Shown piece after piece: positions 1 through 64,000 of a DNA stretch of 64,000 nucleotides. The translations under genes were made by a program, and so were the position numbers. Location of the stretch: assembly GCA_021234155.1 (NCBI GenBank), contig JAJEKV010000061.1, positions 7,859,013 to 7,923,012 of the forward strand, given 5' to 3'. The stretch is from Isoetes taiwanensis (taxonomy: Eukaryota > Streptophyta > Lycopodiopsida > Isoetales > Isoetaceae). The notes below the pieces were generated by a model. The model was not told the origin of the DNA, ran no database searches, and saw only the letters and a program-made list of their open reading frames with translations. Each line of letters opens with the position of its first letter. Position 1 is the first letter of the stretch.

Positions 1-964
1 TCATTTGAACAGTGATCCTGACATCACACCATCTGAGAGCCACTATGTTTGTCCACGCATGGCACATACATGTGGCAGAGGAACTCATCTGGATGGTGCC
101 ATTCACACTAAATGCTGCTAAATGGACTTTGCTTGTTGATGCATGCATATTAAATCAATTATGCATATTAAAAAGCCCTGGAAGAATCACATTTATACAC
201 TTCAAGGATATTACATCTAATGAAACTGCAATGGAATTAGGCACGAGCACTACATCTTATACTATCATGTTAATGGGAGAGCGGATGTTTTTCACTTGAT
301 ATACAGATATCAACATGGGCCTTCAAAAGAATGTCTGGTGACCCGTATAGGTTCGTGGCTCAAGCAATTAAAGCTTCACATGAACTATCATCGGAAGGGA
401 AGTTATGTTGGTTCTCTACGATAAAAAACCATTCTATTGTATTATAAGTTTGACTTCTTAGTTCAAAGAGTTTGTAGTGCATCTATTTTGGAGAAGGCTA
501 TTTCAGAAGATAGCCTTTGTACACCATCTTACCTGAGGGGTTTAAGTATGACTTCAATACTATGTAGACAAATGTAATTCTAAAATTGAGCATAAGAGGC
601 GACTGGAAAAATAAAAAGTCCTTAAAAGTTTCAATCTTTATTGAAGACTTCAGTCATTTTCTTCAACACACACATCTCTTGTATAATACATGTGATCTTT
701 TATACAATATATGTATCATAAAAAGCCAATTTAGAGTTGCGCTATGTTTTTGATTGAGGGACTTAGTCATTTTCTTCGTCATGCACATCTCTTGTACAAT
801 TATAATGTGACTAGTGACGGTGCCCAGCGTTGCTGGGCATAAGTTGAAAGCCTTCAAATGTTTTGACCGCAATGAGAAAAGCATACAGTAAATAACAATG
901 TTGAGCATTGTTGGGCTTTACTTAGAAACATGTAATTGATGCACAGTTGGGCCCTACACTAAAC
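1..964. other. Intergenic DNA, no gene recognised
   Basis: AT-rich sequence with short open frames only; none shows a recognisable motif. A small perfect-looking hairpin with arms TGCCCAGC and GCTGGGCA lies near 821-840. I see nothing else I can support. Confidence 0.5.
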
Positions 965-1027
965 TTAATCTCGACCCTCCATTGCACCAGTTAATCTCGA
1001 CCCTCTATTGCACCACTTAATCTTGGC
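965..1027. repeat. 26-bp tandem repeat, about 2.4 copies
   Basis: The phrase TTAATCTCGACCCTC recurs at 965 and 991, and a diverged partial copy (TTAATCTTGGCC) starts at 1017, giving a 26-bp period. No coding role is apparent. Confidence 0.75.
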
Positions 1028-1152
1028 CTTTTAAAAAGGCCTCCACCACCTCTTCATCTCAAGTCGTTTTTCTTGAGAACTTGAAAAACGACTTGAGAAG
1101 TAGGTTACACAGAGGTAGGTTGTACACAGAATAATGTCTAAGGTGGCATACT

Positions 1153-1260
1153 GTAATAGAGCGTCCATATCTGGCATCTCTAATGGGAAGTTCTTTTCAT
1201 GTTTTCTATTGCATAATGTAATAGAGCGTCCATATCTGGCATCTCTAATGGGAAGTTCTT
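1153..1260. repeat. Direct duplication, about 43 bp, 65-bp period
   Basis: A 43-bp segment beginning GTAATAGAGCGTCCATATCT occurs at 1153-1195 and again, essentially unchanged, at 1218-1260, separated by a short linker. It lies just upstream of the degraded LINE. Confidence 0.85.
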
Positions 1261-4200
1261 GCAGGGTTATGTTGCTTGGCGACTTTAATGCACGCACATG
1301 AGCCGAGCAGGTTCCAAAATTTGAGCCCCTGGCAGAGAACATCTTGCAGTTGAACCCCGCAGAGGTGACTTGGTCAAGGATATCAGACGACAGCCATATT
1401 TTGCGCTATGGCATGCAGTTGTTGTTGCTGGGTAGTCTCTTTGACCTGGTTATTTGTAATGGGCTGGTACAATGGCCGTCTTCCATTTCTTTGCATTTGT
1501 AGACGGGGAGAACCAAGGGGGCTCCGGTGTGGTGGATTATCTGGCGGTTGAGGAGCAGGATGCGCACGATTACTCATTTTTCCATCGGGATAGACACTCG
1601 GGACGAGGAAGTAGACTCGGACCACCGGCCCCTGTTCATGCATCTCCATTGGGAGGCTCCCCGTTCATCTACTGCCTCAACACACCAGGTGCCCCATTGC
1701 GCTGGACTACGACCGTGTGAGGACCTATGCCGGGCTTGAGCATGATCGGCGGGGATGTTGCAACTCCCCACACTTCAAGAGCAACTGCTCGGTGACTCAC
1801 ACCGCCCGGCGGCTGCGGAAATATGCTTTGGGAGAGGCGGCTCATGGCGAGTCTCGGGCACTACCACCTTCCCCCACCTTGAGAGAGGTTTGATGATGAG
1901 TGTCGGGAGCTCAAACGCACACTCAGGCAAGTCAGCTGATCCCATCTCCGCCCACAGGCCGTCGATCAATACCGCTCCTTTCTCAAGAACAAGAAAGCGG
2001 ATACCTCACGAGCATCAACAGCGGATGTTTGGTCTCTGGTGGCACCCGGGACGATACGGAGATGGGTCTTGAGCAAGCTGCGCACGACCCACAGGGGAAC
2101 ATCACCTCGGAGCAATGGGTACGGTACTTGCAGCGGTATGCGACCGGCTCGGGGGCGGGCACAAGTCCCTCCACCAGATAGGCATGGCTCGGTTATCCAC
2201 GGAGGGGATGTCATCATGGGCCCTACTGGCGTCTAGCTAATGGGAAGGCGGCCAGATTTAGATGGCATGCGGGTAGAACTTCCACGAAATGGATTGGGCC
2301 TCCACTGGTGCTGTTCTTCTCGGCGTTGTTCAATAAAGCATTGAGAAGGCTTCTCACGCTTAATGGACCACTAGTAGAGTAGTGCCCATATACAAAGCGA
2401 GGGGACCCTCAATGCCCGACCAACTACCGCATACTATTATGGTCACTCTCTCTTCTTCTTCTTCTTCTTCTTCTTTGCAAACTTGTTGGTGGCATCCTTG
2501 AGCAAAACGTGGTGACAATATGGGCGGAGGAAAGCGGAGGTCGCGAGCTCTTACAGGCGGGGTTTTCGGCCCGGACATTCCACCATTGATCATATCTTCA
2601 CTCACGCATTGATTGAGGATAGCAGGAATCGCCGGCAGAACCTGTACTGTTGTTTCGTGGATTTTGCAAAAGCATTCGACCGCGATTACCCGCAACAAGC
2701 TATGGGACGGTTTAGCGCGGTACCGGGGACCCCGGACTTGCGAGAATGCGATATATAGGTTGTGCGAGGCATGCTCGGGCCGTATCACATTTGACACCTG
2801 ACCCGGTGACTAGTAGCATTGGGTCGCGTCGGGGTTGCCCTCTCCCCACACTCTTTGGCCTATACATTGATCGGTTGGAAGATTGTCTCTCGAGCATGGA
2901 GGTGCTGGCGCACATCTCATGCATCACACAATCCGGCAACTCATATATCTTGGCGATGTCAACCTCATGGCCTATACTCGAGGAGGACATGCAAGCGCCA
3001 CTGGATGCTCTTGACACTTTTGCGGTTCAGCGGCATGCGAAGTTAACTTTGGCCAAAACTAGGGGTCTTTGCTAGTTGCATCATCCGTCGGCCAAGGCTT
3101 CCCACATTCACTTACCAGGGGCAAGAGGTAGAGGTGGCTCCGACCTACAAGTACTTGGGGGATTGAGTTCTCAACTACCACCCATTGGGATGCGGCTATC
3201 AGGTTTGCGGGTCACGGCGGGTTGGAAAGCACTATATGCTATGCGGAGAACAATGACCACAAGGCAAAGTTGTATGCACAGGGTCACCGGTCACATTTGT
3301 TTGGGGCCTTGGTTGAGCGGTCCTTTTGTATGGGGCGAAGTGTGGGGTCGGTGATATCCCTCAACACTGGAATGACCTCGAAAGGTGCGAAGGCCTTCTT
3401 GGCACGGGCCACGGGGGTGAAGTCCATAGTTAAAATTACCGGATCCTACTCCAGGGAGGCGGGCTTTCTACCCCTTCAACCATTTGCATTGGAGCGCCAT
3501 ATCGTTTACTTCAAAAGTGGTCACTATGGCTGATACACGCTTGCCCCACCTTGCTTTGGCCCGCGGCGATGGGTCTTCAATGCCGAAATCTGGCTGGAAA
3601 GACAAGCAAGCTCGATGGTTCTCACAGCGGGGTGTGCAAACAGATCGCCCGTGTCGGGACAAAGAAAGATCGTGGGAGGCACTTAAACTATACCTTGATG
3701 CTAGTTTCCCGCAATCTCGGGATGCAGAGGCTCACGCGCCGCGTTAAGCTGGCACACTATCAGCAGCAAGTCAATCCTAGGCTCACAAGAGGCCCACACC
3801 GATACTTGTACACCCGGCTACCCATGAAGAAGCCTTGAGACTTATAGCTTCCATTCAGACGGGGCACATCGCCTCGCATTGAAACATGGCGTTGGGCTCG
3901 GGGAAGCCGCGAGCAAAGGCTTTGCGGTGTTGTCACCGGGCGATTGAGGATGAATGTCATGCCCTCGGATCGCCCGGCATTTGCCCATATCGAGGCGATA
4001 TGTTCGATTACTAGTGCAGCGGCCCGTTGCATCGGTTATTGACTACGGCGTCCGGTGGGTTTGTTGAGTCATTACCTCCGGAGGTTATGGATGCCGCGGA
4101 CTCATTTGTGTCCCTACGGGATGGTATTGAACTATCCTATGCAATTTATGCGGTGTGCCCGGCATGCTTATTGCTTGCTAAGGTTTTTCCCTCGAAAACC

Positions 4201-4310
4201 CTTCGGTGTGGGGTTTTTAATCCCGGTCGAGAATATGCTTCCGCGCTCTCTTTGTTTGGGTCCCATAGGCCAATTGGTCTCCGTGGACGCTAAAAACCTA
4301 TTCTATTCTT
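1261..4310 (+). mobile_element. Degenerate LINE (non-LTR retrotransposon) with endonuclease and reverse-transcriptase remnants
   Basis: Several frames read together resemble a LINE second ORF. Near 1,600-1,650 is the endonuclease-type C-terminal motif SDHRPL. The reverse transcriptase follows: DHIFTHALIED near 2,590, FVDFAKAFD near 2,650, and GSRRGCPLPTLFGLYID near 2,820, the usual position of the G-x-x-QGCP motif. The expected YADD box near 2,950 reads YLGDVNLMAY in another frame, so the catalytic pair is damaged. A C-terminal segment at 3,480-4,000 (KLAHYQQQVNPRLTRG, then LRLIASIQTGHIASH) matches the cysteine-rich LINE tail. Frameshifts and stops are frequent and no single frame spans a domain, so it cannot be active. 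LINE identity is secure from motif order; the clade is not assigned. Confidence 0.8.
2449..2476. repeat. (TTC)n microsatellite inside the LINE
   Basis: About nine uninterrupted TTC/CTT triplets lie within the reverse-transcriptase remnant, upstream of the first conserved block. This is most likely a secondary expansion after the LINE died. Confidence 0.9.
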
Positions 4311-4325
4311 CTATTCTATTTGAAT

Positions 4326-4474
4326 TGTGATGAAAGGCCTCATATCATATCGACATTTCTTGTTTTCAACTTGAAGTTCAAAATGTGATGAAAGGCCTCA
4401 TCTCATGTCTACATTGCTTGTTTTCAACTTGAAGTTCAGAGTGTGATGAAAGGCCTCATATCATGTCTAGAATG
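4326..4474. repeat. 58-bp tandem repeat, 2.5 copies
   Basis: Units start with TGTGATGAAAGGCCTCATAT at 4326, 4384 and 4442, giving an exact 58-bp period; the third copy is partial. The array sits directly 3' of the LINE remnant and may be its 3' tail repeat or an unrelated local duplication. Confidence 0.9.
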
Positions 4475-4502
4475 TCTAACATACAACAACATTGTTTAAT
4501 TC

Positions 4503-4624
4503 CCATGCATTGAATATTTCCTTGGGGCATTGCAAATTATAAACAACATTCAAAAATTAGAATCCATGCATTGAATATTTCCTGGGGCATTGCAAATTAT
4601 AAGCAGCAGTCGAAAATTAGAATC
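4503..4624. repeat. About 61-bp tandem duplication
   Basis: A segment beginning CCATGCATTGAATATTTCC occurs at 4503 and 4564 with a few substitutions and a one-base length difference. No coding potential is seen. Confidence 0.85.
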
Positions 4625-4629
4625 CATTG

Positions 4630-7600
4630 TTATTCAGTGAGTGAGGATTAAGCAAGAGTTTGCAACCTCCATCTCTTATAGTACGTCTATGGAGAAATAG
4701 CTTCATAATTAACGTGGCTTATTACTTCATTTATCCCCTATAGAAACTTGATGCATCCCCATTATTTGAACATCAAATGGCACTACTTGTTAGTATGAGA
4801 ACATTCTAGATTGTTGTTCACTCTTATCTTAACATTTGAACACACAACGAATAAGGCACTTGAGGAGAAAGAGGTATAAGAAAAATAAAAAAGGTAATCA
4901 TCGTGCTATAAATCTCAAAATAAAAGGATTAAACTTCAACGTTGGCATAGAGGAACCAAAGCAGTACCACCTCAGAATTGATATAGGCCTAGCTTATCTG
5001 CTACCAATTTATATCTTGGCATTTGTTAGCCATTTGAGTACTCAAAGGCAGTAGAACAGCAAGTACTGGAAGAATATCAAATGTCTTGCAAGACCATACT
5101 CAATTGCAAAGACAATATAGCATCAGCAAGCTTCTAGACCATGAGGGTTCATTCGTCCGATCCTTAGAATGAGAATAGGAAACTGGAACAATGGGATCAA
5201 TTTGAATTGCATATCTTCTATAAAATAATACAGTCAAAGCTTTAGACATTATCACAACAAAACATTCTTGAATGTGCAGAATGGCTAATAATGTTTATCT
5301 TTTAGAAACAAAGGATAAAGATATTCAATCTCAGTCAATATTTTCTTTCTAAATTACACAATACATTGAGATTGACATCTCGTGTGCATTTACATTGAGA
5401 TTGACATCTCGTGTGCATTTATACAATTTTAGAGACTTTCTTTAAATGCCTGCATCAGAACAAATAATGCACATCTTGTAATGAATGAAGAAAGTACAAA
5501 ACGATTGGTCTAAAGACACACCATAGAATATAGAAGCTTTGCAGCTGCCAGAAAACCTTATGTCTTCCCTCTGGTGCAAGAACCAATATATACTCTCTAG
5601 CCAATCCAAGACAATAGAAAAGAAACAATAATGCAAATCAGACATAATACATGCAGCATTGGGAACATAAGTCATATCATAAAAGCGGTGAATATGGATT
5701 GTTAAAAATAGTCCTAGACAGCCTAAAAACATATCTCAATCTTTCATAGTGAGAAATCTCGTTATCCATATGCTTCACTTTTGAACATTACGTATTAGGA
5801 TGAAGGGAGGGGGCGTGATACGTGAATTATGCTTGAAGGAACCGGATCTTAAAACCCAAAAAGCTGCCAGATCCAATGGCTGTTTAGGAAAGCTTTGAAG
5901 TACAAAATTGAATACCATGATACTAACGAAAAATGTGAATACCTTGGAATCATCCAAGCCTTTTCCCCTGCCTGCTCTTTCGTCCATACCTTTGGATGAT
6001 GCAAACTTTGAAAGAAATGGGAAACACCTTACTTCTAGGCTTGTTTACGGTGTCCAGCTAAGCGCGCCCCTTTGTAAACACCCTGCATGGTAGGTGCAGT
6101 GATAATCATAGAAAAGGTCAAGTGCATTGATCAAGTCTACCTATGCAAAACCCAGCCTTCAGACCTGCTCCACGCTTCATCCTTATATACCCCTTTTCTC
6201 CCCATCTGCCCCCCCATGAATTCCACACAATCTAATATCCCACTCCTCCCTTTGTCCCATCAGGGCAAAGGATAAGCAAGCATAAATGCACAAAACGGCC
6301 CCATATATTTGTTTGCGTTTAGAAAATAATTTGCAACTCGAATAAAGCTTTCTTGCTTCATGTGCTTTAGCTTAAAGTCTTGAGGTTTTCAATTTGTATC
6401 CAAGGCCAACATTGTTCCCAATCCAAGAAAATCGCCATATCTTAAAAGTCTTCTTGAATTGAGGTCAAGGGCTACTACCCTCACGCCAATCATAGCAAGG
6501 AATATACTACCTCTTGCCGGCCTTTGCATATTCAAACTCAAAATTCATAACTACGCTTTTCCTGGGTATCCTACTCATAGCTTAAAGTAACCATGCAAGA
6601 GTTGAAGCATCCGGAACGACATAGGCGCTGGCGACTTCTGAGAAACCAAAAAGATTCTTTAGTTGCTATCATCTGCAGAGGCATAAGAAGCAGAGACCAA
6701 ATTATGATTGTTGCTATGTTTTTCCTTCATAAACGGTTTCCTACCGTAACTCAAATTGAGTCAAAGTTCCTTTTAAAGTGCGCCTTGTCTATCTGAGATG
6801 GTAAGCCTTTGCTTTCTAAAAAGGCCGTCCAACGCCATAGCCCTAAACGCCGCCACATTAAATCTCAAATCATAGAATGGAGTGTTCAAATCTAAGCCGC
6901 CCAATTTAGGGCGCGATGCACTACTTACTTACACCAAAACATTATAATATAAGATCTTTTGTACAATACATATATCACATGAAGCCAATCTAGAGTTGCT
7001 CCATGTGATTATAGATTACATATGGCCAATCTTGAACTTGTGACCTCCGAGTAATGGATTTTCTAGAGTTGTTGAATGTGCTTATAGATCACATATGGCC
7101 AATATTGAATCTGTGGCTTTGGGTGTGGAAGGTTTAAAGTCCTACCACTGGACCATGCCCCAAAAGGATGGGTCATTTAAGTTGACTAGTAGACATAAAA
7201 TTTCCTACTCCTCCTCCATGGATCTCCATATGCTTTAGCACAAATAAGAATGAGCCATCATTTATACATGGAAACTGACAGATGAAACAATTGCAAATTT
7301 TACAGTGGCATTCAGAGATATAATACTCGATTTTGAATTGGGAGCTTGGCGAGCTTCACGAATGGTACCACCCAACAAACTACAAAATACATTGATGTTA
7401 TTCAAGAGCATAGAAGGGAGTGGATGCGTTGCAGCTCAATTCTATAGATCAACACTGTATGCTTGTCCAATAGACCTTTTGGACTTCATGGACGTTAAAA
7501 TACCATTCATTCATTTATTGATTTCATTGACGAATCTCAAGAGACCTGACCAACACTATAGCTGAAAACAACGATTCGTAGATAAAATACTAGCTTCTTC

Positions 7601-8300
7601 ATGAGTAATGAGTACAATTTACTTGCTCACACAAATAACCTGCATATGGGTACTTTCAGCTCTCATTATTGTACCATGTACTCTTTCTTTTTGCAACAAT
7701 AATACCTAAAAAATTATAGGCAACTTGCAGATGACCTCTTTTGCAGAACAGAAGTAATGCAAGCATTTGGTCTCTTGGGGTTATACAAGGCAGATGCTCA
7801 GAGAGCAATTAGGAGCACTGGGATGGGTATAAAATTAACCTTATCAACGAGCAGAGGAGAGAGCTATGGTTGTAAGTTCTTACAAGTTGAAGGAACAAAT
7901 CCAATATTATAATGTGGGTGGATAATATTTCTACATTGGCATGTGATGTTGGGTAAGTTTTGTGTGCCAATTATATTGGAGAGTAAAAAAAGAACTATGA
8001 TGTACAACCTCGACTTTATGAAGGGATACCTAGACACTATTGGAACAGATACAAGTGGCTCTGACGTGGGTAAATCTGAAGCCGTACACCTTGTAATAAA
8101 AACACATAGTCCAGAAAATTTACCATTATTTAAGAATTTACGATTTTAGTGGAGTCCGGCCTTTAGCCTAGTAGAAGACATCGTGTCTTCTGCTGCCCAT
8201 ACAACACAATACTCTGTTCTATGTCTTTGCCGGATTTCATTCTCAGCTGATCCCCTTTTTCTCAGCTCCAAGATCATACACTATGGCCCCTGATTTCTTC
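4630..8300. other. Intergenic DNA upstream of the KIN-beta gene
   Basis: AT-rich DNA with scattered short frames. Frames near 7,305-7,565 and 7,943-8,149 are the longest, but I recognise no domain in them. A 29-bp tandem duplication lies at 5,363-5,420. The last few hundred bases before 8,458 presumably hold the promoter and 5' leader of the kinase-subunit gene; I could not fix a TATA box or start site. Confidence 0.4.
5363..5420. repeat. 29-bp perfect tandem duplication
   Basis: The 29-bp unit beginning ACATTGAGATTGACATCTCG occurs twice head to tail (5363-5391 and 5392-5420) with no visible differences, so the duplication is recent. Confidence 0.95.
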
Positions 8301-8457
8301 CTCTAGATTCGAAGCTAAGAAGGATTTCGCCGGAACCCAGCTTCCGCAGCTTCCACAGCTTCGCTTTCTCTCTGGGTTATAATTTTGCATGGGTATGGAA
8401 GTAGACGATTAGGGTTTGTGAGCTCTCTGTTAGTTGAAACTCGGCTTCAGCTGAACT

Positions 8458-10558
8458 ATGGGGAATGTAAATGGAAGGGTCAATGATGATGATGATGTGA
8501 GGGGAGATGATGGCAGGATTATTCCGGAGGGCTCTAGTTTGAGGAGCCATCACCCAGTTCCTGGACATGTGCAGACCCATCATATTGATCCGATGAGGGG
8601 AGGAACTGGGATGGTGGGTGATGGCCAGGAGTCTGGCGATGGAAGGCTTGGCCATGCAGGCTCTTCTGAATCTATTGAGCACTTGTCCGACAGCCCTGGA
8701 AGCACGGCACGCTCTCCACTTATGTTTACTCCTCAGGTTCGTTGACTTCTTTTCCTAATTGATGCATACCTATTAGAAATGATATGGCTTGAATTTGTTG
8801 CATCATATTAATCCCGTGCCCCATATTAACTTCAGCACTAATTAATATCATGATGCACTTCTAACATATGGTCTGTCAATAGGCAGTAAGCTAAAGCTAC
8901 CTGGACCAACTTTTTAACTAACATATGATCTGTCAATGAGCAGTAAGATTTAGCAGCTTTTTTGCAAACTTTTCGATATGTTAGCTGGTTAACTGCCTAA
9001 CATCTCAATACCTGGGAGAGCTTTATCTCCTTCAGGACTAGCTAGTAATAATCATCCATGCAATATGGTATTTGCAAGCACCAAACTAGAAAGTACTGTT
9101 ATTTGACAACCGTTTGGTAAAATAAACTGAAGGTTTTGTGTTTACTAATACCCATTAGCATCTTTCTTTGATAGAGTAATGGCACTGGTTTAAAAATTAC
9201 TGAAAATGTTAATTTTTAGAAGACACTATTATTTACCATATTTTGAACATTTTGGACAGATACCAACCAATCCAATTCATAAGGCTGATGAATTTGCAAT
9301 GGGACCCTTTAACTCAGGGATGTACGATACACATCCCTATGATGATAATGGCTCAGAGAAAGGGATTCCAACGATGATAGTTTGGAGCCATGGTGGCAAT
9401 AGCGTTTTTGTAGAAGGCTCTTGGGATAATTGGAGCACAAGGTTCTAGCACACTGGTTTCTCTAACCTTAACTGCTCTTTCCTTTATTTATTTCTGCGTA
9501 TATTTTATGGACTTGATAAATGCATTAAATGCATGTAAGTTACGCATTTCTTTATGCCAGAGGTGTTTCTTTCTTGTTTCTTATGGTCTCTGCATGATAG
9601 AGTAATACCCCGGGATGTTATAATCGACGTGGTTAAATACTAAGGCTATGAATTTGATGAAGTTATATGATGGAGTATGTTAATGATTGACTTGTTAAGA
9701 ATTAGACACATACGCTTTATAGGCAATCAATAATAGAATGAAATTGGTTATGATGTTTAATTTATTTGGTATTTAAATGGAATGCAGGCAGCCACTTCAA
9801 AAATCTGGGAAGGACTTCACTATTTTGAAAATACTTCCATCTGGTGTTTATCAATATAAATACCTTGTTGATGGAGAATGGAGATACGCACCAGATTTAC
9901 CTTCCAGCAAGGATGAAACAGGGAATATAAATAATGTCCTGGATGTCCAAGTAAGTTTGCACTTATAAACACACATGCATGTTCATGTTGGTTTGGAACG
10001 ACGGTGTTTTAAATGATGCTTCAAAATGCGATTGGAGGGTCTGTAAATAAGATATAAAAGAAAGTTTTGATGATGTTTCACGTGAATTGTCAAAAAAGAA
10101 AATTATTTTCATCAGAGATGGGCAGCATCATATGTTAATGTTTATGAACATTAATTTTGCAGCTATTAGTTGAACATTTTTTTCCTAGTTAAGTGTTCTG
10201 CAAAATATTACCTGAATGTGCTATTAATGTGCAGGATTATGTCCCAGAAAACCTGGATAATGTTGTTGGGTTTGAGCCTCCATTATCCCCCGAATCAAGT
10301 TACGATGATGCTTTCCCTGGGCCGGAAGATTTTGCAAAGGAGCCTCCTGTCTTACCCCCACATCTGCATCTTACACTACTTAATGTTCCCTCTGTTGTAG
10401 AAACTCCTGGTGCTTTGCCTCGCCCCCAACATGTGATCTTGAATCATCTGTATGTTGAGAAGGGGAAAAGCGCAAAGCCAGTTCTTGCTCTTGGTTCGAC
10501 ACATCGATTCAGGTCAAAGTATGTGACAGTTGTATTATACAAGCCAATTCACAAATAA
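8458..10558 (+). CDS. KINB1: SnRK1/AMPK complex beta subunit (KIN-beta), four exons
   Basis: Exons are 8458-8736, 9260-9441, 9788-9950 and 10235-10558, all bounded by GT-AG, with matching phases, giving 315 aa. Residues 1-93 form a low-complexity head starting MGNVNG, a likely N-myristoylation signal as in plant beta subunits. A carbohydrate-binding (CBM48) module spans about 129-210, with the conserved VEGSWDNW and [20 protein letters not shown] signatures. The C-terminal interaction domain (about 235-315) has the typical [19 protein letters not shown] and [18 protein letters not shown] blocks that bind the kinase alpha and the gamma subunits. In the family this protein is the scaffold of the energy-sensing SNF1-related kinase. 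No stop or frameshift interrupts it, so it looks functional. Assignment to beta1 rather than beta2 is tentative; the upstream leader may contain a further noncoding exon. Confidence 0.95.
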
Positions 10559-11752
10559 AATGGTGCCTGGTACTGCTCGTTTAGCATGCCTTCCAGTTTT
10601 TACATGACTGCAAAATTATACGGCTTTATCCTCGAGTTCAGCTGTGCTTGTGAGTTTATGATGTCTAGACTGAAGTGCAAGATTTTAATCACCAAAGAAG
10701 GCTGAAGCTATTTATTTACTGGTCTATATATTCCCTTATCTTGTGCTTGTATATACACATGCTCTGAAATGAAAAATGTGCTGCTTTGTCTATGTCAAAG
10801 CTCAAGGTCATCAGTTCATGTTAAATGCACATGTTTGTGGTCACTATGATCCTACAGAAACCAGCCAAACTGGTAGTAGGCTTTTCTAGATGATTGCAGA
10901 AATAGCTGAGGAATATCTGGGCATTGCAAGAAATACTGAGCAGTGACACGGAAACTTTTAGATCAGAAAAATTTCTGAAATGGATAATATTATGGCCAAA
11001 GTTGGACATGCTTTGGGACAACAGATAAAGCACAAGGAAATCATGTGAGGATCATCCGGAGAAGGATAGCGTTTAGGATTATGATCAACACATGCATTAG
11101 AAACAAAAGGATAATGCCATAGGGCCAGGCTCTAAACAGCATATCTTTAGCAGGCTTGGCTAACTCCCCTTCAACAATTCTTGGAATTCTAGCATGTCCA
11201 CTTTGCCATGTAACCCCAAATGAATATTATCCATTGATTTTTTTTTTTTTTTTTTTTTTTTTTCCTTCCTCCGCATGTTCTCGGCTGAAATAAAAAGCAT
11301 AGTTTTGGCTGGGATATGGGATGAATAGGAGCTAGTGAAAAAATAAAGTTTAAGAATGTAAAGGATATTTTAGCTTACCAAGGGGAACAATATTGCTTCC
11401 TTTTCCAACTGTCTTCTAATTGAAGATTGCTGATTACTTCCACATTGCTGAGCTTGATAAATGAATTGGGCCACTTAGTGTTTTGCTGAACAATAGTGAC
11501 TATATTTTGAATAATAATGAATGCGCCTGTTTATTGCTCGATTAAGAAATACTGCTGATAGTGATTCATTGAACCATAGAACTATGTGAACTTTGAACGA
11601 ATTGTAACTAGTTTTAACTGCTAGAACTACAATCTAACATCTCAGAATCTTCACCAGCTTCAAACTAAGAAAAATAGAAGGTGGTGGTATATTTAGACTG
11701 CTACACATGTTGCCCCAGCATGCGAGCCAACATTAGGCCCTGAAAAGGAAGG
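10559..11752. other. 3' UTR of KIN-beta and intergenic DNA
   Basis: The first 200-300 bases are the probable 3' UTR of the kinase beta-subunit gene. A T run of more than 20 bases lies at about 11,240-11,263. No further gene is recognised. Confidence 0.45.
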
Positions 11753-11764
11753 ATGGCCCCATCA

Positions 11765-11935
11765 GCCTTTTACACAAAGTTCACAGTTCATATTCAAATC
11801 ACACAAAGTTCACAAAAGCGATTTTTACACAAAGTTCACAGTTCATATTCACAGTTCATGTTCAAATCACAGTTCACAGTACACAAAGTTTTTACACAAA
11901 GTTCAAAGTTCATATTCAAATCACACAAAATTTGG
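11765..11935. repeat. Irregular tandem repeat of TTTACACAAAGTTCACAGTTCA units
   Basis: Blocks of ACACAAAGTTCACAGTTC and ATATTCAAATCACACAAAGT alternate several times in about 170 bp with variable unit length. The array lies just beyond the 3' end of the recombinase gene; a role is unknown. Confidence 0.8.
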
Positions 11936-12060
11936 CCATTGAACCAATAGTTTGCCATAAAAAAAAGTTCACACATTGAAAAGATTGGACCAGTTTCTGA
12001 TTGAGTTCACAAAATTGAAGATCACATCATCACAATTGAAGAAAATTGCCATGGAAATCA

Positions 12061-13703
12061 CTAACATCTTGCATTGCAGCCAATCAAGTGTCTGAACAGA
12101 AACCTGCAATTCAAAACATATATCAAATAAACCTACATATATCAAAACACCTACATGAAAACTTACATGAAATTCAGTCCTTACTCGTAATCCCCTGCAC
12201 ATTATCACCACAAACTGCGCCATCCACACGTCGAAACAAAAACAAAAATAAGAAAAAAGCAGAACATCAAGCAAACAAAAAACACATACTTACAATTTCT
12301 TTGTGAAATCTCTTGCATCAGACGTATTACTAACTGAAAATGATATATTGCCACCACCAGAACTTCTAAGACGACGATCCACACCAGTAGAACAATCTGG
12401 AAAGTACTGCTTCAGCGCTGGACTTCGATCTAACAGAATGTCTAAATCCTTACAATACTTGTCATCAATTTCAACAGGAAGATTTACACTTCCAACATTA
12501 GTAATGTCAACCAATGACTTTTCATCCGATCTGCCAGCCAATCCAGCAGCCTTTCCTGCACTCGATCCAGCCAATCCAACATTTAAATTTTCCACATTAC
12601 TGCGGAACGCATCTCTATAACCTGTACCAGACTGCAGAACATCCATTGCGGCTGCCTTCGCAACAATACCAGACTGATCATACCGCTTGTAAGATTCTGG
12701 ATTCTTGTGACCTGTAATCGCCATTCCAACTTCAATTGGAACACCAGAAACGGACATCTGAGTGATCGCTGTAGACCTGCAACTTTTATTAGTGAAATTA
12801 CCCTTAATTCCACACACTTCTGTCATCTCACGCAGCCATAACGAAATACTCTTAGTGCTTGTATGGTTCGTATTATACCATACCCAAGTCCTGAACTTGT
12901 TAATAGCCTGCAGAAATACAAATCTTCCCCCAATCTTATCCTTCACTTCATAACACGGAAGATGGCCCTTAAGATGTCTCCATGTCTCAATAACGTCAGC
13001 CTCATAGCATCTTATTGGTTCCCTAAAATCCTCTGGCCTAAACTTGTTTATCCCACCATGCCAATTTTTGCTTGTCGTCTCACAGTACTCTATATATTCT
13101 CTAACAAAATCCCTGCCAATATTAATTTGGAAGTCTCGCACCTTCCGTAACTCTCCAACACCTCGTATCAGAAATCGAGCCATGCAATAAAAAGCAAAAC
13201 GTTTTTGAAGACGTGTAGCAGTGTTGACCTGATGCATAGGATGTGCCAAGATTCTATTCTGATCTTCCCTACTCAGAATATCGCTTTTTTTCCGTGTCAG
13301 AAGTGCACTCGCAGTAGCAGACTGTTCCATGGCAATTTCTAATGCTTTTCATGCCCTAAAGAAATTCACATCATGGTAAATGTCTATCAATTTCTCCTCC
13401 TGCCTAGTTTGCAGAACTCTCGAATCTTGTGCTCTCCTCAATATTCTATTGAAGGTACGAAATAGATTCTGCAAACTGCAAAATCTGGAATTCAGAACAA
13501 TGGAAAAAAAATCAAAAGAAATACAACAAAAACAAATGCAAAATACTTACGAATCTGGAGGATATCTCTGACCATCTTGCCGATGCACACAAAGTATAAA
13601 CTTTTCAAGCATATCAGCTAATTCATTGAGAGGAATCTCCTCAATTGGAGTTTGAATTAAAATATTGTTCAGAACTCTCCATGCGTGAAAACGACCCCTT
13701 GCC
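12061..13703 (-). pseudogene. Tyrosine recombinase (Crypton-like), C-terminal part
   Basis: This is the 3' part of a spliced gene. Exons on the minus strand are 13,703-13,551, 13,475-12,294 and 12,103-12,061, joined at GT-AG sites. The 1.18-kb exon carries an N-terminal helical DNA-binding region (residues such as ARGRFHAWRVLNNIL, TRLQKRFAFYCMARFL) and a catalytic domain with KSCRSTAITQM, then ITGHKNPESYKRYD. This matches the Arg, TGH and Tyr core of tyrosine recombinases of the Crypton/DUF3504 type. An in-frame TGA at 13,349-13,351, where a Trp codon would fit, breaks the frame. The N-terminal part lies beyond a 7-kb insertion, at 20,731-21,601. In the family such enzymes cut and rejoin DNA through a Tyr-linked intermediate. 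It could be a decayed Crypton-like transposon gene or a dead domesticated copy. Confidence 0.75.
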
Positions 13704-13770
13704 TCATTAGGGCGGATTTGGGGTCTCAAAATGGCCTCCTATCAGCCATTCCACGTCATATTTCCGCTCC

Positions 13771-15200
13771 TTTTTTCCCATGCCAACTAGGATACCAAAT
13801 CTCATCATTCTGATTTACTTGGAATATTCTCGGGAATAAGGGGGATTAGCATTCATGGCGCCATATGTATTTAATGTGTTGGTTGTCGACGGTGATGCAA
13901 CATGTGGCGCTTCTAAAAGCCACTTGCATTATAGCATCTTGGCAACTCATGGCCGGTAATCGTTGGTTTGTCAGATACCAAGCGTGCATGTCACCGATTC
14001 TTGCGCTATTTTCATTTAGAGGCCATGGCCATACAAGCTTCCCGCCTTCCACATTTCAAAATTTGAATGTGTAGGTTGAAGCTTTGTATCAGACTTTCAT
14101 TTCGAGGCGCTATTTTGCGGCTGCGCCTTATGGGTGGTTCACATGGAGAAGTTTAGGCTCTCCGCTGAGTTCTGGTGGAGTCAAAGCGATTAAAAAATTC
14201 GATGCATCATCAGCTCACGCAAGTTGGATCTTGCAAGGGCTGATTTTCCAAAACGGAGCTGATTTTTTGCCTGCTGCCCAAGTTCCCATTGATTTTTAAG
14301 CGGTAACCCAGCGGTTCGTCCATGTGAACCCAAAGATTAACGGGATCTTTACTTCATCCCAATACAGGCTTCCTGCCCCCTACAATTCGAAATTTGAATT
14401 TGCTTAATGTATAAAAGCATGGATTGTAGGAGAATGGACTTTTCAATTTCCATATGCACGTTGCAAATTTCAAAAACGAGGTTAGTACGGACGTTCGCTC
14501 ACCACGAAGGTTTAATTGTCTTTGGGGCATACAAATTGTACACCTTCATTTGGCGTCGATGCGATCCACGCGATATGGAAGCTCCAAATGATGTGTGGAA
14601 CTGACTCACGAATATGCTCCAGTCTTCAATCGCAAAAAAAGAGGTCTAAAAAATAAGAACTTAGACCTCGACGTGTTGTGTCTTGCAGGCTCAAAAAGTG
14701 TCGACATCTGGGCGGATGGCAGTTTATATCCATTGGATCCGTTGATTGGCAAGAAACCGTCATTTCAGGACGTTTCAAGTTTAGTCCGATTTTGTGGTGA
14801 TGGTAACTCGGCCTCCTAGGATATTGTGAGACCGAGAGGATGAAGGCATTCGGAATCGAATACAGTTCCTTGAGATAAGCTGCTTCCGATAAGGAAGGGG
14901 AAATGTCCGTGAAGATGCTAAGAAATGACATTATACTTTGCAATGCGAAGGGTTTATACATTCTTGAAGTACAAAGGTTATGGTGTTTATGTTTAGATAC
15001 CTCTAATACAAGAAGCTTTTAACAATAGATTCCTTTAAAAATCTATTGCTATTTAAATTATAGCAAAAATGAGTCTTGAAACTCTTCAAGTAGTAGAAGA
15101 ACTCTTTGACTAGTTATCCATTTGATGACCATTTTTTAAGAAAATATGATATGTGACATTCTTATATGCAAACATTCATAAAATTTATGAACATTGAAGG
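13771..15200. other. Interior of the 7-kb TIR element, no gene recognised
   Basis: Short open frames only. No motif, repeat family or splice-consistent gene model could be supported here. Confidence 0.4.
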
Positions 15201-15222
15201 TCAAAGCCATCCTTGTTTAAAG

Positions 15223-16875
15223 AGGATCATATGATGCGAAATCTTCATGCGCAGAAGTAATTGCATATAAGAAATTCGCCTGGTGTGATCCTTGCGTAAA
15301 AAAGTAAATAGAAACACAAATATTGAACTTACAACTTAGCGTAAACAAATAGTATTTTAATAAACCAACACTTTATATACTAACACTTTACACTTTAAAT
15401 AAGATATTTCTTTCTTTCGTTTTACTTGAAAGCTATTTTTTTTTCAAGATGGATCACACCAAGCGAATACTACATATGCAAAAAAAAGGGACACACTAAA
15501 TTCGCATGGTGTGATCCACTTTCTTATTTGTTGTCAAATTAAAATTATACAAGTACTCATTCCTATTTGTATCTAAAATGCTTTACCACTCTTAAGTACA
15601 TAAGTCATTATCCCTTTTCAAAGAGCATATTATTTTTCAAGAAGGATCACACCAAGTTTAATAGTACATATGCAACAAAATGGAACACACTAAATTCGCA
15701 TCGTGTGATCCACTTTCTTATTTGTTGTCAAATTAAAATTAAACACAAGTACCCCTTCTCATTTAATGCTTTACCACCCCAAGTGCATAAAGTTATTAGT
15801 CCTTTTCAAATAGCATATCTTTTTTTTAAGAAGGATCACATCAAGCATCCTATTTGCATCTAAAATACTTTACCAACTCTAGTAGTACATAAAGTTATTA
15901 GCCCTTTTCAAAAAGCAAACACTTTATCAATAAATGAGCACGTCACATATCCACACTTAACTTCAAATAAGACACATATATATTTCTTTTATTAAAAGAT
16001 AATCAAAGTAATTTTACTATAGGAAGTCATCTTTTTCCAAAAGATCACACCAAGCTGAATTTTTGTATAAGCTAAAATGTTGGAATATACTAAATTTCAA
16101 GATGGTGTGATCCACTTTCTTGTTTGTTGTCAATAGATAATAACACCAAGTCCCTCATCAATAGTCTCCCATTTGCATATAAAATATGTATCATTCCAAG
16201 TTATATTATGTTTTATGAACTAAACTTTTTCAAAGAGGGTCCCAAAGCAAAATACAAACACTTAATCAATAAGCCAACACTTTACCAACAACCAAAGCTT
16301 TATTAAATAAGATTTTTATGTTATTTTATCAAACCTAACAATGTTTCCATATGTGACACTTTGAGTTAACTGATCCAAAGGCTCATGAAAGTGACATTTT
16401 ATACAATATGTCTTTGGAGCTTTTGTGTCGTGGCGTTAGTAAACACCTCTAATGGAGCAAATATCTTGTAACTCATTTTTTCAACAACCCTGGATGCACG
16501 TCTTATCAAACATTTCTTCATTGCAAGGACACCATTCTCATAACTTTGAGGCTTGCACAACCGCTAAATGAGGTCATGGGGCGCTTTCAAGCTCGGCTCC
16601 CACAACTTTACAACGTAAAACTAGATGCCCATTGCCCTGAATGTATATCTTGGAAAAGCATGTCTCTTATGTCCATATGTTAGACAACAACGATGCTAGT
16701 AATGCTTTTCCCTAGTCTCAAATCCCCAACATCTGATAAATATAGCCCAAAGAAAAATATTTGATTCAGTGAGTGAATATAAATCAAGAAAAGGGAAAAA
16801 AAAGCAAGGATCACATGATTTGAAATCTCACTACACATTTACAAAGTGCATATGCATTTTCACATGGTGTGATCC
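15223..16875. repeat. Family of about 70-bp hairpins with GGATCACACC ends
   Basis: At least five hairpin units begin with a GGATCACACC-like arm and end with GGTGTGATCC: 15,223-15,291, 15,451-15,517, 15,644-15,711, 16,041-16,113 and 16,808-16,875. A left half alone occurs at 15,833. Several share the same downstream phrase, ACTTTCTTATTTGTTGTCAA, so larger units containing the hairpin were duplicated. Confidence 0.85.
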
Positions 16876-18600
16876 ATGTATTATTGAGGGTGAAAATTTG
16901 CAAATATCCTCCTCTTCAAATCCCTTCCCACCCTCCCTTCCCTTTTTTTTGCAATATACTATCCATAACATTTATTTTGAACCCTATAGTTCTACCTATT
17001 CATTGCGTATGAATGTCGCTCCGGCGATGTAACTCCATAGTCACCCTTCGTTAAGGATAGCATTCTCACCCACAAGCCTATGGATAGATATCCTTCCACC
17101 GTCATGCCTTTATTATTTTGTAAGTGATGAACTGCAGAAGCAATGTAGAAGTACTAGGAGCAATGATGGATGCAATTAGAGATACAGATCGGTCGTTGAA
17201 TTGTAAGATGAATGGCAGGGAGCAATACGATGAATGGCAAGAGCTGAAAAGTAGGAAAATTTCAGAATGAAAATTTGGGTAGTAAAAACATGGCATGTAA
17301 CATACGTTTGCTTGTCCGCACATCGCCTCGCCGTTGTTGCTTAACTATATGCTCGCCCCGCAAAAACACAGATACTATTGGAGACTTGGATTCCAAATGA
17401 AGAGCGAAGGCGGAGAGGATGCACGTAGCGGCGCTAATGTGAACAATGGAAATCTTGGTGCCAATATGTAGCATAATAACAGGGGGTTACTTTTATAGTT
17501 TTATACGCTTTTTTACATGGTTTTTCTATGATTTCAGTGTTGTATTCGTGTTGACATACTAAATAGTATTTCTAGAGTGCGCACTTTTTGGGCCGTTGAT
17601 TTCGATTGGCTTAAACAATCCGACGGTTGTTGCTGCGAACACTGCATACATATGCATCAAACCCCATAACTTTTGCCCGGATTCTTCGATTCTTCTTGGC
17701 CGGGCGGAGCGGATTCTTTGTCAAAGTGGATTCTTAAAGTATTGTATGATGTCATAGCTTCTGTTGTGGTAGATAATAGTCTTTTATTCTTGTTTGGGTT
17801 AGCATAATGATTTTCTATTGTTCCTTTACTTTTGTAAGCAAAAGGTAAGCATCGATCTTTGCAACGTAGGACCCTAGGCGGCGATTTTTTATTCTTGTTT
17901 TGGGTTTTGCTAGGGATTGTATACAAAAGGTTGAGTAGAAGCGAAAAGTTTGACTAAGATGTCTGAGTGAAAATTCTGAGTATGAAGCATCTGGCAGGGG
18001 TTTCGCAGGAGCTTCTTTGCCGACCTGGCCGCAAACAGATCTCAGGAACAAATGCCAATGATCTTCAGAAACAAATCTCGAAAACAAATGGCGAGATCCT
18101 CGGAAATGCATCCGCATGCGGCTCCCTACGCATTCATTTTTTTTGGTTGCCCTAGAATCAACCTAAAATGGCAAGCATCGAGAACCTTTGTGGATGAAAA
18201 CGGGCTGTTTGTTAGCAGAGTCTAGGAAGAGCATGTCACACTAGAACGCATTATCAAAAACATTTGTTCCTTGCCCTATTTCCGCCCCCGCGACGCTTTT
18301 GGAATAGATGTATTTCAAAATGATTCATTGCCCTCAACCAAACTCCGAGACTCGATTACAAAACCGTAAGTCATTTTTTTGCTTTATTTCAGATTTGCTC
18401 AATGCCCCGCAATAGAATAGGTTCGAATAGGTTTTTTTTGCGGAAGCAGCAATCGAATAGGTTCGTTTCCCTTTGAAATGATGTCTTAGAAGCCACATAT
18501 ATTTCCAGGTGATGCCGGCATTCAGCAACCTGCTTAGACCATTCGAAACCATTTACCACGTAACTTTCAAAGATAAACCGAACATGGACCCTTTGAAAAT
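16876..18600. other. Interior of the 7-kb TIR element, no gene recognised
   Basis: Mixed AT-rich sequence with short open frames on both strands. I see no conserved protein motif or repeat array that can be defended. Confidence 0.4.
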
Positions 18601-19260
18601 AGGTCCGCGAAGATCTGTGGAAAATCTATGTATGTTATGCAGGAAAAAATTTGTACCTTTGGATGCAGAGCTTTCTTTAATTTGCAAACTCCTGCAAGAT
18701 TAATCTCTTTCAATGTGTTGGCCTAGATGTAGGTGCTAGATTTAACCCTAATGCAGGTTCCATACATTTCTATCTTCTTCTTGGATTCCTGCAAGCAGAG
18801 TCGATGTATGAAAAGCATTTGTGTTTGCACAAGTAATCAACAGATTGTTGGTTCATTGGCATTTGCTGGTCCTCCTTTAAATCATTCATGGCCCTATTTT
18901 TATGTACCACGAAAATGATAATGAGTGAAGATAGGTGCGTGAAGATCTGTGGAAAATCTATGTATGTTATGCAGGAAAAAATTTGTACCTTTGGATGCAG
19001 AGCTTCCTTTAATTTGCAAACCTCTGCAAGATTAATCTCTTTCAATGGGCTGGTCCAGATGTAGGTGCTAGATTTAGCCCTAATGCAGGTTCCATACATT
19101 TCTATCTTCTTCTTGAATTCTTGTAAGAGAGAGGTCCATGTATGAAAAGCATTTGTGTTTGCACAAGTAATCAACAGTTGTTGGTTCATTGGCATTTTCT
19201 TGGTCCTCCTTTACATCATTCATGGCCCTATTTTTACGTACGTACTTAAGATGATAATGA
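18601..19260. repeat. 332-bp tandem duplication
   Basis: A unit starting AGGTCCGCGAAGATCTGTGG at 18,601 recurs at 18,933 (AGGTGCGTGAAGATCTGTGG) and is similar over nearly its whole length, with small substitutions and indels. Open frames in the two copies differ, so it is probably noncoding. Confidence 0.9.
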
Positions 19261-20049
19261 AAGCACATTCATAGCGCCACTGTATATTAGTTAGACTTGC
19301 TGCTAACATTCTTTTGTGTCCTGGCCTTGCTTGTTGTCTTCAAACTTAGCACACAAGCTGCAGCCAATGGGTATTACTTATTGCATTATTAAATTTATTT
19401 GATTGCTAAATGGAAGAAGACATCTATAAATTTTGAGTTGGTGGCACGATCTATTCGTTAGCTCGGCTCAAGATGTTGGGTTATAGACTTCACATGGACA
19501 CCACAAACACAGTTAGGTTATTTTCTTTTTTCTTGGTGGCCATGCCTAGGTTCAAATCCTAGGGACACTTTCAAAGCTATTTGTTTTAATAAACTATACG
19601 TCCACTCATTATTCTTAATGTATATTTTAATAACGAGAATCTAGTGTTCCAGTGTTCCCTGGGCTATAAGCATGGTATGGTGCCTGTTTTGTGGTTCTGG
19701 TTAGAATTTGAATATAAATTATTATGGCTTTTTGGATGGATTTTCGAATAGGTCTTTAAAGAGATTCTAAGATTCTCCCAGCTCAATTGACAAGGATGAT
19801 ATTTTATCTTGTCTTGGTCTACATTGACGGTTGGATCCATATTACATCAATATGGCAATATCATTATGAGAGGCTTTTTTTTTCTATCCTCATCACATTT
19901 ATCCTTTTATCAATATAACACATATAATAACATATAATAACACATATAATATAATAACACATATGACACATATAATACCATTACGAATTTTTTCTAGTTT
20001 GTTCGTCAATTCTTAAGGCCCCGAAGGGGCCAAATTTTTTTTGGGTTAA
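19261..20049. other. Interior of the 7-kb TIR element, no gene recognised
   Basis: AT-rich DNA with a short run of ATAACACATATAAT repeats near 19,917-19,975. Nothing else can be supported. Confidence 0.4.
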
Positions 20050-20431
20050 CACACAAACCATTATATCCAACACTCTAAAATTAAACCCCTTCAAACCCCT
20101 TTGGTTTGGGTGCATATTCACACGGAGGTGACGAGGGGGCCGAGAGCCCCTAAAATTATGTTTTGCATGTACAAAATCAACACCATGTAGTATATTACCA
20201 CAAATCTTATAGTATTTTGCAAAACTTGTTATACAGTATCGCAAATTTTGTACATGCATACCCCACAAACAAGGAACTTTACGTACGGTGTAGATTAAGG
20301 AATAACGGGTGAATATGCCTATCCAACAGCTCTCGATGCCCGGAGTCACCCCCCGTGTGAATATGCACCCAAACCAAAGGGGGTTTGAAGGGGGGTTTAA
20401 TTTTAGAGTGTTGGATATAATGGTTTGTGTG
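20050..20431. mobile_element. 382-bp foldback/MITE-like element
   Basis: The left end CACACAAACCATTATATCC (20,050) and the right end GGATATAATGGTTTGTGTG (to 20,431) are reverse complements. The pairing continues for about 85 bp, including CCCTTTGGTTTGGGTGCATA and its complement. A second inner pair, GCATGTACAAAA and TTTTGTACATGC, lies inside. There is no coding capacity. Class and target duplication are unclear. It is nested in the 7-kb TIR element. Confidence 0.85.
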
Positions 20432-20730
20432 GATAAGACGGTTGGTGCATGTGGGCATGTGCACAGTAGGCGGGAAAAGTAGCCATTATTTTGGTCCGCG
20501 ATACGATTTTCGAAAAATGCAGGCCATTAATGTGGTTGCAATGAATGCACAAACATGTCCTATGAAATTTCGCCATGTGGATGCCAAGTAAGCCTGCTCC
20601 TCTTTCTACTTGCCAACTAATACTGACTTTGGAAAAAAATGCGCAAACATCATTGGTCGCGAGCAACATGACGTGGAATTCTGGCATCCAAGATATGGGC
20701 CATTTTCAGACCCCAAATCCGCCCTAATGA

Positions 20731-21601
20731 ATCATCCTTTCCTTCTGAAGCATTCGGACCAGCTGCATTAACCTTCTCAACCAATTCTGGGTCAATCTTT
20801 AATTCCAGACAAATTTAAGGGCCTCTTTCCATTCTGTTCCAAATCAGCGATCTTCTCCATAGGACTAGCAAGATCAGCAATCTTCTTTATAGGACTAGCA
20901 AGATCCCCAAGACTGAATGAAGGACAATCATTGACTTCATTTTCTTTCCCAATAGACGAATCTCCTAAATAACAAACAACAGAAAAATGATTAGAAACAA
21001 AAGGAAAAACAAGGTAAAATACCAAAGAACGAAAATGCTTCTACAGATATTACCTTCATTTGACCTCGGATCCACCAGAATAGGTCCAACAGCTACATCC
21101 CGAGCTGCATGCAAGAAAGATTAGACAAATACATAACAAAAAATAGACATGCAAGATAAAATTACTAATTTACCTAGATTTAAAGAGGAATCCAGCACAC
21201 AACATGGTAACTGAGTCGCCACAGTCCGCTGAGATGACTCTACAGCTGCGCTAACCAAGTTCTTACCTGCATGCACACAAAATTATAACCTATAACAAAA
21301 AAAACAGCAAAATCTAAGACCTAAACCATCAAGACCTAGGTTCAGGCACGTCAAATCGCCATAAGAGCTTGAATCCGCGACCAGACTTCCATTTGCACCT
21401 GCATTTATGAAGAAAACAAGTTATATTCAACAAATTCAAGAAAGATCGAATAAAAACAGCATTATTACCTAAAGGATATCGAGAAGAGTCGATAGAAGGC
21501 TCAGCGCCTTGCGAAACTGAAGAAAATACCAAGAACATAAGAAAACTTCCCAAATAACAAGCGTGCAAAGCTAAAAATGCAGCACTGCCTCCTTGCGCCA
21601 T
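20731..21601 (-). pseudogene. Tyrosine recombinase gene, N-terminal exons
   Basis: This is the 5' part of the gene continued at 12,061-13,703. Minus-strand exons are 21,601-21,469, 21,398-21,336, 21,266-21,174, 21,104-21,054 and 20,964-20,731. All introns are short, GT-AG and phase 1, so each junction falls in the first base of a Gly or Ala codon. The encoded head starts MAQGGSAAF and is Ser/Asp-rich, without a domain I recognise. In the last exon a one-base frame change near 20,800 separates NGKRPLNLSG from DPELVEKVNAAGPNASEGK. The 7-kb TIR element begins right after. The start ATG is the best choice but an upstream in-frame extension to 21,745 is open. The five exons share size and phase, which hints at exon duplication. 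Confidence 0.6.
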
Positions 21602-21756
21602 TGCTTTTATATTTTGCCTTGCTATGGCTTTGCCTCGACGCACGCCAAAGGAAGGAGCAGGGGGCGAGGAGGACGTTCCGTCGGCGCCATAGCTGCTGGA
21701 TCGAAGAAAGAAGAAAAAAAATGGGACGAAAATTCTTGCTCCCAATTACCATATTG

Positions 21757-21874
21757 TGCTAGCACGCCAGCTGGTCCCGCATTCCGGCGGGACCGGTGAC
21801 CCGCTCCCGGCTACCCCCGGTCGCGGGACCCCACGGGTCCACGCCGGAATGCGGTCCCAGCTGGCGTGCCAGCA
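21757..21874. repeat. GC-rich hairpin upstream of the recombinase gene
   Basis: The arm TGCTAGCACGCCAGCTGG and following CCCGCATTCCGGCG pair with CGCCGGAATGCGG and CCAGCTGGCGTGCCAGCA downstream. Arms of about 33 bp enclose a GC-rich loop. It lies about 155 bp upstream of the likely ATG of the recombinase gene, so it could be a regulatory or element-end structure; this is inference. Confidence 0.85.
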
Positions 21875-22084
21875 TATATGATGTCAAGGCAATCTTCCCA
21901 TGCCTAGACTGTTGGCAGATCTTCTGGCGTCTCCGGCATGGAGGTGCTAAATGGCCCGAATCCAGCGACAAATCTTGTTGCTACACCAAATCCAGTGACG
22001 AGTTCCTTCTTTTCAGGTCCTAAACCGCGTCATCTACCATTGGGATTTGATTTGCAGCCCCGAAGAATGCCCTGAAGCTGAACT

Positions 22085-22342
22085 GATGGTGAAGCTGAAG
22101 AATCGAATAAGGAGTCTCAACAACTATCATCTCTTCATGAAACCATTGAGCTTCTCAGATCTGTCGTTAGAATCCTCAAACTATTGAAAGGATTAAGGGA
22201 ACTACTAGAAGTTGAAGGGGCAAAGTCAGATTTATCAAAGGATGCTCAACTTCATAATGAAGTAGAAACGTTGAGAAAGGAATCAGATCTTTCTGGAATT
22301 GAAAGTATAGATGAGGAGACTCCTAGGATGGAAGTCACATAA
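22085..22342 (+). CDS. Probable 3' terminal exon, unrecognised protein
   Basis: An open frame of 85 codons ends in TAA at 22,342. It encodes a polar, charged, probably coiled-coil stretch (SSLHETIELLRSVVRILKLL, then DLSKDAQLHNEVETLRKESD). Upstream the frame closes with a stop, and CAG acceptor-like sites precede it, so it is more likely the last exon of a spliced gene or a gene fragment than a complete gene. A 3' UTR-like AT-rich stretch follows. I do not recognise the family, and no upstream exons could be supported. Confidence 0.35.
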   Translation, partial: DGEAEESNKESQQLSSLHETIELLRSVVRILKLLKGLRELLEVEGAKSDLSKDAQLHNEVETLRKESDLSGIESIDEETPRMEVT

Positions 22343-25153
22343 AGAAATTTCTGAGATGTTTAACTTCATTCTCTGTATTGCTTCTTGAACATGATGATGG
22401 CCACAATTTTCCTCGTGCAAGTTGTATAGGTAGTTTTATACGAGAGGCTGTAATTCGGGCAATTGTTGTTTATGTTGAATGAATAGCTCTACTGGAAATG
22501 CATTTCGGGGAGCAGGTTTCATCATATTGTTGGAAAAAGTTGTTTTCTTGGTCATCCAGCAACTCCTTTGTGAGATAAAAGAACAAGTCAAGTCAAGTCT
22601 AGCATGAAATTTAAATTACAATCGCTATTTAACACTACTTTCATGGTGTAGATATCTGGCATGCCTTTAAGAATCAAAGGAAGTGTCATGTGCCCAACAT
22701 AAAGTGTATGTCAATAAAATACCTTGTCTGATGAGTAGCATCTAGAAAAATCTCAAAGGAATGTTTCGAGAAGGCATCAAAAAGTAAGAAAGCATCAAGA
22801 AGACATCAAAAAATAAGAATGCAACAATCACTCGCCTCTGGAAAAACCTCAAAAGGAATATTTTAACTTGTTTAATTTATCATTTACTTAAGTGTCTTTT
22901 TTTTTTTTTTTTTTTTTTGCTTTTGTCTCTGTGCATGGAGAATGCAATAATCTTCAACAAAAACAAGGGTTATGCAAAACCACTTATATAGGGCATAGTT
23001 TAATGACTTAACATAATAGAGTACGACACGATGTCATTTCTATATTTTGTCATCCGAGGGGAACTTCACACACACACACAAGTTCCTCCTCTTGGCCTAC
23101 TTTGTCTGCCATTGAGATTCTCTCAAATTGTGTTGTCCGAACCACTTTGAAGATTTGCACGCTATTTTTTTACAAGCTTGAAGGCGGCTTTTTGCAGCAT
23201 CTCCATTGTGCCCTTTGGGGTCTCAATTCCTTAGTTAATCATATGCCTCATGAAATTTCTAAAGGCATGTGAAAACCCTTCCTTATCTTATCGCTTGTTT
23301 TCTATTATCGTGAAATTATGGCCATTGATTTGCATAATATTCCAATTAATATTCCCTATGCCACATTCTCCACCGTCTACACAATTTGTGATGGGGTCAA
23401 ACACCCTTTTCCACGTCACCATATGATTCCTAAACCATTGCACGAAGTCAGCATACAAGTCAACACAACACAGACATGCTCATATTACTATTCACTAATA
23501 ATAGAACTAACTTCACAGATTGCATCCTAAGAGGATTTGAACCTCCTGCCAGAATAGGCAGCACCATTTTCCTTCAAACCAATATGGAAAACTGAAGTTC
23601 TACATATATTTAATGGGCGTGGCCCAAACCTCGCCGCAAAGCAAAGATGTTCATGGAAAACTAGTCTAATGCAAGCTCATCACAGTAGGCTTCAAATGGC
23701 TGCTGCGTTTAGGGTTTTTTGAAGCGGCATTGCAGCTGCAACCAAGCATCACCGAAACCCAAACCCATGTGAGCATAACTCAAAGAAAAAGCAAGCGGCC
23801 CGGCGCGTGGTTGCGATTCGCGTAATGTATCAGGATATTCAAGTAAGCCCACAGCGTCTTACTTGTCATGGCTACCAACACTCTCCAAAGACCGCCATGA
23901 ATCCAAAGATTATCATGCCATCGTAGAATTTAACAAGAACAAACAAAAACCGGCGCCCAATCTCATTTGAAAAATTTACGTCAGCCCAAAAGACAAGGAT
24001 CGAATCAAAGCAAGCCCAAGATCGAGCTTCAAATGTTAAAAATCAAATCGGAAAAAGAAATAAAAACTGGAAAGATTGCTTAGAATGCTCGAATTTCGTA
24101 CAGAGAAATACAAAGAAGGCTTCATTGGCCTCAGCTCTGCACAGAGAAATACAAAGAAGGCTTCATTGGCTTCAAAGAAATTCCCTCCATTGGCTTCGTC
24201 TCATTTAAAAGGGCCCAAAGATCATGCCGCCCAAAGAAAAGCCCCAAAGATCATGCCGCCTTTGCCGCCCTCGTCTTGCTCCTTGTTCCTTGCTCTACGC
24301 TCATATCTTCCCTAAATAGCAAGATGCCACGTTATCCTTTTTTTTAAGCATGTCCATGTCACGTTCTTCTAACATCTAAAATAGCGATTTTGATGAAGAC
24401 GGATTTTGGGTCAAACCAGCCCATCCACCATCAGCATCATACGGAAATATCTACAAATACACCTCCATAACCATTCACAATCTTATGTAATACTATACTC
24501 TTTTCACATTTTTTACACCTTATATGGAAACCCTTCCTAATTTTCATCTTGTGAGGAAATCACGAAGGGTTTTCCTAGCATTGGAAAATAGGGAGTGTTT
24601 CCATTGAAATTTTGAATTTTAGGGTGATGTATACTTGATGGACGTGCCGCCTTAATGGAAGGCGCGTGATCCATAAAGGCTCACGCATGTAAATATTCTA
24701 AAAATAAAATAATATGGTGGAAACCCTTCCCATTTTCCAAAAAGGAAACCCTTTCTTTTTTTCTTGAAAACCCTTCCTAATTTCAAAAGTCAGAAGGGTT
24801 TCCACGAAAATGGAAAGGTTTCGTAAGTTTAGCTAGAAGGGTTTCTGTGAAAAATCAGAAGGATTTCCACGGAAAATCGGAAGGGTCATGAGTACCATCG
24901 TGAATGGTCAAGGTAAAGGTATTCGATTAATAGAGATACAAGGTAAAATATCAAGACAAAAGGAGTATATTCTCTTAAATGCAGAAGAATATTCTCCATC
25001 GAAGGTTCGCGAACGTTTTGGGCTATGGCGTCGCTCCTTACAGTTGGGGTTGGATTGGAACAGTGTATGGCTTCAAGTTACTCCAAAAACATAGCCATCT
25101 GAACTAGGAATGTGCAGACACAAGTGTCTTTTTTGGAGATATTCTGCTGACTA
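22343..25153. other. Intergenic DNA with simple repeats
   Basis: Contains a T run at about 22,897-22,918 and a short CA run at about 23,069-23,080. A 41-bp tandem duplication of ACAGAGAAATACAAAGAAGG lies at 24,100-24,175. Between 24,520 and 24,890 there are many copies of AAACCCTTCC and GAAGGGTTT in both orientations. No gene is recognised. Confidence 0.5.
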
Positions 25154-26039
25154 ATGGAGGTTGAGAACTGCCATAAGCGCAAGGAGCCGGATGATTCTTT
25201 AATCAGCTTGCTTAGCGACTTTAATTTGTCATCTCCTACCAAGAAAATTCGTCCGGTATGGTTTTCTCCTTGTAATTAGATTTACGCGCTTAGCTATATG
25301 CTGGGACCATATAGTAATGAAATAGGGTTTTCTGATTTTAGAATTGGAATTCAGTTAATGCTTTGGAGGTTGGAAATCCAAGTTGTGGAGATTTGACATC
25401 TTCAGAAATAGTATCAGAGCTTGTGCCTGCATTGCCAAGAGATTCCTCGGAAATAATCTTGCCGGCAAATGACGAGAAAGCTATTGTTTTGTACAAGCCT
25501 GTTAGCGAACCCTTGTTTCCTGGTGGTCCGACAATGGGATCTTTGGAGCTACCTATATGGATTAATTCCAATATTTTTCCCAAAGGTGAGTGCCTTTTTA
25601 TTTGCTTAACATGCTCCGAGTTTTGAAGGATAGATCCTATGGTTATGCATTATTCACAGGTCCCAAGCTTCAGGAGCTTCTGAAAAACTTCCCAATCATA
25701 TCAGGCAGTGGTTATTTTGAAAAACAGAGTACTTGTCAACAGCACAGTACTTCAGACATTGATTTTGAGGTAAAAAAAGAGGATAAAGATCGTGCTGTAG
25801 TAGCATGGCAACCAATGAATTCAAGTGCAAATGTTAGGCTTAATACAGTTGCAGAGAATCCTACAGATCAGTTGATGGAAGAAGATGACAATATGCTGAT
25901 GGAAGAGGAGGATGAAATGGATGTGGTTGATGAGAATGTACAGCCTCAGATGTGTCAAACAGACGTGGATGCTCATAACCTGACACAACCTCTGGTTTTT
26001 GCTCAAGCACATGGTTGGCATGGTGGGATTTCAACATAA
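25154..26039 (+). CDS. Three-exon gene, 241-aa protein of unknown function
   Basis: Exons are 25,154-25,255, 25,342-25,585 and 25,660-26,039, with GT-AG introns of 86 and 74 bp and matching phases. The start ATG opens MEVENCHKRKEPDDSLISLL. Exon 1 has a KKIRP basic patch that could act in nuclear import. Exon 2 carries DEKAIVLYKP and LPIWINSNIFPKG; this EKA-VLYKP phrase looks like one I associate with a small uncharacterised plant family, but I cannot name it. The C-terminal half has a strongly acidic stretch (MEEDDNMLMEEEDEMDVVDE, about residues 180-200), and the protein ends AHGWHGGIST. No frame damage is seen, so it may be a working host gene. No catalytic motif is visible. Confidence 0.65.
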
Positions 26040-27951
26040 TTTGCACAGAACTTCAGTTGCTTTGTGGATATTGAAGTTTTGGAATTTGGTTTTAGAGGTT
26101 GGAAAATGTACAGATCCTTTCATTGTGTCCGAAGTGGTCTCAATGTGAAATGTATTGTTGTTGGTGGTGTAATATAGTTGTTTTAGAAGTACTTGTTGCA
26201 GCGACATGCTCAAGCTCAAATGTGATTTAACCGGACAAATTCACAATGGTTAATTTGGACATCTGGAATCAGCCACCCCATCCCCATGCCGCAGCCCATG
26301 GCATGCTGGATCCTCAAGCATGCCCCATTCGAGCTCGTCCATGGCATCTTGCATGGATCCATGACTGATCCATGGCAGTTTTGCCAACTTTCGTTCTTCC
26401 AGACCGTACCTGGTATTCTCTTATTCCTGCCAAAGGTACCTAAAGGTACTTGCTTCACCCCACTCGAAGTAGGTCCATAAAGACAGAAAGAGTTTCATGT
26501 CACATGGATCTGCACGAAATTTTCATGCCGGATTGGATCCATTTTAACTTACGAAATTTGTATTTTCCTTTGGGTGATACCTTGTTCAAATGCCCCAAGA
26601 AGACCAGAGATGTTTACCTTCCAAGTGGACGGGCGATGGAGTTGGACTGCGTGGATCCGAATCTGTTCCAGGGAGTAGATCATTTCAGTTTTTACAGAGT
26701 TCAAGCTTTGATCATCCGAGCAATGTAATTAGCATCCTCAACTAATGTAATTAGCATCCTCAACTATGGCCTTTTTCATTTGAAATGTATACTAAAAATA
26801 CCGTTTGTTACTTTAGAGGCTCTGGCTAATCCGCGTCCAAGAACCTCCCACCGGTGCATTTTTAAGCAAGGACTTGGATTGGGAAACTGGAGATCACCAC
26901 ATTGTGGTAAAGAATCAATCTTGGCCCATTTTCAAGGAAGGACTTGGATTAGAAAATAGGAAATCACCACAATCTCTTAAATGAGTCTAGACAATCCGCA
27001 ATCACTTGGTGTTCAATGCTCCTATATCCCCACATAGAGAGTAGCAGAATTTATCAACGGGGAGCAGAATTTTCTCAATTGTAATACTACTTCCTACAAG
27101 CGTCAAGCGAAGAAGAAGGTCGACGAACACACCCATTTAGAGAGGGTCAAATGAGTGATTTACTTTCCTGCTGGCAAGATATGCCATGGGATCCAGGATC
27201 CTCAATGCGAAGGCATTGCATGAAGTTGCCCCTTGGTTCTCTATAGGGAAGAGGGCTTGGACTAGGAACCTATTACTTTAGAAGCATACCCCCCCATTGA
27301 GTTGTACCAGCAACATGAAGAGCAATGGGCCCCGAAAAAGAGAATGAATCCCAATTGTGAAAAGACTAGGGACCAATTCCTAGACATAGATGACCTACAC
27401 AACCTGTTTCGCAAGATTGCTATGGGTACTTAGATGATCCATTAAGATGTTTCCCTAAGTATGAGGATGTGGGTGGAGCTACATTCAGAGAGTGTGTTTA
27501 TTTACCAGGAAGAATTTCCTTTTGTCTTGATCATGACTCCTGTCCAAATGAAGGTCAACTCCAAGATGATATATGCATTCATTACCTGATGATTTTGCGA
27601 ATAAGAGGACTTACAATATCAAAATTCCATGACTCTCGTACAGGTCTTTCATTTAAACTGCTCTGGATCATTATTACAAGTTCTGATGCATGGTATAGTA
27701 TATTCATAGTTTGTGATGCCTATTATTTTAAGAGGCCACCCCAATGATGATCCACTACATGCAATTTGCCTTTTATCTGAGTCCGCCAGGTTTAAAGTAT
27801 CTTCTCATATTCTTTCCTTGTTATAACATATAGGCGGATTTCAAGGAAGGAGATACCAAAAACAGAGATTTCTGGCATGTAGATTAACACTAGAATTGTC
27901 ACTTGATGGATCATAAATGATTCATTTGTACAGCTCACTTTAAAATTCATA
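26040..27951. other. Intergenic DNA left of the copia element
   Basis: The start is probably the 3' UTR of the preceding gene. A 22-bp phrase ending AATGTAATTAGCATCCTCAACT is repeated in tandem near 26,725-26,765. Open frames at 26,450-26,728 and 27,469-27,747 show no motif I recognise. Confidence 0.4.
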
Positions 27952-27956
27952 TAAAA

Positions 27957-28383
27957 TGAAGGAAATTCATGCTAATTATTGGAGAGTAATACAGTTAAGT
28001 GCATGGTTGAATAACACCGATATATAGAGATAAACCATCATTGTTCATATCAGGGTTGAATTATTCGGTGCAATGGTTTCAAGCCATATGTTATTTGAAA
28101 TATAGAAATCTCCAAAGAAGGTGGAGACTGATACACAGATGCACGAAGTGGTCGGATCTAGCCTTGTCAGCCGGATCCATACCCTATAAAATCAAGTAGA
28201 ATTGTACAGTAAACGATATGTGTGATCGAAGCTGTTCAGCAGAACAAGCTTGGGCTCTCGATGATTTTAACTTATATTTTCAAGTCATATTGTCATTTGT
28301 GTTTTACATGGTATGACTTGCAATTCAAATATGTTATGGTAATGAAAGCACTCTAAATTGTTCTATTGCTATTCTTTTTTTCA
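27957..28383 (+). repeat. Copia 5' LTR
   Basis: Starts TGAAGGAAATTC and ends TTTTTTTCA, next to the primer site. A TATA-like ACCCTATAAAATCAAG near 28,183 is the probable promoter. The partner LTR at 61,984 differs by scattered substitutions and a short extra stretch (GTGCAAATTGAAGGGGGATT). Confidence 0.95.
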
Positions 28384-28385
28384 TT

Positions 28386-28397
28386 TGATATCAGAGC
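28386..28397 (+). promoter_or_regulatory. Primer-binding site of the copia element
   Basis: TGATATCAGAGC matches the usual TGGTATCAGAGC complement of the initiator Met tRNA 3' end with one mismatch, directly after the 5' LTR. Confidence 0.85.
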
Positions 28398-28401
28398 AAT
28401 T

Positions 28402-28664
28402 ATGTCAACTAGATTAGGTGCTTCCTTACTAATTGCAGTAGATGTTTTCAAAGGCACTGGAGGTTTTCAGGTGTGGAAAGAGAAAACTAAAGAAATCTTG
28501 GTGGTTGAAGGTCTGTGGACCTATGTTAATGGAGATGCTAAAGAATTTGAAAAAGTCAGTGATACAAACATAAAAAATGAGGCTGTCATTCTCAGTGCTG
28601 AGAGCTCAAGTTCAAAGGGAAAAGGTATATCTAGTTCTATTGAGGTAACTAGTTGTGATACAAA
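28402..28664 (+). pseudogene. Copia gag, 5' fragment
   Basis: Starts MSTRLGASLLIAVDVFKGTG and includes FQVWKEKTKEILVVEGLW, a copia gag-type opening. The frame runs into the CACACT-terminated insertion at 28,665. Removing the insertion and one AAA copy continues the frame into VVAKLIEAK at 44,049, which confirms the original continuity. Confidence 0.9.
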
Positions 28665-28695
28665 CACACTGACCCCGAATTTTGGTCCACAGTTG

Positions 28696-29878
28696 TTTTT
28701 TACTTGTACGGAAGTGTTGTTTTATGCCAAAAACAACACCAAAATGGCCCCAAAAGTCCACGTGGCCCGTTTATCCGGATTTGCACAAAGAGACAGTGGT
28801 TTTTTGGCAAAAAATCCCACGGTGGTTTTTCTGGCACTTTTTTGTTTTTTTGTCAACGTGTCCTTTTTTTCAGTGTTGTTTTTACCGAACTTTTTCGACG
28901 TGTAGTTTTTTCTGTTTTTTGAGGAGCTACGCGTTATTTATCTTCCAAAAAACACATGTAGGTTTAAATATTAGTACACGTGAAAAACCGAAAAAAACAG
29001 TTGTTTTTTCCTTTTCAATATGTGTTGTTTTGTTTTCTCCACTTGTAGTTTTTTAAATTCGACATTGTTTTCCCAAAAAAGGATATGTAATTTTCAAGAA
29101 ATTCATATGTATTATTTTAAAAATAATTGTTGTATTCAAATGTTTCCAATTTTCTATATGTTGATATTTTGTCTCCATATGTAGTTTTGAAAAGGTGCCA
29201 TTGTTTTCCATTATTGTTTTCCTCATAAAAATATAGGTAATTTCCGTTTCTATGTGTATTATTTTTTTCCTCTGCTTGTAGTTTTTCTAAATTGACGTTG
29301 TTTTCCTAAAAAATAATACGTAGTTTTCATGAATCCACATATATTATTTAAAATATATTTGTTGTTTCCAAATGTTGTTTTCCTCGATACAATATGTAGT
29401 TATTAGAAAATAGACACACCATTCCTTTAAAGTGGCTATTATTTCCAAGTGTTGTTGTTGCCAAAAAAAAAATAAAAACACACATGGCCTTTCATTTGTT
29501 GTGTTAAATTTTGAAACACCACACGTTAAAAAAAAAAAATTAAACATGTAAACAAAGCAATACTACACGTAGAGAAACAATGCTACAGATAAAAGCATTG
29601 TGGTTTCTAATGTTTTTATTTAAAAGCACGTGATGTTATGAAATGTTGTTTGGAAAAAGTGTATTGTTTTTTTTCTTTTGCACATGTCTTTCTTGGTATT
29701 GTATTCTTCACACTTTTAGATTCTGTTACATATTTCGTGATGCGACATTTTCATTTAGTGTCCATGCCTTATGAACATACATTCTTAATTATACACAGAG
29801 AGACAATATGATCAAATCTTTAATATTATTTAAAAAAAAGTGAACACAAGATCATATGTTCTTCTTTAATACAATTTA
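28696..29878. repeat. Left subterminal region rich in TGTAGTTTT and GTTGTTTTC phrases
   Basis: About 1 kb of T-rich DNA repeats short phrases such as ACTTGTAGTTTTT, ATATGTAGTTTT, TTGTTTTCCTAAAAA and ACACGT with variable spacing. CACTA elements commonly carry degenerate subterminal repeats that bind transposase, which fits. Overlapping open frames here are Phe-rich artefacts. Confidence 0.6.
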
Positions 29879-30331
29879 TTTTTGGGTTGCCCCTAGGGGG
29901 GCAAACCCTTGTTTATGTGGGTTTATGGCATATCTTAGGTATATACTAGAATATACCTAGGATATCTTGACCCGCTAAAACCTACTCTCCCTCAGAATTG
30001 GCCGGTCACCGTGATTGTGGGCAGCCCGATGTTCGAACCGGATAACAGGCAATACAACAGAGCATCTGGCTATGGATACTCTCAGTAGCATCGCAGCCAA
30101 AGACCAGCCCACCATGTCCTCTCATTTCTGTTTCGCTTTCTTCTTCTTTCTAATCTAGTCAGCCTTGATGAGATTTTCCTCGCTAACCTGCACCACCATG
30201 GTTGTCCTGTTTGTTTCAAGGAATTCAATGAACTCATTTCGGTTCGTCTATACTTGAATTGGAGCTCAAGCTTCACCGGTCTCGATAAATGTTATACCGT
30301 TTGAAAATTAGTACAAAGAAAAAGATAAGCC
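29879..30331. repeat. Direct repeat copy 1, starting TTGGGTTGCCCCTAGGGG
   Basis: About 450 bp that recurs at 32,560-32,887. Shared blocks include TTGGGTTGCCCCTAGGGGG, GAATATACCTAGGATAT, TTGGAGCTCAAGCTTCAC and GTACAAAGAAAA. The start is a near-palindrome around CCTAGG. A tRNA-like GTTCGAACC lies in it near 30,031, but no tRNA fold is visible. Confidence 0.75.
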
Positions 30332-32559
30332 ACGAGAGGCCGGAGTTGGAGGCCCCATGCTTCCGCTTACAGAGGTGGACTTAAATCGCCGGATCTGCTG
30401 CAGAGCGGGCTGTCGAGTTGTAGCTCCAGGGAAAAAAAATGGATCGATTGGAAAATGGATGTCGCCATCGTTGTACATTACCGATTCCGACCTCAAAAAT
30501 CCATGCCCAATTCGCACCACCGACCGTGCTCATTGTGGTTATCTTGCTACTTTTGGACACCTTTGTGAACATATCATTCTCAGGGCGAGCCAAAGCCTTG
30601 GACTTCCCATTTTGCATCATCCTATTCTTCCCCAATTTGCTTTTGTCACAGCGGCGGTTTTAAACCCAAAAATCGACCCTTTTTCGCCCAATTTTGAATT
30701 GGGCAAATTTTGAATCTCTCCAGCAGCTACACCACACCGGTGTTCGGATTTGAGTACTTCGGCAAAGAAGCTGCTCCTACCAAGACAGATTTTAGCCTCG
30801 GTCTGCAAGACCCTCTCGCTCCATCAGAATCTGAAGACAAGTTGCTCCCCAATCAAAAATCAACTCCTCAAATCAACAGTGGCCATCAATTTTTCTGTAC
30901 TTTTCGCTCATGAATCTGGCTTCAAACTTAGCCCAGCTTGATTGATCAAACCTAGCCAAGCCTGCTGGACTTATCCACGGGTAGAAAAAAAGGGCAAAAT
31001 CCCAAATAAATCCAGACCCAAGTGCATACAAAAACTGAATCGTACACTTGAATCGGTACAAGAAATTGATTGGATTAGGCTGAAGGATTAAATTTTCGAA
31101 GAAGGGCGTCGGAGAGGAAGAGGGAGGGAGGAAGAATGAGAAAAAAAAGGGCTAGGATTGAAAATGGAGGGTTTTTTTTTGCCAGAAAGAAGCTCGGCGT
31201 AGAGCTTCTGGCTATGGCGGAGCAGGGGATGCGGCGCCTCGGGATAAGGCGAGAGGTTATATAGTCAGAATAGATAAAGAGGATAAGGAGTTCGGCCATA
31301 GCCATAGCCAGCGCAGAGAGGAAATATCGGATACCACTATAGTACTGTAAGAAATATTAATAAATATTAATCGAATACTATAAGTAGCTCAATTAATGGA
31401 ATCATTTTCCACGTCAACCCGAAAATCGAATAGAAAAGAAAACGATTTCCATGGTCGAATAAAACAATCCATGGTGGGGTTTTTGTTACTTCTTTTTGCA
31501 CCATTGAGCCCCCCCTCCAATCTGCCTCCCACGACTTCCCTATTGTGTATTATTGTCATTTTCTGTGTGGGTTTTGTCATCCAATTATATGCACATCTCA
31601 CCCTATAATGGTCCTTATCTCTATCTCTCGGTGGTTTTCGCAGACGTTAAAATTGTATCTATCTATCTTCTGGTTTGCCCTCTTCCTCAGCATTACAACC
31701 TCATTGTTAAGCTCTTCCCGCTTGTTTTGTTGGCAATTCTACCATGCACCTTCCACTTGCCAAACGACACCTTACATCCTCGCCAATCGGACAATCCCGG
31801 TAGGCGATCTCAACCCCAAAATATCACTCAATCACTTGCTACACTTGATGATGTTCCTTGTCACTTATTGATGTTTCTAATGATGATTCTTGTCTCTGTT
31901 GCTTTCGATTGATGGCATCACGGATGGAACGATGCCACCTAGCATGATTCAATTCCAAAATATCAAGTCTCATGCTCATTCTGGTGGCATTTCTAGTCTC
32001 TCTGAGGACACCATGAGTGATGAGAATGAACGCCTCCATGTGCTCGATTCGGGTTTCAATAGAGTCCATTTACAACTCATCTTACGTTGGTCCCATGTTT
32101 CGCCTTCCGTTCTCCTCCATCTTCTTTATCCCAATATCCCAATATCTGTAGATGATGGATTAGCTTTTATAGATTTCCCCAAATAGAGACGCAACCTCAT
32201 CCGATTCGCCAATGCGTGCACAATCGACCGGGCAACAAGTAAAGGGGAGGTGCATTGCCAAACTCCCCCGATCTTGTTCTTTACAAATATACGACAAAAT
32301 AAGACAAAGTCAGACATGGCAAAAAGGAAATGCTTACTATAAGTGTGATATAATATAGTGTAGCACAAAGGTCTCTATCTATTAAAGTTGTCATGCTCAA
32401 ATAAGATATCCATTTAATTTCAGTCAATTAAACCTAAGGATGGTAGTTTTGCATTCATCTCTAGAGATAATGTGGAAACGTTTGAATCAAGAGGCAAGGG
32501 AAGTTTGTGGTTTTGGGTGGGCTTGTGTAACTTCTATATTTAGTTTCTTTTTAGTTGTT
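30332..32559. other. DNA between the two direct repeats, no gene recognised
   Basis: Several open frames of 60-119 codons overlap on both strands, and none shows a known motif. If the flanking repeats were old LTRs this would be the interior, but I see no primer site, polypurine tract or retrotransposon motif. Confidence 0.35.
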
Positions 32560-32887
32560 TTTTGGGTTGCCCCTAGGGGGCAAATGCTTGCTCATGTGGG
32601 TTTTTGGCATATCCTAAGTATATGCTGGAATATGCCTAGGATATGTCGGGAACTACTCCAAACTTATTGTTGCTCAGAATGGCGGTCGCCCGGTGAAATT
32701 TGGCCGGCCAAATCAGTAAACCGGCTAACCGCACCACCCACAGGTTGTCCTGCTGTTTCAAGGAATTGACGAGAGCCCAATTCACTCAACTCAGCTCGAC
32801 TCGCCTACGCTTTGAATTGGAGCTCAAGCTTCACGGTCTTGATAAATGTTCTACCCGTTGAAAATCAGTACAAAGAAAAGATAAGCA
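32560..32887. repeat. Direct repeat copy 2, starting TTGGGTTGCCCCTAGGGG
   Basis: Second, shorter copy of the repeat at 29,879-30,331, in the same orientation. It lacks an inner part of copy 1 and has many substitutions, so the duplication is old. Confidence 0.75.
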
Positions 32888-35800
32888 CATGTCCGTTAAG
32901 GGTTCTAGCTCTTCTGCACCCGACAAGCGCTCCGGCTTCTTGCCCATTCGGAGCTTTAGATCCCTTAGCTCAAATATGCTTGAGGTAAAACATAAAACTA
33001 TATGTTGAAAGTCCTCCTATAAAAGAAAACACGAGCTTTACCTACTGAGCTCTACAGATGCTTCTCTGACCTAGGTACGGATTTTGGCACTATCGCTCTC
33101 AAGATTAATGGTCAGCGCGATTGAGCATTGCGGTAGAAGATCAACTCATTGTCATGGTGCACTTTTCGGCACGTCCATTCAATATAAATTGATTAACATG
33201 GGATTTCTTGAACTTTTCCAAATGTATTGCAAATTAACATTGACTACATTGGCTTATGATTTTATTATTCTATGTTCTATATAGTATTTGTACATATCAA
33301 TAAGGCTAGAATTACAGGAATCACAAGCGCAAAATCATTATGGTGCAAAGCAGGTACTAATAGAGGCTATAATCGGATCCTAGATTGCGGGCCCAAGGAT
33401 ATTATGAGGTATATTCTCGGATAGACAATCTTTCACTTTCACCGCATTGCACAAATTGGCACTTTTCTCAAATGCTAATCTTCTTGCTTTTGCCTTTCAG
33501 ATTTTCCTTGAGCCTACCGTTTGCATTTGACCTCATTACTACCGTAGCTCTTGTGCGTGTAGATAATACTTCTTGAGTATTTCTATGTACAAGCACCGGA
33601 TCATATTTCAAACCTAACACTATTGAAGTTTTGGATGTTATGGTATGCAATACTTTGTCTACATTTCGCTTCTACTTTAACAATCCCTCCTACTTAATGG
33701 GAGAACTTTCCCCCATCTTGAGGAATATTATCCTTTGCATAAATGATGCAATGTATAGCATTTGTGTTGGAAGTATTGCTTGTTTGTTATGTTAATAATT
33801 GTAGAGGGTTTTGCAAAGTTAGTGCTTTTCATGCATGTCTCACAATTTCACTTGGGCACTTTGTGCCATTTACGGAAGATAATTCGACATATGCTAATAA
33901 GATCAACTAAATAGCCAATAAGGTTGTCATTATGAGGTAAAATTCAAGAATGTGAGGTGAAATGCAAGAATGTCGGCGTAAAAAAACTAATAACAATGTC
34001 AACGCCTAAATTTATCTTAACTTGCTTTTTATGTATCTTAAATCATAATGCAACACTTTGTTCATCAGGCCGTTCTATATCTCAAGTACCCGTAAATCAT
34101 AGAGTTATTCGTTAATGCAATTATCAATTATGTAAATTAGTTTGAAGTATTATTCTTTTCTCCCTCAGTTCTATAAATTGACCTTCATAGCTTCATAAAC
34201 AAAACTCATGCTTTAAGAAAATGACACTCTATGAACAAACAAAAAGGACCGACACGAAATGATGAAACAAAAACCATGAAAACACACTTTTGCGGCACTG
34301 GAGGGCAACCCCTCGTGCGCAGCACCTTGTTTATTTTGCATCATAAACGGCAGTGTGACAATATTTGATGACTTGGAACTGGATCTTCTATTTGCGGCAT
34401 AACCTTGTAAGACCTGAGAAACAAAAAAAAAGTTAAGAACAAGAACATAAATTACTCGTAATTGAAGATGATGTTCATATAGGCACCATGGGAGTAACAA
34501 TGTACTAAAAACATGGGCTAGGCAATTCCACCGCTTGCTTATCCTCTACCTTTATCAAGCACAATGATGTTGGACCAAATGCAAGACGAGTAGAGCAAGA
34601 AGCTTTATGGTTTTTGAACTACCCTGACACATAAATGAGATAGTATAAGAGTCAAATTAAAGCTAAATAACTGGGTATAGGAACTAGGCATATGGGAAGA
34701 GGGAGAAGGAAAGATCAACAGAAAGTCATAGAAGCAACAAATCTAGACGAACTGAAATAGGAGTAGAAATCCCTTATCGAAGCCTGAACTATAGCAAAAA
34801 CCTCGGCAAAAAAACAAGAATAGAGATATATAATATAATCTGGAAAACTGAAGTTTATAGTTTCTTACTCTGCTTGAAAACAGCAGCATTTGATATGTGC
34901 CCGGCCTTGCAGAAGGCTAAAGTTCATACTTCCTAAATATAAAAAAAATCAAGGTGGAGATGAGCAAATAATTTCAAGCTTGCAAATACTTATTTGACAG
35001 AGTGCAGTTTTCTTACTTTGCCTGCTTAAAAACAGCAACATCTAATATTCTTCTGGATCGTCCCATACAGAGATTTTAAATCCGTGGAGGAATGAAGCTC
35101 TGGCCATTGCTACTGTTCAGAGGAACCCTGTAAATGAAAATGTCGGTCAGATAGAAAAAAAAAACAGAAATAATGATTCAACCAGGGCCCCAAAAGATCT
35201 TATCTGCCACTAGTTTCATGCTATAGCTGGATCCTAGAAGCAACGCCTTCAAACACCGCAAAAGAGTGCTTTAAAACTCAAGCTGGACAAGAAAAATAAG
35301 GGATCAATGTTCCCTTGGCTTGCGTTCAAGAGCACTGCCGGATTTGCGTCATCGTCACCATAGCTAGAGAACAAAAGCAAGAACAGAATGTTGAACAAGA
35401 AAAAGCTTTGCAGAAGAATAAATAATATAACCTTACCTCAAGCCTTATCAGCAGCAGATGATCCATGGCCGATTTCGGGTTGTAAAAATGCGAGGGGAGG
35501 TGGCATTGGTGAGGCCACTCGGCGGAGGTTCAATTCTCCAGCTCTTCCAAAAAACATTTGCTACGCTTTTTACGTGAATTTCTTCCATCAGGCCGCCATA
35601 GCCAGCGGCGAAACCCTTCCCATCGCCATAGCCATACAAAAAGCTTCTTGGCGAAACCCTTCCCATCGCCATAGCCATCTGATTTCCTCCAAAACTAAGT
35701 AGCGAAAACTCATTCTAAGCCTTCAATCATGCTGTGCGTTGATCTCAGCCCTCAATCTCAACCATTAAGTTTCAGAACCAATAAGAGCATAGGACATGGA

Positions 35801-36413
35801 TCAAGATCTTTACCGTTCATTTTGGCCATTGAGTAAAATGCAGTTCATCTTGGCCATTGAGTAAAATGCAGTCATTTTGGCCATTGAGTAAAATGCAGTT
35901 TACCACGCGTGCATAAAAATATTATTTTTTGATTAATGGGTGCTTTTATTCTAAGGAAAATAGAGACCCCCTATTAGTTTTTCTTGTTTTTTGTTTTAAT
36001 TTTATTTATTTATTTATTTAGCAGGCCCAAGGTGCTAGATTTTTTGGAATTCTAAGGTGTCCACATTGCCTGCCATGTCACTTGATATTGTTTCCAACCG
36101 TTGGATCTGTAAAATTTTGCATCAACGGTCCACGAAATTAGAAAAGCCATGAAATTAGCCTCCCCATCTCCTTCAACCATGGCTCTCCAATATCAATGCA
36201 CAATCGATCCATGTTTTGTGTTGTGCAAACTGAGAAGAATGAAGTTTGGAATGAGAAGCATAAAGGAGGGCAAAGAAGGCACGGCCCGAGCTTAAGTCAT
36301 TTATATTCTAGCAGCCTTATGCCTCATCCAAAAAGCAATGCATAGGCATGCATGCTTGGTGTCGTGTTTGCATTGCGGGCATTTTTCTAAAGAAGGTGGA
36401 GGCGACAGAGTGC
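32888..36413. other. Interior of the CACTA-like element with small duplications
   Basis: Three tandem copies of TTGGCCATTGAGTAAAATGC occur at 35,815-35,900. A 43-bp duplication containing GCGAAACCCTTCCCATCGCC lies at 35,608-35,681, and a TTTA run near 36,001-36,020. No gene can be supported. Confidence 0.45.
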
Positions 36414-38884
36414 CCGCGTGGCATATTTGAGCCTAGGTGCATGTTGGAGCCTAGGTGGCGTGTACACGTGGCATGTTTGAGCCTAGGTGGCATGTTGGAA
36501 CCTAGGTGGCGTGTTTGAGCCATCTTGGCATGTTTGTGCCACCTTGGCATGTTGAAGCCCATGTGGCATGTTTGAGCCAACTTGGCATGCTTGAGCCTAG
36601 GTGGCATGTTGGAATCTAGGTGGCATCTTGGAGCCTAGATGGCATGTTAGAGCCCACGTAGCATGTTTGAGCCCACGTGGCATGTTTGAGCCACCTTGGC
36701 ATGTTTGAGCCAACGTGGCATGTTTGAGCCTAGGTGGCATGTTTGAGCCACCTTGGCATGTTTGACCCTAGGTGGCATGTTGGAGCCTAGATGGCATGTT
36801 TTAGCACGGGTGGCATGATGGAGTTTAGGTGGCATGTTGGAGCGAAGGTGGCGTGTTTGAGCCACCTTGGCATGTTAGAGCCTAGGTGGCATGTTGGGGC
36901 CCGCGTTGCATGTTTGAACCACCTTGGCATACTTGGGCCTAGGTGGCATGTTGGAGTCTATGTGGCATGTTGGAGCCTAGGTGGCATGTTTGAGCCACCT
37001 TGCCATGTTGGAGCATAGGTGGCATGTTTGAGCCACCTTGGCATGTTTGAGTTTGCGGCAAGTTGGAAGCCAGGGTGGCATGTTTGAGCCACCTTGGCAT
37101 ACTAAGTGGCATGTTGGAGCCCATGTGACATGTTTGAGCCACCTTGGCATGTTAGGTGGCATGTTGGAGCCTAGGTGGCATGTTGGATCCATCCTGCCAT
37201 GTTTGCTCCACCTTGGCATGTTTGAGCCTAGGTGGCATGTTGGAGCATAGGTGTCATGTTGGCATGTTTGGGCCTAGATGGCATGTTGGCATATTTGAGC
37301 CTAGGTGGCATGTTGGAGCCTAGGTGGCACATTGGATTCGGTGGCATCTTGGAGCCTAGGTGGCATGTTTGAGCCACCTTGGCATGTTGGACCCTAGGTG
37401 GCATGTTGGAACCTGGGTGTCAGGCTTGAGCCACCTTGGCATGTTTGAGCCTAAGTGGCATGTTGGAGCCCCATGGCATGTTTGAGCCACATTGGCATGT
37501 TTGAGCCTAGGTGGCATGTTGGAGCACACGTGGCATGTTTGAGCCACCTTGGCATGTTGGAGCCTAGGTGGCGTGACCTTGGCATGTTTGAGCCTAGGTG
37601 GCATGTTGGAGCCTAGGTGGCATGTTTGAGCCTAGGTGGCATGTTGGAGCCTAGTTGGCATGTTGGAATCCACGTGGCATCTTTGAGCCTAGGTGGCATG
37701 CCATCTTGGCATGTTTGAGACACCCTTTTCCCCTTTCCCTTTCCCTTTCCCTTTTCCTTCCCATTTCCCTTTTTCTGATAGGCTTTTTCTCTTCCCTTTT
37801 CATCTTTTTCTCGCCCTTCCTATTTTTTCTTTCCCTGTTTCCATGCCCTTTTTTCTTCTCTCTTCCCCACATTTTTGTGTGGCCCATTTCTTCCTTTTCC
37901 CAGCGTGGCATGTTTGAGCCACATTGGCATGCTTGAGCCTAGGTGGCATTTGGAGCCTAGTTGGCATGTTGGATCCACGTGGCATCTTTGAGCCCTGGGT
38001 GGCATGCCATCTTGGCATGTTTGAGACACCTTGGCATGTTAGAGTGTAGGTGGCATGTTGGAGCCTGCGTGGCATGTTTGAGCCACCTTGGCATTTGGAG
38101 CCTAGGTGGCATTTGGCATGTTTGAGCCTAGGTGGAATGTTGGCATGTTTGAGCCTAGGTGGCATATTGGAGCCTAGGTGGCATGTCAGAGCCACCTTGG
38201 CATGTTGGCATGTTTGAGCCTAGATGGCATATTGGAGCCTAGATGGCATTTGGAGCCTAGGTGGCATTTGGCATGTTTGAGCCTAGGTGGCATTTGGCAT
38301 GTTTGAGCCTAGGTGGAATGTTGGCATGTTTGAGCCTAGGTGGCATATTGGAGCCTAGGTGGCACATTGGATTCTAGGTGGCATCTTGGAGCCTAGATGG
38401 CATGTTTGAGCCACCTTGGCATGTTGGAGGCTAGGTGGCATGTTGGAACCTAGGTGTCATGCTTGAGCCACCTTGGTGTGTTTGAGCCTAAGTGGCATGT
38501 TGGAGCCCGCATGGCATGTTTGAGCCACAGTGGCATGATGGACCCTAGGTGGCAATCTTGGAGCCGACATGGCATGTTTGAGCCACCTTGGCATGTTGGA
38601 GCCTAGGCGGCATGTTGGAGCCCATGTGGCATGTTTGAGCCACCTTGGCATGCTTGAGCCTAGGTGGCATTTGGAGCCTAGTTGGCATGTTGGATCCAAG
38701 TGGCATCTTTGAGCCTAGGTGGCATGCCATCTTGGCATGTTTGAGACATCTTGGCATGTTAGAGTGTAGGTGGCATGTTGGAGCTGCAAGGCAGATGTGT
38801 TTGAGCCACCTTGGCATGCTTGAGCCTAGGTGGCATTTGGAGCCTAGATGGCATTTGGCATGTTTGAGCCTAGGTGGCATTTGG
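36414..38884. repeat. 19-bp satellite array A
   Basis: About 2.4 kb built from 19-bp units of the type GGCATGTTTGAGCCTAGGT, GGCATGTTGGAGCCTAGGT and GGCATGTTTGAGCCACCTT, with some units shortened or truncated. A pyrimidine-rich block (TTTCCC repeats) interrupts it at about 37,724-37,905. Because 19 is not a multiple of 3, three units (57 bp) encode a 19-residue peptide repeat in every open frame, which creates long spurious proteins on both strands. Confidence 0.95.
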
Positions 38885-39310
38885 GATCATTCGGGATCCA
38901 AGAAAACGACCATGTTTTGGCCTCCGAAATGTAAACCCTGTGTGTTGCTAGGTTATTGTAGGGTTTATGTTTTGGAGGCCAAAACGTGGTCGTTTTCTTA
39001 GATAATTAGGTGCACCTTTTCTAAACATGCATACGGAGCCATGTCAACTGAAATAACAGAGTTTGGATCTATTAGCCATCCCGAATGATCCCAAACAATT
39101 TTGTTACTGCAAAAGGTGCTCTTGATTTCTAATTGCCACATTGGGAGCAGGATAAATCCAAACCCCATTCCGTCACTTCCTATTGCTTCGATTTTTCAAC
39201 TGCAGCTTCTTGGCCATGTCTCAAGTGCAACTGAATAAAACTCGACCTCCATAACGTAAACCCTACAATAACCTGGCAACGCACAGGGTTTACGTTTTGG
39301 AGGCCATACC
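38885..39310. repeat. Imperfect palindromes with GTTTACGTTTTGGAGGCC arms
   Basis: At 38,919-38,985 the arms GGCCTCCGAAATGTAAACCC and GGGTTTATGTTTTGGAGGCC face each other. A second pair lies at 39,247-39,305 (GACCTCCATAACGTAAACCC and GGGTTTACGTTTTGGAGGCC). A third, diverged pair is at 40,661-40,715. The segments also share the phrase AGGTTATTGTAGGG or its complement. Confidence 0.8.
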
Positions 39311-40003
39311 CTAGTCAAATTGGACCAGGATCTTGCACAATGTCATGAGGTAGTGGGAGGGCATTGATGCCAGAAGATGGAGCCCTAAAACCTTCCAGAA
39401 GAAGTTGGACCCAAAGGTCCTCTCTGGAAGGTCCCTGGCCACGGACGGGCAACTCTCCCACCCCGGAACTGTGATCTGACTCTGCCAACAGACTCGAAAC
39501 ACCGACATTACCTTGGAGACCAAATTTCGTGGGCATAAGACCACCCCTGCTCCCGGAAGCGCCAAAGTAGCTCATGTCCAACACGTTCGTAGTGAATTGG
39601 CCTTAGCGGAGGGTGCGGAATACTGCCATGTAGAGGGTTCGTGTTTCTTTTGCTGCAAAAAATGACCATGTAACCTGGTCCCCAGGGTAATTTCGCTGTT
39701 TTGGACGACATGGCGAAGTCAAATCTCCATTCCAGAGCCTTTGTACTGCCCGAACGACACAACACTTGGGTTTCTACACGGTCGACTGCAGGACACTTTG
39801 CGCTTTAATGTGTTCTCCCGGACAGATCTTGAATTTTTTTGAGCCTGCTCGAAGCAAGTTACTTGAATGGAGAATTCAACGGTCGGATAGGGAAACCGGG
39901 TTCCGGGAAGGGAGGCATTGGCATTTGCCCTCCCAGAGGAGCACTGGTAGGAAAGCCTGCCTCGGTAACCTTTGTGATGTCCGTCTCCTGGGGTCTGGCC
40001 ACC
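39311..40003. repeat. Diverged duplicate segment, copy 1
   Basis: Blocks CAAATTTCGTGGGCATAAGA, CGCCAAAGTAG and AGGGTAATTTCG recur in the same order at 41,125-41,345. Both copies may derive from an unidentified older sequence. Open frames on the minus strand share LLWRF and GWS, but I recognise no family. Confidence 0.6.
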
Positions 40004-40292
40004 TAGGCTATAACATGCCACCTGGGCTGCAACATGCCACGCGAGCTCCAACATGCCAAGTTGGCTCCAACATGCCACCTAGGCTCAAGCATGCCAAGGT
40101 GGCTCAAATATGCCACCTAGGCTCCAACATGCCACCTGGGCTTCAACATGCCACGTAGGCTCCAACATGCCAACTAGGCTCCAACATGCCTCGTGAGCTC
40201 TAGCATGCCACCTAGGCTCCAACATGCCACCTAGGCTCCAACATGCCAAGGTGGCTCCAACATGCCACCTAGGCTCAAGCATGCCACCTAGG
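40004..40292. repeat. 19-bp satellite array B, inverted orientation
   Basis: The same 19-bp units as array A on the opposite strand (ACCTAGGCTCCAACATGCC and ACCTAGGCTCAAGCATGCC). It forms the outer part of the left arm of a large inverted repeat. Confidence 0.95.
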
Positions 40293-40440
40293 CACTCCAA
40301 GTGGTGACATGGCATGTCAAGTAAGCAAGGCCAAGTTTTGACTAGGCCAAAAATGAAAAGATGTCCATCTTTGGTCTTTTCATTGGGTGATGTTGGCAAA
40401 TTTTGGGTGACATGGCTAGATGGTGGTGACGTGACTAGGA
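40286..40440. repeat. Left arm of a large inverted repeat
   Basis: The sequence CCAAGTGGTGACATGGCATG ... GACATGGCTAGATGGTGGTG is the reverse complement of 41,735-41,880. With the flanking satellite the arms exceed 300 bp and enclose about 1.3 kb. Confidence 0.9.
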
Positions 40441-41729
40441 CTTTATGCAAGAAATATGATAACCTTTGAAATTTTTGTAGAGGAGTTTGGCAAGGGATAG
40501 AATAGAAGGATCTTGGAGAACTCACAAGCCCCTTTCCAGTGAAGGGGAGTCTGGATCAGCATGTTGCGCAGGGGGATTCGACCCCATCTCCGGGCATGGT
40601 CCCCAGAGCATACACAGAGAACTCCATGCAAAGTTTCGGATGTGTGAGTCTCCGTCTTGACGCTCGAGATGTAAACCCTAGCAAACCCTAGGGTTTGATA
40701 GGGTTTACATTCTGGGGATGCTCCGATGACCCAGAGGGCCCAGGATCTGACGTGGAATACCCGTGCTGGATTACCCTCATGGCACTGGGATGTGCAGCAT
40801 GACGCTGCACACGCAAGAGAAAATGCACTGGCAATAGAAGCACAAGCAGAGGCATGAGACGAAGCCGAGAGCCAACCCCTTCCTGAGGCCACCTGCGTAA
40901 CGTTCTCTCGGGCGGTGGAGCTAGCTTTGCTTCTCTGTGGTCACATGTATACCACCTAGCAGTCCTAGTGCTGCTATTCTCACTTCGATCTTCTACCAGG
41001 GCCTCAGGGTGACCCCAAGTGTCTTGTTCTCGCAGCTAGTCCAAGCCGGGGCTGAGGGCCGGGCTGGACCCCCACTCGGACCGAACCGGCTCGCCAATGG
41101 ACCCGGAACATCCCATTACCTGGGGACCAAGTTTCGTGGGCAAAGACCACCCCTTCTCCAAGAAACGCCAAAGTAGGTCGTTTACTACACACTTGTAGTC
41201 AATTGGCATGGAGGTGGATGCTGAATACCTCCTAGTGGGGGGTAAGTGATTGATCCCCTGGGAAAACTGGTAGTGGAACTTGTCCTCTAGGGTAATTTCG
41301 GCGTTCCAGACGATGTGGAGAGGTCGGATCGCCAATCCGGGGCCTCCTCCATGCCCCAAAATCGAAAACGTGGTCTAAACCTTGTCAGGGCCAACGGCGG
41401 CCATCCCAATAAAAAATCGAGGGTCTAAAACTCATCCGGAAATACCGGGGATTTTCCTATACTCTCGGGGCCACTTGGCAAGCCAGCTGGCTGAAAACCA
41501 GGATTTTTCCCTGCCCCATGCATTAATTATGAATTTCCGGAGCATAAACACAAAGAAAAGCACAGATAAAAATCCGGGTCTCGAAAAAAGGTGAAATCTT
41601 GGCAGGATGTTTAAAGATGACGCTGCATACGCAAGAGAAAATGCACCAGCATATATACCTTTCGGAGACTCCCCTTCACAAGAAAGGGGCCGCCGTCGAG
41701 GTGCCTGCCCGGTGTTTGCAGCACATCCA
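40441..41729. other. Spacer between the inverted-repeat arms
   Basis: Holds the duplicate segment copy 2 (41,125-41,345) and a phrase GCAAGAGAAAATGCAC repeated directly at 40,812 and 41,630. An inverted pair lies near each arm (CCAGTGAAGGGGAGTCTGG-like at 40,537 and its complement at 41,665). Open frames are not convincing as genes. Confidence 0.5.
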
Positions 41730-41880
41730 AGGTCCATGTCACCATCATCTAGCCATGTCACCTAAAATTTGCCAACATCACCCAATGAAAAGACCAAAGA
41801 TGGACATCTTTGGTTTTTTGGCCTAGTCAAAACTTGACCTTGCTTACTTGGCATGCCATGTCACTACTTGGGGTGCCTAG
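41730..41880. repeat. Right arm of the large inverted repeat
   Basis: Reverse complement of 40,286-40,440, including TTGCCAACATCACCCAATGA and GACCTTGCTTACTTGGCATG. It runs straight into satellite array C. Confidence 0.9.
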
Positions 41881-43278
41881 GTGGCATGCTTGAGACTAGG
41901 TGGCATGCCTGAGCCACCTTGGCATGTTGGAGCCTGCATGGCATGTTGGAGCCACCTTGGCATGTTGGAGCCCACGTGGCATTATGGAGCCACCTTGGCA
42001 TGTTGGAGCCTAGGTGGCATGTTTGAGCCCACCTTGGCATGTTTGAGCCACCTGGCATGTTTGAGCCTGGGTGGCATGTTGGAGCCTAGATGGCATGTTT
42101 GAGCCACCTAGGAATGTTGGAGCCTAGGTGGCATGTTGGAGCCCACGTGGCATATTTGAGCCACCTTGGCAAGTTGGAGCATAGGTGGTATGTTGGAGCC
42201 CGCGTGGCATGTTTGAGCACGTTGGAGCCTAGGTGGCATGTTTGAGCCATTTTGTCATGTTGCAGCCTAGGTGGCATGTTTGAGCCACCTTGGCATGTTT
42301 TGAGCCTAGGTGGCATGTTGGAGCCACCTTGGCATGTGGGAACCACCTTGGCATGTTTGAGCCTAGGTGGCATGTTTGAGCCACCTTGGCATGTTGGAGC
42401 CACGTGGCATGTTTGAGCCACCTTGGCATGTTTTGAGCACGTTGGAGCCTAGGTGGCATGTTTGAGCCACCTTGGCATGTTGGAGCCACCTTGGCATGTT
42501 GGAGCCTAGGTGGCATGTTGGAGACCACGTGGCATGTTTGAGCCACCTTGCCATGTTAGAGCCTAGGTGGCATGTTGGAGCCTGTGGTGGCATGTTTGAG
42601 CCACCTTGGCAAGTTGGAGCCCGCGTGGCATGTTTGAGCATGTTGGAGCCTAGGTGGCATGTTGGAGCCACCTTGGCACGTGGCATGTTGGAGCCCACGT
42701 GGCATGTTTGAGCCAGTGTGGCGGTTAGAGCCACGGTGGCATGTTGGAGCCTAGGTGGCATGTTTGAGCCAACTTGGCATATTTAAGCCTAGGTGGCATG
42801 TTGTGAGCCACCTTGGCATGTTGGAGGCTAGGTGGCATGGTGGAGCCCACGTGGCATGTTTGAGCCACCTTGGCATGTTTGAGCCTAGGTGGCATGTTGG
42901 AGCCTAGGTGGCATATTTGAGCCCACCTTGGCATGTTTGAGCCACGGCATGTTTGAGCCTAGGTGGCATGTTGGGAGCCTAGGTGGCATGTTTGAGCCAC
43001 CTTGGCATGTTTGAGCCTAGGTGGCATGTTGGAGCCACCTTGGCATGTTGGAGCCTAAGTGAGCCTGCATGGCATGTTTGAGCCTATGTGGCATGTTTGA
43101 GCCACCTAGGAATGTTGGAGCCTAGGTGGCATGTTGGAGCCCACGTGGCATATTTGAGCCACCTTGGCAAGTTGGAGCATAGGTGGCATGTTGGAGCCTA
43201 GGTGGCATGTTGGAGGCACCTTGGCATGTTTGAGCCTAGGTGGCATGTTAGAGCCACCTTGGCATGTTGGTGCCCACG
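41876..43278. repeat. 19-bp satellite array C
   Basis: About 1.4 kb of the same 19-bp units in the orientation of array A. Higher-order repetition is visible: a block of several units beginning GAATGTTGGAGCCTAGGT near 42,113 recurs near 43,112. Confidence 0.95.
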
Positions 43279-43369
43279 TTATGCAAAAATAGGTGTTAAG
43301 TAATTGAAGTAGTTGAAGTAACTTGTGTTACATGGAATACTAGTATAAGAACATGTGATCGTGCACGTG

Positions 43370-43860
43370 CATCACATGTAGCAAATCAAGTACTCTGTCC
43401 TACCACTATAAAGACCCGTGATATGGAAGGATAGGACATGTAGAGAATCAAGTACTCTTTCCTACTTCTATAAAGACATGTGAGAATAGAAGTATTACAC
43501 ATGTCGTAATTCATGTATTCTTTCCTACAATGCCTTAGCAAATAAAGTACTCTGTCCTACTACTATAAAGACATGTGACATGGAAGCATATGACATGTAG
43601 AGAATCAAGTATTCTTTCCGACTTCTATAAAGACATGTGACAATAGAAGTATTACACATGTCGTAATTCATGTATTCTTTCCTACAATGCCTTAGCAAAT
43701 AAAGTACTCTGTCCTACTACTATAAAGACATGTGAATGGAAGTATAGGACATGTAGAGAATCAAATATTCTTTCCTACATCTATAAAGACATGTGACAAT
43801 AGAATTATTAGACATGTAGAAATTCAAGTACTCTTTCCTACAGTGGATTGTATTATAAAA
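43370..43860. repeat. About 157-bp tandem repeat near the right end
   Basis: ACATGTAGAGAATCAA starts units at 43,436, 43,593 and 43,749, with periods of 157 and 156 bp. Each unit holds sub-repeats of CTTTCCTAC, CTATAAAGACATGTGA and CACATGTCGTAATTCATG. This is the right subterminal region of the CACTA-like element. Confidence 0.9.
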
Positions 43861-44048
43861 TGACATGTCACAATAGAAGAAACTACAAAACAACAGTGGA
43901 AGTTTTAGTCCACTGAAAAAAGAACACCATTATCGAACAAAACCATACCTTCACAAATCCACATGTAGGATTCTTTGAAAACAGGACATGTAGACCTACC
44001 AAAACTGATGTTTTCAACAGTGGACCAAAAACCGGGGTGAGTGTGAAA

Positions 44049-44454
44049 TGTTGTTGCTAAATTGATTGAAGCAAAGAGCATTATTATAGTTAAGTTAGAC
44101 TCAAGCATACTCTTAAAGGTAACAGGAATGAGCCCAAGGGGTATTTGGAAATATTACAGTTAAGTTAGACTCAAGCATACTCTTAAAGGTAACAGGAATG
44201 AGCCCAAGGGGTATTTGGAAATACCTGATAAAAACATATGAAAACAAAACATCCTCTCAGTTGGATGTTCTGGATAGAGAGTTAAGGAATTTAAAATATC
44301 ATGACAATGATGATCTTACTAAGTTTTTCCAGAAGTTGAATAATTTAGTTGCAGATCTGGAGGCAGCAGGAACAAGTGTTACTCAAGATCATCAGGTAAT
44401 GATCATAGCACGAGCATTTTCAAATTTTGAGCACTTGTCTACTCTAGTGAGAAA
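44049..44454 (+). pseudogene. Copia gag, middle part, with 70-bp tandem duplication
   Basis: The frame resumes with VVAKLIEAKSIII and continues through RGIWKYLIKTYENKTSSQ to IARAFSNFEHLSTLVRNV, a copia gag (UBN2/retrotran_gag-like) region. A 70-bp segment, 44,084-44,153, is duplicated at 44,154-44,223. Because 70 is not a multiple of 3, the duplication shifts the frame. The part ends at the MITE. Confidence 0.85.
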
Positions 44455-44458
44455 TGTA

Positions 44459-44729
44459 GGGTGTAAATTCTTTGGTGGTGTACAACTTTCCGCGACAGCA
44501 CTTAGCACATAAAGCACTTAGCTAATACAAAATTTGATGTTACGAAATAATTATATTAGTTGGTACCTCATTTTTCCTACTTTAATGTTTTAAAGACACG
44601 TTTATTATTTGTAATACTCAATTTTCAAACACAATATGCATGTCAAATTCACGTTGGATGTGAGATTTTTAGCAGTTAAAGCACTTGTCTGGACAGTGCT
44701 TTTTGACCACCAGTAAAGAATTTACACCC
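44459..44729. mobile_element. 271-bp MITE
   Basis: Terminal inverted repeats GGGTGTAAATTCTTT (44,459) and AAAGAATTTACACCC (to 44,729) are flanked by a perfect 4-bp TGTA duplication (44,455-44,458 and 44,730-44,733). Excision with one TGTA copy restores the gag frame. There is no coding capacity. The superfamily is not settled. Confidence 0.92.
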
Positions 44730-44733
44730 TGTA

Positions 44734-46631
44734 GCCAAAAACAGAGATTAGACAGAGATAATGGTCAAAACAGAATTGGAACAAAAATCTTTAACTAGTG
44801 TAATGATGATCATTCTGAAATATATTTGCTGGGAAAGGGAAAGGCAAGTCTTCAGATAAAAGCAGATTAGGGCCATGCTACAATTGCAATCAGTATAGAC
44901 ATTTAACGAATAATTGTCCAAAAAATGCCAGTGCTTTAGAAAATAAATGTTATAACTGCAGTGGCTTTGGCACATGGTAGCAAACTGCTCAAGTCCAAAG
45001 GATTTTAATAAAGGAAGAGGTCGAGGCATTGATAACCCTAGGGGTAACACTGGAAGAGGAAGAGGTCAAAATTTTAGAGGGAGAGGCAGAGGGAAAAACC
45101 CTGCAGTAAACATGGCAAAAAATGTGACATTTGAGGAAGAAGAAGTTGAAGACGAGAATATAGAGGTATGCATGAATTCTGATATTAGCAAATCTTTATC
45201 TATTGGTGAACTAGATTCTAAAGATAACCTGTATGTCCTAGATTCAGGAGCTGAAAGATCAGTAATTAAGAACACAAAAAAACTCAAGAAAAAAGTAATA
45301 AAAGGGTCGAGTTATGTACAAATGGGAGATCGCAATTTACAAAAAGTTGAAGTGGCTGGAATTCTTGAGATATTTGATCTATCTAGAAAGCCAGTAGAAT
45401 TGAAAAATGTTTTATGTGTACCATCAATTATTAGAAATCTAATTTCCATCAGTCAGGTTGTTGATCTTGGCTCTAAAATATGCTTTGAGAAAACACAATG
45501 TAAAATCTGTTTAGATAATACATTGAAATTCTTAGCAAAAAGAGTTGGGAATCTGTTTGCATTGAATGCCATGAAGGTTGATGGTACAATAAATGCTGTA
45601 TCAACAGCAAAAATCAGAAGATGGCATGAAAGATTAGGGCATACAAACCTAGGTAATTTCAAATTTATGGGAAAGTAAAATATGATTGAAGTGGAAGAAG
45701 ATAAAGAAGGAGAATTTATGTGTGAAGGATGTATGATGGGCAAACATACTAGACTAAAATTTGTGAGATCAAACAAAAGGGCAAAAGGTATCCTAGATCT
45801 AATACATACAGACTTGTGTGACCCCATAAACATCACAAGTATAACTGGGAAAAAAATATTTTATTAACATTTATAGATGATTTCTCACGGAAAACTAAAT
45901 GTTATATGTTAAGGCACAAGAACCAAGCCTTCTCAGCATACAACTTATTTGAACAAGAAGTTGAAAGGCAAACTGGAAAAAAGATTAAATGTGTCAGATC
46001 TAACAGTGGTGGTGAATTTTTATCAGGAGCTTTTAACAAACACTGCAGGGAACATGGAATCAGGAGACAACTCACTTGTAGGTTCACAACTCAGCAAAAT
46101 GGTGTAGCAGAGAGGAAAAACAGAACTATTCTTAATGCAGTTCGATCCATGCTCAAGCAATTAGGTATGCCTAATTTCTTATGGGAAGAAACTGTTAAAA
46201 CAACTGTACTATTGCAAAACAAACTGCCATCATGAAGCACTCAGGAAAAAATACTAGAAGAAATGTGGAATGGAAATGTTCCTACTTATGAAATGTTTAA
46301 AACTTATGGTTGCCTAGGATATGCTCATGTGCCTAAGGAATTAAGGAGAAAACTAGATGATAGAGCCATCTAGATGGCTTATAAGATGTATGATCCAGAC
46401 AAGAGACAAATAATTATCAGCAGGGACGTAGTGTTTAATGAGGATGTGGTTTACGAAAACAAAAATAAAGTAATGCACAGGGACATCAATTATTCAAGTG
46501 ACGATTTGCCTAAATCAAACAGTTTGAATAATGTTGATGATGATGATGACTCAGTTGTAAATACACAGGAGGACACTGATGTAGAAAATGCAGACCAATA
46601 TAATGCTGATTTGAAACAAGATCAATCAAAT
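44734..46631 (+). pseudogene. Copia gag end, protease and integrase
   Basis: After the MITE a CCHC knuckle (CYNCNQYRHLTNNC, near 44,880) and a second damaged one mark the nucleocapsid. The protease motif LDSGAERS lies near 45,240. The pre-integrase zinc region (WHERLGHTN, then CEGCMMGKHTR) and the integrase core follow, with HTDLCDP, TFIDDFSR, and RSNSGGEFLS, where copia enzymes normally have RSDNGGEF. The second catalytic Asp is therefore Asn here. QQNGVAERKNRTI is intact. Frame breaks occur near 45,678, 45,867, 46,235 and 46,372. The fragment is cut by the chromovirus at 46,632. Confidence 0.9.
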
Positions 46632-49169
46632 TGTTATGAACATGTTAAAATACATGGGGGCAAGGTAAACTAAACTATAATCACTAGCTATGCAAATAAA
46701 TCCCATGTTAATGGGTGAGGTGGCATGGCCCGATTGGGTGGGCAAGCCAACAGCCAACGGGCTGGGTTGTGGCGCAGGCAGCCTCCCGGATTTGGCTTCT
46801 GAGGCATCGAACAGATCCCAGGAGGGATCTAGAAGCAGGGAAGTTGATCGATTTGGCCAAATCGGCCCCTGGGTTTCAAGGGGAGCTCTTCATATTCCCG
46901 TTTCATGCCCTATATATAAAGCCCATATTTCCCAAAGAGGGCAGCAAACTATAAACCTTAGCCATTCTTGATCAATTCTGTAAGTGCCAACATCAATCTG
47001 AGTCTTAAGAGAGGATTGAAACACTGTGGAGAGATCAGGGATTCTGAGGGCAGAGGCGGAAGGTGTAGATCGATGTGCTTTGTAGCTTTCTGAAGTCAAG
47101 ATCCATTTCATTGGTATCAGAGCCTGAGTTTGAGGCTGATATGGATAGTAGAGAATCTTAGGAAGAAGCTTCTTTACGAATTCCATAATATCCCGCAAGT
47201 AGGGCACGGAGGGAGAGTGGAAGACATACGAATTGGTTAAAAGACAATTCTTTTGGCCGGTATGAAACAAGATGTAAAATCTTATGTATCACAGTGCCAG
47301 GTATGTCAAGCGGTAAAAACAGATCATGGGAAAATGCCAGGATTATTACAACCGTTACCTATACCTTTGGAAAGGTGGGAATGCATAAGCATGGATTTCA
47401 TAGTTGCACTCCCACGATCCAATCGACACCACACCAAGTGCTAGTGATGGTCGATTGTCTGACAAAGTATGCAAAGTTCTTAGCATTACGAGGTGATGCT
47501 ACTGGACAGGATGTGGCCAAGGAGTACCTAAGGGTTGTGTACCCTATGTTTGGTCTGCCACGAAGAATTGTAAGCGACCGAGACTCTAAATTCACGGGGC
47601 ACTTTTGAAAAGATTTCATGAAGGGGCTAGGAGTAAGCCTCAGTATGAGTAGTGGAAATCACCCCCAAACTGATGGACAAACAGAATGAATTAACATGAT
47701 CCTGGAGGATATGTTAAGAAGTTTTGTGTTTGAAAAACAGTCCAAGTGGGAGGAATATTTGCCCTTTGTAGAGTTTGCTTACAACAATGCATACCACATA
47801 GGAACTAAAGTGAGCCCCTTTATGGCAATTAAGAACCCAAGATCATATACTGGGACTAATCAAGCCTTGAAAACTGATGCGGCTATCCATATGTTGGAAG
47901 ATATGCAAGCCATATTATATCAGTGTAGGGCAAACTTAAAGAAGGCTCAAGATTGAGCTAGACTAAATGCCAACAAACATTGTAGGGAGGTAACCTTCAA
48001 GGAAGGTGAGTGTGCATTCTTACAAATAGTTTATCCCTCGTCACTTAAGGTTAGGACCTTGAAGCCATTGGTCAAGGGAAAAATTCCCAAATTGACGCCC
48101 CGATATGCTGGACCCTTCAAAGTGTTAAAAAGGATCAATGAGACAGCATATGAGTTAGAGCTTCCGGATGGAATAGGAGTGCATCCTGTCTTCCATGTAA
48201 GCCAACTCAAGAAAGCGATATTGTCCACGGACAACGTAATTGCTCCAGCGACAATACCCCTAGCCCTTAGCTCAGAGTAACTCCTGAGGCGATTCTAGAC
48301 ACTCGCATTCAGAAGCTACGCAATAGAGATATTACGGAGTACTTGATCTTGTGGCGAGGTCAATCACTCTCGGAGGCCACATGGGAGAGTGAAGAGTACG
48401 TTCAGCAAAACCCTCATTTGATTCAAAATCCGTGGAGGCCACGAAAAGATTAGTTGAGTCAATATGAGGTTAGTTACCTAGTACAATAAAATATGGGCTT
48501 GCATCAGGGATGGCAAGTAGGGACGTCCGCAAACTATGAGCTATGAAACCATGGTCACGAGGTGACCTAGGGAACGTGTTTTCGAAGGGACTAGATGACG
48601 AAACCATGGTCACGAGGTGACCCAGGGAATGGGTTTTGAAATATACTCCCACAATCCTTGGGGACCAAGGATTTGAAAGGGGGATGTATGTTATGAACAT
48701 GTTAAAATACATGGGGCCAAGATAAACTAATTTAAAATCGATAGCTATGCAAATAAATCCCTTGTTAATGGGTGAGGTGGCATAGCCCGATTGGATGGGC
48801 AAGCCAACAACTAAAGGGCTGGGCTATGGCGCAGGCAGCCTCCCGGATCTGCCTTCTGAGGCATCGAACAGATCCCAAGAGGGATCTAGAAGCAGGGAAG
48901 CTGATCGATTTGGCTAAATCGGCCCCTGGGCTTCAAGGGAAGCTCTTCATATTCCCGTTTCATGCCTTGTATATAAAGCCCATATTTTCCAAAGGGGGCA
49001 GCAGACTGTAAACCTTAGCCATTCTTGATAATTTCTGTAAGCGCCAGCATCAATCTGAGTCTTCAGGGAGGACTGAAACATTGTGGGAGGGATCAGGGAT
49101 TCCGAGGGCAGAGGCGAAAGGTGTAGATTGATGCGCTTTGTAGCTTCTCTAAAGCCAAGATCCATTTCA
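46632..49169 (+). mobile_element. Internally deleted chromovirus (Ty3/gypsy)
   Basis: LTRs at 46,632-47,110 and 48,689-49,169 start TGTTATGAACATG and end ATCCATTTCA. The 5' LTR is followed at once by the primer site TTGGTATCAGAGCC; a purine tract (GAAAGGGGGATG) precedes the 3' LTR. Flanking pentamers CAAAT and AAAAT differ at one base. TATATATAAAGCCC near 46,910 is the probable promoter. Only integrase and chromodomain remain: gag, protease, reverse transcriptase and RNase H are missing, so the element is a deletion derivative nested in the copia element. Confidence 0.93.
47130..48452 (+). pseudogene. Chromovirus integrase with chromodomain
   Basis: The zinc-binding segment ends with CQVCQAVKTDHGK. 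The catalytic core follows with WECISMDFIVALP, VDCLTKYAKF, IVSDRDSKFTGHF and NHPQTDGQTE, then the C-terminal GPFKVLKRINETAYELELP and VFHVSQLKKA. The last part, EYLILWRGQSLSEATWESEE near 48,330, is a chromodomain-like module, which in chromoviruses guides integration to heterochromatin. Stops occur after GHF, after QTE, after KKAQD and after LALSSE, with frame changes. Catalytic Asp residues are present, but the gene is not translatable. Confidence 0.9.
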
Positions 49170-50090
49170 AAAATAAAGGGGAAGTCAATACAGATACTGC
49201 TGAGACAGGTTCATTTGACAATGCAGAACACCAATAAGACAAGAAGAAAAGAAGGACAGAGGTAGAAAAACTAAACGGAAACATTGAATTAGATCCAGAT
49301 TTGTATGACATAATGGATCATGGCAGTGTCGCATAATGAAGAACTGGATATATATCAGATTATGGCCGTACTTGATCCTGACATACCAGTCTTATGAAGA
49401 AGCTATGAATTCAAAATATGCAAAACAATGGGAAGATGCAATGATTGAAGAACTGTCAGCATTCAAAAGGACTCAGACATATGATGTGGTTAAACAACCT
49501 GAAGGGAAAAATGTTATAAGAAGCAAATGGTTGTACAAAATTAAAAGGGGCATTAATGGTGAGGAAAAGTTCAAAGCAAGATAGATTGCACAAGGATATA
49601 GTCACCTATAATGAAATTAACAAGCATAAGAATTCTCATGGCATTTGCTAATGCACACAACTTGGATATACACCACATGGATGTAAGCACAACATTTTTA
49701 AATGCTGAATTAAATGATGATGTCTATATGAGGCAAGTTCCAGGATTCGAAATTCAGGAGGAAGGAACCTTGCAGTGTATGGTCTCAAACAATCTCCCAA
49801 GATGTGGTATCAATGCATAGATAAATATCTTCTAGATCAAGGATTTATCAAATTTCTGAATGATGGGAATCTATACATACTTAGCAAGGGAAGTCAGTTC
49901 TGCATATTAGCCTTGTATGTAGATGACAATATCTTAGTACCAAGTGACATTGAAATGCTTAACAAATGTAAACAAATTCTGACCAGAAAGTTCAAAATGA
50001 CAGATCTAGGAAAAATTAAGAAATTCTTGGGCATCGAAGTGTCAAGAGATAGAGACAATAGCATATTGAAAATTACTCAATCGAGTAATA
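49170..50090 (+). pseudogene. Copia reverse transcriptase
   Basis: Copia sequence resumes after the chromovirus. Recognisable blocks are YEEAMNSKYAKQWEDAMIEE, RSKWLYKIKR, MDVSTTFLNAEL, YGLKQSPKMWYQ and the catalytic LALYVDDNILV. GKIKKFLGIEVSRD follows. The frame ends at KITQSSN, where the 11-kb transposon is inserted; it resumes at 61,136 with IEGMLKRFNMHD. Several stops and frame changes are present (near 49,335, 49,584 and 49,800). Confidence 0.92.
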
Positions 50091-50368
50091 AAGCAGAGTT
50101 TCATTAAAGTTGGAAATTTCGTGATTCCATTTTCGCTCGAAATGAAATTGTTCGTTGTTTTTTCACACATTCAGCAATCAAATCTGTGCTATTTACTTAA
50201 AAATGCACAAGGATTAGCCCGAAAACCGCTCTATTTCACACGAAATGGGGCGGAAATCGACGGTCAAAACAACCTGGTTGCGCCATTTGAATAAAAATTG
50301 TGGAAAAAAATCAATAAAGTCGCTGCATTTGAAGTGAATCATAAGGACAATACACGGGAAAAAGCAAA

Positions 50369-50435
50369 CAAATAGCGCGGCCGCGCAGTCTGTTGCAATA
50401 TATTCATATTGCAAATGGCGCTGCTGCGCTATTTG
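50369..50435. repeat. Palindrome cluster 1
   Basis: A half site CAAATAGCGC at 50,369 and a full 24-bp palindrome at 50,412-50,435 (CAAATGGCGC, TGCT, GCGCTATTTG). GCAATAT and ATATTGC between them can also pair. The cluster lies about 280 bp inside the left terminus, beyond the 3' end of the methyltransferase gene. Confidence 0.9.
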
Positions 50436-50796
50436 CTTTACAAGTAAGATATACAAAAGGGGCAAATACATTAAGATCGTATGTGTCATCAGTATTCAAA
50501 AGATTAATCAGTACAGTAATCATCAATACCACAGAGGTAAATCTTATATACAAGTATGATATGCAAATCAGTTTTCAATATTCATCACCAAAAACATTAT
50601 CATCTACTTTATCAATATCATCCGGGTTAATCTTACTTCGGTCAATCTGCGTTTCGGGATCTTGTACCACTTTTTCCCCGGATCCTGTGGCCTCTCCTGC
50701 ACCAGCCTGTGACCCATCTCCTCCACCACCATGTGATGTCTCTTCTCCACCACCATGTGATGTCTCTCCCGCTTAGAGGTGTCCGGTGCCAAAACC

Positions 50797-53620
50797 TTAC
50801 GAGTCCATGGTCTTTGGATCAAGCAAGGGATTAATGACGTTGTCAATTCTTCCAAGAATCCCTAGCATACATTGGATCTTTTTTCCATCATGCTCATAGG
50901 CCACACTACTCCTTTTTAACTGCAATGATGCCCTAGCAAAAGCCCCACCAGAAAAAAAGTCCAGAACAAAGTTACCTGGAGGGCAGAGCTTATCGACATG
51001 GTATGCTGTTGTAGCAGGACCAACCTGCTTGTGAACCAAGTATTCCCCTTCCATACCTTGCCAACTGTATTTGAACATGTCCCTCGGGGCTTGGTAGCCG
51101 ATTCTACGGCTCGGCACCTGCGCATCTTTATGGGTCTTAGGAACTTGGTGCTTTCGGGGATGTTCACCATAAAACACGAGATCCGGTGTTCATCAGGCTG
51201 TGCTTGGGCTGAGATCCTGGTGGCTAGAACCACAGCTGTTGGCTCTTTTATGCCACCACCTGGTGCCCACCCACTTTCCTCTTCGTACATGCCTAAGTAA
51301 ACTCTAGATCTGGATTCTAGTCTCTCCAGGGCAGTGCAGAAGAGACTCGTATGTTCCGGCTTAGCAAAACATATTACCCAGTATGTCTCAACGTCTGTCA
51401 TCTTAGAAGCGGCATCAAAGAATTTGGCGAGTGGCGGGATCCCAAATCGAGTAATTTGCTCCTAGCATCCAAGCAGATCATCTTTGGCAAAAAGACGATC
51501 CGATCTGGACAATCCCATCACTAGAAACGCACTCCACAAAAAATCTTTTGAACTCGCTGCCGGCCTCAGCGGCTTTAGAATCTTACGGATGGATCTGGGC
51601 CTAATGAGAAGGGCACATTACCATGGACGCCCTCTTTTCAATTATTCGTCCCGAGACCCACTTATTATGCACCACACCCCCACGATAGGAGGGTTGAGTC
51701 CGGGAATCTGTCGGACACCTTTCTCAAGTCCTCGAACTTTTCGTACTTGATTCCAAGTTCATCATGGATGTAGTTGAGAATCTCCTTCTTCATGTAGGCA
51801 AGAATCCTCAAGTTCGGGCTCTCGCCTTGAAAAATTATCACCCTTGTAATCCGATGTGACCTTAACGTAAATGTCCCCCGGGATGGCTTCCCACGGAGGA
51901 CAGATTCTGCGATCTTTCGTAATCCAGGCCTCTCATGCATCTGAGGTAGTTCTCGCTAAAATAGTCCTTATCCTTTGCCCAATTGACTGCTATTTGTTGG
52001 CCCTTGTTATCTTTCAGCTCCCCCTTTTTCCATTTATTCCACATTTGGCTTAAAGAGAGCGTAAATGTCGCCCGGCATGAAAACGAACTGTTGACATCCT
52101 TGGCATGCTTTCCCTCGAGAATCTTGTCAACCATTTCAAGGTAATGCTGAAAGGGCAAACCAAATATGTTAGAGCTTGAATGCAAAGCGATTGTCAAATG
52201 GCGCCGCCAAGCGCCATTTTGGCATCAAATGGCGCAATGGCCGCTTATTTGACCTCAAATGGCGAAAGTGGCGCCATTTGGCTCATCTGATGGTACATAC
52301 CTTGTATTAAATTCGCTTCTTGATTGGCCTTTTCTGCTGGTGCTGGCTTGCCGCACTCCTGGTATTGCCTACGCGGGTGGTGTATCTGATCTGCGTAGGG
52401 TTCCTTAAACACTGTCCTGGCTCATTGACATCCACACTGAGCTGAAGAAGGTCCAAGTCACTCAATGCTCCAGAAAGAACTCTGCACATTCTATAAGTGT
52501 AAATCTTCATGAGTTCTATTTCGCATCTTAAATCCCCAACCGACACCACGTACATGCCGGGAGGAGCGAGTAAATGGTTGCCATTGATAATGTAGAACCT
52601 CATACCAGCCAGGTCTGATTCTTGCGACCAAGGTACTAACCGCCCAGATCGGATCAAAGGGCACCACATCTGCCGGCGTGAAGACTGGATGGGGATCTTC
52701 AGCAAATGACTTGCACAGTTTCCTAACATGTTCAAGATTTACAACTCGTGCTGTCATGTTAGGAGGTGCCTCTTCCATATCCCAGATGGATATTTTTCTT
52801 ACATATGTCACACCTAGAGGAAACATGTGACCGTGCTGCTGTATTTTTTTTAGAGTTTCTTCTGCCAACTCCTCCTCGGTATCACGGTCCATCTTCAACT
52901 CCGAGGGCACCTCCAGACTTTCCATTTTCCTCTGCTTTCTGACCCTCATCTCCTTCTTTGTTTCCCTCCTCCTTTTATGCGGAATGCTTTCAGCCGTCGA
53001 TCCAGCGCCTTTACCTCTCAAATGTGGAGAGGATTTAGTATCACTAATGGTTCTCTCGAATCCTCGCTTTATCCAGGGGACTTGATAGGAGAACCGATCC
53101 CGATAGGAGGAGACTTGGGAGTGACTTGGGAGGAGACACCGGGATTTTCTCGCCGTCTTTCTTTTGATTCTCTTCCTCATGCTCCGCCCCTTCCATTTGG
53201 ACTTCCTTTGGTTTGCCTTTTTCTTCCCTTGGCTTGGCTTGCCTAAGGTTTGGCTTGGCTTGCCTTGGCTTTTTCCTTGAAATCTCCTGTCGAAGCCAAG
53301 TGCTGTCCATTAGAGCAGGCATATTACAAGAGGTCTTGGCTCTGACAATATGTGACACTGAGTTCTTTGATCCGTCCATAGCTGAACGGAGAATGCCAAA
53401 TCCTCTAAGTAGCTCGACCGTGCCATTAATAGCATTTTGCCTCTTTGCTTTTCATTATGAAGGCAACGGCCGACCTTTTCTTTTGGCAGAGACTGTCTGG
53501 TCCTTGATGATGGATTCCATCATATGTGGATCGTAAAACTGCCAGTCCATGCAGTACAGATCAATGCTGCAATTCACGGGATCCTCCACTGTGCAACCAA
53601 GGAAGTCTAATCTTCCTGCT
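50797..53620 (-). pseudogene. ParB-like domain plus DNA-methyltransferase-like protein
   Basis: Read 5' to 3' on the minus strand. A head at about 53,620-53,470 has CSIDLYCMDWQFYDPHM and an AT-hook-like KRKGRPLP. Lys-rich segments follow (53,380-52,850). A ParB-like region at 52,800-52,560 shows NLEHVRKLCKSF, DVVPFDP and, in another frame, FYIINGNHLLA, the ParB NGNH signature. A GT-AG intron at 52,147-52,300 contains palindromes. A linker follows (SLSQMWNKWKKGEL, then MKKEILNYIHDELG). The methyltransferase half has VETYWVICFAKPEH (51,390) and, near 50,950, GNFVLDFFSGGAFARASLQL, the AdoMet-binding FxGxG motif, then VAYEHD. Motif I lying C-terminal fits beta-class amino-methyltransferases. I could not find the catalytic DPPY box; the region where it should lie (51,480-51,660) is disrupted. 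At least four frame changes are present. It is a broken copy; target base and site are unknown. Confidence 0.7.
52195..52280. repeat. Palindrome cluster 2, inside an intron of the methyltransferase gene
   Basis: Three palindromes of 25-26 bp at 52,195-52,220, 52,226-52,251 and 52,256-52,280, each with CAAATGGCG-type arms around a short spacer. They fill most of the 154-bp intron (52,147-52,300). Confidence 0.9.
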
Positions 53621-55411
53621 TTTTACCTCCGCATGTTGACAATGATGCCAAGCCGCATCCTGGCGTCTTGTTCACCACTTTCGACTTTGTGAGGAGGCAA
53701 ATTTCTCTCCTCTTGTCCCCTTTGTGGGGTCGACCCCCTTCCTCCAAGGGAATTGCCCCGACAATTTCCATGCACCATGGCCTTCCAGCCATGACCCGCG
53801 GTCTTCTCCGTCACAGCGTTTTGGGCCTTGGACAACGGCGCACAAGAAAACAACAAATCAACATTCAAATCATGAAACCCAAACCCAACCCACTCGCCAT
53901 TTGCATGGAAATGGCGCCATGCTGCGCCATTTGCCGGTCGAGAAATGGCGCTAGGCGCGCCATCCATGCAAATGGCGGCAGCTGCGCCATTTCTCGGCAA
54001 ATGGCGCGGGTAAATCTATTTTCGATACAAATAGGATAAATTGGCCATTTCCATGCAAATGGCGTCGCTGCGCCATTTCTCGACCGGGCGGTCGGGAATC
54101 TACGGCCAGCCAACAATCCGCAGTGTACCTCCTATTCCGCGCGTCACGAAGTCGAGGCATTCTCGGCCAGCGAAGTCGATAATAAGGCACGTACTTTCTA
54201 GATTGTTGGCAAGTCGAGGGAGAGGCGACTAGCCGATTGGAGAAATGGCACATTGGCGCCATTTGCATGGAAAATGGCAAAGTGGCTCATTTACATTACA
54301 CTACATCTGATCTAAACAAACTACAAAAGTAACACATCCCAAAAAAATGGCGCGTCCGTGATATTTCTTTCAGACGGAACCACAAAAACTCACTATCCTA
54401 GACACCTGGCTACATGAAACGGCGCGGTCGCGCTATTTCTTTCTCGGGAAAAAACGTAAAACTCACTATCCTAGACACTGGCTACATGAAGCAAGCCATG
54501 GTCGCGGTATTTCAATACCCATGACGAAAAACAGGTTAAAAACAATCGAACTAACTCAACCCGACGCCATCAGATATGTAATCGCACAGGGGACCGTAGA
54601 AATTCTACTCCACCTTTTTTCCTCGAGCTCCCGGATCAACAGGCGCTACTCGAAGGCGCTAGAGAGAGAAACACGAAGGCGCTAGAGAGAGAAAGCTAAG
54701 GCGCTAGAGAGAGAAGGCGTATATACTGGCCATTGGGCGCTGGGCGAAGGCGCTTTATATCGGCGGATGAAATGAAATGAAAGAAATGAAATGAGAGAAA
54801 ATAAACCCGGGCCAAATTAATGGCGCCGACAGATTTGGCCCACAGTCCGTCCCCTCGCCAGCCCCTTCCGGTCCCCGGTCACTTGAATTTTAAATTTTGA
54901 ATTTGAATTTCCGCCCGTCCGCCAATTGAATTCTAAAATTTGAATTCCACTGCTTCGCCACTAGAATTTTAAAATTTGAATTCCCGCCACTTTTCAAGAT
55001 ATATTGTGCCACCCCTCGCCTCAAAGCCGCTTATAAAATCTGCGGGTACAGATATGGTAAACGAAGGCGCTTTCGTCCTCAGATTAGCGGGTTGCATTTT
55101 ACGCTCCCGTCCCTCGCTTCAACATCCGAGGTACTTTGTGCCTTAGAGGACTTGGCGCCAAGTCGGCGTCTATTCCGCCTTAGGCATTGGTTGTGAAGCG
55201 CTTCGAGGGCGCTACCAGCGGTTGTAGGCGCTTTAGTTGGTTGCGTGAAGCCGGTTGGTTAGCGCGCTTCTTCATTTCATACGGCTTCTTCATTTCATAG
55301 CCCGCGCTTCACTTGGTTGCGCTTCTTCATTTCATAGCGGTAGCTTCTTCATTTCATAGCGCTTCCTCTATTTTGAAGGCCTACTTGATTCAAGGCTCTT
55401 CCCTTCTTTCA
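53621..55411. promoter_or_regulatory. Divergent promoter region between the two transposon genes
   Basis: Separates the minus-strand methyltransferase gene from exon 1 of the plus-strand transposase gene. The first part (53,621-53,900) is still open on the minus strand and may be coding. Palindromes lie at 53,908-54,265. GGCGCTAGAGAGAGAA is repeated three times at about 54,655-54,717, and GCTTCTTCATTTCATA is repeated about four times at 55,267-55,365. I could not fix start sites. Confidence 0.6.
53908..54265. repeat. Palindrome cluster 3
   Basis: Palindromes at 53,908-53,933, 53,942-53,965, about 53,969-53,993, 54,056-54,079 and 54,242-54,265, with an extra half site near 53,998. Arms are AAATGGCGC and GCGCCATTT with four to six bases between. 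Weaker copies follow at 54,346, 54,417 and 54,487. Some are extended by TGCATGG or TCTCG, so there are subfamilies. Confidence 0.9.
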
Positions 55412-58400
55412 ATGGCGCGATTCTCGATCTACAATGATCCCAAGGTTAGTGATTACTGTTTTTTAGTTTAAGCGTGCAATTTCTCCTATAAGTGCGAATA
55501 ATGTTTCTACCACAGAGTGTCAGAGTAAACTGTAACAATCCGGGAAATAATCTGAGTAGTGTTGTAATAACCGCAAAGATGTCTGTAACAATCGTAATAA
55601 TCTTGTAGTCCGTAGTAATCTCTACTAATGTGTATCTGTAATCTTGATGTCTGTTGTATCCCGTGAAGTTATATGTAGTAAATCGTAGTAACTGCATCGT
55701 GTAACTGGCTGTCCTAAGTTTTCTGCTTTGTTCCTAAAGCCAAATGGCGCTGGTGCGCCATTAAATCAAATAGCGCAGCCGCGCCATTTGTCTCCAAATA
55801 AGCAGCCGTATTTGTTTACTCAAATGGCGCGGCTGCGCTATTTTGTGGCAAATGGCGCGGCTGTGCTATTTGAACAAATGGCGCATCCACGCCATTTGCC
55901 CGCTTTTTTATGAATATTTTATGATCATTTCCGCGGGGTTTCTAACAATGTGTGTGTCATTGCATGCTTGCGGGGAAAGGACCTTCGCAGAACTTCCTAC
56001 GTGGGGACGTGGTTGTTGCTAGGGGGCATGAACTGCATAGAGGGCACCTACATGGAAAGAGCATTGACTACTTTAAGAACGTCGTCGTGGAGGTTACTGA
56101 AGCCATAATTCCATCCCATGTGCTTCCCATTCCATGTGCAGGTGCGGATAACGTTGCTGAAGCCGTAGGCACATTTATCGAATGGCCTAGACGTGACGTG
56201 AGAATCTGTCCAGATGCTTCACCTGTATCATCATCTGAGACGAAACCCCCAACCTGCCTAGTAGTTCCTCTACATCGTCATCACCCAGTTCTCCTTCATC
56301 TCAGCCAATGAGCAACACGGAGAACTTGGTGAACTTATGCAGTGACAATGTTGTTGTTGGCAGAGGTCATTGGCTGAATAGAAGTAGCATCCATGGGAAG
56401 GATGTGGATGCACAGAACGTGGTTGTGCAAGTTACCGAGGCTGTGGTGCCAACTCAGGTGCTTCCGATTGCATGTGCGGGTGCAGATAATATTGCAGAGG
56501 CTGTGGGCACATTCATCGAATGGCCTCGAAGCGATATACGTTTTCATGGCATTGATGCAGCCCATGATGAGACACCAAGATCAGACATGGGGACACCTAC
56601 CTCATACAACTCATACATAGAATCTGTGGAGGCGAGATCGATGCGAGATGAAGAGATTGATCCATCAATGGATTTAGCTACTTTCGGTTTTCTTTCGAGA
56701 ATACCATCGATGATGATGAGCCACCACCTAGTTACTCAAGAACGAGAACTCTTGGAAATGCAGTGCCATATTCTCCATTCTTGTACTAGAACTAAACATG
56801 CGTAAGCTATAATTCTATTCAGTGATCCTCAGGATGCTGTTGATGATGAATTCTTAGGAGACACAAAGGTTGGCCTTTGTGTTGGAAAGGTGCTTCCAGA
56901 ACTAATGAAAGAGGATCTGAGATGTCATGCTTGTGCAGAAAGGCCAAGTGAGAATGCACTTGTTCGGTGGGAAAATAGCGATGTGATGCTGCTGGATGGA
57001 AGGACTGTCTCACAACATCTGCAAGCTCGAGAAGCTAAAGAAAATGAGGATATAGAGCTTGAATCATTTGAGGACAACATTCAGGCTCAATTCAAACGAA
57101 AGAAGAAGTATACTTACACACATAGGATTCCAAGAGAGCCCAAGGGAAAAAGCAAAGAGGAAAGGCTATGCTCTACGACTTCAATCAATAAGTTCATGAA
57201 GTCAAGCTGCTGCAAAAATACTTGCAACAAGAAACTTACCAAGCATCAAGTACGTGAATTAAGAAAAGAATTTTTATCCCAACCATACAATGCAAGGGTT
57301 ACGTTTTTTTTTTTTGGCGTCCGAGTGTGACTTACAATGGAGAAGGAGAGGACAGGATAGTGCTCAAGGGGATAGAATTGCAATGCATTTTGGGTGGCGA
57401 TGGCTTTAGGTATCGGTCGACCAACATTTTACAATTGGAGAAACAGATTTGAAGCAGGTGCAAAGGTAGCTGAACATGGTAATACTGGCTCTAAGAAGCC
57501 TAGATCCACTACACTGGCCACCGAATGTGTGCTAGACAGATTCATTCAGGAGAATGCTGAAAGTATTCCCCATAGGAGCAAAAGAGGTAGAGATGATGTA
57601 AGAGAAAACGTCACATAAGCTTCCTTCCATTCTTAATAAGAAGCTTATACATAAAGAAGTTGGTGCAAATCGTTGAAGAGCTTACGGGGAACAATCTGTA
57701 GCCTTGAACTCTTTTTATAGTATATGGAAAAGGGAATTTCCGGATGTTAGCATTGCAAAAATACAGACCTTCTCTAAATGCAACATCTGCGTGGTAATCA
57801 AGCAAAAGCTGGAAAAAACAAAAGATACAAGAGAGAGACGAAATCTTGCAATTCAACGTCGGGCTCATATGTTAGAGCAACGTTCTTGCAGAAGTCAATA
57901 TTGGCATTGTGGAGCATTGTCACAGCGGTCTCCAGAAAATCATCTATGTATAATACATGATAAGATGGATCAGGTTAAGACTTTAGTGCCTAGAAGTCAT
58001 CATCTAGCAAAATCTGTATGGAGAGGTGATCGCTTGAAGAGCAGTTTGACAGGAGCTCTGACTCATGGGCATGGTGGTCGTGCCTATGGTCATTTCTCAC
58101 TTGATTTATGGAAAGATGATTCAAACTTCCACATTGGTTCACTTTCTAGGATATTGCATAACTTGGAATTGGTACAAGAGGACAAGATAGGTGACTTATG
58201 TGGAAGTAAGCCTGCAGATTGCAAATGGATGCAAGCAGTCAAGGATACCAATCCTTTGAAGAACAAACTTGCTTCTATGGCAGAAGTATTGCCAAATGCT
58301 TCAACTACAACGAATCCTGAGGTGTTCAACCCTCTCCCCCGAAATCTCTATTTGCAACTTGATAATGCATCAGGGCAAAACAAAAATTTATTTGACTTGG

Positions 58401-59508
58401 CTTAAGGTCTTTGATGAGATCCAAGTGGGCTTTATGATGGTCGGCCACACCCATGATGATATTGATGCTTTATTTGGAAATTTTTCAACCTTGATGAGTT
58501 CATCTGATGCTTTGACACTACCGAGCTACTTTACTTGTTCAAGCAAGTGCAATGCGAAATCTCCAATTCCATACTTTATTGATGAAGTTCCAAATTGGAA
58601 GGCTTTTTGTGAAGGGATTCATCCCGATAAGGGCCAACGCTGGTTGGGCATCTTGAACCATTGCTCTTCAAATTTAAGATGGCGGAGATTGGCCACGTTA
58701 TGCAATACAAAATGCGCCCCTACACATAAAGAGTGGCTTCCAGCAGATTCTCCGGGAGTTAGAATGTGGAAAGAGGATGAACATGGTCAGCCAATGATAC
58801 CAAGTGGTGTGCCACAAAATATTCCTCCTAGACCAACATTGAAAGATCTTCCGGGGGTTGAAGGATAGCATCAACAAATACATCTCCCTATGGAAGGACA
58901 TATGTAAGAATCAAGAAAGTAGCTTGTTTGCAAGGCAATACACGGCAAGTGTTGAGTATTGGAGCCGACTTCTTATCTCTTTGGAGGATGTTGCTCCGGG
59001 GCGCCCTCAAAATGATGCATTTTGGCCACAAACAAGACAAGCTCCTCTAGAACAAAAAAAGATTTGTTCCAGAGGTCGACGATATCTGCCTTGGTCACAC
59101 GACCTTTACCATCTTATTGTGGCCCGCCGATGGCCGCGCCCCGGTGTTGCCTCTTGAAGAGTTTGATCCTCACGCATACATGTGACAAAGGGTATGTTTG
59201 TTCTAGTCGGAGACTGGAGATGATAACACCGCCACTTGGTTAGGATATCAGAGGAGAATGTTTGTTCTTGATCCGGAATCTACATATTTTGGCCATATTT
59301 TTATATCGTGGTGGAAGCCTCTTTTGGAGGGGACTACAAAGACCGCTTGACTAAGCGTTGGCGGCCTAATCCTTCCGATCCTTCAAGGTATGAAAATTTA
59401 GATGCTATTCATTATGCCTGGGATGCCAATGGCAAGAGGCCGAAAACAGTTCAAATTCCGAAATATATTGTAGACATGTGGAAAGACATAGCACATTGTT
59501 CATCTTAA
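55412..59508 (+). pseudogene. DUF7869-type transposase with two DUF8039-like modules
   Basis: Exon 1 (55,412-55,444) encodes MARFSIYNDPK. A GT-AG intron joins it in phase to an exon at 55,991 starting NFLRGDVVVARGH. Two similar modules follow, ending DNVAEAVGTFIEWPR and DNIAEAVGTFIEWPR, a DUF8039-like pattern; a frame change near 56,250 separates them. Next come a Cys-rich segment (KSSCCKNTCNKKLTKHQVRE, 57,200), a helix-turn-helix-like GIGRPTFYNWRNRF (57,410) and AEHGNTGSKKPRS. The DUF7869-like core has LTGALTHGHGG, LYLQLDNASGQNKN (58,350) and VGFMMVGHTHDDIDALFG (58,430), whose Asp residues are probably catalytic. About 15 residues are missing between NKN and VFDEIQVGF, with a frame change. 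The tail (KDSINKYISLWKD to VDMWKDIAHCSS) is split by further frame changes. The transposase role is inferred from the family and from its place in a TIR element. Confidence 0.8.
55741..55898. repeat. Palindrome cluster 4, in intron 1 of the transposase gene
   Basis: Five palindromes of 24 bp at 55,741-55,764, 55,767-55,790, 55,821-55,844, 55,849-55,872 and 55,875-55,898. The core pattern is CAAATGGCGC, four bases, GCGCCATTTG, with G/A variation in the arms. All lie between the exon 1 donor at 55,445 and the acceptor at 55,989-55,990. Confidence 0.92.
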
Positions 59509-59678
59509 TACATGAGATCTTGTAATACATATCTTTCATCTTAATACATAAGATCTTGTACATTACTGTATTTGTGATCATATATAACTGCTTACATCTT
59601 TAATATATAAATGCATACATGATTTATAGATAAGATGGTCAGAAGTGCTTACATGTTGAACAGGTGATTCATTCATCT

Positions 59679-59894
59679 TCAGGATCTGTAGTAGTGATCC
59701 CTGATATCAGGAAGCCAAATCAGATGGATCATAACACGAATTGACGCAGGGCAATGAATCTCAGCGCCCAAAGCTTTTCTTTGCAGGTAGGGATCAAGAA
59801 GAAGATGCCTGTCTAGGCAACCAACAAGATCAGAGAGGCTCATTGAGCACTTGATCGCCTCGATGTGGTGAATAGAAGAAGGTAAATAATCCAT
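59679..59894 (-). CDS. Small ORF A, 71 aa, unknown function
   Basis: An intact frame starts MDYLPSSIHHIEAIKCSMSL and ends VMIHLIWLPDIRDHYYRS. A TATA-like CTATAAAAACAG lies about 45 bp upstream of the ATG on the minus strand. Two related, frameshifted ORFs follow nearby (60,180-60,401 and 60,632-60,880). Shared features are an IKC or ITC near residue 15, a DPYLQ/DPWLQ/EDWLT block and a VIHL-W motif. It lies between the transposase gene and the right terminus, so it belongs to the 11-kb element. I do not recognise the family. Confidence 0.55.
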   Translation of the reverse strand: MDYLPSSIHHIEAIKCSMSLSDLVGCLDRHLLLDPYLQRKALGAEIHCPASIRVMIHLIWLPDIRDHYYRS

Positions 59895-60179
59895 GGGAGA
59901 TGAATGACCTCTAGCCCCGAATGGAGCTGTTTTTATAGTGAAGTAAAATTATTCATGTGAATTATTGGGGTGGATCAGAGCGCCATCATTGAGCGTATAC
60001 AAGTATCATGTACCGCATGTGTATGATTCTATCATGTACTCAGATTCTATACATCACCTAATATTCACTATGCTTATATTATATATATCCAATGTGATAC
60101 ACAAATCATAAGTGCTTATATTATTATATCCTTAACAGTATACTGATCATCACCGATTCACTCATCATCAACACTTAAT

Positions 60180-60401
60180 GAGGTAATGGCATTCAGCTCA
60201 TAGATCTCCGATCGGGAAGCCAATATAGGTGGATCACAACACTAGTGAGCTTTCCCGCAAGCACCGCAGGACCATCCGCTTTGGATTGCAGCCATGGATC
60301 CATCTTCACACCCTTTATTGCGCAATCATACCCGGATCATTGTAGCTCATGTAGCACTTGATGGTTTGGATGTTCTCCGGACGATCAGGCAAGGAAGCCA
60401 T
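60180..60401 (-). pseudogene. Small ORF B, paralogue of ORF A, frameshifted
   Basis: Starts MASLPDRPENIQTIKCYMSY. After NDPG a one-base frame change is needed to continue as IKGVKMDPWLQSK and then VVIHLYWLPDR. Its upstream 80 bp (CTATAAAAGCAGCTCCATTC, then the stretch up to the ATG) closely match those of ORF A. Promoter and leader were duplicated with the gene. Duplicate blocks lie about 507 bp apart. Confidence 0.55.
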
Positions 60402-60631
60402 GGGAGATGAATGACCTCTACCACCGAATGGAGCTGCTTTTATAGTGAAGTAAAATTATTGATGTGAATTATTGGTGTTCATTGCCATTATACGAGTACC
60501 ATACATGTATATGATCCAATAATCTCTATGTATATACTATCAATAATTTTGGTGAGTATATACCATCAATAATTTTGGTGGGTATAAATATACATCAAAT
60601 TGCCGAGTGCAGCAACATTGGCCTCTGTCTA

Positions 60632-60880
60632 GCTATGACGTATTCTGGTCTTGAACGTGATTCTATCACTTGCAAGATGAATCATGAGGACTTCAAGCGG
60701 TGTCATGAAAGCGAGATATACCGCTTGAAGACTGGCTCACCACTGTTGCTCTCAATCCTCGCCATTATCCTGATCCCGTCGATGTTATCATACATCTCCT
60801 ATGGAATAGAGAGTATCAAATGTTCATGATCGAAAGGATCTCTGGAGCGCCTTCTGCTAGTTCTGATCATTCAGAGTAAT
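60632..60880 (+). pseudogene. Small ORF C, diverged relative of ORFs A and B
   Basis: On the plus strand, MTYSGLERDSITCKMNHEDF begins the frame; after KRCHES a frame change leads to RDIPLEDWLTTVALNPRHYP and VIIHLLWNREYQ. The order of motifs is that of ORFs A and B, though similarity is weak. GGTATAAATATAC upstream, near 60,580, is TATA-like. The frame change is at nearly the same place as in ORF B. Confidence 0.4.
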
Positions 60881-61110
60881 AGTAGAAGAATAATAGTACT
60901 TGTTATCTTATTGTAATCTGGTTGTGTTAGTATACAACAGGTATACATAACCTTTTGTAGTACACATAACCGTAATAAAAGTATTGATGTATACTAGTAT
61001 ACACATGTATACATAACCTTATGTAATACACATAACCATACTATAAGTATTGAGGTATACATAACCCTCCAAGTATACTATATAAAAATTATTCCAACTT
61101 GTCTCCAGAA
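60881..61110. other. Right subterminal region of the 11-kb transposon
   Basis: AT-rich DNA with repeated GTATACATAACC and ATAACCGTAATA-type phrases (for example near 60,940, 61,010 and 61,050). ATTCCAACTT at 61,091 repeats part of the terminus at 61,111. No palindromes of the GCGC family were seen here. Confidence 0.6.
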
Positions 61111-61135
61111 TTCCAACTTTAATGAAACTCTGCTT

Positions 61136-61983
61136 AATATAGAAGGCATGCTTAAAAGATTTAATATGCACGATTGTAATGTTGGAAGAACACCAATTAT
61201 TCAGGGATTAAAATTGTCAAGTGACCACTGTCCTAAAACTCAGGAATAATTACTGGAAATGGAGAAGATCCCATACATGGAGTTTATTGGTTGTTTGCTA
61301 TATATTTCAAATTGTACCAGACCAGAGATAGCTTTTACAGTCAACTTGTTGAGCAGATTTAATAATAATCTAGGGAAGCAACATTGGACCATTGCAAAAC
61401 GAGTTCTAAGGTATCTAAAATATACACAGAATCATGGGTTGACATTTAGCAATAATGACTTGGTGCTCAAAGGATATGCAGATGCTGATTGGGGTCGTGA
61501 CATTGACACGAGAAGTCTACATCTGGATTTGCTTGATGCTAGGAGGACCTGTTAGTACTTGGAAAAGTAAGAAACAATCAAGTGTTCCAATGTCCACAGC
61601 TGAAGCAGAATACAACTCCGCAACACTTGCAGCAAAGGAAATTGCATGGGTCAGAAGGCTACTTAATGAGCTCAAGATTATTCAGAAGTTGCTTACAGTA
61701 CTTTATTCTGATAGTTTGAGCTGCATTGCAATTAACATGAAATCCAGTATTACACTAAAGAACCAAGCACATTGAATTACATGTTCATTTTATTAGGGAA
61801 ATGGTTGCAATTTGCAAAAGGTGTGGTGACAGTTGAATACATCTCTACTCATGAGCAAGTGGCAGATATATTAACTAAAGGGTTATCAGAGAGTTCATAA
61901 AAAAAAAAAAGTTTGAGAAATTTAAAGATAAGCTAGGAATACAGGATTTAAATGATGCAAAGGAAATTAGCATGAAAGGGGAA
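61136..61983 (+). pseudogene. Copia reverse transcriptase end and RNase H
   Basis: Resumes at IEGMLKRFNMHD. Blocks typical of copia are YMEFIGCLLYISNCTRPEIA, KRVLRYLKYTQNHGL, LKGYADADWG, SKKQSSVPMSTAEAEY, EIAWVRRLLNEL and YSDSLSCIAI. THEQVADILTKGLSES follows near 61,850. The second RNase H strand is frameshifted near 61,510. A polypurine tract, ATGAAAGGGGAA, at about 61,972-61,983 precedes the 3' LTR. Confidence 0.93.
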
Positions 61984-62429
61984 TGAAGGAAATTCATGCT
62001 AATTATTAGAGAGTAATACAGTTAAATGCATGGTTGAATAATACAGATATATAGAGATAAGTGCAAATTGAAGGGGGATTACTTATCATTGTTCATATTA
62101 GGGTTGAATTATTCTGTGCAATGGTTTCGAGCCATATGTTATTTGAAATATAGAAATCCCCAAAGAAGGTGGAGGCTCATACACAGATGCACGAAATGAC
62201 CGGACCTAGCCTTGTCGGCCACATCCATACCCTATAAAATCAAGTAGAATTGTACAGTAAGCGATATGTGTGATCGAAGCTGTTCAGCAGAACAGGCTTG
62301 GGTTCTCGAAGATTTTAACTTATATTTTCAAGTCATATTGTCATTTGTGTTTTACATGGTATGGCTTGCAATTCAAATATGTTAGTAATGAAAGCACTCT
62401 AAATTGGTCTATTGCTATTTTATTTTTCA
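61984..62429 (+). repeat. Copia 3' LTR
   Basis: Partner of the 5' LTR at 27,957, starting TGAAGGAAATTC right after the polypurine tract and ending TTTTTCA, followed by the TAAAA duplication. It carries about 20 extra bases relative to the 5' LTR. Confidence 0.95.
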
Positions 62430-62434
62430 TAAAA

Positions 62435-62888
62435 TCAATGGCGTCAAACCCTTTCTACGCATTAATATATTGCAGTCATGTTGCATAGGAAAAATAGTTA
62501 AAATGCATATACCCCCAAAATTAAAAGTTATGCTTAGATGAATCAGGGGGGTTAAGTTCAATTTCATGTTTACATAATGTGAAACTATCTCAATATTTGT
62601 AGTCATGGCCAAATTTCATGATATTGTCCTCCATTCATCAATAACCATCACTAGCTACATCATCGTTGAGTTTTAGACCTTTAAGGGTGTAATCATTACA
62701 CTTTTGAACCTTTTAATATGTTCATCTTGTTATATTAGATTTTGTTTGGATCTAGATAATGCATGGTTATACCTTAATTACACTATATTTAAGTTGATAG
62801 AGCTATAGAGTGAACTAGAATGCATCAGTTACTATCCTTGTGAGAATTATAGATAGGTTTATTGGAGCACTTTGACCTATATTTTTGT
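62435..62888. other. Intergenic DNA between the copia element and a LINE
   Basis: AT-rich sequence. No frame, repeat or signal that I can support. Confidence 0.45.
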
Positions 62889-64000
62889 TTGTTTTTTTTT
62901 TTTTTGAAGAACTATGTCATCAATATATTAAAAGAATGGTAATGTTACAAAGCAAGTGAGGAGGAAGGAGAACTGCCCCAAAGAGACAGCGATACCTCGA
63001 CACTCCACAACAAACTCACAGAAAAATTGCAACTCTACTGATGTACAAACCGACCATCACCATCTACAACACCCAAGAAGTCCCGCCAAATGGCAAACTT
63101 TCGCTCTACTAATCCCGGGAACACCAGAAAGCTTTGAAATAGCTTGTACCTGAGTCGAGGAATCATAGAGGCTGGCCAATCCCCGAAGATCCACAACCGC
63201 CGCCGCCTAAATCAGCCACACCAACCAAGCCACGCGCCGGATGCAAGGCTTGCTGCCGCAAGAGCCGCCAAGCACCGTGATACACATGAAGCAAAAGAAA
63301 GCTGGCGGCTAGTCAATCTCACCAAATGAGAGCCCTAACCCAATCCCGGGCACCGCAAGTGAGGGCATAAAACCGCATAATGCTCCACAGTCTCAACGAT
63401 GAAGGCCACAACAAGGGCGTAGAGGGCTCACACCGCCTAAACCGACTCACAAGGGCATTCACCTTGATACTGGCCCGGTGCACCACCGCCACGAAGCACC
63501 CTAACCTTCGGTGGGGAAAGTGAGCTCCATGTCCACGCCCAAACCGAAGCGCCATTGAGAACCCGGAAGCTCGCGGTGACCACTTGCCCGAAAGGGGCGG
63601 TGTGTCATGAATAGTCAACACGGTAACAAGACCACACAAAACAAGAAGACACAACATCCGGATGAACCTTCCAAACCGCACCACCATATCATCCCGAGGG
63701 ACTATAGGTATGTGTAGCGGAATACTCCCGCCACTTGTTCCCGTGATAGCGGTCCACGCCCCTCAAAGTAAAGCGAAGCTCGAAAAGAACTCCCACGAAG
63801 CTAGCTGACCACCCCAATACCAATCCTCCAAGGTGAGCACAACAGACTAAGCCTCCAACGGGGTCTAGCGTCAGAGCATGCAGTGTGACCAAGGGCAAGT
63901 CTTTGAGGGGTAAACGAACCCACAAGAAAGGAGAAGAGTGGTGATATTATTCCAATATTGCACAAAACATGGGCAGAGCTGCCATGGATTACACATGCCT
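62889..64000 (-). mobile_element. LINE 3' part, minus strand, running off the window
   Basis: On the minus strand the sequence ends ATGACATAGTTCTTC followed by a poly(A) of about 14 (T run at 62,890-62,905 on the plus strand), a typical plant LINE 3' end. Upstream, in several frames, is a zf-RVT-like region: WSSLSPPKVRVL, then VNALVSRFRRCEPSTPL and ETVEHYAVLCPHL (about 63,330-63,560). Frame changes are frequent, so the copy is dead. The reverse transcriptase itself lies beyond the window end. Confidence 0.75.

Follow-up and report, generated by a model that had tools for sequence, protein, structure and literature searches.

What is the 11,045-bp stretch that interrupts a copia element in this 64-kb window of the Isoetes taiwanensis genome (the window being the whole DNA analysed, 52,955 bp of which lie outside that stretch), and what would its second gene have done for it? 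The sequence-only reading had proposed a DNA transposon with 25-bp perfect TIRs and an AATA target duplication. Both proposals were borne out, as the left end is the exact reverse complement of the right end and AATA stands immediately outside each of them.

50087-50090: target site duplication AATA, adjoining the left TIR
50091-50115, + strand: left TIR, 25 bp, perfect, from end comparison
61111-61135, - strand: right TIR, 25 bp, perfect, from end comparison
61136-61139: target site duplication AATA, adjoining the right TIR

We estimate that chance alone would yield about 2e-6 perfect inverted pairs of 25 bp per 64 kb, and elsewhere in the window no site lies within 5 mismatches of either TIR, while one has 6. 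When the flanks are joined with a single AATA they read ...LKITQSSNIEGMLKRFNM..., and the copia frame is open over the junction and runs through ITQSSNIEGMLKRFNM. The earlier claim that removal restores the copia frame thus stands across the junction but not farther out, where same-frame stops on both sides, before CLYEASS and after KTQE, mark the host copia as itself decayed. Since the TIRs are perfect, AATA is duplicated, the joined copia frame is open and the copia is decayed, we regard this as a real cut-and-paste insertion into an older retroelement, and the feature is almost certainly a cut-and-paste DNA transposon, present as an inactivated copy. It had been called complete, which is true of its ends but not of its transposase and second gene, both of which are frame-broken. 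Our analysis covers the one copy of the element in the window, with splice sites assigned by eye. A 66-bp tandem duplication (60928-61060) adjoins the right TIR.

The transposase had been read as of DUF7869 type, and the profile search agreed: two of its ORFs match Pfam PF25273 (E 3.7e-11 and 6.1e-15) at 43.4 and 55.7 bits against a cut-off of 26, which places them in the family.

55412-55444, + strand: possible first transposase exon (MARFSIYNDPK), donor AAG|GTTAGT, assigned by eye
55445-55990, + strand: possible transposase intron 1, by eye, holding palindrome cluster D
55991-59480, + strand: DUF7869 transposase, broken, from profile match and tblastn, in frames +1, +2, +3, +1, then +2, +1

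When 6661 candidates were searched with the transposase read-through, 15 relatives came up (E up to 1), and all 15 carry PF25273 (3 of them PF26133 in addition); one comes from the moss Ceratodon purpureus, and the best shows 32% identity over 99% of the query. When these 15 relatives were compared with the window by tblastn, the gene was split over frames +1, +2, +3 and +1 in turn, its first two blocks joining at 57606/57608, where an intron would not fit, and 19 bases with a frame change (58388-58406) standing in place of 14 residues of P0001. Stops at 56803, 57328, 57358, 57373 and 57674 fall within matched blocks, and, as read from these frames, the present copy is unable to make its transposase and could be mobile, if at all, only via proteins from another copy. 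This copy keeps HDKMD, LDN and GHTHDDID, the motifs in which the 15-row alignment shows invariant aspartates. In the predicted structure of P0001 (mean pLDDT 63.9) the seven best rows by Z were all integrases or transposases, namely RSV integrase (8.1, model residues 509-743), Mos1 (7.7 and 7.5), CAST transpososome chains (7.4), Metnase (7.3) and TnsB (7.0), of which values below about 8 can be noise; Foldseek alone gave no match to this model at E up to 0.001. Judged from the model, the DUF7869 protein is probably a DDE-type transposase, and it would have made 4-bp staggered cuts (AATA). A literature search for DUF7869, which covered few subscription papers, returned nothing; in the same literature, transposon-borne methyltransferases turned up in PMC3627910. 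A 121-bp direct duplication, 77% identical (56076-56196 / 56414-56534), was seen at the transposase N-terminus as a repeated ...GTFIEWPR... segment.

The 4-bp, AT-rich duplication AATA fits the Sola superfamily, and for Sola2 the target duplications AWWT, ATAT, AAAT and ATTT are given in the accessible part of PMC3627910. Going by duplication length and layout, and not by comparison of sequences, the element is most likely of the Sola kind. Two further small coding units lie near its right end.

59679-59948, - strand: small coding unit, copy 1, from the ORF list
60170-60475, - strand: small coding unit, copy 2, ends approximate, one frame change

They are 51% identical over 84 aa (copy 2 being read through its frame change), a 92-bp stretch of 90% identity takes in a TATAAAA and the first ATG in both units, and neither matched a Pfam family. 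Elsewhere in the window, an ORF of 352 aa whose C-terminus resembles a tyrosine recombinase (12290-13348, - strand; PF00589, E 1.2e-5, 25.6 bits, cut-off 27.1) is possibly a Crypton- or DIRS-like element, and 19-bp minisatellite blocks of the GTGGCATGTTTGAGCCTAG type occupy 36418-43279 in about 69, 50, 16 and 75 copies.

The second gene spans ~53309 to 50797 on the - strand, between the TIRs and divergent from the transposase, just as had been claimed. It shifts frame several times.

50797-51189, - strand: C-terminal ORF, motif X to motif I of a putative beta-class amino-methyltransferase (VHKQVGP...PPGNFVLDFFSGGAFARA), PF01555 18.7 bits, E 0.0017
50916-51461, - strand: preceding ORF (ETYWVICFAKPEH...), joined to the C-terminal block only via a frame change near 51175
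51462-52146, - strand: middle of the gene, interrupted frames
52147-52300, - strand: predicted GT-AG intron, by eye, holding palindrome cluster B
52301-53309, - strand: N-terminal part (GMRFYIINGNHLLA), likeness to ParB seen by eye only, no profile match

The C-terminal stretch contains an H..V.P block and then a PPG..VLD.F.G block, which we take to be motif X followed by motif I, in beta-class order; its glycine loop is short by one residue. The proposed methyltransferase finds partial support in the PF01555 match of these motifs, which covers profile positions 120-212 of 221, the C-terminal part, but the score stays under the cut-off of 26.7. With a read-through containing the C-terminal ORF, the same stretch matched phrog_3008 (E 0.0091), RsrI (E 0.43) and, at E 0.6, a phage protein which in turn matches PF01555 at 6e-29, and a profile of eight phage methylases gave it 19.0 bits, where 200 shuffles reached at most 1.7. 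A scan of 50797-53309 in the three - strand frames of this decayed gene showed no catalytic motif (motif IV, [DNS]PP[YFW]). The ParB-like domain that had been named was not confirmed in the frame-broken read-through, with no match in Pfam (E up to 10), PHROG (E up to 1) or NCBIfam, and by its look to the eye it is plausible. Two protein searches returned no homologue of the second gene. Because the match lies below the cut-off, motif IV is missing, no ParB profile matches and no relatives were found, the methyltransferase identification from sequence alone is weak, and a published parallel taken up below adds most to it. We consider the second gene very probably a methyltransferase-like cargo belonging to the element.

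For the earlier suggestion that the methyltransferase may mark the element's own DNA, candidate target sites were found in palindrome arrays, which lie in four clusters.

50243-50435: palindrome cluster A, left subterminal DNA
52196-52279: palindrome cluster B, predicted second-gene intron
53894-54438: palindrome cluster C, between the divergent genes
55742-55897: palindrome cluster D, possible transposase intron 1

The 11,045-bp element has 19 copies of the half-site AAATGGCGC or its complement and the other 52,955 bp none, and 200 order-1 Markov versions of the element held a mean of 0.09 exact half-sites (maximum 1). With one mismatch allowed, 37 of 53 half-sites are inside the element, so that some lie outside too. 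The half-sites pair as 22-24-bp dyads, AAATGGCGC-N4-6-GCGCCATTT, of which 15 distinct ones with at most 3 mismatches of 18 were counted in the element and none outside, where one was seen at 4; at up to 4 mismatches the element gave 23 dyad rows against a Markov mean of 0.35 and maximum of 3 (20 runs). All 19 exact half-sites fall outside the provisional exons, which make up 5880 of 11045 bp; in this count the exon ends were up to 7 bases off the splice sites listed above, with no site affected, and the two small genes near the right end were left out of the exon set. Among the 15 dyads, 18 positions were altered in one arm and none in both, and since changes hit one arm and never both, we favour DNA half-sites over an RNA hairpin. 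With clusters in each of them, the two halves of the element are tied together, which argues that the second-gene region is an old part of it.

We also examined CpG composition, with the motifs masked.

53501-56000: CpG-rich stretch, four 1-kb windows starting 53501-55001, CpG observed/expected 0.89 to 1.22

The DNA outside the element is CpG-poor, with a median of 0.48 and a maximum of 1.01 (103 1-kb windows); with cluster A, B, C or D at the centre of the window, the values were 0.76, 0.67, 1.03 and 0.82, respectively. The high CpG is consistent with escape from methylation, and promoter composition accounts for it equally well; as the top window (54501-55500, 1.22) contains no exact half-site, promoter composition alone may be the cause.

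The closest published parallel is Sola1-1_Ec32 of the brown alga Ectocarpus, which, as described in the accessible part of PMC12477816, carries a gene with ParB-like and N4C/N6A methyltransferase domains opposite the transposase and inside the TIRs; the second gene here is placed in the same way. It measures 21.5 kb against 11.0 kb here, both domains are recognised in its 1104-aa protein, whereas here the gene is broken and ParB undetected, and that text mentions no palindromes for it while they are present here (PMC12477816). Its authors suggest that ParB-methyltransferase proteins may attach to, and chemically alter, the element that encodes them, and they report similar genes in transposons of green and red algae (Iyer, Abhiman and Aravind 2011; Petroll et al. 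2025) (PMC12477816). For the motif layout the parallel is VANDAL21 of Arabidopsis. The 9-bp motif bound by VANC21, a protein that this element encodes, is concentrated in its introns and in its intergenic and terminal non-coding DNA, and at such motif-dense DNA VANC proteins bring about a loss of DNA methylation (PMC5735166). The likeness is limited to that layout, and ours is no VANDAL/VANC element, its transposase being DUF7869 and not Mutator-like; VANDAL21 is a MULE, VANC is no methyltransferase, and the 9-bp motifs run one way and are not palindromes (PMC5735166). DNA-modification enzymes as cargo of DNA transposons are likewise described for fungi, where TET/JBP cargo is thought to counter silencing, although that is a 5mC dioxygenase and ours methyltransferase-like (PMC12730594, as far as accessible). 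Giant-virus Mariner elements are also eukaryote-type DNA transposons with methyltransferases, but these differ in having a Mariner transposase, an endonuclease partner and other methyltransferase families (PMC3627910). Mobile elements of Symbiodinium and Klebsormidium have captured methyltransferases too, those being retrotransposons with DNMT of the C5 type (PMC5890265, in part). Our candidate may also be set beside N4CMT of bdelloid rotifers, a eukaryotic amino-methyltransferase of bacterial type with ties to transposon chromatin; N4CMT, however, is a host gene that aids silencing, and it has both a chromodomain and an SPPY motif that is intact (PMC8885841).

We infer that the accessory protein, when intact, would have combined a working methyltransferase with ParB-like DNA binding, would have recognised the 22-24-bp palindromes that the element carries close to its left end, in the intergenic stretch and within introns, and would have modified or shielded the DNA there, so that host cytosine methylation would fail to silence the element. 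Taken as a whole, a transposon with its own accessory gene and palindrome-based anti-silencing is our best explanation, at a probability of about 0.5; the mechanism by itself, recognition of the palindromes to counter silencing, we put forward tentatively. A stricter version, in which the arrays would serve the ParB-methyltransferase class of transposon proteins as recognition sites, the ParB-like part would load on AAATGGCGC-N4-6-GCGCCATTT in non-coding DNA of the element and the methyltransferase part would write 4mC or 6mA there as a private epigenetic mark of bacterial type excluding host 5mC, appears unlikely. The palindromes could instead bind the transposase or a transcription-driving host factor, with the methyltransferase-like protein making no use of them. 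Repeated transposase-binding motifs do occur in plant transposons such as En/Spm and Ac, and the clusters sit between genes and in predicted introns; however, sites for end pairing are expected at both ends and the right 5.2 kb of the element has no exact half-site; we hold this to be somewhat improbable. Alternatively, the second gene could be passive cargo with no role for the element, having been captured or nested there as a fragment that lies between the ends by chance; its broken frames, the want of a detected homologue and the catalytic motif not found would agree with this. Yet its predicted intron bears the element-specific palindromes that the transposase side also has, the sole inverted pair left among 13 besides the TIRs and palindrome-cluster pairs (31 nt, 71%) does not bound it, and a similar layout is published for Sola1-1_Ec32 (PMC12477816); we consider passive cargo quite unlikely.

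It may further be argued that the second gene encodes no methyltransferase and that its motif I match is due to chance or to a non-catalytic Rossmann-like block. The 18.7 bits for PF01555, the missing motif IV, the NCBIfam search without a match and a single-sequence structure model that was unusable (pLDDT 34.5) all speak in that direction, but the order of the two blocks is that of RsrI and phage methylases and the layout resembles the published ParB-methyltransferase element (PMC12477816); we judge this alternative very unlikely. A methyltransferase mark might also restrain or time transposition, or hide newly made DNA, rather than lift silencing. In yeast, retrotransposon-encoded C5 methyltransferases carry out de novo CG methylation, and the accessible text of PMC5890265 discusses self-methylation as well as a reduced rate, though the present copy gives no clue as to which way the effect would go, and we find this alternative rather improbable. 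Recognition of the element by its own accessory protein stays our best account, and the effect could be marking, shielding or restraint.

The pairing of a transposase with a ParB-methyltransferase gene is already known from algal elements (PMC12477816), and the interest of this locus is in its candidate target sites. The element offers a concrete candidate, palindromes confined, in this window, to element DNA outside exons, where the accessible part of PMC12477816 names no target sequence for ParB-methyltransferase transposon proteins. These palindromes make self-recognition testable by binding and methylation assays, and, if confirmed, it would represent a second way, unrelated to VANC, for a transposon to evade silencing while leaving the rest of the genome undisturbed.
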